Source: Wenzhouxiangella sediminis
GTDB lineage: Bacteria > Pseudomonadota > Gammaproteobacteria > Xanthomonadales > Wenzhouxiangellaceae
DNA: 64,000 nucleotides
Direction of reading: 5' to 3'
Assembly: GCF_003410055.1 (NCBI RefSeq)
Contig: NZ_QUZK01000038.1
Span: 1-64,000, forward strand
In this document: piece by piece, positions 1 to 64,000 of the stretch
Position numbering within the stretch: position 1 is the first letter of the stretch
How the letters are laid out: each line of letters begins with the position of its first letter
Translations under genes and position numbers: made by a program
Notes under the pieces: model-generated
What the model saw: the letters and a program-made list of their open reading frames with translations, nothing else
What the model was told of the DNA's origin: nothing
The model's database searches: none

Positions 1-1
1 G

Positions 2-91
2 ATCGGATTACCGATCACCTATGAGGATGGGCGGTTACACAGAAATCGGGACAGGCTCGTCTTTAGGGATACGGCGGTGTTGTTCCCATGA
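2..91 (+). CDS. 3' end of an unidentified CDS (truncated by window edge)
   Basis: An open frame enters from the left edge and ends at TGA 89-91, leaving 29 codons that include ITYEDGRLHRNRDRLVFRD. The last base pair of codons overlaps the ATG of the next gene as ATGA (88-91), so the two are probably translated as a coupled pair. The visible residues are hydrophilic and charged. They are too few to assign a family. The tail of a larger secreted or repeat-containing protein (for example an RHS-type protein) is possible but not demonstrated. Base composition is AT-richer than the rest of the window. Confidence 0.5.
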   Translation: MGLPITYEDGRLHRNRDRLVFRDTAVLFP

Positions 92-441
92 GTAGTTCCT
101 TTATGTCGAAGGCGCGTTCTGTGCTTTTAAGTCGCCGCGCTCGGCTTTTATTTGTTATTGCCTGGCTTTTGGTTTTGGCGTGGTGTGTGTTGGGATTTGA
201 TGGTCAGTATGATCATGAAAGGGAAATCGCGCTCTTAATTATAGTGGTGATTATTGGCGCTCCAATCAGTGTTTTAGGGCTTTTCATTGTAATGGTAACT
301 TCTGTATATTTTGATCCTGACCTTCCACTGCTTTGGGCGGTTAGCCTTACGTGGTTCCTGTTTTTTACATTGAGTTACTGTCAATGGTTCCTAATTTTCC
401 CGGCGCTATGCGAACGAATAGTACAAAGGAATGGGCGATGA
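88..441 (+). CDS. Small three-span membrane protein, unknown function
   Basis: This 117-residue protein is not recognised. Hydrophobic segments near residues 19-36, 47-75 and 80-105 predict three membrane spans, with a short basic N-terminus (KARSVLLSRRAR). Its ATG overlaps the stop of the upstream gene by four bases, so it is co-translated with that gene. The gene is AT-rich and uses A/T-ending codons, unlike the GC-ending codons of all downstream genes, which suggests recent acquisition. A small hydrophobic protein coupled to the 3' end of a larger gene would fit an immunity protein after an effector, but this is inference from position only. Confidence 0.55.
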   Translation: MSSSFMSKARSVLLSRRARLLFVIAWLLVLAWCVLGFDGQYDHEREIALLIIVVIIGAPISVLGLFIVMVTSVYFDPDLPLLWAVSLTWFLFFTLSYCQWFLIFPALCERIVQRNGR

Positions 442-851
442 TGGGGGGCGAGGACATCTAGCTTCTTCCAACTGTTTTGACTCTGACCGAGAGGGCTGGG
501 CCTGCCGGATCATCTGAAATAGGCTTTGTGCCAGGCGCGATTTGCTGTTCAGAGGGCAGAGTTGGGCACCTGGGGCTGACTCCGGCTGTACAAGTTGAGT
601 AATTACCCGACATTCGGGGTCTCCAGCAGCCCAGATTAAGCCGCTCCCGCAAGCTCGGTTGCAGGCTCCTTTGGAACGATGGGCAGCACCTTGCTTCGAC
701 CTGCCGCGTAGCTCCGTTTCCGACCCAGGCTTGCGCCCCGAGGCAGATAATGGCGTGTGGTCTGAGTGAATTCGGGCTCGCTGAGCGCGATGGAGTCGAA
801 GTCGGCTAAAATCGTTGCCCGCTCCTACGTCACTAAATTTGCGTTCGCCCG
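442..851. other. Non-coding spacer between the AT-rich tail and aroC
   Basis: About 410 bases hold no convincing gene; the 64-codon minus-strand frame at 458-652 has no start context or recognisable product. Composition shifts from AT-rich to the GC-rich chromosomal background across the spacer, so the boundary of the acquired segment probably lies here. A TAAAAT hexamer at 807-812 could be the -10 of an aroC promoter, although no matching -35 is seen. Confidence 0.5.
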
Positions 852-1946
852 ATGCCTGCCAATTCCTTCGGCCACATCCTGACTCTGACCACCTTCGGCG
901 AAAGCCACGGCCCGGCGATCGGCTGCGTGCTCGACGGCTTTCCGCCCGGCATGGCGATCACTCCGGAGGAGATTCGGGCCGAGCTGATGCGCCGCGCGAC
1001 GGGGCAGAGTCGGTGGACTTCGCAGCGCAAGGAAGCCGAGGACGTTCAGATCCTCTCGGGCGTGTTCGAGGGGAAAACGACCGGCTCGCCGATCGCGCTG
1101 CTGATCTACAACACCGATGCGAAGTCGAAGGACTATTCGAAGATCGCGAATCAGTTCCGGCCGGGGCACGCGGACTACACGTATCATCACAAGTACGGGA
1201 TTCGCGACTATCGCGGCGGTGGGCGGTCTTCGGCGCGCGAGACGGCGATGCGGGTCGCGGCAGGCGCGCTGGCGAAGAAGTGGCTGCGCGAGAAGTTCGG
1301 GGTCGAGATCACCGGCTGGCTGGGTCAGATCGGCGAGGAGGTCTGCGACGAGCGCTTCGATCCGGCGGTGATCGACACCAATCCGTTCTTCTGTCCCGAC
1401 GCCTCGCGGATCGAGGCGCTCGAGGACTACATGAAGAGGCTCTGGAAATCGGGCGACTCGGTCGGGGCGCTGGTGAAGGCGCGGGCCACCGGCGTGCCCG
1501 TGGGCCTGGGCGCGCCCGTCTACGCCAAGCTCGACGGCGACCTGGCCGCGGCGATGATGAGCATCAATGCGACCAAGGGCGTGGAGATCGGCGCCGGCTT
1601 CCGGTCTGTTGCCCAGAAGGGCACCGAGCACCGCGACGAGATCACGCCGGAGGGCTTCGAGTCCAACCACGCCGGCGGGGTGCTGGGCGGGATTTCCACC
1701 GGCCAGCCGGTGGAGTGTGCCGTCGCCTTCAAACCCACCTCATCCCTTCGTCTGCCGGGAAAAACCGTGGATATTCACGGTGGTCCGGTTGAAATCGTGA
1801 CCACCGGACGCCATGACCCTTGTGTCGGGATTCGCGCCGTGCCGATCGTCGAGGCCATGCTGGCCCTGGTGATCATGGATCACGTCTTGCTCCACCGCGC
1901 CCAGTGCGGCGACGTGGGCGAGCAGACGCCGCGCATTCCCGGCTGA
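852..1946 (+). CDS. aroC: Chorismate synthase
   Basis: Converts 5-enolpyruvylshikimate-3-phosphate to chorismate, the last common step of aromatic amino acid biosynthesis, using reduced FMN. The protein is 364 residues, the usual length. Family signatures are visible: TTFGESHG at residues 13-20, [10 protein letters not shown] near 105 and [16 protein letters not shown] near 125-140, which carry the FMN- and substrate-binding residues. The chosen ATG gives [10 protein letters not shown], which aligns with the start of the E. coli enzyme. It stands alone, separated from asd by a repeat element, and supplies chorismate to the trp genes further downstream. Confidence 0.97.
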
Positions 1947-1972
1947 TTCAAGATCAAATTCAAAATCTGATT

Positions 1973-2130
1973 GTCCACAGATGAACACAGATCAACACAG
2001 ATAAGAACGTATAAAGAAACCACCGGCTCCCATCGCCAGTGGCGCCAAGGGATTGCAGTTCAGGCGCCTACTGTTGCCGGAGGTACTCCCGGCAAGATAA
2101 ATCTGTGTTTATCTGTGTTCATCTGTGGAC
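1973..2130. mobile_element. MITE-like element with 30-bp inverted arms (copy A, no ORF)
   Basis: The left arm 1973-2002 starts GTCC and then carries ACAGAT three times at 10-bp spacing (linkers GAAC and CAAC). The right arm 2101-2130 is the inverted form, ATCTGTG three times and ending GGAC. The right arm is base-for-base identical to the right arm at 35304-35333. The 98 bp between the arms hold no ORF. The element fills most of the aroC-asd spacer and ends 33 bases before the asd ATG. It looks like a non-autonomous derivative of the GxxExxY-bearing copy. No clear target-site duplication is visible. Confidence 0.7.
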
Positions 2131-2163
2131 ATTTTCTTAATTCAATCAAGACAGACAATCATC

Positions 2164-3186
<1,023 letters not shown>

Positions 3187-3221
3187 TCGCCCGATCCGAG
3201 TCTTTCGGTGAAACACCTCGT

Positions 3222-3246
3222 AAGCGCCGCCACGTTGCGGCGCTTT
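3222..3246 (+). terminator. Hairpin after asd
   Basis: AGCGCCGC and GCGGCGCT form an 8-bp perfect stem with a 6-base loop, 35 bases after the asd stop. The trailing tract TTTCGCATT is only weakly T-rich, so it is a possible Rho-independent terminator or a transcript-stabilising hairpin. Confidence 0.45.
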
Positions 3247-3264
3247 CGCATTGTGTGAACACAT

Positions 3265-3273
3265 TGGTATACT
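3265..3273 (+). promoter_or_regulatory. Extended -10 promoter for fimV
   Basis: TGGTATACT is an extended -10 (TGn-TATACT) 49 bases before the fimV ATG; no good -35 is seen, as expected for this class. The fimV start is supported by AGAGGGA at 3306-3312. Confidence 0.4.
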
Positions 3274-3322
3274 CGCTTGAATTGAAATAATTTTGTTCAA
3301 GCATTAGAGGGAATCGGCGCTC

Positions 3323-6133
3323 ATGGCCAACAATGCTGTTCGACTGATCACACCAGTCCTGCTGGGGGCACTCGTCCTGCTCTTCCCCGCCGACGGACTT
3401 CGGGCGCTGGGGCTCGGGGAGGCCCGCGTCGATTCCTGGTTGGGTCAGCCGCTGGATGTCTCCATCCGCCTGCTCGAAATCGAGTCACAAGCCATCGAGT
3501 CCGTCAGCGTGGGGCCCGCGTCGCTGGAGGACTTCGAGCGCCTCGGGGTACCCAGCCAGTCGCTGGGCCTGGGGCTGGAAGTCACCGTCGACCGTCAGGC
3601 GCAGCCGCCGATCGTTCGCGTGCGCTCGCAGCGCCCCGTCAACGACCCCATCGTCCAGATCCTGATCGACGCGCGCTGGTCCAGCGGGCGCGTCCTGCGC
3701 GAGTACACCCTGTTTCTCGACCCGCCGGTGATGGAATCCGCCGCACCGGCGCGCGAGGTCAGCCGGCCTGTCGAATCCGAACCGGAGCCGCAGCGGCAGC
3801 CCGCCCCGGCCGAGCCCGAGCGCCGTCCGCGTGAGCAGGCCGCCGAGCCGGCGCCCCGTCCCGCCCAGGAGCCTTCCCGCCCGGCCCGCGAAGAAGCCGC
3901 GCCCGCACCCGCCTCGCGCGGTGCCGACACGGTGACCGTCGCGCGCGGCGACACGCTCTGGAGCATCGCGCAGGATTGGCGGCCCGACCAGAACCTGAGC
4001 ATGGACCAGGTGATGCTGGCCATCTTCAATCGCAACCGCAATGCTTTCCAGGGCGAGAACATCAACCGTCTGCTCAGCGATGCCCGGCTGGACATGCCCG
4101 GTGTAGACGAAGTCCGGTCGGTCGATCGCGCCGAGGCGCAGCGCCGGGTGCGCGAGCACATGCGTTCCTGGCAGCCGGGCGTGGCCGAGGATGTGCCGGT
4201 CGTGTCGGACGCGGGCATGCCCGAGGCGTCGGCCTCTCCCGAGCAGGAGGAGGCAGAGACGGAAACGGAAACCGCACAGAGCGAGGAGGACTATCGGCTC
4301 GACGTGGTTCCGCCCGAGGAGGACCAGTACTCGGAAAGCTCGGCCGTGGCCGAGGCCGATATCGAGCGCGTCAGCGACCAGCTCGCCGACGTCGAAGAAG
4401 AGATTGCCTCCGAGGGCCTCGACAGCCAGGCCTTCGACGAGCATGCCGATGAGATTCGCGACGCGCTCGAGCAGCGCGACATGGCCGGCCTGGCCGTGGC
4501 CGAGGAATCGCTGGCCGAACTCGAGACCCGCCTGCGCGAGGCCCGCGAAGCGCGCGCCGAGCAGGAGCGGATGGCCCAGGCCGCCGGCGGCGAGTCCGCG
4601 ACCGACAGCGAGGAAGGCGACGAGATCGCCGACTACATGACCCAGCTCGAGGAAGAGTTCGGCACCCAGGACGGCGACGAAACCGCGGCCGGTGACGAGG
4701 ACATGGCCATGGCGGACGAAGGCGCCGCCGGAGAGGCCCAAGGCGCCGACCCGGCGGGTGAAACGGACGAAACCGCGACGGGTGCCGGCGACGAGTCCGG
4801 CGACATGGCGGCTGCCGAAGAGTCGACAGAGCAGGCGGCCGCGGAAACGGACGCGCAGGAAGAAGCGTCGCGCCCGATGACCGTGACCCGCACCGATTCG
4901 GGCGGCATGCCCGGATGGCTGTGGCCCGTCGTCGGCCTGTTGCTGCTGGTGCTGCTGGTCGCGGCCGGGCTCTGGTGGGTACGCCGCCGCCGCGAAGCCG
5001 CCGAGCCGGGCGAGGAATCGCTGGCCGCCGCCGATGCGGTCGATTCGGCGCGCGCCGCAGTCGCCCGCAATCCGGAGGACCTCGCCGCGCACCTGGCGCT
5101 GCTGAAGATGCTGGCCGACCAGGGTCGCGAGCAGGAATTCACCGACGCCTTCGACCAGATGTATCAGGAGGTCGACGACGAATCCGCAGCCGAGTGGCAG
5201 GAAGCCCTGTCCCTCGCCGCGGCGCACGTGCCCGACCATCCGCTGCTGACGCCGCACGAGACGTCCATCGACGACGATTTCGATCGCCGCGCCGACGAGA
5301 TGCTGGGCATGCTCGATGTCGACGAGTCGGGATCCGCAGGCGAGCCCGAGTTCACTTCGGAAGCCAGGAGCGAGGACGATACCTTCGACCTCGGCGAAGA
5401 CGAGGAGGAAGGCTTCGAGGCCCCCGAGCGCGAGAAGGATTCGCGCGAGGACACTTTCGACGAGGACATGGACCTCGCGGTGCTTTCCGAACGGCTTGAC
5501 GACCCCTCGAAGGAGCCGGGTCGCGACAAGTCGCTCGACAACGACGAGGACGATGCCGATTTCGGTTCGTTCAAGGAGCTGGACGAGTACAGCGTGGGCG
5601 ACGCCACCGAGGATGAGCCCGAAGAGCATTCCGAGGCGCCCGTGGACATCGAGGATGAGTCCGCTCCCCAGCCCGACCTGGACCTCGACGTCTCGCGCGA
5701 GCAGGAAGCCGACGAAGTCTTCGGCGAGGCGGGAACCCGCGACGCGGAGGATCTCGACCTGGAACTGAGTTCGGATGTCGAGGATGTCGAATCCGAAGCC
5801 GAGTCCCCCGATGCCGGACTGGACTTCGACCTGGGCGAGACGGCCGAGGCCGAGCCCGAGGAGGCCATCGAACCGGGTGAAGCGGACGAGCCGGAAGAAG
5901 AACCCGGGTCGCTGGAAATCGAGGAGCCCGAGGAACCGTCCGAAGAAACCGAAGCGCCGGCCGCGGGCGGCTCGCTCAGCGACGAGGACGCCGACGTCAA
6001 GCTCGACCTCGCGCGGGCCTACATCTCGGTCGACCTGGGTGATTCCGCGCGTACCGTGCTCGAGGAAGTCATCAGCGACGGCAGCGAGGGGAAGCGCGCC
6101 GAGGCCAAGAAACTCCTCGACAGCATGGTGTGA
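3323..6133 (+). CDS. fimV: FimV/HubP-family polar landmark protein
   Basis: An inner-membrane protein of the FimV/HubP family that organises the cell pole, type IV pili and twitching motility by binding peptidoglycan outside and partner proteins inside. The 936 residues comprise a signal-like hydrophobic stretch (about 10-30), the FimV N-terminal core (LGEARVDSWLGQPLDVSI, about 32-140), a Pro/Ala/Glu-rich linker, a LysM domain (GDTLWSIAQDW, about 201-262), an acidic coiled region, one membrane span (about 531-555, followed by RRRR) and a very acidic cytoplasmic region with Asp/Glu-rich low complexity. The C-terminal FimV motif (DVKLDLARAYISVDLGDSA, about 890-936) closes it. The next gene, truA, starts 16 bases later, so they are co-transcribed as in Pseudomonas. 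Confidence 0.93.
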   Translation: MANNAVRLITPVLLGALVLLFPADGLRALGLGEARVDSWLGQPLDVSIRLLEIESQAIESVSVGPASLEDFERLGVPSQSLGLGLEVTVDRQAQPPIVRVRSQRPVNDPIVQILIDARWSSGRVLREYTLFLDPPVMESAAPAREVSRPVESEPEPQRQPAPAEPERRPREQAAEPAPRPAQEPSRPAREEAAPAPASRGADTVTVARGDTLWSIAQDWRPDQNLSMDQVMLAIFNRNRNAFQGENINRLLSDARLDMPGVDEVRSVDRAEAQRRVREHMRSWQPGVAEDVPVVSDAGMPEASASPEQEEAETETETAQSEEDYRLDVVPPEEDQYSESSAVAEADIERVSDQLADVEEEIASEGLDSQAFDEHADEIRDALEQRDMAGLAVAEESLAELETRLREAREARAEQERMAQAAGGESATDSEEGDEIADYMTQLEEEFGTQDGDETAAGDEDMAMADEGAAGEAQGADPAGETDETATGAGDESGDMAAAEESTEQAAAETDAQEEASRPMTVTRTDSGGMPGWLWPVVGLLLLVLLVAAGLWWVRRRREAAEPGEESLAAADAVDSARAAVARNPEDLAAHLALLKMLADQGREQEFTDAFDQMYQEVDDESAAEWQEALSLAAAHVPDHPLLTPHETSIDDDFDRRADEMLGMLDVDESGSAGEPEFTSEARSEDDTFDLGEDEEEGFEAPEREKDSREDTFDEDMDLAVLSERLDDPSKEPGRDKSLDNDEDDADFGSFKELDEYSVGDATEDEPEEHSEAPVDIEDESAPQPDLDLDVSREQEADEVFGEAGTRDAEDLDLELSSDVEDVESEAESPDAGLDFDLGETAEAEPEEAIEPGEADEPEEEPGSLEIEEPEEPSEETEAPAAGGSLSDEDADVKLDLARAYISVDLGDSARTVLEEVISDGSEGKRAEAKKLLDSMV

Positions 6134-6149
6134 TCCAGCCGGTCCATTG

Positions 6150-6941
6150 ATGCGACTCGCCGCCGGGATCGAGTACGACGGCAGCGGTTTCTATGGCTGG
6201 CAGACGCAGCGCCAGTCGCCGACCGTGCAGGCCTGTCTCGAAAATGCCCTGGGCCGGGTGGCCGACCACCCGGTCGCGGTGTATTGCGCCGGCCGCACGG
6301 ACACCGGGGTGCACGCGCATTGCCAGGTCGTCCATTTCGACACGCAGGCCGAGCGTCGCGAGCGCTCCTGGGTGCTCGGCAGCAACTCCAACCTGCATCC
6401 CGGCATTTCGGTGCTGTGGGTACGCCCCGTCGACGACGAATTCCACGCCCGCTTCTCGGCCACGCGTCGGCGCTATCGCTACCGCATGCTCAATCGCTGG
6501 GTACGGCCGGCCATCGACCGCGGCCGCGTCGCCTGGATCCGCCAGCCGCTCGATGCCGAACGCATGCACGAGGCCGCCCAGGCGCTCCTGGGAGAACACG
6601 ATTTCTCGAGCTTCCGCGCGGTCGGATGCCAGGCGAAATCGCCGGTGCGACGAATCCATGACCTGTCGGTCACTCGCCGGGGCAGCGAGGTGATCATTGA
6701 CATCGAGGCCAACGCCTTCGTCTACCATATGGTCCGAAACGTCGCCGGGACCTTGATTCTGGTCGGCAAGGGCGAGAAGCCGGTCGAATGGCCGGGCCGG
6801 GTGCTGGCCGCCGCCGATCGCACGGTGGCGGGGCCGACGGCGCCCGCCGAAGGACTGTATTTCGTGGCGCCGACCTATCCCGATCACCCGCAATTGCCGG
6901 TCCGGGACGAGATCGATTTTCCGCCTCGCGACGACCAGTAA
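6150..6941 (+). CDS. truA: tRNA pseudouridine(38-40) synthase
   Basis: Isomerises uridines 38-40 in the anticodon stem of many tRNAs. The 263-residue protein begins MRLAAGIEYDGSGFYGWQ, matching family starts. The catalytic aspartate sits in AGRTDTGVHA (about residue 52) and VYHMVRNVAGTL near 195 is the second conserved block. A longer open frame runs upstream in the same frame, but it overlaps fimV and has no similarity, so ATG 6150 is chosen. It lies 16 bases after fimV and 30 before trpF. Confidence 0.95.
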   Translation: MRLAAGIEYDGSGFYGWQTQRQSPTVQACLENALGRVADHPVAVYCAGRTDTGVHAHCQVVHFDTQAERRERSWVLGSNSNLHPGISVLWVRPVDDEFHARFSATRRRYRYRMLNRWVRPAIDRGRVAWIRQPLDAERMHEAAQALLGEHDFSSFRAVGCQAKSPVRRIHDLSVTRRGSEVIIDIEANAFVYHMVRNVAGTLILVGKGEKPVEWPGRVLAAADRTVAGPTAPAEGLYFVAPTYPDHPQLPVRDEIDFPPRDDQ

Positions 6942-6971
6942 TCCACCAGCGGTTCACCGGGCACCAGGACA

Positions 6972-7577
6972 ATGATTCGCGTAAAGATCTGCGGCATCAC
7001 CCGTCGGGAAGACGCTCTGGCGGCGGCCCATGCGGGCGCCGATGCCATCGGACTGGTATTTGCCGAGCGCAGCTCCCGCTACATCGACCATGAGCTTGCG
7101 CGGAGCATCTGCCGGGTGCTGCCGCCGTTCGTGACGCGGGTCGGCCTGTTCATGGACGCTTCGGCCGAGACGGTCCGGAGCACGCTCGAGGGTGTGCCGC
7201 TGGACTGGTTGCAGTTCCACGGACGCGAATCGCAGGATTTCTGCCGACAGTTCGGCCGGCCGTGGATGAAGGCGCTTGCCATGGGTGGCGATCTTCCGGA
7301 CGACCCGGCGGATTACGACCAGGCCGATGCGCTCCTGCTCGACGCCCACGCGCCCGGGCAGGCCGGCGGCAGCGGCGAGACTTTCGACTGGTCCAGGGCG
7401 CCTCGTGTGGCCCGTCCCTGGGTGTTGGCCGGGGGGCTGAACCCCGACAATGTGGGTGCGGCCTGCCGACAGCTCTCGCCCGATGCGGTGGACGTCTCCA
7501 GCGGGGTGGAAGTTCGCCCCGGCGTGAAGAGTGATAAGCTGATTCGTGACTTTATGAAGGCGGTGAAACATGGCTGA
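6972..7577 (+). CDS. trpF: Phosphoribosylanthranilate isomerase
   Basis: Third step of tryptophan biosynthesis, an Amadori rearrangement of N-(5-phosphoribosyl)anthranilate. The 201-residue single-domain TIM barrel starts [15 protein letters not shown], with the catalytic Cys in [16 protein letters not shown] (about 150-160) and [14 protein letters not shown] (about 175-190) hold the phosphate- and acid-site residues. It is a stand-alone TrpF, not fused to TrpC. It overlaps trpB by 8 bases, so translation is coupled. Confidence 0.95.
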
Positions 7578-8793
7578 AGCAGCCGAGAAAACAGCGATTC
7601 CGACCCAACTGCCCGACGCCGGCGGCCATTTCGGCGTGTTCGGCGGGCGCTTCGTCTCCGAGACCCTGATGGCGGCGCTGGAAGAGCTCGAAGCTGCCTG
7701 GCGCAAATACATCGCCGATGAGACCTTCATGGCGCGGCTCGACTCGGACCTGGAGCACTTCGTCGGCCGCCCTTCGCCCCTGTATTTCGCCGAGAACCTC
7801 ACGCGCAAGATGAGCGGCGCGAAGATCGTGCTCAAGCGCGAGGATCTCAACCACACCGGTGCGCACAAGGTCAACAACACGGTCGGCCAGGCGTTGCTCG
7901 CCCAGGCCATGGGCAAGCAGCGCGTGATTGCCGAAACCGGTGCCGGCCAGCACGGTGTGGCCACGGCCACGGTGGCGGCCCGCCTGGGCATGAAGTGCGT
8001 GGTCTACATGGGCTCGGAAGACGTCAAGCGCCAGTCGGTCAACGTCTTTCGCATGAAGCTGCTCGGCGCCGAGGTGGTCAGCGTCGAGGCCGGTTCGAAG
8101 ACGCTCAAGGACGCGCTCAACGAGGCCATGCGCGACTGGGTCACCAACGTCGACGACACCTTCTACGTCCTTGGCACGGTGGCCGGTCCGCACCCGTATC
8201 CGGCCATGGTCCGCGACTTCAACGCCGTGGTCGGGCGCGAAGCGCGCCGACAGATGCTCGACGAGTACGGCAAGCTTCCCGAGGCCCTGGTGGCCTGCGT
8301 CGGCGGCGGGTCGAACGCCATCGGGCTCTTCCACCCCTTCATCGACGACACCGACGTGGCCATGTTCGGCGTCGAGGCGGCCGGCCGCGGGCTTTCGGGC
8401 CACGAGCACGCCGCCAGCCTGTGTGCCGGGCGCATCGGGGTGCTGCACGGCTCGCGCACCTACCTGCTCGACGACGACGCCGGACAGATCATCGACACCC
8501 ACTCGGTTTCGGCCGGCCTGGACTACCCGGGTGTCGGGCCCGAGCACGCCTGGCTGAAGGACTCCGGCCGGGCGCAGTACGTCGGCATCGACGACGAAGA
8601 AGCCCTGGCGGCCTTCCACGAGCTCACTCGAAGCGAGGGCATCATGCCGGCGCTCGAGTCGGCACACGCCATCGCCTACGGCATGAAGCTGGCCGCCGAG
8701 CGCGATCCCGACGAGATCGTCCTGGTCAACCTCTCCGGTCGGGGCGACAAGGACATCAACACCGTGGCCGAACTGGAGGGAATGACGCTTTGA
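7570..8793 (+). CDS. trpB: Tryptophan synthase beta subunit
   Basis: Condenses indole with serine using PLP, in complex with TrpA. The 407-residue protein has the PLP lysine K100 in [10 protein letters not shown], the glycine loop [10 protein letters not shown] for the phosphate, and [10 protein letters not shown], the carboxylate-binding loop. The start overlaps trpF by 8 bases and the stop overlaps the TTG start of trpA, the usual tight packing of subunits made in equal amount. Confidence 0.97.
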
Positions 8794-9623
8794 ACCGCAT
8801 CGACGCGAGATTCGAACAGCTGCGCCGGACCCATCGCCGGGCGCTGATCCCCTACGTGACGGCCGGCTATCCCGGTCCGGATGCCACCGTGCCGGTGCTG
8901 CATGCCGCCGTCGAGGCGGGCGCGGACCTGCTCGAAGTGGGCATGCCGTTTTCGGACGTCATGGCCGACGGCCCGGTCATCCAGGAAGCCTGCGCCCGCG
9001 CACTCGAACAGGGCACGGGCCTCGACCAGGTGCTGGCCATGGTCGCCGAGTTCCGGCGCCGGGATGCCGACACGCCGATCATCCTGATGGGCTACGCCAA
9101 CCCCATCGAGCGACGCGGCGTGGCGCGTTTCTGCGAAGAGGCCGCGGCCGCCGGCGTGGACGGCCTGCTGATCGTCGACTGCCCGGCCGACGAGGCCGCG
9201 GACATGCGTGCCGAACTGGCCCGCCGCGATCTGCACCAGATCTTCCTGGTGGCGCCGACCACGACCGACGCGCGGCTCAAGCGCGCGGCCGAGTTGGCCG
9301 GCGGGTTCCTCTACTACGTCACGATCAAGGGCGTCACCGGGGCGGCCAATCTCGACACCGCCTCGCTCGCGCCGGCGATCGAACGGATCCGGGCCGCCGC
9401 GGGCGTGCCTATTGCCGTGGGTTTCGGCATCCGCACGCCCGAGCACGCCGCCGCGGCGGCCGAAAGCGCCGACGCCGTCGTGATCGGCTCGGCGCTGGTC
9501 GAGCGCCTGGGCCGGGCCGACTCGGCCGCGGCCGCGGTCGAGACCGCACGCGACTACCTTGCCCCGATCCGTCAGGCCATGGACAATACCGCCTCTTCGC
9601 AAAATGACGTGGTGAGCGCCTGA
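8790..9623 (+). CDS. trpA: Tryptophan synthase alpha subunit
   Basis: Cleaves indole-3-glycerol phosphate and passes indole to TrpB. The 277-residue TIM barrel has the catalytic Glu in LEVGMPFSD (about 47) and Asp in DCPADEA, plus the phosphate loop [10 protein letters not shown]. The frame continues upstream inside trpB, but the TTG at 8790, overlapping the trpB stop as TTGA, gives the right length ([14 protein letters not shown]); no ATG occurs before residue 51. It is followed one base later by accD. Confidence 0.94.
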
Positions 9624-9624
9624 C

Positions 9625-10527
<903 letters not shown>

Positions 10528-10552
10528 CCGGCACAAGCCTTCCGGCCCGGCC

Positions 10553-11833
10553 TTGAGCGAATCCTCCAACCCGAACCCGTCGCCGCTGGCCGCCTGGCTG
10601 GCGCGACTCGAACGGCGCGCCCCGGCGTCGCGCATCGAACTCGGCCTCGACCGCGTGCGCGAAGTGTGGCGCCGAATGGACGCCGAGCTGTGCGTGCCGG
10701 TGATCACGGTCGCCGGCACCAACGGCAAGGGATCGGTCGTGGCCATGATCGAGTCCATGCTTCTTGCCGGCGGCTACCGCCCGCTGGCCTACAGTTCGCC
10801 GCATATCCTCCGGTTTTCCGAACGCATGCGCATCGGCGGACGCGAGGCCGACGAGGCCGAGATCGTGGCCGCACTCGACGAGGTGGAGCGGGCCCGCGGG
10901 GACGTCGACCTGACCTATTTCGAGCACACCACCCTGGCCGCTTTCCGCCTGGCCTTCGACGCCGGCGTGGATGCGCTGGTGCTGGAAGTCGGCCTCGGCG
11001 GTCGGCTCGACGCGGTCAACGTCCTCGATGCCGACGTTGCCGTCATCACCTCCATCGGCATCGACCACGCCGAGTTCCTCGGACCGACGCGCGAGCACAT
11101 TGCCCGCGAGAAGGCCGGCGTGGCGCGCGCCGGCCGGCCCGCCGTCGTCGGCGAACCCGAACCGCCCGACTCGCTCGCCGAAACGCTCGATTCGATCGGC
11201 GCCCGGCCGATCTCCGCGCTCGAGGCGCTGGCGGCGGATGCCCCGGTCGAAGAACTGCGGATCACCCATGCCGGCCGCCGGCTGATCCTGCCCCTGCCGG
11301 CCCTGGCCGGCGCCTGGCAGCGGACCAACGCGGCCTGCGCGGTTATCGCGCTGCTCGAGCTCGCTGACCGACTCCCGATCGACGAGACCGCTCTGGCGGC
11401 CGGCCTGCGCGACGTGCGCCTGCCGGGACGTTTCCAGTTGATCCGGAATGCACCGGCGGTGCTCCTCGATGTGGCCCACAACCCGGCCGCCGCCGCGGCG
11501 CTGGCTTCAGCCCTGGGCGCCCCGGAAGCCGCCAGCACGGCGGTTTTCAGCGCCCTGGCCGGCAAGGACGTTGCCGGCATCGGGCGGGCGCTCGATGCCT
11601 GCTTCACGCGCTGGATTGTCGCGCCCCTGGCGGGCGATCGGGCGCGGCCGGCCGAGTCGATTGCGCAAGAACTCTGCCAGGCGCCTGTTTCCGGCACCGT
11701 GGAAACGGTAGAATCCGTACCTGCCGCGCTGCAGCACGCGCTGGCCGACAGCGGTCCGCACGACCGGGTGGTCGTGTTCGGTTCCTTCCTGACGGTGGCC
11801 GAAGCGTGGCCCGAACTGGCTTCAAGCCCTTGA
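10553..11833 (+). CDS. folC: Bifunctional folylpolyglutamate/dihydrofolate synthase
   Basis: Adds glutamate to dihydropteroate and to folates, a Mur-ligase-type reaction. The 426-residue protein carries the ATP loop AGTNGKGS (about 49-56), the folate loop region SSPHILRFSERM and DVAHNPAAA in the C-terminal ligase domain. The start is TTG at 10553 (MSESSNPNPSPLAAWLARLE); the SPLAAWL block aligns with the N-terminus of other FolC proteins and no later ATG would preserve it. The 14-mer ACGGTAGAATCCGT near its 3' end (11705-11718) also occurs before ribF and may be an internal promoter for the next genes. Confidence 0.94.
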   Translation: MSESSNPNPSPLAAWLARLERRAPASRIELGLDRVREVWRRMDAELCVPVITVAGTNGKGSVVAMIESMLLAGGYRPLAYSSPHILRFSERMRIGGREADEAEIVAALDEVERARGDVDLTYFEHTTLAAFRLAFDAGVDALVLEVGLGGRLDAVNVLDADVAVITSIGIDHAEFLGPTREHIAREKAGVARAGRPAVVGEPEPPDSLAETLDSIGARPISALEALAADAPVEELRITHAGRRLILPLPALAGAWQRTNAACAVIALLELADRLPIDETALAAGLRDVRLPGRFQLIRNAPAVLLDVAHNPAAAAALASALGAPEAASTAVFSALAGKDVAGIGRALDACFTRWIVAPLAGDRARPAESIAQELCQAPVSGTVETVESVPAALQHALADSGPHDRVVVFGSFLTVAEAWPELASSP

Positions 11834-11837
11834 GATT

Positions 11838-12860
11838 ATGGACAAGGTTCTAAAGCAGCGTCTGGTCGGCGCCAGCATCCTCATCGCCCTGGCGGTGATT
11901 TTCCTGCCCATGCTGTTCGAAGGCGGCGAGGACGACGCCGCGGAGCAGCGCGAGCTGGTCATCGACGTCCCCGAGCGAGAGTCGGGAGATCGCCAGGTGC
12001 GCCGCCTGGCGCTCGATCCCGAGCAGGCGCGGCGGCCGCCGGACGAGAGCCAGGCGCAACCGCCCGAGTCGTCACGCCCCGAGCCGGCCGCGAGGCAGCC
12101 CGAGCCGCAGCCCGTCGAAGCCGAATCCGGGGAGTCGCGCGTCGAGCGGCCCGCCCGCGAGCAGCCGGCGCAAGAAGATGAGGTTGCGGCCACCGGCGAC
12201 AGCACGTCGGCTCGTTCGGATGCCCAGCCGGAAGCGGCGCCGGAACCCGATGCCGTTGAGCCCGAAGCCGTCGAACCGTCGGCGGAAGCGGACACGCGGG
12301 CACAGCCCGAAACCCCCCGGGAGACGCCGGACGAGACATCGAGCGCGCCCGCCATGGATGCCGTCGAGGGTCGCTGGGTCGTCCAGGTGGCGGTTTTCAG
12401 CAGCCGCGACACGGCCAACCAGATCCGCCAGCGGCTGTCCGACCTTGGGCACCGTGTTTCCATGGACGTACTGATCCGCGACCAGGCCGAGCTCTTCCGA
12501 CTGCGCACAGGCCCTTACGCCGACGAGGCCACGGCCGAACAGGCGCGCGGCCAGATCGCGGCGACCGTTGCCGGCGTCGATCCGGTCACCCGCGAACTGT
12601 CCGGCGGCGGCTCGGCCGAGGATCGACACGGCCTGGCCGTGCAGGTGGGCTCCTTCGCCAGCCACAACAACGCCGAACGTCTCGTCAGTCAACTGAACGG
12701 CGCCGGCTTCGACGCCTTCATGTACGGCGAGGAGACCGGCGGTCGAACGATCTGGCGCGTTCGCGTGGGCGGCTACGAACAGCGCGCCGACGCTGAACGC
12801 CTGCTCGAGACCTTGCGCAACGAACAGGGCCTGGAAGGCATCGTGGTTTCCCATCCATGA
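11838..12860 (+). CDS. DedD-like SPOR-domain membrane protein, two SPOR repeats
   Basis: A cell-division-associated protein that binds denuded septal peptidoglycan through SPOR domains. The 340 residues have a short cytoplasmic start (MDKVLKQRLVGA), one membrane span (about 10-28), a long acidic Pro/Glu-rich periplasmic linker and two SPOR modules at about 177-250 (WVVQVAVFSSRDTANQIRQRL) and 263-338 (LAVQVGSFASHNNAERLVSQL). The position between folC and cvpA and the N-terminus match dedD, which normally carries a single SPOR domain. The stop overlaps the cvpA start by 4 bases. Confidence 0.85.
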   Translation: MDKVLKQRLVGASILIALAVIFLPMLFEGGEDDAAEQRELVIDVPERESGDRQVRRLALDPEQARRPPDESQAQPPESSRPEPAARQPEPQPVEAESGESRVERPAREQPAQEDEVAATGDSTSARSDAQPEAAPEPDAVEPEAVEPSAEADTRAQPETPRETPDETSSAPAMDAVEGRWVVQVAVFSSRDTANQIRQRLSDLGHRVSMDVLIRDQAELFRLRTGPYADEATAEQARGQIAATVAGVDPVTRELSGGGSAEDRHGLAVQVGSFASHNNAERLVSQLNGAGFDAFMYGEETGGRTIWRVRVGGYEQRADAERLLETLRNEQGLEGIVVSHP

Positions 12861-13384
12861 ACTGGGCCGACTACGCCATTGTCGGCATCATCCTGCTGTC
12901 GATGGTGGTCAGCCTGTTTCGCGGTTTCATCCGCGAGGTCTTTTCCCTGCTGGTCTGGATTGCCGCGGTGTATGCCGCCCTGCAGGCGGCCGGTCCGCTG
13001 GCCGTGCAGCTCGAGGGCGTCATCGAGGTGCCCTCGGTGCGCGTCATCATCGCCTTCGTGGGCGTGTTCCTGGTCGTGCTCGTCGTCGGCGGGCTGATCA
13101 ACTACCTTCTGGGAAAGCTCGTCGACGGCACGGGCCTGAGCGGGACGGACCGACTGTTCGGGGCGTTGTTCGGGGCCCTGCGCGGCCTGGCCATCGTGCT
13201 CGCGGCGGTCATCATCGCCGGCTTCACGCCCTTCGTGAAAGACCCGTGGTGGCAGCAGTCGGCCCTGCTGCCCGAGATGGAACGAATGGCGACCTGGCTG
13301 GTCGGCTTCTTTCCCGAATCCATTCAGGCCTACCTGCCCGAGCAGGTAGGCACCGAAACTGTCATTACGGAGGCTGACGCCTGA
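12857..13384 (+). CDS. cvpA: CvpA family membrane protein
   Basis: A 175-residue inner-membrane protein of the CvpA family, needed for colicin V production in E. coli and linked to envelope stress tolerance. Four hydrophobic spans are visible (about 5-24, 28-47, 62-84, 103-124). [21 protein letters not shown] is the conserved first span, here given only as position 3-23. ATG overlaps the upstream stop as ATGA, and purF follows after one base, the standard cvpA-purF pair. Confidence 0.9.
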
Positions 13385-13385
13385 C

Positions 13386-14864
13386 ATGTGCGGAATCGTC
13401 GGAATCGTGGGGCGCTCACCGGTAGCGGCCCGGCTCTATGACGCCATGACCATCCTGCAGCACCGCGGCCAGGACGCCGCCGGCATTACCACGCTCGACG
13501 ACGGGCGGATGCGCTCGGCCAAGGGTCTGGGGCTGGTGCGCGACGTCTTCTCGGAGGAAGCCGTCACCGGCCTGACCGGCGAGGTCGGCATCGGCCACGT
13601 GCGCTATCCCACGGCCGGCTGCGACCAGCCGGACGAGGCGCAGCCGATGTACGTGAACTCTCCCTGCGGCATCGCGCTGGGACACAACGGCAACCTGATC
13701 AACAGTGAGCGGCTCAGCCGCGAACTCTTCGTCGAGGATCGTCGCCACATCAATACCGAGTCCGACTCGGAGGTGCTGCTCAACGTGCTCGCCCACGAGC
13801 TGGCCGGTCGCACGCGCGACGGTCTGCATCCGGAAGACATCTTCGCCGCCGTCGACGGCGTCTACCAGCGCTGCCGGGGCGGGTACGCCGCCGTGGCGCT
13901 GATCGCCGGCGTCGGCCTGGTGGCCTTCCGCGATCCCAACGGCATCCGCCCGGCCGTGGTCGGCCGGCGCGAGGCGCCCGAAGGCCCGGAGTACATCGTT
14001 GCCTCCGAGTCGGTGGTCCTCGACATCCTGGGCTTCGAGCTGATTTCCGATATCGCGCCCGGCGAGTGCGTCTTCATCACCCTCGACGGCGAGCTCCACC
14101 GCAAGGTCAGCGACCATGCGGCGTCCTACACGCCGTGCATGTTCGAGTACGTCTACTTCGCCCGGCCGGACTCGATGATCGACGACCTGTCGGTCTACAA
14201 GGCCCGGCTGCGCATGGGCGAGGCGCTGGCGGAGAAGATCCTGCAGGAGTGGCCGGATCACGACATCGACGTGGTCATCCCGGTGCCCGACACCAGCCGA
14301 ACGGCCTGCCTGCCGCTGGCCCACCAGCTGGGCGTCAAGTACCGCGAGGGCCTGATCAAGAACCGCTACATCGGGCGGACTTTCATCATGCCCGGGCAGG
14401 AGGCCAGGGTGCGCTCGGTTCGGCGCAAGCTCAACGCCATCTCCCTGGAGTTCCGCAACAAGAACGTGCTGCTGGTCGACGACTCCATCGTGCGCGGCAC
14501 CACGTCCAAGCAGATCATCCAGATGGCGCGCGAGGCCGGCGCGAAAAAGGTCTACCTGGCCTCCGCCTCGCCGCCGGTGCGCTACCCCAACGTCTACGGC
14601 ATCGACATGCCCGCGGCGAGCGAACTGGTGGCCTCCGGCCGCAGCGAGGAAGAAATCTGTCGGGTGATCGGCGCCGATCGCCTGATCTACCAGGATCTCG
14701 AGGCCCTGGAGAAGGCGGTGCGCGGCAAGAACCAGCGGCTGACCGGTTTCGACAGTTCCTGCTTCAGCGGCGAGTACGTCACCGGCCTGGACGAGGGCTA
14801 CCTCGAGGAGCTCGAGTCGCGCCGCTCGGATGCCGCGAGAATGCAACGGCGCCGCTCGGGGTGA
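13386..14864 (+). CDS. purF: Amidophosphoribosyltransferase
   Basis: First committed step of purine biosynthesis: PRPP plus glutamine gives phosphoribosylamine. The 492-residue protein starts MCGIVGIVG, so removal of Met exposes the N-terminal nucleophile cysteine of the glutaminase domain; no propeptide is present. The C-terminal phosphoribosyltransferase domain has the PRPP loop [14 protein letters not shown] (about 358-371). It is the last gene of the long asd/fimV-to-purF run. No clear terminator was seen after it. Confidence 0.97.
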
Positions 14865-14900
14865 CCGGGTCTTGATGCCCGGGGTGCGACAATCGCACCC

Positions 14901-16313
14901 ATGACCGACACCGCCATCGTCTGGTTCCGCCGGGATCTTCGCCTGGCGGACAATCCCGCTCTCGACCACGCGCGCCGGCATCACGAGTGCGTCGTGCCGC
15001 TGTTCGTTTTCGATCCCGCAACGGAGTCACCCTGGTCGCCCGGCGCGGCCGGCCGCTGGTGGCTGCACCGGTCACTCGGAGAACTCGACGAACGCCTGCG
15101 CGATCGCGGCAGCCGCCTGATCCTGGCCGGCGGCGACCCGCTCGAAGCGTTCGAACGAATCCGGCAGGTCACCGGCGCCGGCGCCGTCTACTGGAATCGC
15201 GTCTATGAGCCTGCCGTGGTCGGGCGCGACCGGCGGATCAAGCAGCGACTGCGGGACGACGGCTGGGAGACGAAGAGCTTCAACGGATCGCTGCTGGTCG
15301 AGCCCTGGAACGGGGTCAAGGCCGACGGCGATCCCTACCTCGTGTTCACGCCGTTCTGGAAGCACCTCCAGAGGCACTGGCAGCCGCCGCCGCATTCCCC
15401 GGAGCCGCGCGAACTGGCGCCGCCGGGCCGGTGGCCCGCCAGCCTGGACCTCGACGACCTGGCGTTGCTGCCCGATCACGACTGGCCGGAGAAGCTGGCC
15501 GCGCACTGGGCGCCGGGCGAACTCGGCGCCCGTCGCCGTCTCGACGGCTTCACGGACGCTGCCGCCGCCTATCACGACCAGCGCAACCGTCCCGACCGCC
15601 CGGGAACGTCCGGCCTTTCGCCGCACCTGCATTTCGGGGAAGTCTCACCGGGCCAGATCCTGCGCGCCCTCGAGCCGTCGGGCGAGTTGCCGGCAGGCAA
15701 GGGGCGCATGGTCTTCGCCAGCGAGCTGGCCTGGCGTGAGTTCTCCCACCACCTGCTCTGGCATTTTCCGGACACGCCCGATGAATCGCTCAAGCAGGCC
15801 TTTCGTGCTTTCCCCTGGCGGAAGCCGGGCGACTATGCCGACGACCTGTCCGCCTGGCAACGGGGCCGGACGGGCATACCCATGGTCGATGCCGGCATGC
15901 GCCAGCTTTGGGAGACGGGCTGGATGCACAACCGCGTGCGCATGATCGTGGCGTCCTTCCTGACCAAGAACCTGCTGGTGCCCTGGCAGGAGGGCGCAGG
16001 CTGGTTCTGGGACACCCTGGTCGACGCCGACCTCGCCAACAACACCCAGGGCTGGCAATGGACGGCCGGCTGCGGCGCGGATGCCGCACCGTATTTCCGG
16101 GTCTTCAACCCGGTGCTGCAGGGTGAGAAGTTCGATCCCGAAGGCGAGTACCTCAGGCGCTGGTGCCCGGAACTGGCCGGGCGAGAACCCGGACGCATTC
16201 ATCAGCCCCTGTCGGCCGGGGAGGCCGAGTCACTCGGCTATCCGCAACCCATCGTGGATCTGAAAGCCACACGTCGCCGGGCGCTGGACGCCTGGGACAG
16301 GATCAGGAAGTGA
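14901..16313 (+). CDS. phrB: Deoxyribodipyrimidine photolyase (cryptochrome/photolyase family)
   Basis: Repairs UV pyrimidine dimers with light through FAD. The 470-residue protein has the N-terminal Rossmann antenna domain (IVWFRRDLRLADNPAL, residues 5-20) and the helical FAD domain with GRTGIPMVDAGMRQL, MHNRVRMIVASFL and WQWTAGCGADAAPYFRVFNP, typical of class I CPD photolyases. A GACAAT hexamer ends 7 bases before the ATG with no Shine-Dalgarno sequence, so the mRNA may be leaderless. It is convergent with the next gene, whose stop lies six bases away. Confidence 0.93.
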   Translation: MTDTAIVWFRRDLRLADNPALDHARRHHECVVPLFVFDPATESPWSPGAAGRWWLHRSLGELDERLRDRGSRLILAGGDPLEAFERIRQVTGAGAVYWNRVYEPAVVGRDRRIKQRLRDDGWETKSFNGSLLVEPWNGVKADGDPYLVFTPFWKHLQRHWQPPPHSPEPRELAPPGRWPASLDLDDLALLPDHDWPEKLAAHWAPGELGARRRLDGFTDAAAAYHDQRNRPDRPGTSGLSPHLHFGEVSPGQILRALEPSGELPAGKGRMVFASELAWREFSHHLLWHFPDTPDESLKQAFRAFPWRKPGDYADDLSAWQRGRTGIPMVDAGMRQLWETGWMHNRVRMIVASFLTKNLLVPWQEGAGWFWDTLVDADLANNTQGWQWTAGCGADAAPYFRVFNPVLQGEKFDPEGEYLRRWCPELAGREPGRIHQPLSAGEAESLGYPQPIVDLKATRRRALDAWDRIRK

Positions 16314-16319
16314 ACCGGT

Positions 16320-17282
16320 CTATCTCTTGAAGTACCAGTGCCACGGCTCCCACGAGATCCGGTGGCGGTTGTGGCGTGGATACGATTCCCGGAAGCCGAA
16401 GATCCGCGCGTTGCCCAGCAGCCACTGGTAGGCATCAGTGCGGGCGAAATCCTCCTCCAGCGGCTTCACGCCCCGCGTCGTGACGTCGATGGCCCGGCCG
16501 CTGTGGTGTTCGCTGTATCCCGGCGGAGCCGAGACTTCGAGAATTTCCTTCATCGAATGGCCCTGGTCGAGCTTGCGGCTGAACAGATTGGCCTGGTAGG
16601 CGATGGCGCGGAATCCGGACACCAGCCGGATCTCGATGTTCGATGTCAGGGCCGCTTCGCGCATGCGTTTGAAGGCGTCCGCGGCGTCGGGAATCAGGCG
16701 CTGCTCGCGCTCGAAGATGTCGCGGCCGGCCGAGGTCATTCCTTCAGCTTCGGTGACCAGCGGCATCCGGTGCGCCACGCCGTAGTCTTCGGGCACGCCG
16801 AGCTCGTCGCAAAGGCGGAAGATCTCCCGCGTCTTGTCGTCGGCCAGTTCGAGCAGGTCGCGAACGATCAGGATGTTGTTCTCGTCATCCGGATCGGGGC
16901 GGCACTCATAGCCGAGCGAGCGCATGAAGCCGGCCACCCGCTTGCGCGCGACGCCATTGAGCCGGCGAATACCGAAGCGGAGCGCGTGACGCTCCAGCGA
17001 TTCGAACAGGCGCCGCGGCGTGTCGGGCGAGGCCACCTCGGGATCGAGATAGCAGGCCAGGATGCGGCGATGGTCGAGGTCGAGCGCACCCAGACCGGCC
17101 AGGCGGCTGCCGTGCGTGGCCACCAGCAATGCCTGGTCGGGGACCAACTCCGCCAGATGCGTTTCGACGCTGTCGGTGCGCCTGACGTGCGACATCATGT
17201 CGGGGAGGCGCGACTTGACCAGCTTGGCGAGGGTGGCTACTTCCGAACTGCGGGCGGGTCGAACCCGAATTGCGTTCTCCAT
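16320..17282 (-). CDS. GNAT-VanY fusion: acetyltransferase-like domain plus D,D-/L,D-carboxypeptidase
   Basis: A 320-residue two-domain protein. Residues about 5-142 resemble a GNAT acyltransferase (RVRPARSSEVATLAKLV start; KRVAGFMRSLGYE near 114-126). Residues about 200-320 are a VanY-type M15B zinc peptidase with the full motif S257-x-H259-x-x-G262-x-A264-x-D266 and EPWHW (E312, H315), so the peptidase should be active on peptidoglycan stem peptides. ATG 17282 is preceded by GGAG at 5-base spacing and decides the start over an upstream in-frame codon. No signal peptide is seen, which is odd for a wall peptidase and suggests a cytoplasmic or recycling role. It is divergent from the next gene. 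Confidence 0.85.
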   Translation of the reverse strand: MENAIRVRPARSSEVATLAKLVKSRLPDMMSHVRRTDSVETHLAELVPDQALLVATHGSRLAGLGALDLDHRRILACYLDPEVASPDTPRRLFESLERHALRFGIRRLNGVARKRVAGFMRSLGYECRPDPDDENNILIVRDLLELADDKTREIFRLCDELGVPEDYGVAHRMPLVTEAEGMTSAGRDIFEREQRLIPDAADAFKRMREAALTSNIEIRLVSGFRAIAYQANLFSRKLDQGHSMKEILEVSAPPGYSEHHSGRAIDVTTRGVKPLEEDFARTDAYQWLLGNARIFGFRESYPRHNRHRISWEPWHWYFKR

Positions 17283-17364
17283 GCATGCTCCGGCTTGTGT
17301 TTCGGCACCCCAAGCTCCTGACTTGATGTCCCCCGCGGAGCCGGGCAATGGATCGTGATCAACG

Positions 17365-17373
17365 TGCTATATT
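17365..17373 (+). promoter_or_regulatory. Extended -10 promoter, probable leaderless start
   Basis: TGCTATATT is an extended -10 whose last base lies 7 bases before ATG 17381, so transcription should begin at or next to the start codon. There is no Shine-Dalgarno sequence before that ATG. Confidence 0.5.
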
Positions 17374-17380
17374 CTGGCAT

Positions 17381-17950
17381 ATGATGCCACGCCTGCTGTC
17401 GCTTGTGCTGCGTCGGTCGGGGGGCGGCGCGGTGCTTCTGGCGCTGATCGTCGTCGTTCTCGCCGTGCCGGCCCGGCAAGTCCTGCTCGAGGCCTGGCCG
17501 GACCGCGTCGACGAGGTGCTGGCAGAGGCCGGCCCGGGCCGCATCGAGCGACGTTTCCTGCCATCGGATTCCCGCGAGCCCGTCGATGCCTTCGTCGTCG
17601 CGAGAAGCCGGCCGATCACGCTCTGGCGCATCGAAACGGAGTCGGGAGAATTCCTGCATGCCTGGTTGGCCGGCGTCCGGGACACCGATGGTGGGCTGCT
17701 TCCGGCCCTTCCGGCCTGGCTGGAGCCCGTGCGGCTCGACGGGCCCCTGCCGGACGCCGTCCGGCTCGTGCTGACCACGGCCTCCCGCGACAAGCGCGAA
17801 GTCGATGGCGCGGTGATCGCGCGAATGTACCGGCCCAATGACATGGGATTCGCCGATCGGGTGTCGCTATGGTCGGGGCGACTGGCCGAGCGCTGGCGCT
17901 GGCCGCTCAGGGCGACGGCGGATGCGCGAATGACACCACCGCCTCGATAG
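17381..17950 (+). CDS. Membrane-anchored hypothetical protein
   Basis: Not recognised. From ATG 17381 it has 189 residues: a basic N-terminus, one strong hydrophobic segment (about 15-35, AVLLALIVVVLAVPA) and a soluble, probably periplasmic domain with no cysteine pairs or known motif. An earlier in-frame ATG at 17348 would place the start upstream of the -10 box, so 17381 (or ATG 17384) is preferred. The small size, N-terminal anchor and content resemble exosortase-associated EpsI-like proteins only vaguely, and no assignment is made. The 3' end overlaps the convergent epmA by 44 bases. Confidence 0.6.
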   Translation: MMPRLLSLVLRRSGGGAVLLALIVVVLAVPARQVLLEAWPDRVDEVLAEAGPGRIERRFLPSDSREPVDAFVVARSRPITLWRIETESGEFLHAWLAGVRDTDGGLLPALPAWLEPVRLDGPLPDAVRLVLTTASRDKREVDGAVIARMYRPNDMGFADRVSLWSGRLAERWRWPLRATADARMTPPPR

Positions 17951-18848
17951 AAGCCGCGTCCAGCACGCTCATCAGGAGCCGGTCGAAGCCCAGCGCCACG
18001 CCGGAGCAATCGGGCATGCCGGCGGCGAGGGCGTCGAGCAGGAACTCGTCGGAGGGCATTTCGGCGAGACCGCGTTCCCGGCGTAGCCGGTTGTCGCGCT
18101 CGAAGCGCAGGCGCTGCTCGGTCGGGTCGGTCAGCTCGTGGTAGCCATTGGCGAGCTCCGTCGACCCGGTGAAGACTTCGAAGCGCTCGGCGACACGAGG
18201 GTCGTCGGCATCGATCCGGGCCAGCGCGGCCTGGCTGGCCGGGTAGTCGTGGACCACGGTAATGGTGCCGGCGGCGAAGCCGGGCTGGATGCGGGTGGCA
18301 AAAAGCCAGTCCAGCAGGGAATCGCGATCCAGCCCGGGCGGCGCATCGTCGGCGAGCGCCGCCAGTTCCGGCGTGTCGGCCGCGAGGGCGTCGACGCCCA
18401 GCACATCGACGAAACCGTCTTTCCAGGCCAGCCAGCGAACCGGCCAGTCGTCGTTTTCGGCCGCCAGGCAATGCTGGAGCAGATCGACGACCTCACCGGC
18501 CAGCTGTCGCCATCCCCAGCCGACGCGGTACCACTCCAGCAGGGTGAATTCCGGCTGGTGGTTGCGGCCGGCTTCGCCGCGGCGGAAGACCGGCCCGAGT
18601 TCGTAGAGGTCGCCGAAACCGGCGGCCAGCAGCCGCTTGTGGCAATACTCCGGCGAGGTGCGCAGCCAGCCCCCGGGTGATTCGGTCGCGATGCTTTCGA
18701 TATGCACGTCGGTCACGCCCGAGGCCGTCAGCAGCGGCGTCTGCACCTCGATCACGCCGCGCTCGGCGAAGAAGGCTCGCACGCGAGCGAGCAGTTCGGC
18801 GCGGCGTCTCAGCGTGCCGGGGGATGCACTCGGTCGCCAGGTGTTCAT
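17907..18848 (-). CDS. epmA: EF-P beta-lysylation ligase (EpmA/GenX)
   Basis: A truncated class II lysyl-tRNA synthetase paralogue that attaches beta-lysine to a lysine of elongation factor P. The 313 residues contain only the catalytic core, without the anticodon-binding domain: motif 2 (RTSPEYCHKRLLAAGFGDLY) and motif 3 (GVALGFDRLLM, near the C-terminus). The frame extends far upstream inside ppx; ATG 18848 (MNTWRPSASP) overlaps the ppx stop as ATGA and gives the normal length. The partners efp and epmB are outside the window. Confidence 0.93.
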   Translation of the reverse strand: MNTWRPSASPGTLRRRAELLARVRAFFAERGVIEVQTPLLTASGVTDVHIESIATESPGGWLRTSPEYCHKRLLAAGFGDLYELGPVFRRGEAGRNHQPEFTLLEWYRVGWGWRQLAGEVVDLLQHCLAAENDDWPVRWLAWKDGFVDVLGVDALAADTPELAALADDAPPGLDRDSLLDWLFATRIQPGFAAGTITVVHDYPASQAALARIDADDPRVAERFEVFTGSTELANGYHELTDPTEQRLRFERDNRLRRERGLAEMPSDEFLLDALAAGMPDCSGVALGFDRLLMSVLDAASIEAVVSFAHPPSP

Positions 18849-20365
18849 CCCTGCGCCCGTCCGGTGCCGCTCATTTCCTCGATCTGCAGCTTCAGTTCGA
18901 GCTTGCCGAGCTTGCGTTGCTGGTACTCGAGGCTGCGCGCGCTCAGGGGATGCGCTCCGAGCCAGCCCGGCGGCAGGCCGAGGACGAGGCCGTCCTTGCC
19001 GGGCGTCAGGACGAAATCGGGCATCGCGCCGTCGCTGCGCGGGCGCGCCAGGGTGACGACGATGCGCAGCAGGGCGCCGAGACGCTCGAGGGCCGGGGTC
19101 ATTCGCTGCGGCACCCAGTCGAGAACTTCGGTGTCGACCTTGCCGCGCTGGAGGGCGATGAGTGCGGCCATGAAGCGCTGTTCCGGACGAGTGAAGCCCG
19201 GCATGTCGGCGTTGGCCACCAGGTAGCCACCGTGCTTGTGGTGGTGATGATGATTGACGGCCCGCCCGACTTCGTGGAGCTGAACGGCCCACAGCAGCAG
19301 GTCGCGATGATCCTCGCCCAGTTGCCAGCCTTCGGCCACCTGGTCGAAAGCCGCCTGGACCCAGTCGTGGACCCGGGCAATCTGGTCGGGGTCGCTGCCG
19401 AATCGATCGGCCAGCCCCGCCACGCTCCGGGCACGCGGGTCGGCGTGATGGAGCCGCCCGATCAGGTCGTGCAACAGCCCTTCGCGCAGCGCCGACTGGG
19501 AGACCTCGAAATCGGACAGATCCAGCGCTCTGGCCAGCGCCTCGAGGACGGCCAGGCCGCCGACGATCACCGGTCGGCGCCGCGCCGAGAGCCCCGGCAG
19601 GTCGATTCGATCGACGTGGCCGGCGGCGATGACCGACTCCCGCAGGCGCTCGAGGTCGGCGCGGGAGAAGCGGCGTGCTCCATCCTCGCCCCCGGCTGCC
19701 ATCGAGGCGATCGCGCGCATGGTGCCCGAGGAGCCGATCACACGTTGCCAACCCAGCTTCCGGCAGGGCCGGACGAGCTCGACCAGTCGATCCTCGACGG
19801 CTTCCACGGCGCGTTCGAAGCGCGCGGCGGTGATCTTGCCGCGCCCGAAATGGGCATCGGTCACCGAGACGCATCCGGCCGGCACGGTTTCGGTCAGTTC
19901 CGGCTCGTCGTCCGCGCCGATGGCCAGTTCCGTGGAGCCGCCGCCGATGTCGATGATCAGGCTGCGTCCTTCGCCGACCGGTGTGCCCTGATGCACGCCC
20001 AGATAGACCAGCCGGGCTTCCTCGCTGCCGCTGATGACGTCGATGGGGCAGCCCAGGGCGGTTTCGGCCACGACCAGGAAGGCCGCCGGGTGGGCCAGTC
20101 GCCTGAAGCTCTGAGTTCCAACCGCGCGAACCTGCGCCTGAGGGATTCCGGCAATGCGCTGGCCGAAGCGCGACAGCGAAGCCAGTGCCCGCTCCCGCAC
20201 GGCCGGATCGAGGCGACCGGCGCGATCGATGCCGCCGGCCAGCCGGACCATGTCCTTGATGCGATCGACGATACGCAGCTGGTGGCCGTCGTGGTGGGCC
20301 ACGACCATGTGGAAGCTGTTGCTGCCCAGGTCGATCGCGGCGTGGTGCGTGGGGGTGTCAGCCAT
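18845..20365 (-). CDS. ppx: Exopolyphosphatase
   Basis: Hydrolyses terminal phosphates from polyphosphate; Ppx/GppA family of the ASKHA fold. The 506 residues begin with the phosphate-1 loop AAIDLGSNSFHMVV (9-22), the second loop IDIGGGSTELAI (about 147-158) and an HD-type C-terminal domain (LLWAVQLHEVGRAVNHHHHHKHGGY). It follows ppk1 with an 8-base overlap, so synthesis and breakdown enzymes of polyphosphate share one transcript. Confidence 0.95.
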   Translation of the reverse strand: MADTPTHHAAIDLGSNSFHMVVAHHDGHQLRIVDRIKDMVRLAGGIDRAGRLDPAVRERALASLSRFGQRIAGIPQAQVRAVGTQSFRRLAHPAAFLVVAETALGCPIDVISGSEEARLVYLGVHQGTPVGEGRSLIIDIGGGSTELAIGADDEPELTETVPAGCVSVTDAHFGRGKITAARFERAVEAVEDRLVELVRPCRKLGWQRVIGSSGTMRAIASMAAGGEDGARRFSRADLERLRESVIAAGHVDRIDLPGLSARRRPVIVGGLAVLEALARALDLSDFEVSQSALREGLLHDLIGRLHHADPRARSVAGLADRFGSDPDQIARVHDWVQAAFDQVAEGWQLGEDHRDLLLWAVQLHEVGRAVNHHHHHKHGGYLVANADMPGFTRPEQRFMAALIALQRGKVDTEVLDWVPQRMTPALERLGALLRIVVTLARPRSDGAMPDFVLTPGKDGLVLGLPPGWLGAHPLSARSLEYQQRKLGKLELKLQIEEMSGTGRAQG

Positions 20366-22490
20366 CCGTCGCTTGCTGCATCAGCAGTTCCTGCACATGA
20401 AGTTTGGCGTTGTTCGATCGGACCAGCCGCCACTGCCCCTGACCGTCCAGTTCCCATGCCTGCACGTCCTCGCGGAACACCAGGTCGATGCTGTCGTGCC
20501 GCACGCGCTCGGCTGCCTCCGGGTCGTCGATGGGAAAGCAGACTTCCACCCGCTGGAACAGGTTGCGCCCCATCCAGTCGGCGCTGGAGGCCCAGGTTTC
20601 CGGGTCGCCGTCGTTGCCGAAATGATAAACCCTCGAATGCTCCAGGAATCGGCCCAGCACCGAACGAACCCGGATATTCTCCGAAAGGCCGGGAATGCCG
20701 GGCCGCAGGCAGCAACTGCCGCGCACCACCAGACGTATCCTCACCCCCGCCCGCGAGGCCGCGTAGAGCGCGCGGATGACGCCGGCCTCGGTCAGTCCGT
20801 TCATCTTGGCCATGATCAGGCCCGGCTTGCCGGCGCGGGCCAGTTCGGCCTCGCGTTCGATACGGCCGAGGATGAAGTCGTGCAGATCGAAGGGCGACTG
20901 CACCAGGCGCTTGAGCGGCTGGGCGCGGCCGTAGCCGGACAGCAGCTGGAAGACGCGGTGGACGTCCTGGGCGATGACAGGGTCGGCGCTGAGCATGCCC
21001 CAGTCGGTGTAGGCCTTGGCTGTACCCTGATGGTAGTTGCCCGTGCCCAGATGAACATAGCGACGCAGGCGTCGCCCCTCGCGCCGCACGATCAGCATCA
21101 TCTTGGCGTGCGCCTTGTGACCGACCACCCCGTAGACGACCTGCACGCCGGCTTCCTGCATGCGCGTGGCCAGGCTGATGTTGGCTTCTTCGTCGAATCG
21201 CGCCCGCAGCTCGACGACGACGGTTACGTCCTTGCCGTTGCGGGCGGCCTCGATAAGCAGGTCGGCCAGCATCGAATCCACGCCCGTGCGGTAGAGGGTC
21301 TGCTTGATCGCCAGCACCTGGGGATCCCGGGCGGCCTGCCGCGCCAGGTCGAGCACCGGCTGGAAGCTGTCGTAGGGATGGTGCAGCACGTGGTCGCACC
21401 GCCGGATGCTCGCGAACAGGTCGCTGCCCGGCCCCAGCGAACGCGGGATGTGCGGATTGAAGGGCGGAAACTTCAGGTCCGGCCGGTCGGCCAGGTCGTA
21501 GACGGCGACCATCCGGTTGAGGTTGACCGGGCCGTTGCAGTGGTAGACGTCGTCGAGGTCCACCCCGAACTTGCTCGCCAGCAGGTTGACGACGTGTTCC
21601 GGGCAGCCGGCCGCCACCTCGAGCCGGACCGCTTCCGCGAAACCGCGTTCCATGAGTTCGCCTTCCAGGGCCCGCGCGAGGTCCTCGACCTCTTCCTCGT
21701 CGACCAGCAGTTCGCTGTTGCGGGTCACCCGGAACTGGTAGCTGCCGAGCACTTCCATGCCGGGGAACAGCTCGTCGATGAACTCATGGACGATCGAGGA
21801 CAGGAAGACGAAGTCGTCGGGGCCGGCCGAATAGCTTTTCGGAATGCGGATGATGCGCGGCAGCGAGCGCGGCGCGCGCACGAGCGCCATCGCGCTGCTG
21901 CGTCCGAACGCGTCGCGCCCTGACAGCGAGACGGCGAAGTTCAGGCTCTTGTTGAGTATGCGCGGAAAGGGATGCGCCGGGTCCAGTCCGAGCGGGCTGA
22001 GCACCGGCAGGATCTGGGTGCGAAAGTGATTGTGCAGCCATCGGCGCTGGCGCCGGGTGAAACGATTGCGGGCGATGATCCGGATGCCCTGCTCGCGCAG
22101 CGCCGGCAACAACTCTTCGTCGAGCACGCGGTACTGCGCTTCGACCATCTCGAGGACGCGCTCGCGGATGGCCGCCATGGTGCCCTGCGGCGACAGGCCG
22201 TCGGCGCCGGGCTGGTTGACGCCGTGCCGGATGCGCTGGCGCGTGGAAGCCACGCGCACCTCGAAGAACTCGTCGAGGTTGGTGCAGGAAATGCACAGGA
22301 AACGCAGGCGTTCGAGCAGGGGTGCCGTCTCGTCGCGGGCCAGGGCCAGCACGCGGCGGTGAAAGGCCAGCAGGCTGGTTTCGTGGTTGAACAGCAGCTT
22401 GGGCGCTTCGAGATCGTCGGAGGACCAGCGCTCCAGCGCTTCGGCGAGCTGCGTGACCCGCTGTTTGCCGTCGATGGTTTCGGCCGGCAT
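20358..22490 (-). CDS. ppk1: Polyphosphate kinase 1
   Basis: Makes inorganic polyphosphate from ATP through a phosphohistidine. The 710-residue protein has the N-terminal helical domain (CTNLDEFFEVRVA), the catalytic PLD-like halves with HHPYDSF and YGVVGHKAHAKM (phosphohistidine region), and LNGLTEAGVIRALY-type C-terminal blocks. The open frame begins 40 codons earlier, but ATG 22490 (MPAETIDGKQRV) has AGGGGA upstream and family length. It is the first gene of ppk1-ppx-epmA. Confidence 0.95.
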   Translation of the reverse strand: MPAETIDGKQRVTQLAEALERWSSDDLEAPKLLFNHETSLLAFHRRVLALARDETAPLLERLRFLCISCTNLDEFFEVRVASTRQRIRHGVNQPGADGLSPQGTMAAIRERVLEMVEAQYRVLDEELLPALREQGIRIIARNRFTRRQRRWLHNHFRTQILPVLSPLGLDPAHPFPRILNKSLNFAVSLSGRDAFGRSSAMALVRAPRSLPRIIRIPKSYSAGPDDFVFLSSIVHEFIDELFPGMEVLGSYQFRVTRNSELLVDEEEVEDLARALEGELMERGFAEAVRLEVAAGCPEHVVNLLASKFGVDLDDVYHCNGPVNLNRMVAVYDLADRPDLKFPPFNPHIPRSLGPGSDLFASIRRCDHVLHHPYDSFQPVLDLARQAARDPQVLAIKQTLYRTGVDSMLADLLIEAARNGKDVTVVVELRARFDEEANISLATRMQEAGVQVVYGVVGHKAHAKMMLIVRREGRRLRRYVHLGTGNYHQGTAKAYTDWGMLSADPVIAQDVHRVFQLLSGYGRAQPLKRLVQSPFDLHDFILGRIEREAELARAGKPGLIMAKMNGLTEAGVIRALYAASRAGVRIRLVVRGSCCLRPGIPGLSENIRVRSVLGRFLEHSRVYHFGNDGDPETWASSADWMGRNLFQRVEVCFPIDDPEAAERVRHDSIDLVFREDVQAWELDGQGQWRLVRSNNAKLHVQELLMQQATDG

Positions 22491-22572
22491 GCACGTTTCC
22501 CCTGAAAAGATCAGCCCTCTACGATAGCGCTCGGACGATGACAGTTTGTTGACGGCCCGCCGCTGTGCCGTT

Positions 22573-24069
22573 TCAGTCGGAGAACCCCAGCGGCTGGCGT
22601 TCGAGTTCACGGGAAGAAAGGCGTAATCTTTCGGCGCGCAACTGGTTCAGACGGGCGGTGACGCGCGAGCGCTGGTAGTAGTCGAGATCCTCGCGTTCGT
22701 TGATTCGCTCGAGCTGGACGATGGCTTCCTGTATGCCGCCGCGCATGTAGTAGCTTTCGGCCAGGGCCTCGGCGGCACGGATCTCGTCGCCGGCGCGGTC
22801 GGCGGCACGGGCGTAGAGTTCGGTCATGTTGACGTCGTCGGGGTAATCGCGCAGGTAGCTGCGCAGGATTTCGGCGGCGCGCTCGGCGCGCTCGGCATCG
22901 CGCTCGTGCATCAGGGTCCGGGTGTACTGGGTGGTGACGAGGCGGTTGCCCGGGTACTGCAGGTACAGGCTCTCGAGGATGTCCAGGCTCTCGGCGACGC
23001 GGCCCTCGGCGACCAGCAGCTCGGCTTCGAGCAGCTGGTAGAGCTGCCGGTCCGGGTCCCTGTCGAGCAGCCACTCGACCTGCCCGCGGGCGTCATCGAG
23101 GCGGCGGTCGGAGAGCAGGGTCATGGCCAGGCCGTAGCGCATGGCTGCTTCCGGTCGCTTGGACGCTTGTTCGATGCGGGCGCGGAACCAGGCCTCGGCG
23201 TCGGCCGAATCGGTCAGCATGGCGCGCAGTCGCGCCTGGACGTAGTGAAAATCGGTGCCGTCGCGGGTCACGCTGCCCTCGAGCTGTTCGGCGCGCGTGC
23301 GCGCTTCGGCAATCCGGTTGATGGTCAGCGGATGGGTGCGCAGGAGTTCCGGAGGTCCCTCGCCCATGACCCGGGTGATCTGGTTGAGCCGCTCGAAGAA
23401 GCGGGTCATGCCGTGGGCGTCGTAGCCGCCGCGGGCGAGCAGGGCGATGCCGATCCGGTCGGCTTCCGCCTCGGATTGGCGAGTGTGGTTGATCTGGAAC
23501 TGCTGGGCCAGGCTCATGCCGCCCATCAGGATCGCCTGGGCGGCGTCGCCTTCAGCGCCCGCGGCACCCGCGGCGATCGCCAGCCCGAGGGCGGCGAGCA
23601 TGGTCGGCAGCGAGACTTCCTGCTGGTTCTCCAGGCCGCGCGCCAGGTGATCCTGGGTGACGTGCGCGATTTCATGGGCGACGACGCCGGCCACCTCGCT
23701 TTCGTCGTGGGCGGCCAGGATCAGCCCGGAATTCAGGGCGATGACGCCCGCCGGGGCGGCGAAGGCGTTGATGCTGGGGTCGCGGAGTACGAAGAAGTGG
23801 AAGGGGTCGTCGGACTTGTCCGAGTAGGACACCAGGCGGAAACCCATGTCGCTGAAATAATCGCGAATCAGCGGATCCTCGACGAGCAGTTCGTGGGAGC
23901 GCATGTATTGCTCGAACTCGTGCGGGAAGCTCTCGGCCTCCTGCGGCGACAGAATCCGCGTGCTGGTACCGCCGAGATCGGGCAGGCGCACGGAATCATC
24001 GGCCCCCGCCGTAGTGGCCACGGCTACAATGAATGCGACGAGCAGGGTCTTGGGAATCAAATGCGTCAT
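22573..24069 (-). CDS. bepA: BepA-like periplasmic M48 metalloprotease
   Basis: A periplasmic chaperone/protease of the outer-membrane assembly pathway (BepA/YfgC family). The 498 residues start with a signal peptide (about 1-23, cleaved near TAGA-DD). The peptidase has HEIAH at 132-136 and QSEAEADRIG near 198-207 for the third zinc ligand. The C-terminal half (about 290-498) is a run of helical TPR-like repeats, as in BepA, which docks on the BAM complex. It is divergent from the sulfur-relay genes and 82 bases upstream of ppk1 on the same strand. Confidence 0.92.
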   Translation of the reverse strand: MTHLIPKTLLVAFIVAVATTAGADDSVRLPDLGGTSTRILSPQEAESFPHEFEQYMRSHELLVEDPLIRDYFSDMGFRLVSYSDKSDDPFHFFVLRDPSINAFAAPAGVIALNSGLILAAHDESEVAGVVAHEIAHVTQDHLARGLENQQEVSLPTMLAALGLAIAAGAAGAEGDAAQAILMGGMSLAQQFQINHTRQSEAEADRIGIALLARGGYDAHGMTRFFERLNQITRVMGEGPPELLRTHPLTINRIAEARTRAEQLEGSVTRDGTDFHYVQARLRAMLTDSADAEAWFRARIEQASKRPEAAMRYGLAMTLLSDRRLDDARGQVEWLLDRDPDRQLYQLLEAELLVAEGRVAESLDILESLYLQYPGNRLVTTQYTRTLMHERDAERAERAAEILRSYLRDYPDDVNMTELYARAADRAGDEIRAAEALAESYYMRGGIQEAIVQLERINEREDLDYYQRSRVTARLNQLRAERLRLSSRELERQPLGFSD

Positions 24070-24128
24070 CGATCACTCAGACCGGCTGAAGGGGTCTTGG
24101 TTTCACCGGCGACGAGAATGGGCAGCCA

Positions 24129-24482
24129 TTGAACGAGTTCATACAGTACCACCGAATCCTGATGATCCGAGCCGCGCCGGGGAGCGAGCAGAGCCTGCAG
24201 GCCCTCCGGCGGGCGGAAGCCTGGCGCGACGAGAGCGACCGGCTGCTGGTGTTCTTCCACGGGGAGGGCGTCGAACATGCCGCCGCCGAGGAGCCCTCCG
24301 CCGAATGGCGCCGGCTGGCGAGCTGGCACGGCGTGGTGCTGGCGGTGTGCAGCGGGTCCTGGTCGCGCCGTCACGACGAGCCGCCGGTCGACCCGTTCAT
24401 GCTCTCCAGCCTGGTCGGATTCTGGAACCATGCGCTCGAAGCGCGTGAGGTGACCTGCTGCGGAGTCGCCGATGCAGGCTGA
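24129..24482 (+). CDS. DsrE/TusD-like sulfur relay protein
   Basis: A small DsrE-fold protein, 117 residues from a TTG start. The core strand HRILMIRAAPGSEQSLQALRRA matches the first strand and helix of TusD/DsrE, so the later ATG at 24162 would cut that strand and is less likely. C74 in LAVCSGSW lies where TusD and DsrE carry the persulfide cysteine. TusD homologues pass sulfur from TusA to the DsrC/TusE tail protein for tRNA 2-thiouridine or for sulfur oxidation. Its stop overlaps the next start by 11 bases. Identity to TusD is low and the family call rests on length, Cys position and neighbours. Confidence 0.65.
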   Translation: MNEFIQYHRILMIRAAPGSEQSLQALRRAEAWRDESDRLLVFFHGEGVEHAAAEEPSAEWRRLASWHGVVLAVCSGSWSRRHDEPPVDPFMLSSLVGFWNHALEAREVTCCGVADAG

Positions 24483-24780
24483 GCCCTGGGTGATCGTCGT
24501 CGCGGCAGCGCCCGGGGAACCGGGCAGCCGCGAGATGCTCGAGCTGGTGCTCGCCGGCGCCACCCTCGAAGTCGAGATGCTGGTCGTCTTCGAGGCGGAA
24601 GGGCTGGCGCACCTCGAGCCGGAGCCATTCGCGCCCTGGCGGCAGCTCTTGGATTTCGAGCTGGCCGAGGTTCGCGCGCGCGGCTCGGGCGAGGCCCTGC
24701 TTCCGGCCGGCGTGTCGGCCATCGACGACGAAGCCTTCGAGAATGTTTGCCGCCATGCGGCAGGAGTGCTGAGACTGTGA
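24472..24780 (+). CDS. DsrF/TusC-like small protein
   Basis: 102 residues with a DsrE-like alternating pattern: strand WVIVVAAAPGEPGS, helix REMLELVLAGATLE and strand VEMLVVFEAEGLAHL. It overlaps the preceding DsrE-like gene by 11 bases and the next gene by 4 (GTGA). No conserved cysteine is seen in the core, as in TusC/DsrF, which are structural partners. The call is from order and fold pattern. Confidence 0.55.
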   Translation: MQAEPWVIVVAAAPGEPGSREMLELVLAGATLEVEMLVVFEAEGLAHLEPEPFAPWRQLLDFELAEVRARGSGEALLPAGVSAIDDEAFENVCRHAAGVLRL

Positions 24781-25121
24781 ACGACGCGACCCGCCAATTG
24801 TTCGTGGACGGCCGGCCGGTCTCGCTCGACGCCGACGGCTTTCTCGTCGATTCCGGACAGTGGTTCCCGGAAGTCGCCGAGGCCCTGGCCGAGCGCGACG
24901 GCGTGCGGCTGGGCGAAGCGCACTGGTGGTTGATCGAGTTCGTGCGCGACTACCAGGCTCGCTACGGCAATCCACCGCTGATGCGCGTGGTCGTTGCGGA
25001 GTATCCCAAGCGCCACCCCGATAGCCGGGGCAGCCGTGAACTCTACCGGCTGTTCCCCGAAGGCCCGGTCCGCGAAGCCTGCCGCTACGGCGGCCTGCCC
25101 AAGCCGGATTGGTGTATTTGA
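24777..25121 (+). CDS. DsrC/TusE-family protein with both redox cysteines
   Basis: A 114-residue DsrC-family sulfur carrier. GYLV-type start, EHW-like block (GEAHWWLIEFVRDYQ), LYRLFPEGPVREAC and the C-terminal arm GGLPKPDWCI are diagnostic. The penultimate cysteine (C113) is the sulfur acceptor common to TusE and DsrC. A second cysteine (C102) occupies the CysB position that marks DsrC proper and is Thr in E. coli TusE. GTG at 24777 overlaps the previous stop and is chosen over an earlier ATG at 24747 inside the upstream gene. No TusB/DsrH gene follows. Confidence 0.9.
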   Translation: MNDATRQLFVDGRPVSLDADGFLVDSGQWFPEVAEALAERDGVRLGEAHWWLIEFVRDYQARYGNPPLMRVVVAEYPKRHPDSRGSRELYRLFPEGPVREACRYGGLPKPDWCI

Positions 25122-25148
25122 AAACAAGGGGTTCAGGGTTCAGGAGCG

Positions 25149-25204
25149 CCTGAAACCTGAAACCTGAAACCCGAAACCTGAAACCTGAAACCTGAAACCT
25201 CAAA
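25149..25204. repeat. CCTGAAA heptamer array, 8 units
   Basis: Eight head-to-tail 7-bp units, six perfect CCTGAAA, one CCCGAAA and one CCTCAAA, fill the spacer between the DsrC-like gene and grxC. A short inverted GGGTTCAGG precedes them (25136-25144). The same heptamer recurs at 47776, 48012, 55982 and 58599. Confidence 0.9.
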
Positions 25205-25232
25205 CCCAGCAAACCAGGAGCAACCAAACCCG

Positions 25233-25490
25233 ATGAGCAAGCAAGTCGTGATGTACACCAAGCCCACGTGCCCCTTCTGCACCGCCGCCGAGCGGCTGTT
25301 CAGGAGCAAGGGCGTGGATTTCGCCGTAATCGATATCGCCGCCGAGCCCGAGCGGCGCGACGAGATGATCGAGCGTAGCGGTCGCCGCACGGTGCCGCAG
25401 ATCTTCATCGGCGACGAGCACGTCGGCGGCTTCGACGATCTCGACGCACTCGACCAGGAGGGCGCGCTCGATCGCATGCTCGGCCTGTAG
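25233..25490 (+). CDS. grxC: Glutaredoxin 3-like
   Basis: An 85-residue dithiol glutaredoxin reducing disulfides and mixed glutathione disulfides. Active site CPFC at residues 13-16, cis-proline loop TVPQIFI (about 53-59) and the GSH-binding GGFDDLDAL (65-73) are present. AGGAG at 25216-25220 supports the start, with the heptamer array immediately upstream. Confidence 0.95.
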   Translation: MSKQVVMYTKPTCPFCTAAERLFRSKGVDFAVIDIAAEPERRDEMIERSGRRTVPQIFIGDEHVGGFDDLDALDQEGALDRMLGL

Positions 25491-25525
25491 GGTCGTTGAA
25501 CGTGATGCCGGGGCGCCACAGGATC

Positions 25526-25531
25526 TATAAT
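25526..25531 (+). promoter_or_regulatory. -10 box before the isocitrate dehydrogenase gene
   Basis: Perfect TATAAT, 44 bases before the GTG start. A TTGAAC lies upstream at 25496 but at 24-base spacing, too far to pair, so only the -10 is convincing. Confidence 0.4.
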
Positions 25532-25575
25532 GGGCGGTTTCCGTTCAACCGCTTGATCACTACAGGAACAGCAGC

Positions 25576-26583
25576 GTGACGCAGCAAATCACCGTTATCC
25601 GGGGCGACGGCATCGGCCCCGAAATCATGGACGCCACCCTCCGCATGCTCGACGCCATCGGTGCGGGGCTGACGTATGACTTCCAGCTCGCCGGCATGGC
25701 GGCCCAGGAGGAAACGGGTGAGCTGCTGCCGCAGGACACGCTCGATTCGATCGAAAAGAATCGCATCGCCCTCAAGGCGCCGCTGACCACCCCGGTGGGC
25801 GGCGGCTTCAAGTCGCTCAACGTCGCGCTGCGCAAGCATTTCGACCTCTATGCCAACGTTCGTCCGGCGATCAGCTTCAAGGGTTCGAACTCGCGCTACG
25901 AGAACATCGACCTGATCACCGTGCGCGAGAATACCGAGGGTGCTTACCTGGGCGAGGGCGCGTGGACCGCGCCGGACGACAGCCGGGCCGAATCCAAGAT
26001 GGTCGTCACCCGCAAGGGCTGCGAACGCATCGTGCGCTTCGCCTTCGACCTGGCGCGCCGGGCCGGCCGCAAGAAGGTCACCGTGGTCCACAAGGCCAAC
26101 ATCCTCAAGGACGTCACCGGCATGTTCCTGCGTGTCGCCCACGAGGTGGCCGAGGAGTACGACGATATCGAGAGCAACGACCTGATCGTCGACAATGCCT
26201 GCATGCAACTGGTCATGCGTCCCGAGCAGTTCGACGTGATCGTCACGACCAACCTGTTCGGCGACATCATCTCCGACCTGTGCGCCGGCCTGGTCGGCGG
26301 CCTCGGCCTGGCGCCGGGCGCCAACATCGGCGAGAAGGCGGCCATGTTCGAAGCGGTTCACGGTTCGGCGCCGGACATCGCCGGCAAGGGCATCGCCAAC
26401 CCATGTGCGCTGATGCTGGGCGCCGCCCAGATGCTCGAACATCTCGACGATCACGACCGCGCCGGGCGCGTGCGCCGGGCCATCGCCGAGGTGATCGAGG
26501 CCGGCGACCGCACGACGCCCGATCTCGGCGGCAGCGGCACTACGGAGAGCTTCACCGACGCCATCTGCGAGCGCCTGGGCTGA
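25576..26583 (+). CDS. NAD-dependent isocitrate dehydrogenase
   Basis: Oxidative decarboxylation of isocitrate to 2-oxoglutarate in the TCA cycle. The 335-residue protein starts MTQQITVIRGDGIGPEI and belongs to the short, NAD-specific beta-decarboxylating dehydrogenase branch related to eukaryotic IDH3, not the 416-residue NADP Icd. Substrate arginines lie in NVRPAISF and VRENTEGAY, a catalytic Lys in VHKANILK and NLFGDIISDL binds metal. HGSAPDIAGKGIANP is the cofactor region. A homoisocitrate or isopropylmalate dehydrogenase is less likely given the N-terminal sequence. GTG at 25576 has AGGAA upstream. Confidence 0.9.
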   Translation: MTQQITVIRGDGIGPEIMDATLRMLDAIGAGLTYDFQLAGMAAQEETGELLPQDTLDSIEKNRIALKAPLTTPVGGGFKSLNVALRKHFDLYANVRPAISFKGSNSRYENIDLITVRENTEGAYLGEGAWTAPDDSRAESKMVVTRKGCERIVRFAFDLARRAGRKKVTVVHKANILKDVTGMFLRVAHEVAEEYDDIESNDLIVDNACMQLVMRPEQFDVIVTTNLFGDIISDLCAGLVGGLGLAPGANIGEKAAMFEAVHGSAPDIAGKGIANPCALMLGAAQMLEHLDDHDRAGRVRRAIAEVIEAGDRTTPDLGGSGTTESFTDAICERLG

Positions 26584-26822
26584 GGTTCCGGCGCCTTGGG
26601 CCGGCATGCGCGGGCCCGGCGGCATGCGGTCCGGCCACGTCGGCCGGTCTGCGTCGGGTGAGGGGAGGGCGTTGTTGCGCTTCCGCAACACGCCAGAGGG
26701 GCGCGAAGTTCCCGTACCTGCAGTGCTTTCGGCGCCGGCGTTGCATTTCTCTCGATTCGGCGTTGTATTTTCGCCATCGGTGACGGTAAACTTGCTCCAT
26801 CATTGGCGGAAAGTCCGAAACC
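26584..26822. other. Spacer between IDH and the outer-membrane protein gene
   Basis: GTTGCG/CGCAAC (26674-26689) form a short hairpin without a T-tract, possibly ending the IDH transcript. The rest carries only the promoter listed separately. Confidence 0.4.
26763..26792 (+). promoter_or_regulatory. Sigma-70-like promoter for the outer-membrane protein gene
   Basis: TTGTAT, 18-base spacer, TAAACT; the GTG start follows 30 bases later. Moderate match to both hexamers. Confidence 0.4.
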
Positions 26823-28016
26823 GTGAAGCAACGGCTCCTTTCAATCTGTGTCCTGGCAGTCTCCCTGGTGGCGGCGCAGGCGGCCTGGTCGCTGCCGAGA
26901 ACGGCGGGATCGGTTCACCTGACGCCCTATGCAGGGATGTCTTGGTTCGTGGCCGGCTTCGAACTGGGCCCCTGGGAGCAGTACCTGGTCAATGAGATCA
27001 CGCCGGAACTCGAGCGGCTGTCGGCGCGGGAGATTCCTCACGTCAGCTGGCTGCACTTCGACGAAACGATCATCCTGCCGGACTTCGCCCTGCCCCTGAT
27101 GCGCGGGGAGGGGCGCTCGCCGCTGCGCCTGTCGTTCCGTCAGTCGCGTCTCAGCCTGATGCTCGGCGAGTCGCTTTCGGAAAACATTCGACGCGCCGAC
27201 CGCTTCCAGCAGTCGATCGTCATGCCGGGCCTGACCCACAGCGTGAGCGAGAACAGCGATCTCACGGTCAGCGCGGTGCTGGCCAGCCAGCAGTTTGGAA
27301 CGGCCGCGATGAACTTGCAGCAGGCCACGACGCGCATGGGTATCGGTGAGCGAATCGACACCCTCTACTTCGATCCTGCGCGCACCGAGATTTCCCACGG
27401 GACCGGTCTGCGATTCGCCCTGAGCAGCGAACTCGTCACCGGCGTTCGTCTCGAAGCGGCCTTCCAGTCGCGCATCAACATGGACGAGTTCGCGACCGTT
27501 CGGGGGGTGCACGGCGCCAGCGCCGAACTCGACATTCCGCCTCGTCTTCAGGTCGGACTCGAGTTTCATGCCACGCCCCGTTCCTGGCTGAACTTCGGCG
27601 TATCCCAGATCTTCTACAGCGACGTCGGCGCCTTTCCCAGCCAGTCGCTTCCGGCACGCTTCACCGCGCTGCTCGGTGATCGCAACAGCCCGGACTTTGC
27701 CTGGGACGACCTGACCGTCTACAGCCTCGGTTGGCGCTGGCGCGCGGCCGACGACATCGAGTTGTTCGTCGATTACCGCACACGCACCCAGCCACGGCCG
27801 ACGGCACCGACCCTGGCCGCAGCGCTCGATTCGGAACTGGCCAGCAACGCCGTCATCGCCGGGCTTTCCAAGGACGTCGGCAAGCGCAGCCGCCTCCACC
27901 TGAACGCGGCGTATGCGCCGCCCGAGTATGCATTCGGCGGCAACCTGCTGGGCGTGATCAGCGACGAACTCGACCAGGATCTCGAGGTCCAGGCGATGAT
28001 GAGCTTCGACTTCTGA
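26823..28016 (+). CDS. Outer-membrane beta-barrel protein, FadL/OmpP1-like
   Basis: 397 residues with a clear signal peptide (MKQRLLSICVLAVSLVAAQA, cleaved near AWS-LP). Many alternating amphipathic strands follow, and the chain ends in an aromatic residue (MMSFDF), a typical outer-membrane barrel signature. The C-terminal strands (SLGWRWRAADDIELFVDYRT, HLNAAYAPPEYAFGG) resemble long-chain fatty-acid transporter-type barrels, but the NPA-like FadL motif is not seen, so the substrate is unknown. GTG start at 26823. It stands alone between IDH and the PerM-type transporter. Confidence 0.7.
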   Translation: MKQRLLSICVLAVSLVAAQAAWSLPRTAGSVHLTPYAGMSWFVAGFELGPWEQYLVNEITPELERLSAREIPHVSWLHFDETIILPDFALPLMRGEGRSPLRLSFRQSRLSLMLGESLSENIRRADRFQQSIVMPGLTHSVSENSDLTVSAVLASQQFGTAAMNLQQATTRMGIGERIDTLYFDPARTEISHGTGLRFALSSELVTGVRLEAAFQSRINMDEFATVRGVHGASAELDIPPRLQVGLEFHATPRSWLNFGVSQIFYSDVGAFPSQSLPARFTALLGDRNSPDFAWDDLTVYSLGWRWRAADDIELFVDYRTRTQPRPTAPTLAAALDSELASNAVIAGLSKDVGKRSRLHLNAAYAPPEYAFGGNLLGVISDELDQDLEVQAMMSFDF

Positions 28017-28075
28017 CGAGCGAGCGCGAACGATTCGTCTTTACCCGCAGCTACAACACTCCTGAACGGCACGGT

Positions 28076-28111
28076 GCCCGGTGGCCTTCTTGCGGGGAAG
28101 GCCCACCGGGC
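28076..28111 (+). terminator. Long hairpin after the outer-membrane protein gene
   Basis: GCCCGGTGG-CCTTC pairs with GAAGG-CCCACCGGGC (14 pairs with one bulge). The tail AGGGCTTTCT is only partly T-rich, so termination is likely but not certain. Confidence 0.5.
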
Positions 28112-28147
28112 AGGGCTTTCTGGCACCCCTGAATGTCCTCTCGCCCT

Positions 28148-28153
28148 TATAAT
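28148..28153 (+). promoter_or_regulatory. -10 box giving a leaderless PerM-type gene
   Basis: Perfect TATAAT ending 6 bases before ATG 28160. The expected +1 coincides with the start codon. No -35 match and no Shine-Dalgarno sequence. Confidence 0.5.
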
Positions 28154-28159
28154 CGAACC

Positions 28160-29353
28160 ATGATCGCGCGCGTCAACGAGTGGTTTCGTCGGCATTTTTC
28201 CGACCCCCAGGTCGTCATCCTGGCGCTGTTTCTGGCGCTGGGCGTGCTCGCCATCGCCCTGTTCGGCAAGATGCTTGCGCCGGTGCTCGCCAGCCTGGTG
28301 CTGGCCTACCTGCTCGAGGGCGGGGTGCAACGCCTCGAGCGCCTGGGTGTACCGCGGCTGTTGAGCGTCATCGGGGTCTTTCTCGGCTTCATGACGGCGC
28401 TCGTCTACCTGCTTCTCGGCCTGGTGCCGATGCTCACTCGCCAACTCGCCGCCATCGTGCGAGACCTGCCCAGTTATGTGTCCCTGGCGCAGGACTGGGT
28501 GGCCAAGCTGCCCGAACGCTATCCCCAGCTCGTCGCTCCGACCGAGCCCGCGTCGGCCACCGAGGCGATCGCCGCCAACGGCGTGGAGCTGGCCGCCGAG
28601 GAGCCGCAGCGCGAGCTGGCGCTGATATCCCAGGAACAGCTGTCGACCTGGCTCGACAACATCGGCTCGGAGCTGGTGAACTACGGGGCTACCCTGGTTT
28701 CCTTCTCCGGGGTGATGAGCGCGGTCAACCTCCTGATTTTTCTCGTGCTGATGCCGGTGCTGGTGTTCTTCTTCCTCAAGGACAAGCACCAGCTCGTGGG
28801 CTGGGCCAGCCAGTACCTCCCTCGTGACCGAGCGCTCGTCACCAGCGTCTGGCAGGAGGTCGATGCCCAGATCGGTAACTACGTCCGCGGCAAGGTACTC
28901 GAGATCATGATCGTGTGGATCGTCACCTACGTGGTCTTCGCGCTCCTCCAGATGCCCTTCGTCATGCTGCTGTCGATGCTCGTGGGCCTGTCGGTCATCA
29001 TTCCCTACATCGGGGCCGCCGTCGTGACGCTCCCCGTCGCCCTGGTCGCTCTGGTCGCCTTCGGTCCCGGCGCGAGCTTCTGGTACGTGCTGATCGCCTA
29101 CACCATCATCCAGGCGCTCGACGGAAACGTGCTCGTGCCCATCCTGTTCTCCGAAGTGGTCAGTCTGCATCCGGTCGCCATCATCACGGCGGTTCTGGTT
29201 TTCGGCGGCATCTGGGGTTTCTGGGGCGTTTTCTTCGCCATTCCCCTGGCGACTCTGGTCAATGCCGTGTTGCGGGCCTGGCCGCGCGCCAACGACGAGG
29301 GTGATCGAACCTTCTCCGGCGAGCCGGACGAAGCAGCCGATGCCCGCGGCTGA
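28160..29353 (+). CDS. AI-2E/PerM family membrane transporter
   Basis: A 397-residue multi-span protein of the AI-2E (PerM/TqsA) family; members export small molecules or act as Na+/H+ antiporters, and the substrate here is unknown. Hydrophobic spans cluster at about 20-60, 65-95 and 190-370, with the soluble helical stretch (about 95-185) between them. VGLSVIIPYIGAAVVTLPVA and IQALDGNVLVPILFSEVVSLHP are family signatures. ATG 28160 is preferred to an upstream ATG at 28133, which would lie before the TATAAT box. The 3' end overlaps murL by 14 bases. Confidence 0.88.
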   Translation: MIARVNEWFRRHFSDPQVVILALFLALGVLAIALFGKMLAPVLASLVLAYLLEGGVQRLERLGVPRLLSVIGVFLGFMTALVYLLLGLVPMLTRQLAAIVRDLPSYVSLAQDWVAKLPERYPQLVAPTEPASATEAIAANGVELAAEEPQRELALISQEQLSTWLDNIGSELVNYGATLVSFSGVMSAVNLLIFLVLMPVLVFFFLKDKHQLVGWASQYLPRDRALVTSVWQEVDAQIGNYVRGKVLEIMIVWIVTYVVFALLQMPFVMLLSMLVGLSVIIPYIGAAVVTLPVALVALVAFGPGASFWYVLIAYTIIQALDGNVLVPILFSEVVSLHPVAIITAVLVFGGIWGFWGVFFAIPLATLVNAVLRAWPRANDEGDRTFSGEPDEAADARG

Positions 29354-30692
29354 TCCGGGCCGGCCGCTGCGGTCCCCGGAAGACTGGCGGCGCGAGGCGA
29401 GTCGCGAATTCCGCTTCGTCGATCGTTGCTTCGACCCGTCTACCGGCGTGGTCGAGCTCTTCTACCGTCTCGACGGCATCGAGCTGCAAGAACGCTTCAG
29501 GCTTCCGATCGAGGGAGGGGGCTGCCGTTGCCCCGAAGCGCTCGATGCCGCCCTCGACCTGCTGCACTGGACGGCCGGCGTCAGCTACTGGAAGGCCGGC
29601 TGCCCCCCTTCGATCGCTTTCGAAGGACGCGCCCCGGATGCCTGGCAAGCCGCCTGGCTGGCGCGGCTGTACCGCGAAGGCCTGGCCGAGTTCGCCTGGC
29701 GCAACGGTCTGGATCAGGACGCCTGGGCGACCTTTCCTGCCGGCGGAGCGCCGAGTGGGGCGGTGCGCTGCCGGCTGCCGAGGCGATCGCTGGTGCCGAT
29801 GGGCGGTGGCAAGGACTCGCTCGTGGCGCTCGAGCGCTTGCGCCGCCGCGGCGAACAGCCGGTCACCGTCCAGGTCGGCCGAGCCGCCCTGATCCGGCAG
29901 GTCGCCGAGGTTGCCGGCACGCCCCACCTGGTGATCGAACGCGAGGTGGATGCCGGGCTGGCGGCGCTCAATCGTCAAGGGGCCTGGAACGGCCATGTGC
30001 CGATCACGGCGATCAATGCGTCGGCTCTGATCGTGCTTGCCCTGGCGAGAGGCTTCGACCGGGTCGTGTTCGCCAACGAGCATTCCGCCGACGAGGCGAC
30101 GCTGCACGACGAACGGGGCAGGCCGGTCAATCACCAGTTCTCCAAGTCGCTCGAGTTCGAAACGATGCTGGGGGAGTGGGTCGGGCGCTGCATCACGCCG
30201 GATCTGTCGGTGTTCTCGATCCTGCGGCGCGATCGCGAACTGGCCATATGCCGGGAGTTCGCCGGGCTCGAGCGCTATCACGGCGTCTTTTCCTCCTGCA
30301 ATCGCAACTTCCATCTCGACGGGGCACGAACCGATCGCTGGTGCGGTCACTGCCCCAAGTGTCATTTCGTCTTCCTGGCCCTGGCGCCGTTCATGTCGCC
30401 CGAAGCACTGACGGGAATATTCGGGGCCAACTTGCTCGCCGACGGCGGGCAACTGCCGGGCTTTCGCTCGCTGCTGGCGATCGACGGCGCCAAACCATTC
30501 GAGTGCGTGGGCGAGGCCGGCGAAGCCCGCGCGGCGCTCGCCGCCCTGTCGGCTGATCCGCGTTGGCGCGATTGCACCGTGGTGTCGGCGCTGGCGCCTT
30601 CGCTCGCGGACCTGGACGTGCCCGAACTCGACCGACTCTGCCGGCCCGCGCGGGCCCATCGCATTCCCGATGAACTCCTCGCCGACGATTGA
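29340..30692 (+). CDS. murL: UDP-MurNAc-L-Ala-L-Glu epimerase
   Basis: Inverts the terminal L-Glu of UDP-MurNAc-L-Ala-L-Glu to D-Glu in an ATP-dependent reaction, part of the alternative peptidoglycan precursor route described in Xanthomonas. The 450-residue protein has a PP-loop-like ATP site MGGGKDS (154-160), the block NEHSADEATLHDERGRPVNH (247-266) and a cysteine cluster C335-x2-C338-x2-C341 in WCGHCPKC. The frame starts 26 codons earlier inside the transporter gene; ATG 29340 (MPAADPGRPL) gives family length. Its 3' end overlaps murD2 by 23 bases. The assignment rests on recognised sequence features and the diagnostic neighbour. Confidence 0.88.
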   Translation: MPAADPGRPLRSPEDWRREASREFRFVDRCFDPSTGVVELFYRLDGIELQERFRLPIEGGGCRCPEALDAALDLLHWTAGVSYWKAGCPPSIAFEGRAPDAWQAAWLARLYREGLAEFAWRNGLDQDAWATFPAGGAPSGAVRCRLPRRSLVPMGGGKDSLVALERLRRRGEQPVTVQVGRAALIRQVAEVAGTPHLVIEREVDAGLAALNRQGAWNGHVPITAINASALIVLALARGFDRVVFANEHSADEATLHDERGRPVNHQFSKSLEFETMLGEWVGRCITPDLSVFSILRRDRELAICREFAGLERYHGVFSSCNRNFHLDGARTDRWCGHCPKCHFVFLALAPFMSPEALTGIFGANLLADGGQLPGFRSLLAIDGAKPFECVGEAGEARAALAALSADPRWRDCTVVSALAPSLADLDVPELDRLCRPARAHRIPDELLADD

Positions 30693-32010
30693 CTGGCTGC
30701 TGGCGCGGCGCATCGGCCTGCTCGGCTACGGCCGGGACGGGCGCGCGACCGCGCGCGCCCTGCGCGAGCGGGACCCGGCCGTGCAACTGACCGTCCTGGT
30801 CGAGCGCGGCGAACCGGAAACGGATTGGCCGGTCGTGAATGCGCCCTTCGACGAGCGCCTGTGCGATTTCGACGTGCTCATCCGTTCCCCGGGGGTGCCC
30901 GTGGATCATCCGGCGCTGACCGCAGCCCGGGAAGCCGGCGTGGTCGTCGTCAACCCGGCCTCCATCTGGCTGGCCGAGCGCGGTCGCGACCTGACCGTCG
31001 TCGGCGTGACCGGCTCGAAGGGCAAGAGTACGACCGCTTCGCTGCTCGCCCACCTGTTGCGCGGCCAGGGTCTGGAGGTGCTCCTGGCGGGCAACATCGG
31101 CGTGCCCCTGCTCGATCATCTCGAATCCGCCGCCGACGTTGCCGTGCTGGAGTTGTCGAGCTACCAGCTGGCCGACCTTCAGGGCCGGATCGATCTCGGC
31201 CTGTTCACGCGCCTGTTTCCCGAGCACCTCGACTGGCACGGCGGCGAGGAAGCCTACGTGGCCGCCAAGTTGCGCCTGGCCGAGCTGCTCGAAGGCCGTC
31301 CCTTGCTCGTCAACGGCCGCGACGAGCGCCTGGTGGCGGCCACCGAGGCGGTGCGGGGCCGCGTGCTGGGCAATCGCCCGCCGGGGGTCTGGCGCGACGG
31401 CGACCGCCTGATGCTGGACGGCGCGCCGCTGTGTCCGGCAGGCGCCTTGCCCTTGATCGGTCGCCACAACCTGGACAACGCTGCGCTGGCCCTCCAGGCC
31501 GGCATCCTGCTGGGCCAGGATGGTCCGGCGCTGGCCCGGTCACTGTCGACTTTCCGGTCCCTGCCGCACCGGCTCGAGCCCGTGGCGACGGTCGACGGCG
31601 TGCGTTTCATCAACGATTCGATATCGACCAGCCCCTGGGCCACGCTGGCGGCCCTGGACGCGCTGGCGCCGGCGCCGGTCATACTGATCGCGGGCGGGCA
31701 GGCGCGGCCGGCGGACTGGCAGCCCGTCCTCGAGTGGGTCGATGCCCACGGCCTCGAGGCCCTGCTGACGATTCCCGACAACGGCGGTGTCATCGCCGAT
31801 CGCTTCGGCGAAGCGGTCGGAGAGCGGATGGGGCCGATCGAGGCGCTCGAAGGGCTCGAGCAGGCCGTGGCGCGGGCGCGGGAACTGGCGCGTGAGGGTT
31901 GCGTCGTGCTGTTGTCGCCGGGGGCGCCGAGCTTCACCCGTTTTCGCGATTTCGAGGAGCGCGGCGAGCGCTTCCGTGCGGCGGTGGGTGTCGCCCCGGA
32001 AGTTCAGTAG
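30670..32010 (+). CDS. murD2: UDP-MurNAc-L-alanine:L-glutamate ligase
   Basis: A Mur ligase that adds L-Glu rather than D-Glu to UDP-MurNAc-L-Ala; MurL then epimerises it. The 446 residues show the MurD three-domain plan: N-terminal Rossmann (RRIGLLGYGRDGRATA), ATP loop GVTGSKGKSTT (about 113-123), AGNIGVPLLD, SSYQLADL and LFPEHLDWHGGEEAYVAAK with the carbamylated lysine. The C-terminal domain contains HNLDNAALAL and FINDSISTSPWATLAAL. Without the adjacent murL this would be called murD. The 3' end overlaps ispB convergently by 7 bases. Confidence 0.88.
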   Translation: MNSSPTIDWLLARRIGLLGYGRDGRATARALRERDPAVQLTVLVERGEPETDWPVVNAPFDERLCDFDVLIRSPGVPVDHPALTAAREAGVVVVNPASIWLAERGRDLTVVGVTGSKGKSTTASLLAHLLRGQGLEVLLAGNIGVPLLDHLESAADVAVLELSSYQLADLQGRIDLGLFTRLFPEHLDWHGGEEAYVAAKLRLAELLEGRPLLVNGRDERLVAATEAVRGRVLGNRPPGVWRDGDRLMLDGAPLCPAGALPLIGRHNLDNAALALQAGILLGQDGPALARSLSTFRSLPHRLEPVATVDGVRFINDSISTSPWATLAALDALAPAPVILIAGGQARPADWQPVLEWVDAHGLEALLTIPDNGGVIADRFGEAVGERMGPIEALEGLEQAVARARELAREGCVVLLSPGAPSFTRFRDFEERGERFRAAVGVAPEVQ

Positions 32011-33002
32011 GCGCGGTCCACAGCGTATCCGGCGAGAAACTCCAGCGCGCCCCGCTCGTCGCTCTCGGGCAGCACAGCCAGGGCCATGCGGGCCTTTTCG
32101 GCCAGACCTTCAGCCTGGGACATGGCCAGGTCGAGTGCGCCGGTGCGCTCCATGATGCTCCTGACATCGGCAATGCGGTCGCTGCCGCCGGCTTCGATGA
32201 TGCTTCGCATCAGCGCCCGTTCGGTCTCATCGGCGGACTGGAGCGCGAGAATCAGCGGCAGGGTGACCTTGCCCTCGGCCAGGTCGTCGCCCGCGTTCTT
32301 TCCCAGGTCGTCGCCGTCGGCGCGATAGTCGAGCACGTCGTCGACGATCTGGAAGGCCTGCCCGAGGTACAGGCCGTAGTCGGCCAGGCTTTCGCAGTCG
32401 GAATCGCTCATCTCGCCCAGAACGCCGCCCAGGCGAGCGCTGGCGGCGAACAGGCAGGCGGTCTTGTCGGAGATCACCTGGTAGTAGTCCTCGACCCCCA
32501 GGTCGGCATTGCCCATCTGCATGAGCTGCAGCACCTCGCCCTCGGCGATGGTGTTGGTGGTGTCGGCCAGGATGTTCATTACCCGCATCCGGTCGAGCTC
32601 GACCATCAACTGGAAACTGCGCGAGTAGAGGAAATCGCCGACCAGCACGGAGGCGGCGTTGCCCCAGAGACGGTGCGCGGTGACCTGCCCGCGGCGCCGG
32701 GACGACTCGTCGACGACGTCGTCGTGGAGCAGGGTCGAGGTGTGGATGAACTCGATGATCGCCGCCAGCTTCAGGTGGTCGTCGCCGCGATAGCCGGCGG
32801 CACGGGCGCAGAGCAGGTGCACCAGCGGGCGCATGCGCTTGCCGCCGCCGCTGATGATGTGATGGCTGATCTGGTTGACCAGGACGACATCGGAGGCCAG
32901 TCGATCGACGATCAGGCGGTCGACCGCCCGGCGGTCGACCTGCGTGAGCTCGAGAATGTCATCCAGGCCGGCCGGCGCCGTGGTCGATGAGAAATCGTTC
33001 AT
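32004..33002 (-). CDS. ispB: Octaprenyl (polyprenyl) diphosphate synthase
   Basis: Builds the isoprenoid side chain of ubiquinone. The 332-residue trans-prenyltransferase has the first aspartate-rich motif LLHDDVVDESSRRRG (about 91-105), the second IVDDVLDYRADGDDLGKN (about 218-235) and GGGKRMRPL (55-63). ATG 33002 lies 8 bases downstream of a perfect -10 box; a TTG three codons upstream is less likely. It is divergent from ssb, whereas in E. coli and many relatives ispB is divergent from rplU. Confidence 0.94.
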   Translation of the reverse strand: MNDFSSTTAPAGLDDILELTQVDRRAVDRLIVDRLASDVVLVNQISHHIISGGGKRMRPLVHLLCARAAGYRGDDHLKLAAIIEFIHTSTLLHDDVVDESSRRRGQVTAHRLWGNAASVLVGDFLYSRSFQLMVELDRMRVMNILADTTNTIAEGEVLQLMQMGNADLGVEDYYQVISDKTACLFAASARLGGVLGEMSDSDCESLADYGLYLGQAFQIVDDVLDYRADGDDLGKNAGDDLAEGKVTLPLILALQSADETERALMRSIIEAGGSDRIADVRSIMERTGALDLAMSQAEGLAEKARMALAVLPESDERGALEFLAGYAVDRAY

Positions 33003-33010
33003 GGCTGACA

Positions 33011-33016
33011 ATTATA
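33011..33016 (-). promoter_or_regulatory. -10 box giving a leaderless ispB transcript
   Basis: Perfect TATAAT on the minus strand, 8 bases before the ispB ATG. No -35 match and no Shine-Dalgarno sequence. Confidence 0.55.
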
Positions 33017-33125
33017 CGGGTCGATTTCCTTCGCCGGGCCGGGGGATTCGGCCGATGGGACCGGCGGGCGCCTATGCTAGACTTCTGCGCATTCTCAAAC
33101 CCTGAATCAAGGAGAGGCCCGCGTC

Positions 33126-33584
33126 ATGGCCCGTGGAATCAACAAGGCGATCCTGATCGGCAATCTCGGTGCCGATCCCGAAACCCGACACACCGCCGGC
33201 GGCAATGCGGTGACCAATATCCGAATTGCCACCTCCGAAGCCTGGCGCGACAAGCAGACCGGCGAGCAGCAGGAGCGCACCGAGTGGCACCGTGTGGTGC
33301 TCTTCGGCAAGCTCGGCGAAATCGCCGGCGAGTACCTGCGCAAGGGCTCGAAGGTGTACATCGAAGGCCGCATCCAGACCCGCAAGTGGCAGGGCCAGGA
33401 CGGTCAGGACCGCTGGACGACCGAAATCGTCGCCAACGAGATGCAGATGCTCGACAGCCGCGGCGGCAGCGCCCCGTTCAACGACAACGGGCCGTCCCAG
33501 AGTCAGGGCGGCTACCAGGATCAGGGCTACGACGGCCCGCCCAGCGACAACGGCGGCGGACTGGAAGACGATATTCCGTTCTGA
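33126..33584 (+). CDS. ssb: Single-stranded DNA-binding protein
   Basis: Binds ssDNA as a tetramer in replication, repair and recombination. The 152 residues start [19 protein letters not shown], with the OB fold to about 112 ([21 protein letters not shown]). A Gly/Gln-rich linker follows and the chain ends in the acidic tip DDIPF that recruits partner proteins. AGGAGAGG precedes the ATG. Neighbour ispB replaces the usual uvrA partner. Confidence 0.97.
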
Positions 33585-33655
33585 CGGCTGGCGCGTCGCG
33601 GCTCTGCGCGCCGTGATAGTGCTTTAGGCGCGCCGAGCTTGGGTGAAAATCTTTC

Positions 33656-33798
33656 AAACCCAAAGACGCGAAGACGCAAAGAGTTGAATGAATGGTCGCG
33701 TTCGTCGGCCACCACTGCAGTCCGGCAGACCCTGTTTGGCTCCGTCGCAACTGGTCCGTTTTTTCGTTTTCTTCGCGTCTTTGCGTCTTTGCGTTCAA
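33656..33798. repeat. Inverted AAAGACGC arms flanking a short spacer (family 2 element)
   Basis: AAAGACGC, GAAGACGC and AAAG follow one another at 33662-33681 with 8-bp period; the inverted form CTTCGCGTCTTTGCGTCTTTGCGTT lies at 33771-33795 (given here in pieces of the same unit). About 90 bp of unique sequence separates them. It occupies the ssb-rmlB spacer and ends 18 bases before rmlB. Confidence 0.7.
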
Positions 33799-33816
33799 CA
33801 AGGTTTTGATTCTCAG

Positions 33817-34866
33817 ATGAAAACCATTCTGGTCACCGGCGGTGCCGGGTTCATCGGGTCCAATTTCGTCCACCACCTGCTCGGCACGACCGACGCGACG
33901 GTGGTCAATCTCGACCTGCTGACCTATGCCGGCAACCGCGAGTCGCTCGAAGGCCTGCCGTCCGAGCGGCACGTCTTTGTCGAGGGCGACATCTGCGACG
34001 GTCCGCTGGTGGCCCGGCTGCTCGACGAGCATCGGCCCGACGCCATCGTGCATTTCGCCGCCGAAAGCCATGTCGACCGCTCGATCGACGAGCCCGGCGC
34101 CTTCATCCGCACCAACGTGACCGGCACGCAGACGCTGCTCGATGCCGCGCTGGCCTACTGGCAGGGCGGGGCGGACCACTTCCGTTTCGTGCACGTGTCC
34201 ACCGACGAGGTCTACGGCACGCTCGCGCCCGAAGAACCGGCCTTCACCGAAACGCACCGCTATGCCCCGAACTCGCCGTACGCGGCTTCGAAGGCGGCGG
34301 CTGATCACCTGGCCCGGGCCTGGCACCGCACCTACGGCCTGCCGGTGATGATCACCAACTGCTCGAACAACTACGGCCCCTTCCAGTTTCCCGAGAAGCT
34401 GATTCCACTGATGCTGATCAACGCCCTGGAGGGCGAGAAGCTGCCGGTCTACGGCGACGGGCAGCAGCGCCGCGACTGGCTGTTCGTCACCGACCATTGT
34501 CGCGCCGTCGAGCGCGTGCTCGAAGCCGGCGAACCCGGCCGCGTGTACAACATCGGCGGCAACGCCGAAATGGCCAACCTCGACGTCGTTCACCTGCTCT
34601 GCGACCTGCTCGACGAGCGCGTGCCGGTCGAGCGCCCGCGGCGCGAGCTGATCGAGTACGTCACCGACCGCCCGGGCCACGACCGGCGCTACGCCATCGA
34701 CGCGACGAGAATCCGCGACGAACTCGGCTGGGAACCGTCGGTCGACTTCACCGAAGGCCTCGCCCGGACCGTCGACTGGTACCTGTCCAACCGCGAGTGG
34801 TGGCAACGCATCCGCGACGGCCGCTATCGCTCCGAACGCCTCGGCGTGTCGCGGATTGGGGGCTGA
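33817..34866 (+). CDS. rmlB: dTDP-glucose 4,6-dehydratase
   Basis: Second step of dTDP-L-rhamnose synthesis for O-antigen or other glycans. The 349-residue extended SDR has the NAD loop TGGAGFIGS (7-15), the STDEVYGT block with Thr-Asp-Glu catalytic residues (about 128-135) and YAASKAAADHL with the YxxxK pair (about 155-165). An upstream in-frame start lies in the repeat element; ATG 33817 (MKTILVTGGAGF) is chosen. It is separated from rmlA by the GxxExxY element. Confidence 0.96.
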   Translation: MKTILVTGGAGFIGSNFVHHLLGTTDATVVNLDLLTYAGNRESLEGLPSERHVFVEGDICDGPLVARLLDEHRPDAIVHFAAESHVDRSIDEPGAFIRTNVTGTQTLLDAALAYWQGGADHFRFVHVSTDEVYGTLAPEEPAFTETHRYAPNSPYAASKAAADHLARAWHRTYGLPVMITNCSNNYGPFQFPEKLIPLMLINALEGEKLPVYGDGQQRRDWLFVTDHCRAVERVLEAGEPGRVYNIGGNAEMANLDVVHLLCDLLDERVPVERPRRELIEYVTDRPGHDRRYAIDATRIRDELGWEPSVDFTEGLARTVDWYLSNREWWQRIRDGRYRSERLGVSRIGG

Positions 34867-34886
34867 AAAAGTCAGAAGAATAAATT

Positions 34887-35333
34887 GTCCACAGATGAAC
34901 ACAGATGAACACAGATTAAAGAAGATCTAATGTCTGTGAAGCTTTCTAGAAAGGTAATTGGTTGTTGCTATGAAGTCAGCAATACTCTGGGGGCGGGGTT
35001 TCTGGAGAATGTCTACGAGAATGCCCTGTCCGTAGAGTTGGAGCGACAAGAACTCGCATACCGCCGCCAGGTGCCCCTGGAAGTCTGCTACAAGGGGGAG
35101 ACTGTAGGACGTTATCAGCCTGACTTTCTGGTGGACAATCAATTGATTGTCGAGATCAAGGCCGTGAGCGACTTGTCAGGTGAACATCAGTCTCAATTGC
35201 TGAACTACTTGAGGGCAACAGGGCTTGATATTGGTCTACTCGTCAATTTCGGAAGGCCGCGAATTCAGGTAAAACGCCTGGTTAACTGAGTTTTTGTTTT
35301 TTTATCTGTGTTTATCTGTGTTCATCTGTGGAC
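34887..35333. mobile_element. GxxExxY-bearing element with 30-bp inverted arms (copy B)
   Basis: The left arm 34887-34916 is GTCC plus ACAGAT three times at 10-bp period joined by GAAC. The right arm 35304-35333 is its inverse, 29 of 30 positions matching. Between the arms is one ORF, for a GxxExxY protein, 14 bases inside the left arm and 14 inside the right. The insert splits rmlB from rmlA, genes normally in one operon, and its composition is much lower in GC than its surroundings. Copy A at 1973-2130 has the same arms and no ORF. No target-site duplication is evident. Confidence 0.75.
34930..35289 (+). CDS. GxxExxY protein, PD-(D/E)XK nuclease-like
   Basis: A 119-residue protein of the GxxExxY family (TIGR04256; PD-(D/E)XK nuclease superfamily, PF13366), whose function is not established. 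The name motif is G23-F-L-E26-N-V-Y29. The nuclease-like core is D65 in QPDF, then E75-x-K77 in VEIKA, and a QLLNYL (89-94) helix that matches the Q-x6-type motif of some PD-(D/E)XK enzymes. No DNA-binding or transposase domain is seen. Codon use is A/T-richer than its neighbours, and ACAGATGAAC inverted arms frame the gene closely. I infer a role in the mobility or maintenance of that element, not shown. Confidence 0.9.
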   Translation: MSVKLSRKVIGCCYEVSNTLGAGFLENVYENALSVELERQELAYRRQVPLEVCYKGETVGRYQPDFLVDNQLIVEIKAVSDLSGEHQSQLLNYLRATGLDIGLLVNFGRPRIQVKRLVN

Positions 35334-35338
35334 GAACA

Positions 35339-35362
35339 GGTTTAGGTTTTTAGGTTTTCAGG
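35339..35362. repeat. Degenerate TTTCAGG-like repeat before rmlA
   Basis: GGTTTAGG, TTTTTAGG and TTTTCAGG follow directly after the right arm of the GxxExxY element, a decayed version of the heptamer family. Confidence 0.5.
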
Positions 35363-35373
35363 ACAATAACTCC

Positions 35374-36258
35374 ATGAACAGACGAGGCATCATTCTGGCG
35401 GGCGGCTCCGGCACGCGGTTGTATCCCCTCACGCAGGTGATCTCCAAACAGCTGCTGCCGGTCTACGACAAGCCGATGATCTACTATCCGCTGTCGACCA
35501 TGATGCAGGCCGGCATCCGCGAGATCCTGATCATCACCACGCCGCACGAGCAGGCCCTGTTCCAGAAGCTGCTCGGCGACGGCAGCCAGTGGGGGATCGA
35601 GCTGAGCTATGCCGTGCAGGACGAACCGCGCGGCCTGGCCGACGCCTTCATCATTGGCCGCGAATTCATCGACGGCCGACCGTCCTGCCTGATCCTGGGC
35701 GACAACATCTTCCACGGCGGCGGCATGCGCGAGCTGCTCGAGCGGGCCAACGCCCGCGAGCACGGCGCCACCGTGTTCGGCTACTGGGTCAGCGACCCCG
35801 AGCGCTACGGCGTGGTCGAGATGGACGCGCAAGGACGGGTGCTCTCGCTCGAGGAAAAGCCCGAGCGGCCGAAATCCAACTACGCCGTGACCGGCCTGTA
35901 TTTCTACGACGAGCGCGCCTGCGACTTCGCCGCCGAGCTCGAACCCTCCGAGCGCGGCGAGCTCGAGATCACCGACCTCAACCGCCGCTATCTCGAAGCC
36001 GGCGACCTCACCGTCGAGCGCATGGGCCGCGGCTACGCCTGGCTGGATACCGGGACCCACGCTTCGCTCCAGCAGGCCTCGAGTTATATCGAGACCCTGG
36101 AATCGCGCCAGGGCCTGCGCGTGGCCTGCCCCGAGGAGATCGCCTTTCGCCAGGGCTGGATCGGCGCCAACGAGTTGCTGGCCCTGGCCGAGCCCCTGAC
36201 CAAGAGCGGCTACGGCGACTACCTGCGCATGATCGCCCGGACTGCGGAGCCTTCATGA
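35374..36258 (+). CDS. rmlA: Glucose-1-phosphate thymidylyltransferase
   Basis: Makes dTDP-glucose from glucose-1-phosphate and dTTP, first step of the rhamnose pathway. The 294-residue protein has the nucleotide loop [11 protein letters not shown] (8-18), [16 protein letters not shown] (25-40) and GDNIF for the metal site, and the length of the RmlA family. ATG 35374 is chosen over a start in the repeat. Its stop overlaps rmlC as ATGA. Confidence 0.96.
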
Positions 36259-36803
36259 AAGTCAGCGACACCGATCTGCCCGGCGTGAAGCTCGTCGAGC
36301 CGCGCGTGTTCGGCGACGAGCGGGGCTGGTTTCTGGAGACCTGGCGCGAGGAGCGCTACCGCGAACACGGCATCGGCCCGGCCTTCGTCCAGGCCAACTG
36401 CTCGCAGTCCGCCCGCGGCGTATTGCGCGGGCTGCATTTCCAGTGGCCCGAGCCGCAGGGCAAGCTCGTCTGGGTCAGCCAGGGCCGGGTCTTCGACGTG
36501 GCCGTGGATATTCGCCCGGAATCCGATCACTTCGGGCGCTGGACCGGCTTCGAACTCGATGCCGACAGCCACCGCCAGCTATGGATTCCAGAGGGCTTCG
36601 CGCACGGTTTCCAGGTCCTCAGCGAGACCGCCACTTTCAACTATCTCTGCACTCGACCGTACCGCGGCGAATTCGATGCCTCGATCGCCTGGGACGATGC
36701 CGATATCGGCGTGGAATGGCCGATCGCCCCCTCGGGTCTGTCCGACAAGGACCGTGCCGCGCCCCGCTTGGCGGAAATCGCTCCTGACCGGCTGCCGTCA
36801 TGA
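36255..36803 (+). CDS. rmlC: dTDP-4-dehydrorhamnose 3,5-epimerase
   Basis: Third step of dTDP-rhamnose synthesis. The 182-residue cupin has [10 protein letters not shown] (about 54-63) with the catalytic His, [18 protein letters not shown] and [13 protein letters not shown], the standard RmlC blocks. Both ends overlap neighbours by four bases (rmlA and rmlD), so rmlACD are translated as a coupled set. Spacing argues against any other start. Confidence 0.95.
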
Positions 36804-37684
36804 CCACCCTGCTGCTGGGCGCCAACGGCCAGCTGGGCCGTCACCTGCGTGCCGAAATCGACGGCCTGGTGACCTGCGCGCGCAGCGATGCCGACCATGT
36901 GCTGGACCTTTCGCAGGTCGATCACATTGGCCCGCTTCTCGACCGTGTGCGCCCGGATACGATCATCAACGCCGCAGCCTGGACGGCCGTGGACGACGCC
37001 GAGGACCATGAGGCCGAGGCCTTCGGGCTCAACCACGACCTGCCGGCCGCGCTGGCCGACTGGTGCCGGCGCAGCGATGCCCTGCTGGTGCATTACTCGA
37101 CCGACTATGTCTTCAGCGGCGCGCCCGGCCGGCCCTGGCGCGAGGACGACCCGGTGGCGCCGGAGTCGGCCTACGGGCGCACCAAGCTGGCCGGCGAGCA
37201 GGCCATTGCCACCAGTGCCTGTCGCGCCCTGGTGCTGCGCACCGCCTGGGTCTACAGCGCCCTGCCGGGCAATTTCGTATCCGCCATCCTCAAGCGCGCC
37301 GGGGAGGGGCAGGATCTGAAAGTGGTCGCCGACCAGACCGGCTCACCGACCTGGGCCGGTACGCTGGCGCAGGCCACACGCCGCCTGGTCGCCCTGGGCG
37401 ATCGCGTCGAGCGCCCGGAACTGCTCCACGTCAGCGGGCAGGGCGCCATGACCTGGCATGCGCTGGCCGTCAGAGCCGTGCAGGGGGCTGCGGAGCGTGG
37501 CATCATCTCCGATATCGTCGACGTCGAGCCGATCGCAAGTGACGCGTGGCCCCAGAAGGCAAGGCGCCCCGCCTGGTCGGTGCTCGACGGTTTGCGCTAT
37601 GAACAATTCACCGGCCGGCCGCTGCCCGACTGCGAGCAGGCCCTGGTCGAGTGCCTGGACCGATGGAGCGAGGCCCCATGTTGA
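36800..37684 (+). CDS. rmlD: dTDP-4-dehydrorhamnose reductase
   Basis: Final reduction to dTDP-L-rhamnose. The 294-residue SDR has the cofactor loop LLGANGQLGR (5-14), YSTDYVFSG (about 99-107) and YGRTKLAGEQ with the YxxxK pair (about 125-134). It starts inside the rmlC stop (ATGA) and its end overlaps the manC start, so it belongs to the rmlACD-manC cluster. Confidence 0.95.
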   Translation: MTTLLLGANGQLGRHLRAEIDGLVTCARSDADHVLDLSQVDHIGPLLDRVRPDTIINAAAWTAVDDAEDHEAEAFGLNHDLPAALADWCRRSDALLVHYSTDYVFSGAPGRPWREDDPVAPESAYGRTKLAGEQAIATSACRALVLRTAWVYSALPGNFVSAILKRAGEGQDLKVVADQTGSPTWAGTLAQATRRLVALGDRVERPELLHVSGQGAMTWHALAVRAVQGAAERGIISDIVDVEPIASDAWPQKARRPAWSVLDGLRYEQFTGRPLPDCEQALVECLDRWSEAPC

Positions 37685-39093
37685 TACCCGTGATCATGTC
37701 CGGTGGCGCCGGCACCCGCCTGTGGCCGGTGTCGCGCAAGGCGCATCCCAAGCCCTTCATGCGCCTGGCCGACGGACAGACGCTGGCGGCCAGCACCATC
37801 CGGCGCGCCCTGGCCGTGGGCGATGCGCCGGTGACGCTGACGGTGACCGGCCGCGACTACTACTTCCTGACCCGCGACGAATACCAGGCTGTCGACAGCT
37901 CGGCCGACCATCGTTTCCTGCTCGAGCCCGAAGGGCGCAACACCGCGCCGGCCATCGCCGCCGCCGCGCTCTGGGCCGAACAACTCTACGGGCCGGACAC
38001 GCGCCTGCTGATCATGCCCGCCGATCACCTGATCCGCGACCTGGATGCCTTCTCCGAAGCCGTCGCCCACGCCGAGGCGCTCGCCGCCGACGGCTGGCTG
38101 ACCTGCCTGGGCGTGACGCCGACGCACGCGGAGACAGGCTATGGTTACATCCGCTCGGGGCAGGGCATCGGCGAGCACGGCCGCGAGATCCGCGCCTTCG
38201 TCGAGAAGCCCGACCAGGACACCGCCCGTCGCTATTTCGAGTCCGGCGAGTATCTCTGGAACGCGGGCATGTTCTGCTTCCGCGCCGACGCCATCCTTGC
38301 GGCGCTCGAGACGCACGCCGGCGATATCCTCGAACAGGTTCGCGCCACCTGGGCGGAAACCGACGCCGAGGCGGCTCCCGTGGAACTCGACGCCGAGCGC
38401 TTCGCGCGCGTTCGACCCGACTCGATCGACTTTGCCGTGATGGAGAAGGCCGAGCGGCGCGCCGTCGTGCCGGTCGACTGCGGCTGGAGCGACATCGGCT
38501 CCTGGCAGGCGATCAGCGACCTCTACGAAACCGACGCCCTGGGCAATCGAGTACAGGGGGAGGCGGTTCTGGTCGACACCCGCAATACCTTTGTCCAGGG
38601 CGAAAAGCGCCTGGTCGCCGCTGTGGGCGTGGACAACCTGGTCATCGTCGACACCGGAGATGCCGTGCTGGTCGCCACTCGCGACCGTGCCCAGGAGGTC
38701 AAGGCCGTTGTCGAGGAGCTGACCCGCAACAACGACGAACTCGCGGTTTTCCACCGCACGGTGCACCGACCCTGGGGCAACTTCACGGTGCTCGAGGATG
38801 CCGAGGACTGCAAGGTCAAGCGCCTGGTGGTCAAGCCCGGCGGCATCCTGTCGCTGCAGCGCCACCAGCACCGCAGCGAGCACTGGACTGTGGTCGCCGG
38901 CGAAGCGAAGGTGCGCGTGGGCGACGAGGAGCGCATCTACGGCGCCAATGAAACCGTCGAGATTCCGGTGGGCAGCCTGCACCGGCTTGAAAACCCCGGC
39001 GACGAGGACGTGCACATCATCGAAGTGCAGACGGGGAGCTATTTCGGCGAAGATGATATCGAGCGGCTCGAGGACGTCTACGGCCGGACATAG
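37678..39093 (+). CDS. manC: Mannose-1-phosphate guanylyltransferase / mannose-6-phosphate isomerase
   Basis: Bifunctional enzyme of GDP-mannose synthesis for LPS or exopolysaccharide. The 471-residue protein has the nucleotidyltransferase N-terminus (MSGGAGTRLWPVSRKAHPKPF, about 7-27) and the cupin PMI domain (about 345-471) with RPWGNFTVLED and QRHQHRSEHWTVVAG metal-binding histidines. ATG 37678 (MLIPVIMSGGAG), overlapping the rmlD stop, is preferred to an ATG nine codons earlier. Confidence 0.95.
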   Translation: MLIPVIMSGGAGTRLWPVSRKAHPKPFMRLADGQTLAASTIRRALAVGDAPVTLTVTGRDYYFLTRDEYQAVDSSADHRFLLEPEGRNTAPAIAAAALWAEQLYGPDTRLLIMPADHLIRDLDAFSEAVAHAEALAADGWLTCLGVTPTHAETGYGYIRSGQGIGEHGREIRAFVEKPDQDTARRYFESGEYLWNAGMFCFRADAILAALETHAGDILEQVRATWAETDAEAAPVELDAERFARVRPDSIDFAVMEKAERRAVVPVDCGWSDIGSWQAISDLYETDALGNRVQGEAVLVDTRNTFVQGEKRLVAAVGVDNLVIVDTGDAVLVATRDRAQEVKAVVEELTRNNDELAVFHRTVHRPWGNFTVLEDAEDCKVKRLVVKPGGILSLQRHQHRSEHWTVVAGEAKVRVGDEERIYGANETVEIPVGSLHRLENPGDEDVHIIEVQTGSYFGEDDIERLEDVYGRT

Positions 39094-39106
39094 GATGGAG
39101 GGAGCC

Positions 39107-40081
39107 ATGCAGCGGGTCTGGAAGAGGGGATCGGGCGATTCGGTTCGACTTGTCGCCATGGTGGTTGTGGTTGCCGCGCTGTCGGCCTGTGCCGTGGACA
39201 AGCCGCGGACGGCGGCGTCCCAGCCCGAGTCGGCGTCGAGTCCCGAGGCGCAGGACTGGCGGGCCGAGGCGATGGCCTGGCGGCAGCGCCGCTACGATCG
39301 GCTGACCGAGCCCTATGGTTGGTTGAGCCTGGTGGGCCTGGATTTCGTCGAGGATGGGCGCTGGCGCATCGGCGCCGGCGAGGGCGCCGACATCGCGATG
39401 CCGGCCGGCCCGGACCACTGGGGCGAGCTCATCGTCGACGGCAGCCGGGCGCGCTTCGAGCCCGCAACCAATGCCGTGCGCGTGGACGGGCGCCCCGGCG
39501 TGGCGGGAATGCTCGTCCAACCCGGCCGAGACGATACGGTATGGGTGCAGGCCGAAGACGTTCGCTTCCAGATCATCCAGCGCAACGACCGCCTGGCCGT
39601 GCGCACTCGCTGGCCGCGGGCCGAGACGCGCACCGAATTCAAGGGCCTGGACTACTTCCCCTACGACCCCGACTGGCGGGTCGAGGCGCGCATCGAATAC
39701 CACCCGGCCGGGACCACCATGCCGGTGGGCAGTGTGCTGGGCGACATCACGCAGGAGCCCAACCTCGGAGCGGCGGTATTCGAGTACGGCGGCGAGACCT
39801 ACCGGCTCGAGGCCCAGGCCTCGCGCGACGACGATGAGTTGTTCTTCGTCTTCGCCGATCGCACGACGGGCCGCGAGACCTACGGCGCCGGTCGCATGCT
39901 CTACGCGCCCATGCCCGACGAAAACGGCCGCACCGTGCTCGACTTCAACCGCGCCTACAACCCGCCGTGCACCTTCACCGAGTTTTCCACCTGCCCGCTA
40001 CCCGTGCCGGAAAACCGCCTCGACGTGCGCGTGACCGCCGGCGAGAAGGACTACGCCGGAGAGTCCGGGTATCTGAAATAG
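39107..40081 (+). CDS. DUF1684 lipoprotein
   Basis: A 324-residue predicted lipoprotein of the DUF1684 family, whose biochemical role is unknown. Signal segment VRLVAMVVVVAAL and lipobox LSA-C (Cys about residue 26). DUF1684 features are WRQRRYDRLTEPYGWLSLVG, RRTEFKGLDYFPYDP-type block (TEFKGLDYFPYDPDW), and C-terminal LDFNRAYNPPCTFTEFSTCPLPVPENRL. GGAGGGAG directly before ATG 39107 decides the start over ATG 39095. It follows manC at 13 bases, so it may belong to its transcript. Confidence 0.85.
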   Translation: MQRVWKRGSGDSVRLVAMVVVVAALSACAVDKPRTAASQPESASSPEAQDWRAEAMAWRQRRYDRLTEPYGWLSLVGLDFVEDGRWRIGAGEGADIAMPAGPDHWGELIVDGSRARFEPATNAVRVDGRPGVAGMLVQPGRDDTVWVQAEDVRFQIIQRNDRLAVRTRWPRAETRTEFKGLDYFPYDPDWRVEARIEYHPAGTTMPVGSVLGDITQEPNLGAAVFEYGGETYRLEAQASRDDDELFFVFADRTTGRETYGAGRMLYAPMPDENGRTVLDFNRAYNPPCTFTEFSTCPLPVPENRLDVRVTAGEKDYAGESGYLK

Positions 40082-40086
40082 AAGGC

Positions 40087-40183
40087 AAGGATTTCTCGCA
40101 AAGGCGCGAAGGCGCAAAGGTCGCAATGGAAAAAGAAAGAAAAATCCTTGCGTCCGTCGCGCCTTTGCGCCGTTGCGAGAAAC
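40087..40183. repeat. Inverted AAAGGCGC arms (family 2 element)
   Basis: TCTCGCAAAGGCGCGAAGG at 40094-40112 (unit AAAGGCGC, 8-bp period) is repeated inverted at 40157-40182 as GCGCCTTTGCGC and CGTTGCGAGA. AAGGATTT near 40088 pairs with AAAATCCTT at 40141. It sits between two convergent genes. Confidence 0.65.
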
Positions 40184-40211
40184 GGCCGACCTGGATGGAC
40201 TGCTAGTCGGT

Positions 40212-40994
40212 CTATTTCCCCTGAAACTGCGGCGTGCGCTTTTCGAGGAAGGCGCCGGTGCCTTCTTTCATGTCCTCGGTGGCGCAGCACAGGGCGAATC
40301 GGGCGGTTTCCAGGGCCAGGCCGGTCTGCAGGTCGGTTTCGGCGCCCTGGTTGATTGCCTGCAGGATGCCGCGCACCGCTTCCGGTGCCGCCTTGGCCAG
40401 CTGGTCGGCCAGTTCGGCGACGGCGGATGACAGTTCATCCTGGCCGACCACCCGGTTGACGACGCCGAGCTGCTCGGCGCGTTCGGCCTTGATGGGCTCA
40501 CCGGTCAGGGCCATTTCCAGGGCGCGGGTGGTGCCGGCCAGGCGCAGCAGGCGCTGGGTCCCGCCGAAGCCCGGCATGATGCCCAGCTTGATCTCCGGCA
40601 GGCCCAGGCGCGCGTTGTCCGAGGCCAGGCGCAGGTGACAGCCCAGCGCCAGCTCCATGCCGCCGCCCAGGGCGAAGCCGTTGATGGCCGCGATCACCGG
40701 CTTGTCGGATGCCTGGATGCGGCTCATCAGATCCTGGCCCAGGGCGGAGAAGGCGCGTGCCTCGACGGCCGTCTGCTCGCGAATCTCACCGATGTCGGCG
40801 CCGGCCACGAAAGCCTTCTCGCCGCTACCGGTCAACACGATCACGCGGACCCCGTCGTCTTCCTGCGCCGCGGTCATGGCCTCGGCCAGTTCCATCAGGG
40901 TCTGGCGATTGAGCGCGTTGAGCTTGTCGGGGCGGTTGATCGTGATCGTTCGGACCGCCTCGCGGTCGGAAATCAGCAGGTTGTCGTACGCCAT
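40212..40994 (-). CDS. Enoyl-CoA hydratase/isomerase family protein
   Basis: A 260-residue crotonase-fold protein, closest in overall pattern to short-chain enoyl-CoA hydratases (PaaF/EchA type). The oxyanion hole is visible in AFVAGADIGE (about 62-71) and GGGMELALGCHLRLAS (about 108-123), with catalytic glutamates in MELAL and GLPEIKLG (about 135-142). The ATG has GGAG upstream. It is one of two crotonase genes here, with a distinct sequence from the gene at 46162; the acyl substrate is not predictable. Confidence 0.9.
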   Translation of the reverse strand: MAYDNLLISDREAVRTITINRPDKLNALNRQTLMELAEAMTAAQEDDGVRVIVLTGSGEKAFVAGADIGEIREQTAVEARAFSALGQDLMSRIQASDKPVIAAINGFALGGGMELALGCHLRLASDNARLGLPEIKLGIMPGFGGTQRLLRLAGTTRALEMALTGEPIKAERAEQLGVVNRVVGQDELSSAVAELADQLAKAAPEAVRGILQAINQGAETDLQTGLALETARFALCCATEDMKEGTGAFLEKRTPQFQGK

Positions 40995-41067
40995 CTGGAT
41001 GGGCTCCGGTTGGGTTTGGTTGGAGCCGGATAGTTTAAGGGGTTCGAATGGGATTAGGTTTCAGGGT

Positions 41068-41328
41068 TCAGCCATTAACAACGCGCACGATCAACCAACC
41101 CGCCACCGCCAGTGTGGCCGCCCCCGCGAGGAGCAATCCGACCGCCGGCGCCATCGGGGCGATCTCGGCCAGCATGGCGCTGGCGTGGGGCAGGGCGGTC
41201 GAGAGGCAATCGATGTTCGCCGCCGCGTCGATCAGGGCGCTGGCGATTCCGGCCAGGGCGGCCGGAATCAGGATCAGCAGCAGGATCACGGTGGCGACCA
41301 GGTGCATGGCGACGACTCCCTCGAGCAT
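41068..41328 (-). CDS. Small two-span membrane protein after pspC
   Basis: 86 residues with two hydrophobic spans (about 8-30 and 58-82) and no recognised domain. It begins 6 bases after the pspC stop, so it is probably the last gene of the psp transcript, but the sequence does not resemble E. coli PspD. An alternative start at ATG 41307 (MHLVATV) has a GGAG upstream and would give 79 residues. Confidence 0.55.
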   Translation of the reverse strand: MLEGVVAMHLVATVILLLILIPAALAGIASALIDAAANIDCLSTALPHASAMLAEIAPMAPAVGLLLAGAATLAVAGWLIVRVVNG

Positions 41329-41334
41329 GGCCGG

Positions 41335-41730
41335 TCAGTCCCTGAGTTCGCGGTCGATGCGGTACTCGTTCGACGTCAGCCAGGCCTCCATGCGCTGCAG
41401 CCGCTTGTCGAGTTCGCGGAAGCGTTGGTTGAGGCTGCTCACGCCGTCCTTGGGGCCCTTGCGCACTTCGTGCCAGAAGGCCTCGTCGGACTCGTCTCGA
41501 TAGAGATTGATCGGCCGCTTCGGTAGCAGGATCCACAGCGCGATGTAGCCGACCACCATGACAGCGGTGAACGGGATGGCCAGCAGGATCGTGATGACGC
41601 GCAGCGCGGTCAGGTTGAATCCGGCCCAATCGGCGATCCCGGAGCAGACCCCGCCAAGGATGCTGCGCTCCTTGTTGCGGTAAAGCCGGTTCCGGCTCGG
41701 TCGTTCGTACTGTTCGTGACGGCGGTTCAT
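41335..41730 (-). CDS. pspC: Phage shock protein C
   Basis: An inner-membrane sensor of the phage-shock response. The 131 residues contain the PspC domain (SILGGVCSGIADWAGFNLTALRV, about 23-45), one strong membrane span (IPFTAVMVVGYIALWILLP) and a C-terminal coiled part (LNQRFRELDKRLQRMEAW, about 100-117). With PspB it frees PspF from PspA under membrane stress. It overlaps pspB by 4 bases. Confidence 0.92.
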   Translation of the reverse strand: MNRRHEQYERPSRNRLYRNKERSILGGVCSGIADWAGFNLTALRVITILLAIPFTAVMVVGYIALWILLPKRPINLYRDESDEAFWHEVRKGPKDGVSSLNQRFRELDKRLQRMEAWLTSNEYRIDRELRD

Positions 41731-41954
41731 GAGCGGTTTCTCCAGTTCGGGCTGTCGGCATCGAGGATGCGCTCGAGGGTATGGATGCGTTCTTCCATCT
41801 TCCTCGCGCTCTCGTGCAGGTCTTCCATCAGCGCTTCGTCCTTGGTGTTGAGACGCCGGTTGGCCGAGTTGCGGGTGGCGTAGTGCAGGATCAGCCAGAT
41901 CGGCGCCACGATCACCATGAACAGGATCAGCGGCACGAATACGATGTCACTCAT
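41727..41954 (-). CDS. pspB: Phage shock protein B
   Basis: 75 residues: one N-terminal membrane span (about 4-24, IVFVPLILFMVIVAPIWLIL), basic turn and a cytoplasmic leucine-zipper-like helix (LMEDLHESARKMEERIHTLERIL). Order pspA-pspB-pspC and the sequence identify PspB. It lies 6 bases after pspA and overlaps pspC by 4. Confidence 0.9.
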   Translation of the reverse strand: MSDIVFVPLILFMVIVAPIWLILHYATRNSANRRLNTKDEALMEDLHESARKMEERIHTLERILDADSPNWRNRS

Positions 41955-41960
41955 CGCTGC

Positions 41961-42626
41961 TTACTCCTTGTTGCGGCGCGACTTGAGTTCGGCGAGGGCC
42001 TCCTCGACCCGTTCATCGCGTTCCAGATCCTCGAATTCCGAGTTGAGCGTTCGGCCTTTCCGGCCCATGTCCAGCGCCTCGGCTTCCGACTCGATGCGCT
42101 CGATGCGTTCCTCCGCCGCGTCGAAGCGATAGAGCATTTCGTCGATCTTGTCGTTGTAGACCTGCTTTTTGGTCTTGAGGTGATGGTTGGCCGAACGGTG
42201 ACGCATCACCAGCGCGCGCTGGCGGTTGCGGGCGTCGGTGAGCTTGGCTTGCAGCTTGCCGATGTCCTCGTCGTACTTGGCCAGCTGCTCCTGGTACTGC
42301 TCGAGCTCTTCGGTGAGGTAGCCGATGCGGTCGGCCAGGGCCGTGCGTTCGGCCAGGGCGGCGCGGGCCAGGTCTTCGCGGTCCTTCTCCAGCGCCAACT
42401 CGGCCTTGCGCTCCCACTCGATCTGCTGCTGCTCCAGGCGCTTGAGCAGGCGCGTGCGCTCCTTCTTCTCGGCGATGCACTTGGCCGTGGCCGAGCGAAT
42501 CTCGACCAGCGTGTCTTCCATCTCCTGGATCATCAGGCGGATCATCTTCTCGGGATCTTCCGCCTTTTCCAGTGCGGCGTTGAGATTGGCGTTGATGATG
42601 TCGCCCATGCGGGAAAAAATGCCCAT
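41961..42626 (-). CDS. pspA: Phage shock protein A
   Basis: An ESCRT-III-like peripheral membrane protein that repairs inner-membrane damage and inhibits PspF. The 221 residues are almost entirely coiled-coil, beginning MGIFSRMGDIINANLNAALEKAEDPEKMIRLMIQEME (given here only by position 1-37), the conserved amphipathic N-terminus. It is the first gene of pspABC. A sigma-54 promoter lies 44 bases upstream, showing that an enhancer-binding activator such as PspF controls it. Confidence 0.95.
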   Translation of the reverse strand: MGIFSRMGDIINANLNAALEKAEDPEKMIRLMIQEMEDTLVEIRSATAKCIAEKKERTRLLKRLEQQQIEWERKAELALEKDREDLARAALAERTALADRIGYLTEELEQYQEQLAKYDEDIGKLQAKLTDARNRQRALVMRHRSANHHLKTKKQVYNDKIDEMLYRFDAAEERIERIESEAEALDMGRKGRTLNSEFEDLERDERVEEALAELKSRRNKE

Positions 42627-42947
42627 CTGCGTGACTCCTGTCCGGTTGGGTTGATGCCTGCCCTATAAGAGCAAGCGCCGTGCCAGAAGGTCTGTGCCCG
42701 TAAAATCAGGGGTTTACGGAACCCGAATGGGCCCGATCTGGTTATATTTACCATAGAATTGGTGTTTTTAACCTATCCGCCTGCAGGGAACCCGAGGGCC
42801 GTCGACAGGGTCCATTGAAAGCGATGGAAGCACTGCGCTGCCGGCCAACCGGCCCGAAGGGGATTCATGGTCAGCGGCGGAGTGGTCGGGTACAATGCCC
42901 GCTTTCGCAATTCCCGCTTTTTTCGACTTCCCTTCAACGGAGGCAAC
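42627..42947. other. Divergent pspA / fkpA control region
   Basis: About 320 bases holding the sigma-54 promoter listed separately. An AT-rich patch (TTATATTTACC near 42745) may hold PspF sites. TACAAT at 42891-42896 is a likely -10 for fkpA, and ACGGAGG at 42937-42943 is its Shine-Dalgarno. Confidence 0.5.
42670..42685 (-). promoter_or_regulatory. Sigma-54 (RpoN) promoter of the psp operon
   Basis: On the minus strand TGGCACG-GCGC-TTGCT matches the -24/-12 consensus (TGGCAC N5 TTGC) exactly; transcription would start about 30 bases before the pspA ATG. Activator sites are expected between 42690 and 42800, not assigned. Confidence 0.9.
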
Positions 42948-43676
42948 ATGCAGAAGTGTTTTCTCGCTGCGGCAGTGGCCCTGGTGGCCGCCGCGCCGAT
43001 CGCAGCCCAGGACCTGGAAAGTGAACAGGGTCAGCTCGGCTACTCGATCGGTTACGAGTTCGGCGCCGAGCTGCGCAGCTACGATATCGACGTCGATCTC
43101 GAGGCCGTCTTCCAGGCTGTCCGCGACGCCTACAACGAGCAGGAGCCGACGGTCGACATGCAGATCATGCGCGAGCGCATGACCGAGCTGCAGGAAAAGC
43201 TGCGCCAGGAGCGCATGGAAGCCTTCGAGGCCCTGGCCGAGGAAAACCAGGCCAAGGCCGAGGAATTCCTGGCCGAGAACCGCGACAAGAACGGCATTAC
43301 GGCGCTGCCCAGCGGCGTGCAGTACCGCGTGATCGAGGAAGGCACCGGTGAGCGCCCGAGCCTCGAGGACACGGTGACCGTCCACTACCGCGGCTCCAAG
43401 ATCAACGGCCGCGAATTCGACAGCTCCTTCCGTCGCGGCGTCCCGGCCGTCTTCCAGGTCAACTCCGTCATCGAGGGCTGGCAGGAAGTGCTGCCCCTGA
43501 TGCGCGAGGGCGCCGAATGGCAGGTGTTCCTGCCGCCCGAGCTCGCCTTCGGCGTGCGCGGCGATCCGCCGATCATCGGCCCGAACGAAGCGCTGAAGTT
43601 CGACATCAAGCTCGTCCAGATCGGCGCGCCGGAAGACTACGAAGGTCAGGCCGGAGCCCCGGTCGACGGTCAGTAA
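42948..43676 (+). CDS. FKBP-type peptidyl-prolyl isomerase, FkpA/Mip-like
   Basis: A 242-residue exported isomerase. Signal peptide MQKCFLAAAVALVAAAPIAA (cleaved before QD), FKBP N-terminal dimerisation helix (about 30-120), and FKBP domain (about 130-225) with DTVTVHYRG, FDSSFRRG and WQEVLPLMREGAEWQVFLPPELAFG (position about 172-196). The longer open frame adds a segment without signal features, so ATG 42948 with ACGGAGG upstream is chosen. It is divergent from psp, consistent with envelope housekeeping. Confidence 0.92.
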   Translation: MQKCFLAAAVALVAAAPIAAQDLESEQGQLGYSIGYEFGAELRSYDIDVDLEAVFQAVRDAYNEQEPTVDMQIMRERMTELQEKLRQERMEAFEALAEENQAKAEEFLAENRDKNGITALPSGVQYRVIEEGTGERPSLEDTVTVHYRGSKINGREFDSSFRRGVPAVFQVNSVIEGWQEVLPLMREGAEWQVFLPPELAFGVRGDPPIIGPNEALKFDIKLVQIGAPEDYEGQAGAPVDGQ

Positions 43677-43685
43677 GAACCGTCC

Positions 43686-43886
43686 ATGAGCGATCCCGCG
43701 AGCGAACTTCCCCAAGTGGAATCGCCCTGCATCGGGACCTGCACCCTGGGTCCCGGTGAACTCTGCGTGGGTTGCTTCAGGTCCGCCACGGAAATCGCCG
43801 GCTGGTTGGGCTATTCGCCCGAAAAGCGCCGTGAGATCATGCAGGCCCTGCCTGCCCGGGCGGACCGACTGTTCGATGGGAACTGA
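43686..43886 (+). CDS. DUF1289 family protein
   Basis: 66 residues with the DUF1289 (YdhL-like) pattern CIGTC-x8-C-x2-C and ATEIAGWLGYSPEKRREIM. Four cysteines probably bind zinc or an iron-sulfur centre, but function is unknown. It overlaps nudL by 11 bases. Confidence 0.9.
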   Translation: MSDPASELPQVESPCIGTCTLGPGELCVGCFRSATEIAGWLGYSPEKRREIMQALPARADRLFDGN

Positions 43887-44493
43887 AGCCGCGTCGCGGC
43901 TCTCCACCGGGGAGCTGTCGGCGCGGCTGCATTCTCCCGATACGCCTGAGCACGAACTCCCCATCGGCGGATTTCGCCCCGTTCACGGCAGTTGGAATCC
44001 GCGTCGCGCGGCCGTTCTCATTCCGATCGTTTTCCAGCCAGAACCGGCCATCGTGCTCACCGTGCGCAGCCGGCGCATGTCGCTGCATGCCGGCCAGGTG
44101 GCCCTGCCGGGCGGCCGTCGGGAGGCCGACGAGCCCTTTCCGCTTACAACGGCCCTGCGCGAGACCAGCGAGGAAATCGGCATCGACGCCGGTCGGGTCG
44201 CCGTCCACGGCCTGCTCGACCGCTTCGACACGATCACCGGCTACCGCATCGTGCCCGTCGTCGCCTCGATCGAGGGGCGGCCCGAGCTCCGGCCCTGCCC
44301 GCGGGAAGTCGAAGAGATCTTCACCCTGCCGCTGGACGCCGTTCTCGATCCGGCCAGCTACCGCAAGCACCACGTCACCCGCGGCGGCCACGGCCACGAG
44401 CTCTACACCATGCCCCATCCCCGCTGGATGATCTGGGGCGCCACCGCCGCCATCCTCCACCGGTTCTGCACCACGCTGAAAGACGACGCTTGA
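43876..44493 (+). CDS. nudL: NUDIX hydrolase, CoA pyrophosphatase-like
   Basis: Hydrolyses CoA and related nucleoside diphosphate derivatives. The 205-residue protein has the NuCoA signature VLTVRSRRMSLHAGQVALPGG (about 57-77, given by position) followed by the Nudix box, with glutamates in RETSEEIGI (about 94-102). ATG 43876 follows the DUF1289 gene by overlap; the longer frame is a readthrough into that gene. Confidence 0.9.
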   Translation: MGTEAASRLSTGELSARLHSPDTPEHELPIGGFRPVHGSWNPRRAAVLIPIVFQPEPAIVLTVRSRRMSLHAGQVALPGGRREADEPFPLTTALRETSEEIGIDAGRVAVHGLLDRFDTITGYRIVPVVASIEGRPELRPCPREVEEIFTLPLDAVLDPASYRKHHVTRGGHGHELYTMPHPRWMIWGATAAILHRFCTTLKDDA

Positions 44494-44531
44494 CGCCGAC
44501 AGCCGGGTGCGCAGTAGCTCTCGGCGCCAAG

Positions 44532-46007
44532 TCAATCATCCTCTCTCAGTCCGAACATCAGCTCCACCGACCGCGTGTCCTCGGGACGCACCATGATGTG
44601 AACGTGGTCCCCCGCTTGCAGCACCGTGTCGGGTGTGACCGGCAGGGCTTCGCGTTCGCGCACCACCAGCAGGATGTCGGCACCGGCGGGCAGGGGCAGC
44701 ATACGCGCCGGCTGGCCGGTGACCAGGGCAGCGGGATGCAGGTTGAAGCTGATGATCTGAACCGGCAGGCTGTCGATGGCGTTGATTTCCAGCACCGGCG
44801 CCGGCCGTTCGACGCCGCCGCGCTCCACCCCGAACAGCGTCACTGCCCAGCGCACGGTCGCGCCCGGAATCAGCGCGTTGACCACGACTACGAAGAACAC
44901 CAGGTGGAACAGGGTCATGGCCTCCTCGACGCCGGCCAGCACCGGGTAGGTGGCCAGCAGGATGGGCACCGCGCCGCGCAGTCCCACCCATGAGATGAAG
45001 GCCGTTTCCTTCGCGCTGTAGCGAAACGGCAACAGGCAGGCGGCGACCATCACCGGGCGGGCCAGAAGCGCCAGGGCCAGCGCGACGACGAGTCCGCGCC
45101 AGCCGAAGGAAACCAGGATCTGCGGCACGGCGAGCAGGCCCAGCACCAGGAACATCGAGATCTGCGCCAGCCAGGCCAGGGCGTCGTGGACGCGCAGGAT
45201 GCCGGAGCGGTAGGGCAGGCGCTGGTTGCCCAGCATCAGCGCGGCGACGTAGACGGCAAGGAAGCCCGAGCCCATGAACAGGGTCGGCACGCCGAAGGCC
45301 AGCAGGGCCATGGCCAGGGTGAGGGCCGGATACAGGCCCGCCGCCGGCACCCGGATACGCCCGAGCAATTGCGAGCCGAGCCAGCCGATGGCCAGCCCGG
45401 CGCCGAGCCCGATCACCAGCTGCATCGCGACATGACCCAGGAAATTCGGCAGGCTGAAGGCCGTGTCGCCTATCAACTGGCTAGTCAGCGTCAGCGTGAG
45501 GATGACCGCCATCGGGTCATTGAGGCCGGATTCCAGTTCCAGTGTGGCGCCCACGCGCCGACTCAGCTGAACACCGGAGCCGCGCAGCGCCGAAAACACC
45601 GCCGCCGCATCGGTCGAAGAGACGATCGCGCCGAGCAGCAGCGCCATCATCCAGTCCAGGCCCAGGGACCAGGCCACCAGGGCGACGAGTGCGGCGGTGC
45701 CCACCACGGCCAGCGTGGCCAGAAGGGAAGCCGGCAGCAGGTGCTCTCGGACCTGGCGATAGGGGGTGTTGAGGCCGCCGTCGAAGAGAATCAGCACCAG
45801 ACCCATCGTGCCGATCCGGAAGGCCATTTCGAAATCGATGTACTCGTGCCCGAAGTGAGGCCCGACCAGTAACCCGATCAGCAGGAAGACCAGCACCACC
45901 GGGATGCCGATCTTCTCCGACGGCCGGCTGAACAGCACGCTGAGCACCAGCAGCAATCCCGCTGCCGTCAGCGCGAGTGCCGTACTGGCCGGTTCCGATT
46001 CGAACAC
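44532..46007 (-). CDS. NhaP/CvrA-type cation:proton antiporter
   Basis: 491 residues: twelve or so membrane spans (about 8-390) of the CPA1 Na+ or K+/H+ antiporter family, with GLVLILFDGGLNT (about 66-78) and SSTDAAAVFSALRGSG (about 129-144) carrying the transport-site residues. ELESGLNDPMAVIL (about 157-170) is the conserved Asn-Asp pair. The C-terminal part (about 400-480) is a TrkA-C/RCK-C-like domain, as in K+/H+ antiporter CvrA. It is convergent with nudL. Confidence 0.92.
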   Translation of the reverse strand: MFESEPASTALALTAAGLLLVLSVLFSRPSEKIGIPVVLVFLLIGLLVGPHFGHEYIDFEMAFRIGTMGLVLILFDGGLNTPYRQVREHLLPASLLATLAVVGTAALVALVAWSLGLDWMMALLLGAIVSSTDAAAVFSALRGSGVQLSRRVGATLELESGLNDPMAVILTLTLTSQLIGDTAFSLPNFLGHVAMQLVIGLGAGLAIGWLGSQLLGRIRVPAAGLYPALTLAMALLAFGVPTLFMGSGFLAVYVAALMLGNQRLPYRSGILRVHDALAWLAQISMFLVLGLLAVPQILVSFGWRGLVVALALALLARPVMVAACLLPFRYSAKETAFISWVGLRGAVPILLATYPVLAGVEEAMTLFHLVFFVVVVNALIPGATVRWAVTLFGVERGGVERPAPVLEINAIDSLPVQIISFNLHPAALVTGQPARMLPLPAGADILLVVREREALPVTPDTVLQAGDHVHIMVRPEDTRSVELMFGLREDD

Positions 46008-46161
46008 GCTTACTCTCCCCGTGGACTGGACGATTCATCATAACCAAAGGCAATGACAAATCGACCCGCCGGTGGGCTTCGACGCCTGCGCTTCCATTCC
46101 CGCCGAGAGCGTCCAGGCGGTAAACTCGGGGGCTGCCACCGAATCCGAGGACACGAGAGCC

Positions 46162-46914
46162 ATGCTTCAGAACATCGACCACGGCGACGGCATCGTCGAA
46201 CTCAGGCTCGACCGCCCGCCGGTCAATGCGCTCAACCCTGCGTTGGTCGCCGAGCTGGACGGCGCCATCGAGCAGGCCATCGAAGACGGCGCCCGCGCGC
46301 TGGTCATCTCGGGCCGCGAGGGCCTGTTCTCGGCCGGGCTCGACGTGCCCGAACTGCTCACGCTCGACGAGCAGGGCATGCGCGCCTTCTGGGAAGCCCT
46401 GTTCGGGTTGCTGGAACGGATCGCCCGCAGTCCCGTGCCGATCGTGACCGCACTGACCGGGCACAGCCCGGCGGGCGGCACCGTGATCGCCCTGTTCGCA
46501 GATTACCGCGTGCAGGCCGAGGGCGAGTTCCGGTTGGGGCTCAACGAAGTCCAGGTCGGACTGGTCGTGCCGCCGGTCATCCACCGCGCCCTGGTGCGTC
46601 TGATCGGCCCGTACCCGGCCGAACGCCACCTGGTCGCCGGCGAGATGATTCCCGCCGCCGAGGCGCTCGAATTGGGCATGGTCGACGAACTGGTGCCGCC
46701 CGGTGACGTCGTTGAGCGCGCGGTGGGCTGGTGCCGCGGCCTGCTCGAGTTGCCGCAGCACTCAATGACCGCCACCCGCAAGCTCTGCCGCGCCGAGTTG
46801 GGCGAACTGTTCGACAACCGCGACGCCCTCGACATCGACGCCTTCGTGGCCGGCTGGTTCGACGAGCAGACCCAGGCGACGCTCAGGCGGCTCGTGGAGA
46901 GATTGAAGGGCTGA
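46162..46914 (+). CDS. Enoyl-CoA hydratase/isomerase family protein
   Basis: A 250-residue crotonase-fold protein. FSAGLDVPELL (about 55-65) and TGHSPAGGTVIAL (about 99-111) form the oxyanion hole, with the second site in GLNEVQVGL. It lacks the paired GGG-ME-type glutamate pattern of true hydratases, fitting a delta-3,delta-2-enoyl-CoA isomerase-like function. TAAACT at 46121 gives a -10 with short leader. The 30-codon longer frame has no support. Confidence 0.85.
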   Translation: MLQNIDHGDGIVELRLDRPPVNALNPALVAELDGAIEQAIEDGARALVISGREGLFSAGLDVPELLTLDEQGMRAFWEALFGLLERIARSPVPIVTALTGHSPAGGTVIALFADYRVQAEGEFRLGLNEVQVGLVVPPVIHRALVRLIGPYPAERHLVAGEMIPAAEALELGMVDELVPPGDVVERAVGWCRGLLELPQHSMTATRKLCRAELGELFDNRDALDIDAFVAGWFDEQTQATLRRLVERLKG

Positions 46915-47005
46915 TCCCGTCGCCCGGTGCCGATTGCCCCCGCAGCCCGCGGGGGCTATGCTGAGTGGACCGCAATGACCGGAGCCCGACTCCGGGAGGT
47001 GTGTC

Positions 47006-47320
47006 ATGGTACAGGCCCAGTCGGATGACCGGCGGCGCTACCTGCGCTACCCACCGGACGAGACCGAAATCGTCCTTCTCCAGTTTTCCAACACGATCGC
47101 CAGCGAAGAGGTCTTCGAGCCCGAGACCGCCGGCCTGGTCGCCGAGGAATCGCGCGGCGGCCTGCGCATCGTCGTGCTCACCCGGGGACCGATCCGCTCG
47201 GTCGAGAAGGGTGCCCGCTGCGTGGTCCAGGTCGCCAACCTCGGACTGCAGGCGGCAGAGATCCGCTGGATGGACGAAATCGACGAGGATGTAGTGAAAC
47301 TCGGCGTCGAATTCGTCTGA
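47006..47320 (+). CDS. PilZ domain protein
   Basis: A 104-residue single-domain PilZ protein that could bind cyclic di-GMP. The first motif RRRYLRYP (about 9-16) fits RxxxR. The second, EESRGG (about 47-52), is a variant of (D/N)xSxxG with Glu in place of Asp/Asn, so binding is uncertain. It is convergent with the thioesterase gene. Confidence 0.8.
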   Translation: MVQAQSDDRRRYLRYPPDETEIVLLQFSNTIASEEVFEPETAGLVAEESRGGLRIVVLTRGPIRSVEKGARCVVQVANLGLQAAEIRWMDEIDEDVVKLGVEFV

Positions 47321-47323
47321 GTC

Positions 47324-47725
47324 TTATTGGGCGAGGTCGCGGATGCAGGTAGGCAGGGGAACGGGTTCGCCTTTCTTCTTGTCGATCCACACCAGCGTGC
47401 AGGTGGCGTCGGCGTAGACCGTCGCCTCACTGCCCTTTTCCGGGATCGACCGGATCTCGTGTTCGAGCTTGATCGAGGATCGCCCGGGCGAGAGCGGCCT
47501 GAGCGTCACCTCGACCGTTTCAGGCCAGTACATCGGCCGCCGGAAGTTGATGTTGATATTGGCCACCACCGGCCCCGTCTCGCCGTCCTGCCAGTGGCTG
47601 GGTACCGACTCCATCCACTGCGCCCGGCAGTCCTCGATGTAACGCAGGTAGACCACGTTGCTGACATGGCCGAATGCGTCCATGTCGCCCCAGCGGACGG
47701 GAAGTTGGATCATGAATTCGGGCAT
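47324..47725 (-). CDS. Hotdog-fold acyl-CoA thioesterase (YbgC/FadM-like)
   Basis: 133 residues of the 4-hydroxybenzoyl-CoA thioesterase fold. DMDAFGHVSNVVYLRYIEDCR (about 14-34, position only) has the conserved Asp of the acyl-CoA site. Substrate is unknown. It is followed, in the upstream direction, by the long repeat-rich spacer. Confidence 0.85.
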   Translation of the reverse strand: MPEFMIQLPVRWGDMDAFGHVSNVVYLRYIEDCRAQWMESVPSHWQDGETGPVVANININFRRPMYWPETVEVTLRPLSPGRSSIKLEHEIRSIPEKGSEATVYADATCTLVWIDKKKGEPVPLPTCIRDLAQ

Positions 47726-47775
47726 TGGCGGCTTCCGGTTGGCGATGCGGGTGATTGTAGCGCTAGGGCCTGATA

Positions 47776-47817
47776 GGTTTCAGGTTTCAGGTTTCAGGTT
47801 TCAGGTTTCAGGTTTCA
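47776..47817. repeat. GGTTTCA heptamer array, 6 units
   Basis: Six perfect GGTTTCA units, the reverse of the CCTGAAA family, followed by GG. Confidence 0.95.
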
Positions 47818-48011
47818 GGAAAAGAACCGCGCTGTTGCCCCGGACTTGATCCGGGGCCTTCCATCAGTTGGCGCCTCCGGTTGAAAGGTCCCGGCTCGGG
47901 GGCCGGGACGACGGTGCTTTTGTTGTTTTCCCGAACCCCGAACCCGGAACCCCGAACACCCCGCCCCCGAGCCATCGCGGCGAAGCCGCCCACCCGCGCA
48001 AGCAGTTGCCG

Positions 48012-48039
48012 CCTGAAACCTGAACCCTGAAACCTGAAA
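48012..48039. repeat. CCTGAAA heptamer array, 4 units
   Basis: Three perfect CCTGAAA units and one CCTGAAC, ending in CCTAG; inverted relative to 47776-47817. Confidence 0.9.
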
Positions 48040-48080
48040 CCTAGCGCATTCGGCAACGCACTCGCGGCTTCGCCAAGTGC

Positions 48081-48108
48081 CCCGGAACCCGGAACCCGGA
48101 ACCCGGAA
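48081..48108. repeat. CCCGGAA heptamer array, 4 units
   Basis: Four perfect CCCGGAA units followed by CCCG, ending 7 bases before the uvrA stop codon. Confidence 0.9.
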
Positions 48109-48117
48109 CCCGTTCTT

Positions 48118-50970
<2,853 letters not shown>

Positions 50971-51079
50971 TGATAGAGGCCGTAAATGCAAGACAAGCCT
51001 GCTAATATATCGCGCTCGGCGTGAGCGAATCAAAGCAATCCCGGAATTCTCCCGGATTGGCGCTCGACGGGATTCTGCG

Positions 51080-51108
51080 TTGACTGGCATGGGCTGGTCC
51101 TGTAGAAT
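51080..51108 (+). promoter_or_regulatory. Sigma-70 promoter for rplU-rpmA
   Basis: TTGACT, 17-base spacer, TAGAAT; a close consensus match ending 39 bases before the rplU ATG. Confidence 0.75.
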
Positions 51109-51147
51109 TCCCGCTCTTTACTGGCGAGTTTTTGCGGAGATTCATCC

Positions 51148-51459
51148 ATGTACGCGGTATTTTCCACCGGCGGCAAGCAGTACCGGGCCTCTGAAGGCGA
51201 CGTCCTGCGCGTCGAAAAGCTGGACGCCGAAAAAGGCGCCAAGGTCGAAATCGATCAGGTCCTGATGGTCGGTGAAGGCGATGACGTGCGCGTCGGCTCC
51301 CCGACGGTCGAGGGCGGCAAGGTGACCGCCGAAGTGGTCGACCACGGTCGCGGCGACAAGATCCGGATCATCAAGTTCAAGCGCCGCAAGCATCACATGA
51401 AGCAGATGGGTCACCGTCAGTACTACACCGAAATCAAGATCACCGGAATCGAGGGCTAA
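51148..51459 (+). CDS. rplU: Ribosomal protein bL21
   Basis: Large-subunit protein of 103 residues, starting [18 protein letters not shown] and ending with [11 protein letters not shown]...IKITGI, typical bL21. It binds 23S rRNA with bL20. rpmA follows after 3 bases. Confidence 0.97.
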
Positions 51460-51462
51460 GCA

Positions 51463-51723
51463 ATGGCTCATAAAAAGGCAGGCGGCTCGACTCGCAACGG
51501 CCGCGACTCCAATCCGAAATACCTGGGCGTGAAGCGCTACGGCGGCGAAGCCGTCCTGGCCGGCAACATCCTGGTCCGCCAGCGTGGCACCCGTTTCCAT
51601 GCCGGCGCCAACGTCGGTGTGGGCCGCGACCACACGCTGTTCGCCCTGGCCGACGGCAAGGTCAAGTTCGAACAGCGCGGCAAGCCCGTGCGCAAGTTCA
51701 TCTCGATCGAACCGGCCGAGTAA
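51463..51723 (+). CDS. rpmA: Ribosomal protein bL27
   Basis: 86-residue protein near the peptidyl-transferase centre. [19 protein letters not shown] is the conserved N-terminus with no extension to be cleaved. A strong terminator follows, and obgE, usually downstream in the same transcript, is separated by an inserted repeat element. Confidence 0.97.
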
Positions 51724-51776
51724 GCGCACGAGCAGCGAAAAGACTCGCATCCCGCCCCAAACCGGATGCCGAGACG

Positions 51777-51801
51777 GCCCCGCCTTCGAGCGGGGCTTTT
51801 T
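51777..51801 (+). terminator. Rho-independent terminator of rplU-rpmA
   Basis: GCCCCGC-6 nt-GCGGGGC stem followed by TTTTT, 53 bases after the rpmA stop. Confidence 0.9.
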
Positions 51802-51823
51802 CGTATCTGGGGGCGCGTCCTTT

Positions 51824-52010
51824 AAAACCTTTAAAACGCAAAGACGCTAAGCAGCAAAGAACGCGAAGAAAACCCAAGAAAATAATGGAATTCGATTCGA
51901 ATTTCCCGAATCGCGAAGCGGCCTAAGTGCTTGTTTTAAAATTCTATTTGATCTTTTATTCTTTACCTTTGCGTTCTTTGCCGCTTTGCGTCTTTGCGTT
52001 TTAAAGATTT
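51824..52010. repeat. Inverted 35-bp arms, best copy of the AAAGACGC family
   Basis: Left arm near 51824-51873 (CTTTAAAACGCAAAGACGC then CGCGAAGAAAA) and right arm near 51961-52010 (CTTTGCGTCTTTGCG then GTTTTAAAGATTTT) are inverted copies over about 35 bases with few mismatches. About 87 AT-rich bases lie between them. It occupies the rpmA-obgE spacer, splitting a normally continuous operon, and contains no ORF. Confidence 0.75.
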
Positions 52011-52048
52011 TGCTGCCTTCAGCCCCCGCCAACCCCACTACGACCGAG

Positions 52049-53110
<1,062 letters not shown>

Positions 53111-53196
53111 GTCCGCGTCCGGAATTTCCGGCTACGGTTTAACCCCTTCCCGTGCCCAGCCGCGTTGTTTGCAGTGTCACTCACTGGAGAATCGCG

Positions 53197-54798
53197 ATGC
53201 TCAGATTCGTTTCCATCCTTGTCAGCCTTTCCTGGTTCCTGCCGGCTTCGGCCTCGGTCGATTCGGTCACTGTCTTTCCCGACCGCGCCACGGTCACCCG
53301 GGTCTTCGAGGTCGATATCGAAGCCGGCTCGGGCAAGCTGACCCGCTCCGACCTGCCGATCGGCCTCTCGCGCGACAGCCTGCGCATTGCCGCCACCGGT
53401 CCGGATGGCCTGCGCCTGGGCGCCTACCAGCTCGAAACCGTGCGCGGCAGCGAGCGTGTCAGCGAGCGGGCCCGCGAGCTCGAGCGGCGACTGCAGGAAC
53501 TGCGCGATGAGATGAGCGGCGTCGACGACGACATCGAGGCCCGGGAGATGCAGCTCAGCCTCCTGCGTTCGCTGGCCAACGGGGCAGGGCAGGGCGACGG
53601 GAAGCTGTCCCTGGACGGTTGGAGTCAGGCGGTGGAAACGGTGGGCAGCGGCGCGGAAGAGGTGCTGTCGGCCCGCCGCCGGCTGCAGCTCGAGCGGCGC
53701 GAGCTGCAGAAAGAGGTCCAGCGCCTCGAGCAGGAGCTGGCCGACCTCGGCCAGAGGCAGCAGGACACCCTGGCGCTCGAGCTGGCCTACGAGAGCGCTT
53801 CGGCGGGCACGGCGCGTTTCACCGTCGAGTACACCGTCGGCGGTGCTTACTGGCGGCCCGTGTACGAGTGGCGCCTGGACACCGGGGCCGACGCACTGCA
53901 GATCGTCCAGTTCGCGGAAGTGCGTCAGCGCACCGGCGAGGACTGGTCGGATGCCGAACTGAGCCTGTCGCTCTCTCGCCCCTCGGCCGGCGGACGCCTG
54001 CCGGAGGTCTCGCCCTGGTGGATCGACGTCGTGCAGCCCGAGCCCGAGGGGAAAGCAGAGGATCTCGATCGAGTCCGGGTGACCGGCAGTCGTATCCAGC
54101 GTAGCGAAATGGAATTCGCCGCCGCCCCCGCCGCCGAGGCCGGCTGGGATTCGGCGGAACTCGTGGGCAATGAATACACCCAGGCCTACCGAGTGCCCGG
54201 CCGCGCCAGCGTGGCGGCCGACAACCAGCCGCACCGCTTCCGCCTGGACGAGCACCGGCTGGACGTCGCGCTGAGCGCGCGCACAGTGCCGCGCTACCAG
54301 CCGACGGTCTGGCTCTATGCCGAGGGCGACTGGGAAGGCGAACTCGCGCTGCCGCCGGGCTCCGTCACGCTCTACCAGGACGGCACCCTGGTCGGACAGA
54401 CGCGCTTCGTCGGCGTGGCGCCGGGCGAGGAACTGGCCTCGAGCTTCGGTGTCGACGACCGAATCACGGTGGAATACGAAATGGTGCGCGACGACCGCGC
54501 AACCGAGGGCATGCTGCGCAAGTCCAACGTGCTCACCCGCGTGCACCGCATCTCGGTCAGCAATGGCCATTCAAGAGCCATCGACCTGACCGTTTTCGAC
54601 GCCATGCCGGTCTCGCGCGACGAGCGCATCGAAGTCTCGCTGACCGATTCGAGCACCCGGCCCGATCGCCGCGACGTCGACGACAGGCCCGGCGTCCTGG
54701 CCTGGGACCGCGAAGTGTCGGCCGGCGGAGAACTGAATTTGACGGTGGGCTACCGGCTCAGCTTCCCGGAAGACCTGCCCGGCGTTCAGGGCTGGTAG
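53197..54798 (+). CDS. DUF4139 (MuiA-like) exported protein
   Basis: 533 residues with a signal peptide (MLRFVSILVSLSWFLPASA, before SVDSVTVFPD). DUF4140-type N-terminal domain (VTVFPDRATVTRVFEV), a coiled-coil (about 90-200, ELERRLQELRDEMSG and RLQLERRELQKEVQRLEQEL) and the C-terminal DUF4139 domain (YTVGGAYWRPVYEWRLDT; RTGEDWSDAELSLSL). Function is unknown. An unusual insertion (about 285-305) contains VRVTGSRIQRSE, the VTGSRI-type word seen at the plug start of many TonB-dependent receptors. TGGAGA before ATG 53197 decides the start. Confidence 0.85.
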   Translation: MLRFVSILVSLSWFLPASASVDSVTVFPDRATVTRVFEVDIEAGSGKLTRSDLPIGLSRDSLRIAATGPDGLRLGAYQLETVRGSERVSERARELERRLQELRDEMSGVDDDIEAREMQLSLLRSLANGAGQGDGKLSLDGWSQAVETVGSGAEEVLSARRRLQLERRELQKEVQRLEQELADLGQRQQDTLALELAYESASAGTARFTVEYTVGGAYWRPVYEWRLDTGADALQIVQFAEVRQRTGEDWSDAELSLSLSRPSAGGRLPEVSPWWIDVVQPEPEGKAEDLDRVRVTGSRIQRSEMEFAAAPAAEAGWDSAELVGNEYTQAYRVPGRASVAADNQPHRFRLDEHRLDVALSARTVPRYQPTVWLYAEGDWEGELALPPGSVTLYQDGTLVGQTRFVGVAPGEELASSFGVDDRITVEYEMVRDDRATEGMLRKSNVLTRVHRISVSNGHSRAIDLTVFDAMPVSRDERIEVSLTDSSTRPDRRDVDDRPGVLAWDREVSAGGELNLTVGYRLSFPEDLPGVQGW

Positions 54799-54823
54799 GG
54801 TTCCGCCCTGAATGATGCGGGTA

Positions 54824-54860
54824 TGCCAGCACATGATGGCAGTGCTATCATGTGCTGGCA
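54824..54860. promoter_or_regulatory. Operator/promoter of the FitAB-like pair
   Basis: TGCCAGCACATGAT and its perfect inverse ATCATGTGCTGGCA, 14-bp arms with 9-base spacer. A -10 candidate TATCAT (54846-54851) overlaps the right arm, so a bound antitoxin would block transcription. The same hairpin could end the upstream gene. Confidence 0.75.
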
Positions 54861-54884
54861 CTTTTCACCAAAAGGGTGAGCGAG

Positions 54885-55118
54885 ATGGCCAGTTTGAGCG
54901 TCAGGCGTCTGGACGACGAGACTCTGGAGTTACTGCGGGTCCGTGCGGCCCGGCACGGGGTCTCCATGGAGGAAGAGGTCCGGCGGATCATTCACCAGGC
55001 CGTCGTCACCCCCGAACGTGTGGGCGACCTGGCCGTCGAGTTCTTTGGTGAGGCCCACGGTGCAAGCCTGGAGTTGCCTGAGCGCACACCTCACGAGCCG
55101 CTCGAACTGGATTCGTGA
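54885..55118 (+). CDS. FitA-like ribbon-helix-helix antitoxin
   Basis: A 77-residue antitoxin. N-terminal ribbon-helix-helix fold (MASLSVRRLDDETLELLRVRAARHGVSMEEEVRRII) given as positions 1-36, with the FitA-type start; the C-terminal tail (ELPERTPHEPLELDS) would wrap the toxin. Longer frame starts 11 codons upstream inside the operator, so ATG 54885 is preferred. It overlaps the toxin by GTGA. Confidence 0.85.
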   Translation: MASLSVRRLDDETLELLRVRAARHGVSMEEEVRRIIHQAVVTPERVGDLAVEFFGEAHGASLELPERTPHEPLELDS

Positions 55119-55531
55119 TCCTGCTCGACACCAACGTGCTTTCGGAGGTCATGAAGGCCCGCCCGCAGGCAGGCGTGATTGCCTGGCTCAACGAGCTGCA
55201 AGCCTCGCGATTGTGGCTGAGCGCGATCACGATCGCCGAGATCGAGTACGGTCTTCACGCCATGCCGGACGGGGCTCGCCATCGAACGCTCAGATACCGG
55301 TTCGAGGGCTTCGTGGAAGCGGCATTTCCCGGCCGGATACTGGAATTCGACTACCCGGCGGCAAAGATCTACGGTGAAGTCATGGCCAGTCGCAGAGCTG
55401 GCGGGCGGCCGATGAGCGTGCCGGACGGGCAGATCGCCTCGATCGCATTGAGCCGTGGGCTCAAACTGGCCACGCGCAATACCCGTGATTTCGAGGATTG
55501 CGGGCTGGATCTGGTCAATCCGTTCGCCTGA
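55115..55531 (+). CDS. PIN-domain toxin, FitB/VapC-like
   Basis: 138 residues, GTG start inside the antitoxin stop. PIN signatures: D5 in LLDTNVLSE, E43-type acid in ITIAEIEYG, D104 in MSVPDGQIASIAL and the RNTRDFEDCGLDLVNPF end typical of FitB. It is expected to cleave RNA when unbound. The shared terminator at 55555 closes both this gene and rpsT. Confidence 0.9.
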   Translation: MILLDTNVLSEVMKARPQAGVIAWLNELQASRLWLSAITIAEIEYGLHAMPDGARHRTLRYRFEGFVEAAFPGRILEFDYPAAKIYGEVMASRRAGGRPMSVPDGQIASIALSRGLKLATRNTRDFEDCGLDLVNPFA

Positions 55532-55554
55532 TTGCGTAAACCTTGCAGGCAAAG

Positions 55555-55585
55555 AAAAAGCCGCGCTTACGAGGCGCGGCTTTTT
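55555..55585. terminator. Bidirectional Rho-independent terminator
   Basis: AAAAA-GCCGCGC-7 nt-GCGCGGC-TTTTT, symmetrical, between the convergent toxin gene and rpsT. Confidence 0.92.
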
Positions 55586-55611
55586 CGTGTTCGGCTTGTG
55601 CCCGAGCGGGT

Positions 55612-55875
55612 TCAGCCCATCGAACGGATGTGCTGATTCAGCCGCGACTTGTGGCGGGCGGCCTTGTTGGCGTGCATGATGCCCTTCGACACGGAACTGT
55701 CGATGGCCGGCACGGCCGACTTGTAGGCTTCCTCGGCGGCGTTCTTGTCGCCCGACTCGATGGCGCGCAGCACCTGCTTGATCTTGGTGCGCACGTAGGA
55801 GCGCTGCGAGGCGTTATGCTGCCGATTCTTCTCGGCCTGGCGGGCACGCTTCCGGGCGGATACGCTATTGGCCAC
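55612..55875 (-). CDS. rpsT: Ribosomal protein bS20
   Basis: 87-residue small-subunit protein. MANSVSARKRARQAEKNRQHN start and KGIMHANKAARHKSRLNQH end are typical. The start codon is GTG with AGGAG at 7-base spacing. In E. coli rpsT also uses a non-ATG start (UUG), which serves in its autoregulation. Confidence 0.97.
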   Translation of the reverse strand: MANSVSARKRARQAEKNRQHNASQRSYVRTKIKQVLRAIESGDKNAAEEAYKSAVPAIDSSVSKGIMHANKAARHKSRLNQHIRSMG

Positions 55876-55921
55876 TTGGAATCTCCTAAGAAAATACGAT
55901 CAGTGTTTAATCAAGCCGGGT

Positions 55922-55950
55922 ATTATCGGGCGAAGGCGGCTGCGAGTCAA
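55922..55950 (-). promoter_or_regulatory. Sigma-70 promoter for rpsT
   Basis: Minus strand TTGACT, 17-base spacer, GATAAT; near consensus. GC-alternating DNA lies immediately upstream of the -35. Confidence 0.7.
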
Positions 55951-56002
55951 GGGCGCGCGCGTGGCGCGCGCGCGGGGTTCAGGTTTCAGGTTTCAGGTTT
56001 CA
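55951..56002. repeat. Alternating CG run plus GGTTTCA array between rpsT and murJ
   Basis: GCGCGCGCG (55953-55961) and GGCGCGCGCGCGGGG (55962-55976) are followed by three GGTTTCA units at 55982-56002. The run could adopt Z-DNA under supercoiling and lies between two divergent promoters. Confidence 0.8.
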
Positions 56003-56048
56003 GGGCGGGTCTGTCTGGCCTGGGAGCCCCGATCAGGAGTGCGGCGCC

Positions 56049-57647
56049 GTGGCGTTGATGCGGAGTCTGTTTTCGTTCAGCTCCATGACGCTGGTCTCGC
56101 GCGTGCTGGGCTTCGTGCGCGACGTGGTTCTGGCGCGCTGGTTCGGGGCGGGGCCGGCGATGGATGCTTTCGTCTTCGCCTTCAAGATTCCCAACTTCCT
56201 GCGTCGTCTTTTCGCCGAGGGCTCGTTCTCGCTGGCCTTCGTGCCGGTGCTCAACGAGTATCGCGAAAAGCACGACCATGCCAGCCTCAAGTCCCTGATC
56301 GACGCGACCGCCGGCAGCCTGCTGGCCGTGCTTCTCGTGGTCACGGGGTTGGGGGTGTTCGCCTCCGGTTGGGTGGTCACGCTGTTCGCGCCCGGCTTCC
56401 TGGACGACCCCGAGCGATTCCAGCTTGCCACCGACATGCTGCGGGTGACCTTCCCCTACCTGCTGTTCATCGCATTGACGGCGCTCGCGGGCGGCATTCT
56501 CAACACGCTGGGCAAGTTCGCGCTGCCGGCGCTCACGCCCGCCCTGCTCAACATCGCGCTGATCACCGCGGCGGTGGCTTTCAGCCCGATGTTCGAGGAA
56601 CCGGTCAAGGCGCTGGCCTGGGGCGTGCTGGCCGCCGGGATTCTGCAGTTGGCCGTTCAGCTGCCCGTGCTGGCGCGCCACGACGTGCTGCCCTTTCCGA
56701 AGCCGGATTTCCGGCATTCGGGGGTGCGGCGCATCATGAAGCTGATGGTGCCGACTCTGTTCGGCTCCTCGGTGGCGCAGGTCAGCCTGCTGTTCGACGT
56801 CTTCTTCGCCTCGCTGCTGGCCTCCGGCTCCCTGGCCTGGCTGTACTACGGCGACCGGCTGATGGAGTTTCCGCTGGGCATGTTCGGCGTGGCGCTGTCG
56901 GTCGTCATCCTGCCGACGCTCTCGTCGCTGCACGCGCGCAACGGCCGCGAGCAGTACCGGGCCGTGCTCGACTGGGCGGTGACCCTGGGCCTGATCATCG
57001 CCCTGCCGGCCGCCGTCGGCCTGGCGATGGTCGCCGAGCCGCTGGTGATCACGCTCTTCCACCACGGCGCCTTCACCGACCGCGACGCGACGATGGCGGC
57101 CTGGGCCCTGCTGGCCTACTGCCTGGGACTGCCGGCCTTCATCGGCGTCAAGATCCTGGCCCCGGCCTATTTCTCGCGCCAGGACACGAAGACGCCGGTC
57201 AAGGTGGCCGTGATCGCCCTGGTCGCCAACATGGGCCTGAACATGGTCTTCGTGGTCGCCATCGCGCAGTGGCTGGCCGGGGGGGACTACGCCGGCGGTT
57301 TCCTGGCCATGCTCTCCGATCATCCGGGCGCTCACGCCGGGCTGGCCCTGGCCTCCAGCGTTTCGGGCTGGATCAACGCTTCGCTGCTGTGGCGCGGCCT
57401 GCGGCACGAGTCGCTGACGCCGCGCCTGCCCTGGCGCAGGGTGGGGCAGGTCGCCGCCGGCTGCCTGGCCATGGCCCTGGCGCTGCAGTGGTTGCAGCCC
57501 GAGGTCGAGCGCTGGCTCGAGGCTGCGACGATGTGGCGGGTCGGCGCGATCGCAGGCGTGATCGGCGCCGGAGCGGCCGTTTACGCGCTGGTGCTCGTCG
57601 GTACGGGGCTGCGACCGCGCCACCTGGCCCGTCCGCAGACGCCGTAA
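56049..57647 (+). CDS. murJ: Lipid II flippase MurJ
   Basis: Flips lipid II across the inner membrane for peptidoglycan synthesis. The 532-residue protein of 14 spans has the MOP/MVF signatures: SRVLGFVRDVVLARWFGAG (17-35), DAFVFAFKIPNFLRRLFAEG (39-58) and GSLAWLYYGDRLMEFPLG (about 260-277). Start at GTG 56049 (MALMRSLFSF) or ATG 56058 cannot be decided; no good Shine-Dalgarno precedes either. In relatives it is followed by ribF and ileS, as here. Confidence 0.95.
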   Translation: MALMRSLFSFSSMTLVSRVLGFVRDVVLARWFGAGPAMDAFVFAFKIPNFLRRLFAEGSFSLAFVPVLNEYREKHDHASLKSLIDATAGSLLAVLLVVTGLGVFASGWVVTLFAPGFLDDPERFQLATDMLRVTFPYLLFIALTALAGGILNTLGKFALPALTPALLNIALITAAVAFSPMFEEPVKALAWGVLAAGILQLAVQLPVLARHDVLPFPKPDFRHSGVRRIMKLMVPTLFGSSVAQVSLLFDVFFASLLASGSLAWLYYGDRLMEFPLGMFGVALSVVILPTLSSLHARNGREQYRAVLDWAVTLGLIIALPAAVGLAMVAEPLVITLFHHGAFTDRDATMAAWALLAYCLGLPAFIGVKILAPAYFSRQDTKTPVKVAVIALVANMGLNMVFVVAIAQWLAGGDYAGGFLAMLSDHPGAHAGLALASSVSGWINASLLWRGLRHESLTPRLPWRRVGQVAAGCLAMALALQWLQPEVERWLEAATMWRVGAIAGVIGAGAAVYALVLVGTGLRPRHLARPQTP

Positions 57648-57675
57648 ACCCCGCGCTTCGGGCCCCAAAAGACGG

Positions 57676-57681
57676 TAGAAT
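57676..57681 (+). promoter_or_regulatory. -10 box before ribF
   Basis: TAGAAT within the 16-bp palindromic context GACGG-TAGAAT-CCGTC, 12 bases before ATG; the 14-mer ACGGTAGAATCCGT recurs near the 3' end of folC (11705-11718). Confidence 0.45.
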
Positions 57682-57693
57682 CCGTCGCTTGCC

Positions 57694-58617
57694 ATGCGAC
57701 TCGTCCGACACTTCAATTCCGACCGCGACAAGCTTCCCGCCACCTCGGTGGCGGTGGGCAATTTCGACGGTCTGCATCGCGGCCACCAGGCGTTGATCGA
57801 CGCCGCCCGTGGCGGCGCCGGCAAGCTGTTGCCCGCGTTGATGTGCTTCGAGCCGCTGCCGGCCACCTTCTTCAAGCCGGATTCCCCGCAGCCGCGGCTG
57901 CTCAGCGTTCGCGACAAGATTCGCCTCACCCGCGACTACGGCCTGGAGTTGATGTTCATGCTTCGCTTCAACGCCGAATTCGCCCGCCAGAGCCCGGAGC
58001 GCTTCGTGCGCGACGTGCTGGTGCGCGGTGCGCGCGCCGAGCGCGTGATCGTCGGTGCCGATTTCCGTTTCGGCTCGCGTGCGGCCGGAAACGTGGCCAT
58101 GCTCGAGAAGCTCGGGCCGCGCTACGGCTTCACCGTCGAGCGGGTCGAGGCGGTCGCCGACGGCGAGGAGCGCATTTCCTCGACGCGCATCCGCACGGCG
58201 CTGTTCGAGGGCGACCTGGCCGAGGCCGAGCGCCTGCTGGGTCGGCCTTATCGCATCTCCGGACGGGTGCTGCGCGGCCGCGCCCTGGGTCGCGACCTGG
58301 GCTTTCCCACGATCAACATCCGGCCGCCGGATCCGCCGGCCCTGTCCGGCATCCTGGCGGTGCGCGTGTCCGGCGACGGCCTGGAATCGCATCCGGGCGT
58401 GGCCAGCCTGGGCCATCGCCCCGTGCTCGGCGGCACCGACTGGCTGCTCGAAGTGCACCTGTTCGATTACGATGGCGACCTGTACGGCAAGCATCTCGAG
58501 GTCGAGTTCGTCGAGTTCATCCGCAACGAAGAACACTTCGATGATTTCGAGGCCATGACAGAGCAGATGAAGCAGGACGCCGCGAAAGCCCGCGCGGCCC
58601 TGAAACCTGAAACCTGA
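57694..58617 (+). CDS. ribF: Bifunctional riboflavin kinase / FAD synthetase
   Basis: Makes FMN and FAD. The 307-residue protein has the FAD synthetase domain (VGNFDGLHRGHQALI, about 22-36; GADFRFGSRAAGN, about 121-133) and the kinase domain (about 190-300; GRALGRDLGFPTINI). Its last codons (ALKPET, stop TGA) are supplied by the CCTGAAA array that begins at 58599, so the C-terminus has been rewritten by the repeat. It is followed by ileS. Confidence 0.95.
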   Translation: MRLVRHFNSDRDKLPATSVAVGNFDGLHRGHQALIDAARGGAGKLLPALMCFEPLPATFFKPDSPQPRLLSVRDKIRLTRDYGLELMFMLRFNAEFARQSPERFVRDVLVRGARAERVIVGADFRFGSRAAGNVAMLEKLGPRYGFTVERVEAVADGEERISSTRIRTALFEGDLAEAERLLGRPYRISGRVLRGRALGRDLGFPTINIRPPDPPALSGILAVRVSGDGLESHPGVASLGHRPVLGGTDWLLEVHLFDYDGDLYGKHLEVEFVEFIRNEEHFDDFEAMTEQMKQDAAKARAALKPET

Positions 58618-58626
58618 AACCTGAAA
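58599..58626. repeat. CCTGAAA heptamer array, 4 units, overlapping the ribF stop
   Basis: Four perfect CCTGAAA units followed by CCTAG. The first units encode the end of RibF and the TGA stop. Confidence 0.95.
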
Positions 58627-58638
58627 CCTAGATACCCC

Positions 58639-61443
58639 GTGGACTACAAAGACACCATCAACCTGCCGAAAACGGCATTCCCGATGAAAGCCTCCCTGGC
58701 CCAGCGCGAGCCGAACATGCTCGAGCAGTGGTATGCCGACGGCCTCTACGAGCGCATCCAGGAAGCGACCAAGGGCCGCGAGACCTTCGTGTTGCACGAC
58801 GGCCCGCCGTACGCCAACGGCGACATCCACATCGGGCATGCGGTCAACAAGATCCTCAAGGACTTCGTGGTGCGTTCGGCCCTGCTGGCCGGCTACCGGG
58901 CGCCCTACGTGCCGGGCTGGGACTGCCACGGACTGCCGATCGAGCTGCAGGTGGAAAAAAAGGTCGGCAAGGTCGGGCAGAAAGTGGATGCGGCCACCTT
59001 CCGGCAGAAGTGCCGCGAGTACGCCGAGAAGCAGATCGACAACCAGCGCGAAGACTTCAAGCGCCTGGGCGGGCTGGGCGACTGGGATCACCCCTACGCC
59101 ACCAAGGACTTCAAGTACGAGGCCGACATGCTGCGCGCACTGTCGAAGATCGTCGAGCGCGGCCACCTCAAGCGCGGCGTCAAGCCCGTGCACTGGTGCT
59201 TCGACTGCGGCTCGGCCCTGGCCGAGGCCGAGATCGAATACCAGGACAAGACCTCGACCGCCATCGACGTGTTGTTCCCGGCCGCCGATCCGGCCGAGCT
59301 GGGCAAGCGCTTCGGCGTCGACGGCCTGGCCGACGATGCCGGGGTCGTCATCTGGACGACCACGCCCTGGACGATTCCGGCCAACCAGGCGGTTTGCCTG
59401 AACGCCGAGCTGGACTACGACCTGGTGCGCGGTGTTCGCGACGGCAAGCAGCTCGACCTGGTGCTGGCCACCGAGCTGCGCGATTCCGTCGCCGAGCGAA
59501 TCGGCCTGGACAAGGTCGAGGTGCTGGCTACGGTCAAGGGCGAAGCGCTCGAACATCTGAAACTGCACCACCCCTACCGCGGTGACGACGTGCCCGTGAT
59601 CCTCGGCGATCACGTCACGACCGAAACCGGTACGGGCGCGGTCCACACGGCGCCGGGGCACGGCCAGGACGACTTCGACGTCGGCCTGGAGTACAACCTG
59701 CCCGTGGTCAATCCCATCGACGGGCGCGGCATCTTCGTCGACGACACGCCGGTGGTCGCAGGCGAGCACGTCTGGAAGGCCAACGCGAAGCTGGTCGAGG
59801 CGATGCGCGAGAACGGCACGCTGCTGGCCGACGAGGACTTCGGCCACAGCTATCCGCACTGCTGGCGCCACAAGACGCCGACGGCCTTCCGCACCACGCC
59901 GCAGTGGTTCATCGCTATGGATCAGGCGGGCCTTAGAGACGACGCACTCAAGGCCATCGACAACGTGCGCTGGGTGCCCGAATGGGGCCAGGCGCGCATC
60001 CGCGGCATGATCGAAACCCGGCCCGACTGGTGCATCTCGCGCCAGCGCACCTGGGGCGTGCCGCTGGGCTTCTTCATCGACCGCGACAGTCAGCAGCCGC
60101 ATCCGGACACGCCCGAGCTGCTGCAGAAATTCGCCGACATCGTCGAAAACGACGGCGTGGACGCCTGGTACGCCGACGACATCGCCGAGCGCCTGGGCGT
60201 CGATGGCGACCGGTACGAGCCGGTACCCGACATCCTCGACGTCTGGTTCGACTCCGGCGTGACGCACCACTGCGTGCTCGACCAGCGAAGCGAACTCAAG
60301 CGCCCGGCCGACATCTACCTGGAAGGCTCCGATCAGCACCGCGGCTGGTTCCAGTCCTCGCTGCTGACCTCGGTGGCCATGCACGGCATCGCGCCCTACG
60401 AGCAGGTGCTCACCCACGGCTTCACCGTCGACGCCGAGGGCAAGAAGATGTCGAAGTCGCAGGGCAACGTGGTCGCCCCGCAGCAGGTCATGAAGACCCT
60501 CGGCGCCGATATCCTGCGCCTGTGGGTGGCCGCGGCCGACTACCGCCAGGAAATGAGCGTCTCCGACGAGATCCTCAAGCGCGTGGCCGACGCCTACCGG
60601 CGCATCCGCAACACAGCGCGTTTCCTGCTGGGCAATCTCAACGGCTTCGATCCCGAAAAGCACGCCTGCTCTCTTGAAGAGCTGCTGCCGCTCGATCGCT
60701 ATGCCGTCGATATGGCCGCGCGCCTGCAGGACGAGGTCACCGAGGCTTACCGCAACTACCGTTACCTCAACATCTACCAGGGCGTGCACCACTTCTGCTC
60801 GGTCGACATGGGCGCGTTCTACCTCGACATCATCAAGGACCGCCTCTACACGCTGCCCGAGGACCATCCGGCCCGCCGTTCGGCCCAGACGGCCATGCAC
60901 CACATTCTCGAGGCCTTGGTGCGCTGGCTCGCGCCGATCTGCAGCTTCACCGCCGAGGAGATCTGGAGCGAGATGCCGGGCGAGCGCGACGACACCGTGA
61001 TGCTGGCCACCTGGTACGACGGGCTGGCGACCGGTGACGAGGCCGATCGCGCCACCATCCAGCGCCTGCGCAAGGTGCGCGAAGTCGTCGGTCCCTGGCT
61101 CGAGCAGCTGCGGCGCGACAAGACCATCGGCGCCTCGCTGGCCGCCGAGATCACGCTGGAGGCGAGCGGAAAGCTGGCCGAGGAGCTGGAAGCCGTCGGC
61201 GACGAACTGCGCTTTTTCTTCATCTCCTCCGACGTGCGCCTCGCGCCGGTGGCCGAGCCGATGGAGACAGCCGAAATCGACGGCGACACGCTCAAGGTCG
61301 CCGTCCAGCCGACCGAACACGCCAAGTGCGTGCGCTGCTGGCACCACCGCGACTCGGTCGGGGCCGACGACAAGCACCCCGAGTTGTGCGGGCGCTGCGT
61401 GATCAACGTCGAAGGGCCGGGCGAGACCCGGCGCTGGGGCTGA
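58639..61443 (+). CDS. ileS: Isoleucyl-tRNA synthetase
   Basis: Charges tRNA-Ile. The 934-residue class I enzyme has HIGH at 64-67, KMSKS at 603-607, an editing (CP1) domain between them and the C-terminal zinc site (CVRCWHH...CGRC, about 895-920). GTG 58639 ([16 protein letters not shown]) matches family starts. It lies 21 bases after ribF, with repeats in between, and 3 before lspA. Confidence 0.97.
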
Positions 61444-61446
61444 GAC

Positions 61447-61947
61447 GTGTTACCAATGCGTCCCGGGCGTTACGGGCTTTGGCTGATCATGGCCGCAGTC
61501 GTCGTTGCGCTCGACCTGTTCACCAAAGAGCTCGCCATGCAGTACCTGGAGCTCTACCGCCCGAACCCGGTACTCTCCTGGCTGAACCTGACCCTGGCCC
61601 ACAACACCGGCGCGGCGTTCAGCTTCCTGGCTAGCGGCAGCGGCTGGCAGCGCTGGTTCCTCTCCGGCGTAGCCGTCGTGATCGTCGCCGTGCTGCTGGT
61701 CTGGCTGTGGCGCCTGCCGCACCGCGCCAGATTGCTGCCGTCCGCGCTCGCGCTGGTCATCGGCGGGGCCATCGGCAACCTCGTCGACCGCATCCGCTTC
61801 GGCTACGTCATCGACTTCATCGACGTCCACTACGCCGGCTGGCACTGGCCCGCCTTCAACCTGGCCGATTCGGCGATTGTCGTCGGCGTCATCCTCCTGT
61901 TGCTCGATAGCCTCATCCCCGGCCGCCGAATCCACCATCACGCGTAG
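61447..61947 (+). CDS. lspA: Lipoprotein signal peptidase
   Basis: Cleaves the signal peptide of prolipoproteins at the lipid-modified cysteine. The 166-residue protein has four spans and the catalytic aspartates D114 (GNLVDRIRFG) and D141 (FNLADSAI). GTG 61447 or ATG 61456 are both possible starts. In relatives ispH normally follows; here accessory DNA begins instead. Confidence 0.95.
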   Translation: MLPMRPGRYGLWLIMAAVVVALDLFTKELAMQYLELYRPNPVLSWLNLTLAHNTGAAFSFLASGSGWQRWFLSGVAVVIVAVLLVWLWRLPHRARLLPSALALVIGGAIGNLVDRIRFGYVIDFIDVHYAGWHWPAFNLADSAIVVGVILLLLDSLIPGRRIHHHA

Positions 61948-61991
61948 ATCGGAGTGTAGCGACGCATGTCTTGATTGGATGTGTTGTCGGG

Positions 61992-62034
61992 TCTCACGCA
62001 AAGGCGCAAAGACGCAGAGTTCGCGAAGAAAAAC
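61992..62034. repeat. Single AAAGACGC-family arm
   Basis: TCACGCAAAGGCGCAAAGACGC continuing to TTCGCGAAGAAAA (described in pieces); no inverted partner is seen nearby. Confidence 0.6.
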
Positions 62035-62067
62035 CGTCAAGTTTCTGTTGAACCGACGCATGCAACC

Positions 62068-62153
62068 GTAGGATGCGTGAAGCGTCAGCGCAACGCATCA
62101 GCTCCCGGCTGGCTTGGCTGATGCGTTACGGCTTCGCCTCCACGCATCCTACC
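62068..62153. repeat. GTAGGATGCG inverted pair
   Basis: GTAGGATGCGTGAAGCG...CAACGCATCAGC and its inverse GCTGATGCGTT...CACGCATCCTAC form a dispersed hairpin element, repeated at 63085-63172 with arms in the opposite order. Confidence 0.8.
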
Positions 62154-62223
62154 TTAGCCATGCGATGCAGGAGCGGCGTCCTCGCCGCGATCAATCGATG
62201 CAAACGCAGGGATCTGGCATACT

Positions 62224-62239
62224 ATGACCAATTGGTCAT
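62224..62239. promoter_or_regulatory. Operator of the Phd/VapC-like pair
   Basis: Perfect 16-bp palindrome ATGACCAATTGGTCAT, 15 bases before the antitoxin ATG. Confidence 0.7.
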
Positions 62240-62254
62240 TTGCCGGAGCATGCC

Positions 62255-62485
62255 ATGCGTACCGTACCCGTTGCTGAAGCCAAGGCGCATTTTTCCGAGC
62301 TGCTCAAGGCCGTGGAGGCTGGCGAGGAGATCGTGATTACTCGCCGGGGGCGAGCCGTTGCCCGGTTGTGTTCGCAACGCCCGCTCACGGCCGCTGAAGT
62401 GCTTGCGCCGCTATGGCACGAGCCTCTCGATATCGAGGCGCCTGAAGATCGCGCGCCCGAACCGGTTGCCGAATGGGATGACTGA
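62255..62485 (+). CDS. Phd/YefM-family antitoxin
   Basis: 76 residues; VPVAEAKAHFSELLKAVEAGEEIVITRRGRAVARL is the Phd/YefM DNA-binding core (given as residues 4-38). The acidic tail (LDIEAPEDRAPEPVAEWDD) would bind the toxin. GGAG at 62245-62248 selects ATG 62255 over a TTG five codons upstream. Its stop overlaps the toxin ATG by one base. Confidence 0.9.
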   Translation: MRTVPVAEAKAHFSELLKAVEAGEEIVITRRGRAVARLCSQRPLTAAEVLAPLWHEPLDIEAPEDRAPEPVAEWDD

Positions 62486-62889
62486 TGGTGTCCGGTTACC
62501 TGCTGGACACCAATATGCTGATTGCCGCCATCAAGGGGCGTAGCCCGGTGCGGGAAAAGCTGGAGACCGTGGATGCCTCGCAGCTCCTGGTTTCTCCGAT
62601 CGTGCTGGGGGAACTCCTCACCGGAGTCGAGAAGAGTCAGCGCCGGTCATCCAACCGCAAGCGATTGCTGGATGTCCTCACTGGCTTGCGGATGGTCGAT
62701 CTTCAGCCGGAAGTGGCCGTCTTGTATGGGCAGGTGCGCGCAGCGCTGGAATCCGCCGGCACGCCGATTGGTGCCAACGACCTGTGGATCGCGGCCCATG
62801 CCTTGTCCCTGGAAGCCGTTGTCGTGACAGACAACGAACGCGAATTCTGTCGGGTCTCTGGCCTGAACGTCGAGAACTGGCTGGTTTAG
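62485..62889 (+). CDS. VapC-like PIN-domain toxin
   Basis: 134 residues with D8 in LLDTNMLIAAI, E43 in VLGELLTGVE, D98 in GANDLWIAAHAL and the TDNEREFCRVSGLNVENW end, all PIN-domain acids. A ribonuclease toxin is expected. It is the partner of the preceding Phd-like gene. Confidence 0.92.
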   Translation: MVSGYLLDTNMLIAAIKGRSPVREKLETVDASQLLVSPIVLGELLTGVEKSQRRSSNRKRLLDVLTGLRMVDLQPEVAVLYGQVRAALESAGTPIGANDLWIAAHALSLEAVVVTDNEREFCRVSGLNVENWLV

Positions 62890-62927
62890 GTGTGGGCCGC
62901 GCTCCCTGGCCAGAATTTTGCTTCGTC

Positions 62928-63000
62928 GTCCCGGCCCCCGAGCCGGGACCTTCCCTGAGGTGTTGCCAGTAGAGACAGGGCCCCGGATCAAGTCCGGGGC
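62928..63000. repeat. Paired GC palindromes, second copy
   Basis: GTCCCGGC-6 nt-GCCGGGAC and GCCCCGGA-5 nt-TCCGGGGC at 30-base spacing, same hairpins as at 47837-47909 but in inverted orientation. Confidence 0.85.
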
Positions 63001-63038
63001 GACGGATGTGCCAATTCCAACCCCGAACCCTGAACCCC

Positions 63039-63070
63039 TAAAAAAAGAAACCCCGGCACGGCGGCCGGGG
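63039..63070 (-). terminator. Rho-independent terminator of the BI-1 family gene
   Basis: Read on the minus strand: GCCGGGG/CCCCGGC-type stem (63051-63070) followed by TTTCTTTTTTT. Confidence 0.75.
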
Positions 63071-63084
63071 CTTCGATCCAGGAC

Positions 63085-63172
63085 GATGCGTTACGGCCCG
63101 TGGCCTTCACGCATCCTACGCTGTGCCCGTGGCTCGATCCGTAGGATGCGTGGAGCGCCAGCGCAACGCATC
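63085..63172. repeat. GTAGGATGCG arms, second locus
   Basis: GATGCGTTACGG...CACGCATCCTAC (63085-63119) then GTAGGATGCGTGG...AACGCATC (63141-63172), the same family as 62068-62153. Confidence 0.8.
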
Positions 63173-63185
63173 TCTCCGTGCCTGT

Positions 63186-63869
63186 TTATTCCTCGCCGAA
63201 GAAGAAGCCGAACAGCTGCAGCAGGCTCAGGAACAGGTTGTAGATCGACACGAACAGCGTGACCGTGGCCATGATGTAGTTGGTCTCGCCGCCTCTGACG
63301 ATCTGCTGGGTCTGGAACAGGATCAAGCCGCACATCAGCAGGGCGAACATGCCGCTCACGGCCAGGCTCAGCGCCGGCATGCTGAAGAAGTAGGCAACCA
63401 GGCCCGCCACGAAGGCCACCAGGATGCCCGCGAACAGCATGGGGCCGAGGAAGCTGAAGTCCTTCTTGGTGACCATCGCGAAGCCCGACAGGCCGATGAA
63501 GGCCACGCCCGTGGTGCCCATGGCGGCGATGACGAGCTGGTCGCCATTGCTGAACATGGTCGTGTAGGCGTTGATGATCGGCCCGATGGTCAGGCCCATG
63601 AAGCCGGTCAGCGCGAAGGTGGTCAGGATGCCCCAGGCGGAATTGCGCAGGGCCTGAGTGGCGAACAGCAGACCGAAATAGCCGACCAGGGTGATGATCA
63701 GGCCCGGATGCGGCCAGTTTTTGATCATCGACACGGTGGCCACGCCGGCGCTGAACAGCAGCGTCAGGGCCAGCAGGTTCCAGGTGTTGCGCAGCACGCG
63801 GCGGGCGTTGTCGTCCATTTCGACCGACTGGCCGCGGCTGATTGTCTGTGCACGAAGGTTCTCGCTCAT
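63186..63869 (-). CDS. Bax inhibitor-1 family membrane protein (YccA/YbhL-like)
   Basis: 227 residues with seven hydrophobic spans of the BI-1/TMBIM family; in E. coli YccA interacts with FtsH, and other members conduct calcium. The basic N-terminus is followed by VLRNTWNLLALTLLFSAG (about 22-39), and the last span carries the conserved acid pair region VSIYNLFLSLLQLFG. The frame begins 13 codons upstream, but ATG 63869 (MSENLRAQTI) matches family starts and has AGGA upstream. Terminator at 63039. Confidence 0.9.
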   Translation of the reverse strand: MSENLRAQTISRGQSVEMDDNARRVLRNTWNLLALTLLFSAGVATVSMIKNWPHPGLIITLVGYFGLLFATQALRNSAWGILTTFALTGFMGLTIGPIINAYTTMFSNGDQLVIAAMGTTGVAFIGLSGFAMVTKKDFSFLGPMLFAGILVAFVAGLVAYFFSMPALSLAVSGMFALLMCGLILFQTQQIVRGGETNYIMATVTLFVSIYNLFLSLLQLFGFFFGEE

Positions 63870-63985
63870 TGGGGCGTTGATCCTCGGTTGTGGGTGAATT
63901 CCGACCAATTTGACCCTGATTCTAGCAGGAAGGTTTCAACGCGACCGCGGTATCATCGCGACAGTCCCCAAGCGCCGTTGCCGAC

Positions 63986-64000
63986 ATGTCGACCAACCGC
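63986..64000 (+). CDS. Possible start of the next CDS (cut by window edge)
   Basis: ATG at 63986 begins MSTNR and runs off the window. A TATCAT -10-like box lies 29 bases upstream. Too short to assign. Confidence 0.3.

What the first reader, a model, noticed from the sequence alone, without database searches (positions are those of the whole stretch)
34887..35333. GxxExxY protein gene framed by 30-bp iteron-type inverted arms, inserted in the rml operon
Seen: arms GTCC plus three ACAGAT units at 10-bp period, inverted at the other end (29/30 match). The only ORF encodes a GxxExxY protein with a PD-(D/E)XK-like core (D65, E75, K77), AT-rich, splitting rmlB from rmlA. No transposase is present. 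Known: GxxExxY proteins are widespread, sometimes multi-copy and of unknown function. Inference: the arms and the nuclease-like protein form a mobile element of an undescribed type, with the protein acting on the repeat arms.
Basis: partly seen in the sequence, partly recalled or inferred. Interest (0 to 1): 0.8.

Follow-up and report, generated by a model that had tools for sequence, protein, structure and literature searches.

The report
Nuclease gene in private iteron arms
A widespread bacterial nuclease-like gene of unknown function sits between matched inverted arms of short repeats, and many gene-less copies of those arms are scattered through the genome, which points to an undescribed kind of dispersed genetic element.

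Summary
At 34887-35333 a GxxExxY gene lies in inverted arms of three 10-bp iterons between rmlB and rmlA. It is no local oddity: the genome has 16 gene-less two-armed copies, and its other two GxxExxY genes have their own, different arms. In loci from about 14 phyla, 54 of 76 such genes have inverted arms against 5 of 251 neighbours, three of the five being GxxExxY genes; a second sample gave 24 of 29. The unit is CRCNRAK, spaced 8-10 bp. S23/IVS genes show the layout with 7-bp units. Arms persist while inner DNA drifts, and is flipped in place at 5 of 10 comparable sites. The gene looks vertically kept. Best reading: a REPIN/RAYT-like system run by a PD-(D/E)XK nuclease. That the protein acts on the arms is inferred: orphan arms thrive in genomes without the gene, and at both orphan sites checked in one gene-bearing relative they are lost or decayed.

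The parts
34887..35333 (+). whole element: left arm, GxxExxY gene, right arm
   Evidence: complete in G000 and G009, internally deleted in G024
34887..34916 (+). left arm: GTCC + three ACAGAT units at 10-bp period
35304..35333 (-). right arm, inverted copy, 1 mismatch in 30
34930..35289 (+). GxxExxY / PDDEXK_3 protein, 119 aa, D65 E75 K77 Q89 conserved
1973..2130 (.). gene-less element with the same ACAGAT arms (158 bp)
33657..33795 (.). gene-less inverted arm pair, AAAGACGC/CGCGAAG units, upstream of rmlB
40092..40182 (.). gene-less inverted arm pair, CGCAAAGG/CGCGAAGG units (by eye the unit type of the L003 GxxExxY gene)
51824..52011 (.). gene-less inverted arm pair whose arms match those of the genome's second GxxExxY gene (L002)
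   Evidence: 48 bp at 95.8%
47774..48043 (.). gene-less inverted pair of 7-bp AGGTTTC tandem arms, the type that flanks the S23-family gene L052 of the same genome

Best explanation
GxxExxY genes are the protein-coding members of a family of dispersed, vertically inherited iteron-armed elements. Shown: a gene and two matched inverted arms form a unit. The arms are runs of a 7-mer CRCNRAK at 8-10 bp spacing, pointing inward, usually three or four copies. Genes of one genome have different arm flavours. Gene-less arm pairs of a flavour are scattered through the genome. Arms outlast the inner DNA, and the inner DNA is often flipped in place. Inferred: the PD-(D/E)XK protein binds its own iterons in a row and cuts the cruciform or hairpin that paired arms can form. 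Faulty resolution or re-joining gives inversion, rare duplication and internal deletion, and so makes gene-less derivatives that are served in trans. It would work like RAYT/REPIN, with a junction-type nuclease in place of the HUH transposase.
For: Association: 54 of 76 loci vs 5 of 251 genes (3 of the 5 are other GxxExxY genes and 1 shares the arm); 24 of 29 vs 0 of 48 window genes; inward CRCNRAK pairs 57 of 76 and 17 of 29 vs 1 of 248 controls and 0 of 31 S23 genes. Matched ends: same-locus arm score 21.8 vs 10.3 between loci, for the 78 loci with arms. The 3 GxxExxY genes of this genome have different arms. Protein identity tracks arm similarity among 30 loci of this genome and relatives, r=0.64, 0 of 2000 permutations (many are orthologues, so not independent). 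At one site gene and arms differ together: L075 is 31-38% identical to the other four proteins compared there, with CACCGAA arms. Genomes with the gene carry CACAGAG-type arms more often: 18 of 35 vs 13 of 194, OR 14.7. At 11 orthologous pairs arms are 89%, flanks 83% and inner 40% identical (inner aligned in one direction only). Inversion in place at 5 of 10 sites with detectable inner homology. A whole-element second copy in G010. In-frame internal deletion between arms at the rml site of G024. dN/dS 0.04-0.20 in the 9 of 12 pairs with finite dS, only 4 of them with dS below 1. Weak profile similarity to Cas4 (best E 0.0016, 23 of 47 members; cut-off not shown), phage endonuclease I (E 0.0097) and TnsA (E 0.099), the last two below cut-off.
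Against: Orphan arms abound without any PF13366 gene: 11 of the 13 arm-bearing class genomes without TIGR04256 were searched at E<=5 and none has a hit over the cut-off. G010 has 62 ACAGAT hits, but its one GxxExxY gene has other arms. G009 has the gene, yet of two orphan sites examined one is lost and one decayed. Protein-arm correlation is absent in the wide set (r=0.03, 655 of 2000 permutations reach it), which was selected for similar proteins. Gene-bearing elements are not seen inverted: 0 of 21 comparisons within syntenic groups, by my reading of strands. No target duplication or exact ancestral empty site could be defined. 22 of 76, 5 of 29 and 3 of 31 loci lack arms by the alignment test. 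No binding or cutting data; no structure.
Confidence: 0.5

Rival explanations
1. Passenger model: the arm pairs are host or selfish repeats maintained by something else (homologous recombination, RNA-level processing, a host DNA-binding protein). GxxExxY genes are cargo that uses them as a safe home.
For: Genomes rich in arms with no gene; gene present while two orphan sites checked in G009 are lost or decayed; S23-family genes, a different protein family, show the same layout.
Against: The unit CRCNRAK is specific to GxxExxY (57 of 76) and absent round S23 genes (0 of 31). Gene and arms differ together at one site. Arm-bearing genomes are enriched for the gene.
Confidence: 0.25
2. RNA-level element, like the 23S rRNA intervening sequence: the arms pair in the transcript and are cut by RNase III, which makes insertion in a gene cluster harmless. 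The protein is an RNA nuclease or a maintenance factor.
For: The S23p element in Coxiella 23S rRNA has a 28-bp inverted-repeat stem and is excised by RNase III (PMC4990558, passages read). Arms of a locus match each other. The element sits inside the rml gene cluster.
Against: In 14 ACAGAT elements of G000 the two arms of an element differ more (1.5 mismatches) than arms of different elements do (1.15); this was not so in a second set. Regularly spaced tandem units are not needed for a stem (general knowledge).
Confidence: 0.15
3. The arms are operators: iterons for autoregulation of the gene, and the dispersed pairs are its regulon.
For: Iteron-like spacing of 8-10 bp.
Against: Units point inward on both sides of the gene at 57 of 76 loci. 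The 16 gene-less copies in G000 keep the two-armed form at 134-298 bp. A PD-(D/E)XK active site is conserved.
Confidence: 0.06
4. Short tandem repeats expand by slippage in this genus, and the inverted layout is chance.
For: One-directional heptamer arrays occur at rmlB-rmlA in G010, G018 and G021 (by eye).
Against: Inverted pairs around GxxExxY in loci from about 14 phyla; controls 5 of 251 and 0 of 48.
Confidence: 0.02

Closest known systems
REPIN / RAYT (REP-associated tyrosine transposase) system
   Same: Distinct single-copy genes, each with its own repeat flavour beside it; gene-less inverted repeat pairs scattered in the genome; strong conservation of the two repeats; gene phylogeny largely congruent with species at species level (PMC3116915, passages read). 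A variable middle part of REPINs is recalled, not read.
   Different: The protein is a PD-(D/E)XK nuclease-like family, not an HUH tyrosine transposase. Arms are tandem 7-mers at 8-10 bp spacing, not short imperfect palindromes. Gene-bearing elements have arms on both sides.
23S rRNA intervening sequence (IVS) with S23p ORF
   Same: A 428-nt element with one small ORF between long inverted repeats, described as selfish (PMC4990558, passages read). S23-family genes elsewhere were found here in inverted arms too.
   Different: Different protein family. S23 arms have 7-bp units (23 of 25), and CRCNRAK arms occur at 0 of 31 S23 loci.
Convergent heptamer repeat pairs of Xanthomonas (GGGAATC)
   Same: 70 and 75 inverted pairs of short tandem arrays in two genomes, the pair type usually preserved between them (PMC4692102, passages read).
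   Different: No cognate gene was proposed in the passages read; the heptamer is G4-forming.
MITEs
   Same: Short, gene-less, inverted ends; an internal-deletion form of a gene-bearing copy exists (L229).
   Different: No transposase and no target duplication seen; inner sequences of the 17 copies in G000 are unrelated.

Membership tests
GxxExxY protein (TIGR04256 / PF13366) | profile score above curated cut-off | tested here: met
   148.7 vs 35 bits; 143.1 vs 22 bits
GxxExxY protein (TIGR04256 / PF13366) | GxxExxY and D-ExK motifs | tested here: met
   G23, E26, Y29, D65, E75, K77 invariant in A1; Y29 and E75 only nearly invariant in A3
REPIN/RAYT | cognate gene is an HUH tyrosine transposase | tested here: not met
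   the gene in the arms is PDDEXK_3; no RAYT search of the genome was made
REPIN/RAYT | many dispersed inverted repeat pairs matching the repeat beside the gene | tested here: met
   72 hits, 17 two-armed elements in G000
REPIN/RAYT | gene does not self-duplicate; each copy distinct | tested here: met
   18 within-genome pairs from 9 genomes or contigs, maximum 58% identity; not all paralogues found were compared
Insertion sequence / MITE | transposase and target-site duplication | tested here: not met
   only the GxxExxY ORF inside; no duplication visible by eye in the flanks
Insertion sequence / MITE | copies share internal sequence | tested here: not met
   17 inners in G000, best cross match 13 bp, E 0.005; one exception in G010, L211 vs the L043/L212 element
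23S rRNA IVS / S23 | S23 (PF05635) ORF | tested here: not met
   only PF13366 is reported for the protein at E<=0.001
Holliday-junction or cruciform nuclease | cleaves four-way junctions | not testable with these tools
   only weak profile similarity to phage endonuclease I, E 0.0097, below cut-off

The most novel reading that the evidence does not exclude
GxxExxY and S23/IVS proteins are two unrelated drivers of one undescribed superclass of iteron-armed, in-place invertible elements. Each protein lineage reads its own short-period code: CRCNRAK every 8-10 bp for the nuclease, 7-bp units for the four-helix bundle. Each maintains a dispersed population of gene-less arm pairs in trans across Bacteria and Archaea.
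Probability: 0.35. Interest if true: 0.92.

Novelty: new variant of a known kind. Interest (0 to 1): 0.8.

Why it matters
Two widespread families annotated only as 'GxxExxY protein' and 'four helix bundle protein' gain a concrete, testable context: each has a private repeat code on both sides of the gene, and gene-less copies of the arms exist. It would add a nuclease-based counterpart to RAYT/REPIN, explain intergenic repeats of the CACAGAG and GCAAAGACGC types, and give genomes an unrecognised source of in-place inversion between genes. The arm-protein pairing makes DNA-recognition experiments direct.

Tried and rejected
Horizontal mobile element: judged unlikely on phage and plasmid counts (one family member as query, E<=1e-5), one locus found in viral contigs (pattern-limited) and synteny. 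One paper lists a GxxExxY protein in an algal virus genome (PMC12085832, one passage read), so the family is not wholly absent from viruses. MITE copies by transposition: inner sequences in G000 are unrelated, though one whole-element duplication exists in G010 (L211 vs L043/L212). Exact empty site and target duplication: sought at rml, the L211 site and L041 in G009. The first two are too diverged; the third looks like a deletion leaving part of the right arm, not an ancestral empty site. Gene presence as driver of arm number: not supported within the genus. End asymmetry at the spacer between units 2 and 3: seen in G000 (14 elements; 99.98% of shuffled pairings gave as few or fewer mismatches than the true pairing), not significant in the G010/G024/G021 set (15 elements, P 0.446); left unexplained. 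Neighbour-gene orientation of elements: dropped, since long antisense ORFs in this G+C-rich DNA make it unreliable. Gene-less arms in class genomes: only listed, not analysed further. No solved-structure relative by sequence (E<=1). No Rfam family in 1500-36500. PADLOC (best Cas4, E 2e-4, for L083) and PHROGs gave only weak hits. The other arm-flanked protein L089:717-1178 has no Pfam family. The structure model never finished (ticket, last asked), so no fold search was made. Literature searches found no description of the gene-arm link; one search listed two papers, of which one passage each was read, and the one paper listed (satellite DNA by its title) was not opened.

Full report
WHAT IS THERE. 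The insert at 34887-35333 is as described. Two arms of GTCC plus three ACAGAT units at 10-bp period, 29 of 30 matched, enclose one 119-aa ORF that is a clear GxxExxY protein. It lies between rmlB and rmlA of an rmlBACD cluster.

THE ARMS ARE A DISPERSED FAMILY. In the whole genome (G000, 3.5 Mb) the 16-mer of the arm has 72 hits at up to two mismatches and none when read backwards. They resolve into 17 two-armed elements, 16 of them without a gene (134-298 bp), plus three one-armed sites. Two of those three, L040 and L048, lie at contig ends and match the two halves of one G010 element, so they are probably one split element. Inner sequences are unrelated. The window itself holds a second copy at 1973-2130 and other inverted short-period arm pairs at 33657-33795, 40092-40182, 51824-52011 and 47774-48043.

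EACH GENE HAS ITS OWN ARMS. The genome has three GxxExxY genes, each in inverted arms of a different unit. Of 31 GxxExxY loci measured in this genome and its relatives, 28 have inverted arms scoring 14 or more, against a maximum of 12 in shuffles. One of the 28, L056, has its match 150-180 bp from the gene with an unrelated unit; L059 was at a contig edge and dropped. Many of these loci are orthologues and four hold decayed genes. In 80 loci from named genome records (the best 80 of a capped list, found with an alignment of similar proteins), from about 14 phyla by my reading of the record titles and including two archaeal loci, 54 of 76 score 14 or more (4 at edges dropped), against 5 of 251 neighbouring genes. 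Three of those five are other GxxExxY genes and one shares the arm. Among size-matched controls it is 4 of 77, the same three plus L089. A sample drawn evenly from the class gave 24 of 29 (one locus per genome, 29 of 34 other genomes with a match), with 0 of 48 control genes of the window.

THE UNIT. In 86 loci scoring 13 or more (two dropped for stop codons in the match) arms share a 7-mer CRCNRAK: CACAGAG, CACGGAG, CGCAGAT, CGCAAAG and others. Units are spaced 8, 9 or 10 bp apart (107, 86, 51 cases; 12 cases at 11-12). Two such units pointing inward on both sides occur at 57 of 76 and 17 of 29 loci, at 1 of 248 controls and at 0 of 31 S23 loci; both sides outward occur at 6 of 76, 0 of 29 and 5 of 248. 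The motif was read from the relatives and the wide set, so the class set is the fairer test. The two arms of a locus match each other much better than arms of other loci (mean 21.8 vs 10.3 for 78 loci; own partner ranks first for 35 of them). Arm similarity follows protein identity among relatives (30 loci, r=0.64, 0 of 2000 permutations) but not in the wide set (56 loci, r=0.03, 655 of 2000), which was chosen for similar proteins. A few loci have other units, such as AATCCTG in L291.

A SECOND PROTEIN FAMILY. S23/23S-IVS four-helix-bundle genes (PF05635; in 46 of 229 class genomes) also lie in inverted arms: 21 of 31 loci score 14 or more, with a best period of 7 in 23 of the 25 scoring 13 or more. 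Their heptamers differ from locus to locus. One of the two in this genome, L051, has no arms by this test (score 8).

HISTORY. Of 20 G010 loci with ACAGAT arms, 14 match a G000 element locus by their flanks (my notebook first said 15). Over 11 orthologous pairs arms are 89%, flanks 83% and inner 40% identical, the inner aligned in one direction only. Among 57 elements fetched from six genomes there are 43 orthologous pairs; inner homology can be seen in 15 of them, at 10 sites. It runs in the same direction at 5 sites, one of them the gene-bearing rml site, and is inverted in place at 5. The clearest is L043/L212, inverted score 374 vs 26, where the inner is 91% identical. G010 also has a second copy of that element at another site, L211. 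Gene-bearing elements keep their direction in 21 of 21 comparisons within syntenic groups, by my reading of strands. The rml insert is complete in G000 and G009. In G024 the same site holds the element with an in-frame deletion of 177 bp, leaving 60 codons between the arms. It is absent from the short rmlB-rmlA gaps (5-58 bp) of G010, G021, G015, G022, G011, G013, G019, G005 and G006 and from those of the eight outgroup genomes whose gap could be read; other relatives carry other repeats or, by eye, decayed arms there. Since G024 (85-87% identical) has it and G010 (88%) does not, loss is likely in some lineages. Six decayed genes examined all keep arms (scores 14-19).

LIFESTYLE. The gene is under purifying selection: dN/dS 0.04-0.20 in the 9 of 12 pairs with finite dS, of which four have dS below 1. 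Paralogues in a genome are at most 58% identical over 18 pairs. One member used as query found no phage record of 50,697 and 8 plasmid records of 72,556; one viral contig locus was found. A paper lists one in an algal virus (PMC12085832, one passage). At one site in the genus a different subfamily with different arms stands in place of the usual one: L075, 31-38% identical to the other four proteins compared there.

GENE AND ARMS ACROSS GENOMES. In 229 class genomes 35 have the gene and 31 have a triple unit starting with CACAGAG; 18 have both (counted by me from the two lists; odds ratio 14.7, p 1.4e-9). The reversed control pattern hit 11 times in four genomes, 8 of them in G193, where hits do not exceed control. 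Against a simple driver model: 11 of the 13 arm-only genomes were re-searched with PF13366 at E<=5, and none has a hit over the cut-off. G010 has 62 ACAGAT hits without the cognate gene. G009 keeps the gene, but has only 2 hits of the arm 16-mer, and of two orphan sites examined one is lost and one decayed.

MECHANISM. Shown: unit structure, private matched ends, dispersal, arm conservation, inversion, internal deletion. Inferred: the protein acts on its iterons. The PD-(D/E)XK core with Q89 is conserved (E75 and Q89 nearly so in A3), and weak similarity runs to Cas4, phage endonuclease I and TnsA. Inverted arms can extrude a cruciform, a four-way junction; cutting and re-joining it would invert the middle. 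The inverted sites could in principle be assembly errors, but 30-bp arms are shorter than usual assembly words (general knowledge).

KNOWN OR NEW. It works like RAYT/REPIN (PMC3116915, passages) but fails the defining protein test. It resembles the IVS/S23p element (PMC4990558, passages) in layout. Heptamer inverted pairs were noted in Xanthomonas without a cognate gene in the passages read (PMC4692102). Searches for the family name, arm strings and related words found no description of the link; the library lacks most subscription papers and holds no bioRxiv.

Noticed in passing
L052 1420-1448 and 1881-1914; window 47774-48043: S23 four-helix-bundle gene inside inverted AGGTTTC heptamer arms, with a gene-less partner in the window; 21 of 31 S23 loci have inverted arms.
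   Followed up: partly
L089 717-1178: A 154-aa protein without Pfam family (sequence contains IVEAKGEA, nuclease-like by eye) also sits in matched CRCAGAG arms.
   Followed up: partly
L034 and L043 inner regions; L211 873-941: Inners carry other repeats: a TTCACTTTTCAC-type stretch, and a ~70-bp TTTGGAATTTG-type stretch that recurs many times in G016, G021 and G024.
   Followed up: no
rmlB-rmlA gap, L165-L182: The gap holds different short-period repeats in different species (TTCACAC, GTCAGTAG, CAACGAAC, CGCAGAT relics), which suggests an insertion hotspot.
   Followed up: partly
ACAGAT arms in G000: The spacer between units 2 and 3 differs between the two ends in 13 of 14 elements (in 12 of them G on exactly one end), so ends may be distinguishable; not significant in a second set.
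   Followed up: partly
L054, L068, L081, L065, L067: Predicted proteins read into the arms (e.g. PQIAQIRADY), so annotated N or C termini of GxxExxY proteins can be translated arm repeats (by eye).
   Followed up: no
G009:C64, L381: Beside a decayed ACAGAT arm lies an array of another unit type (CACGGAAT/CACCGAAG), as if one arm family were giving way to another (by eye).
   Followed up: no
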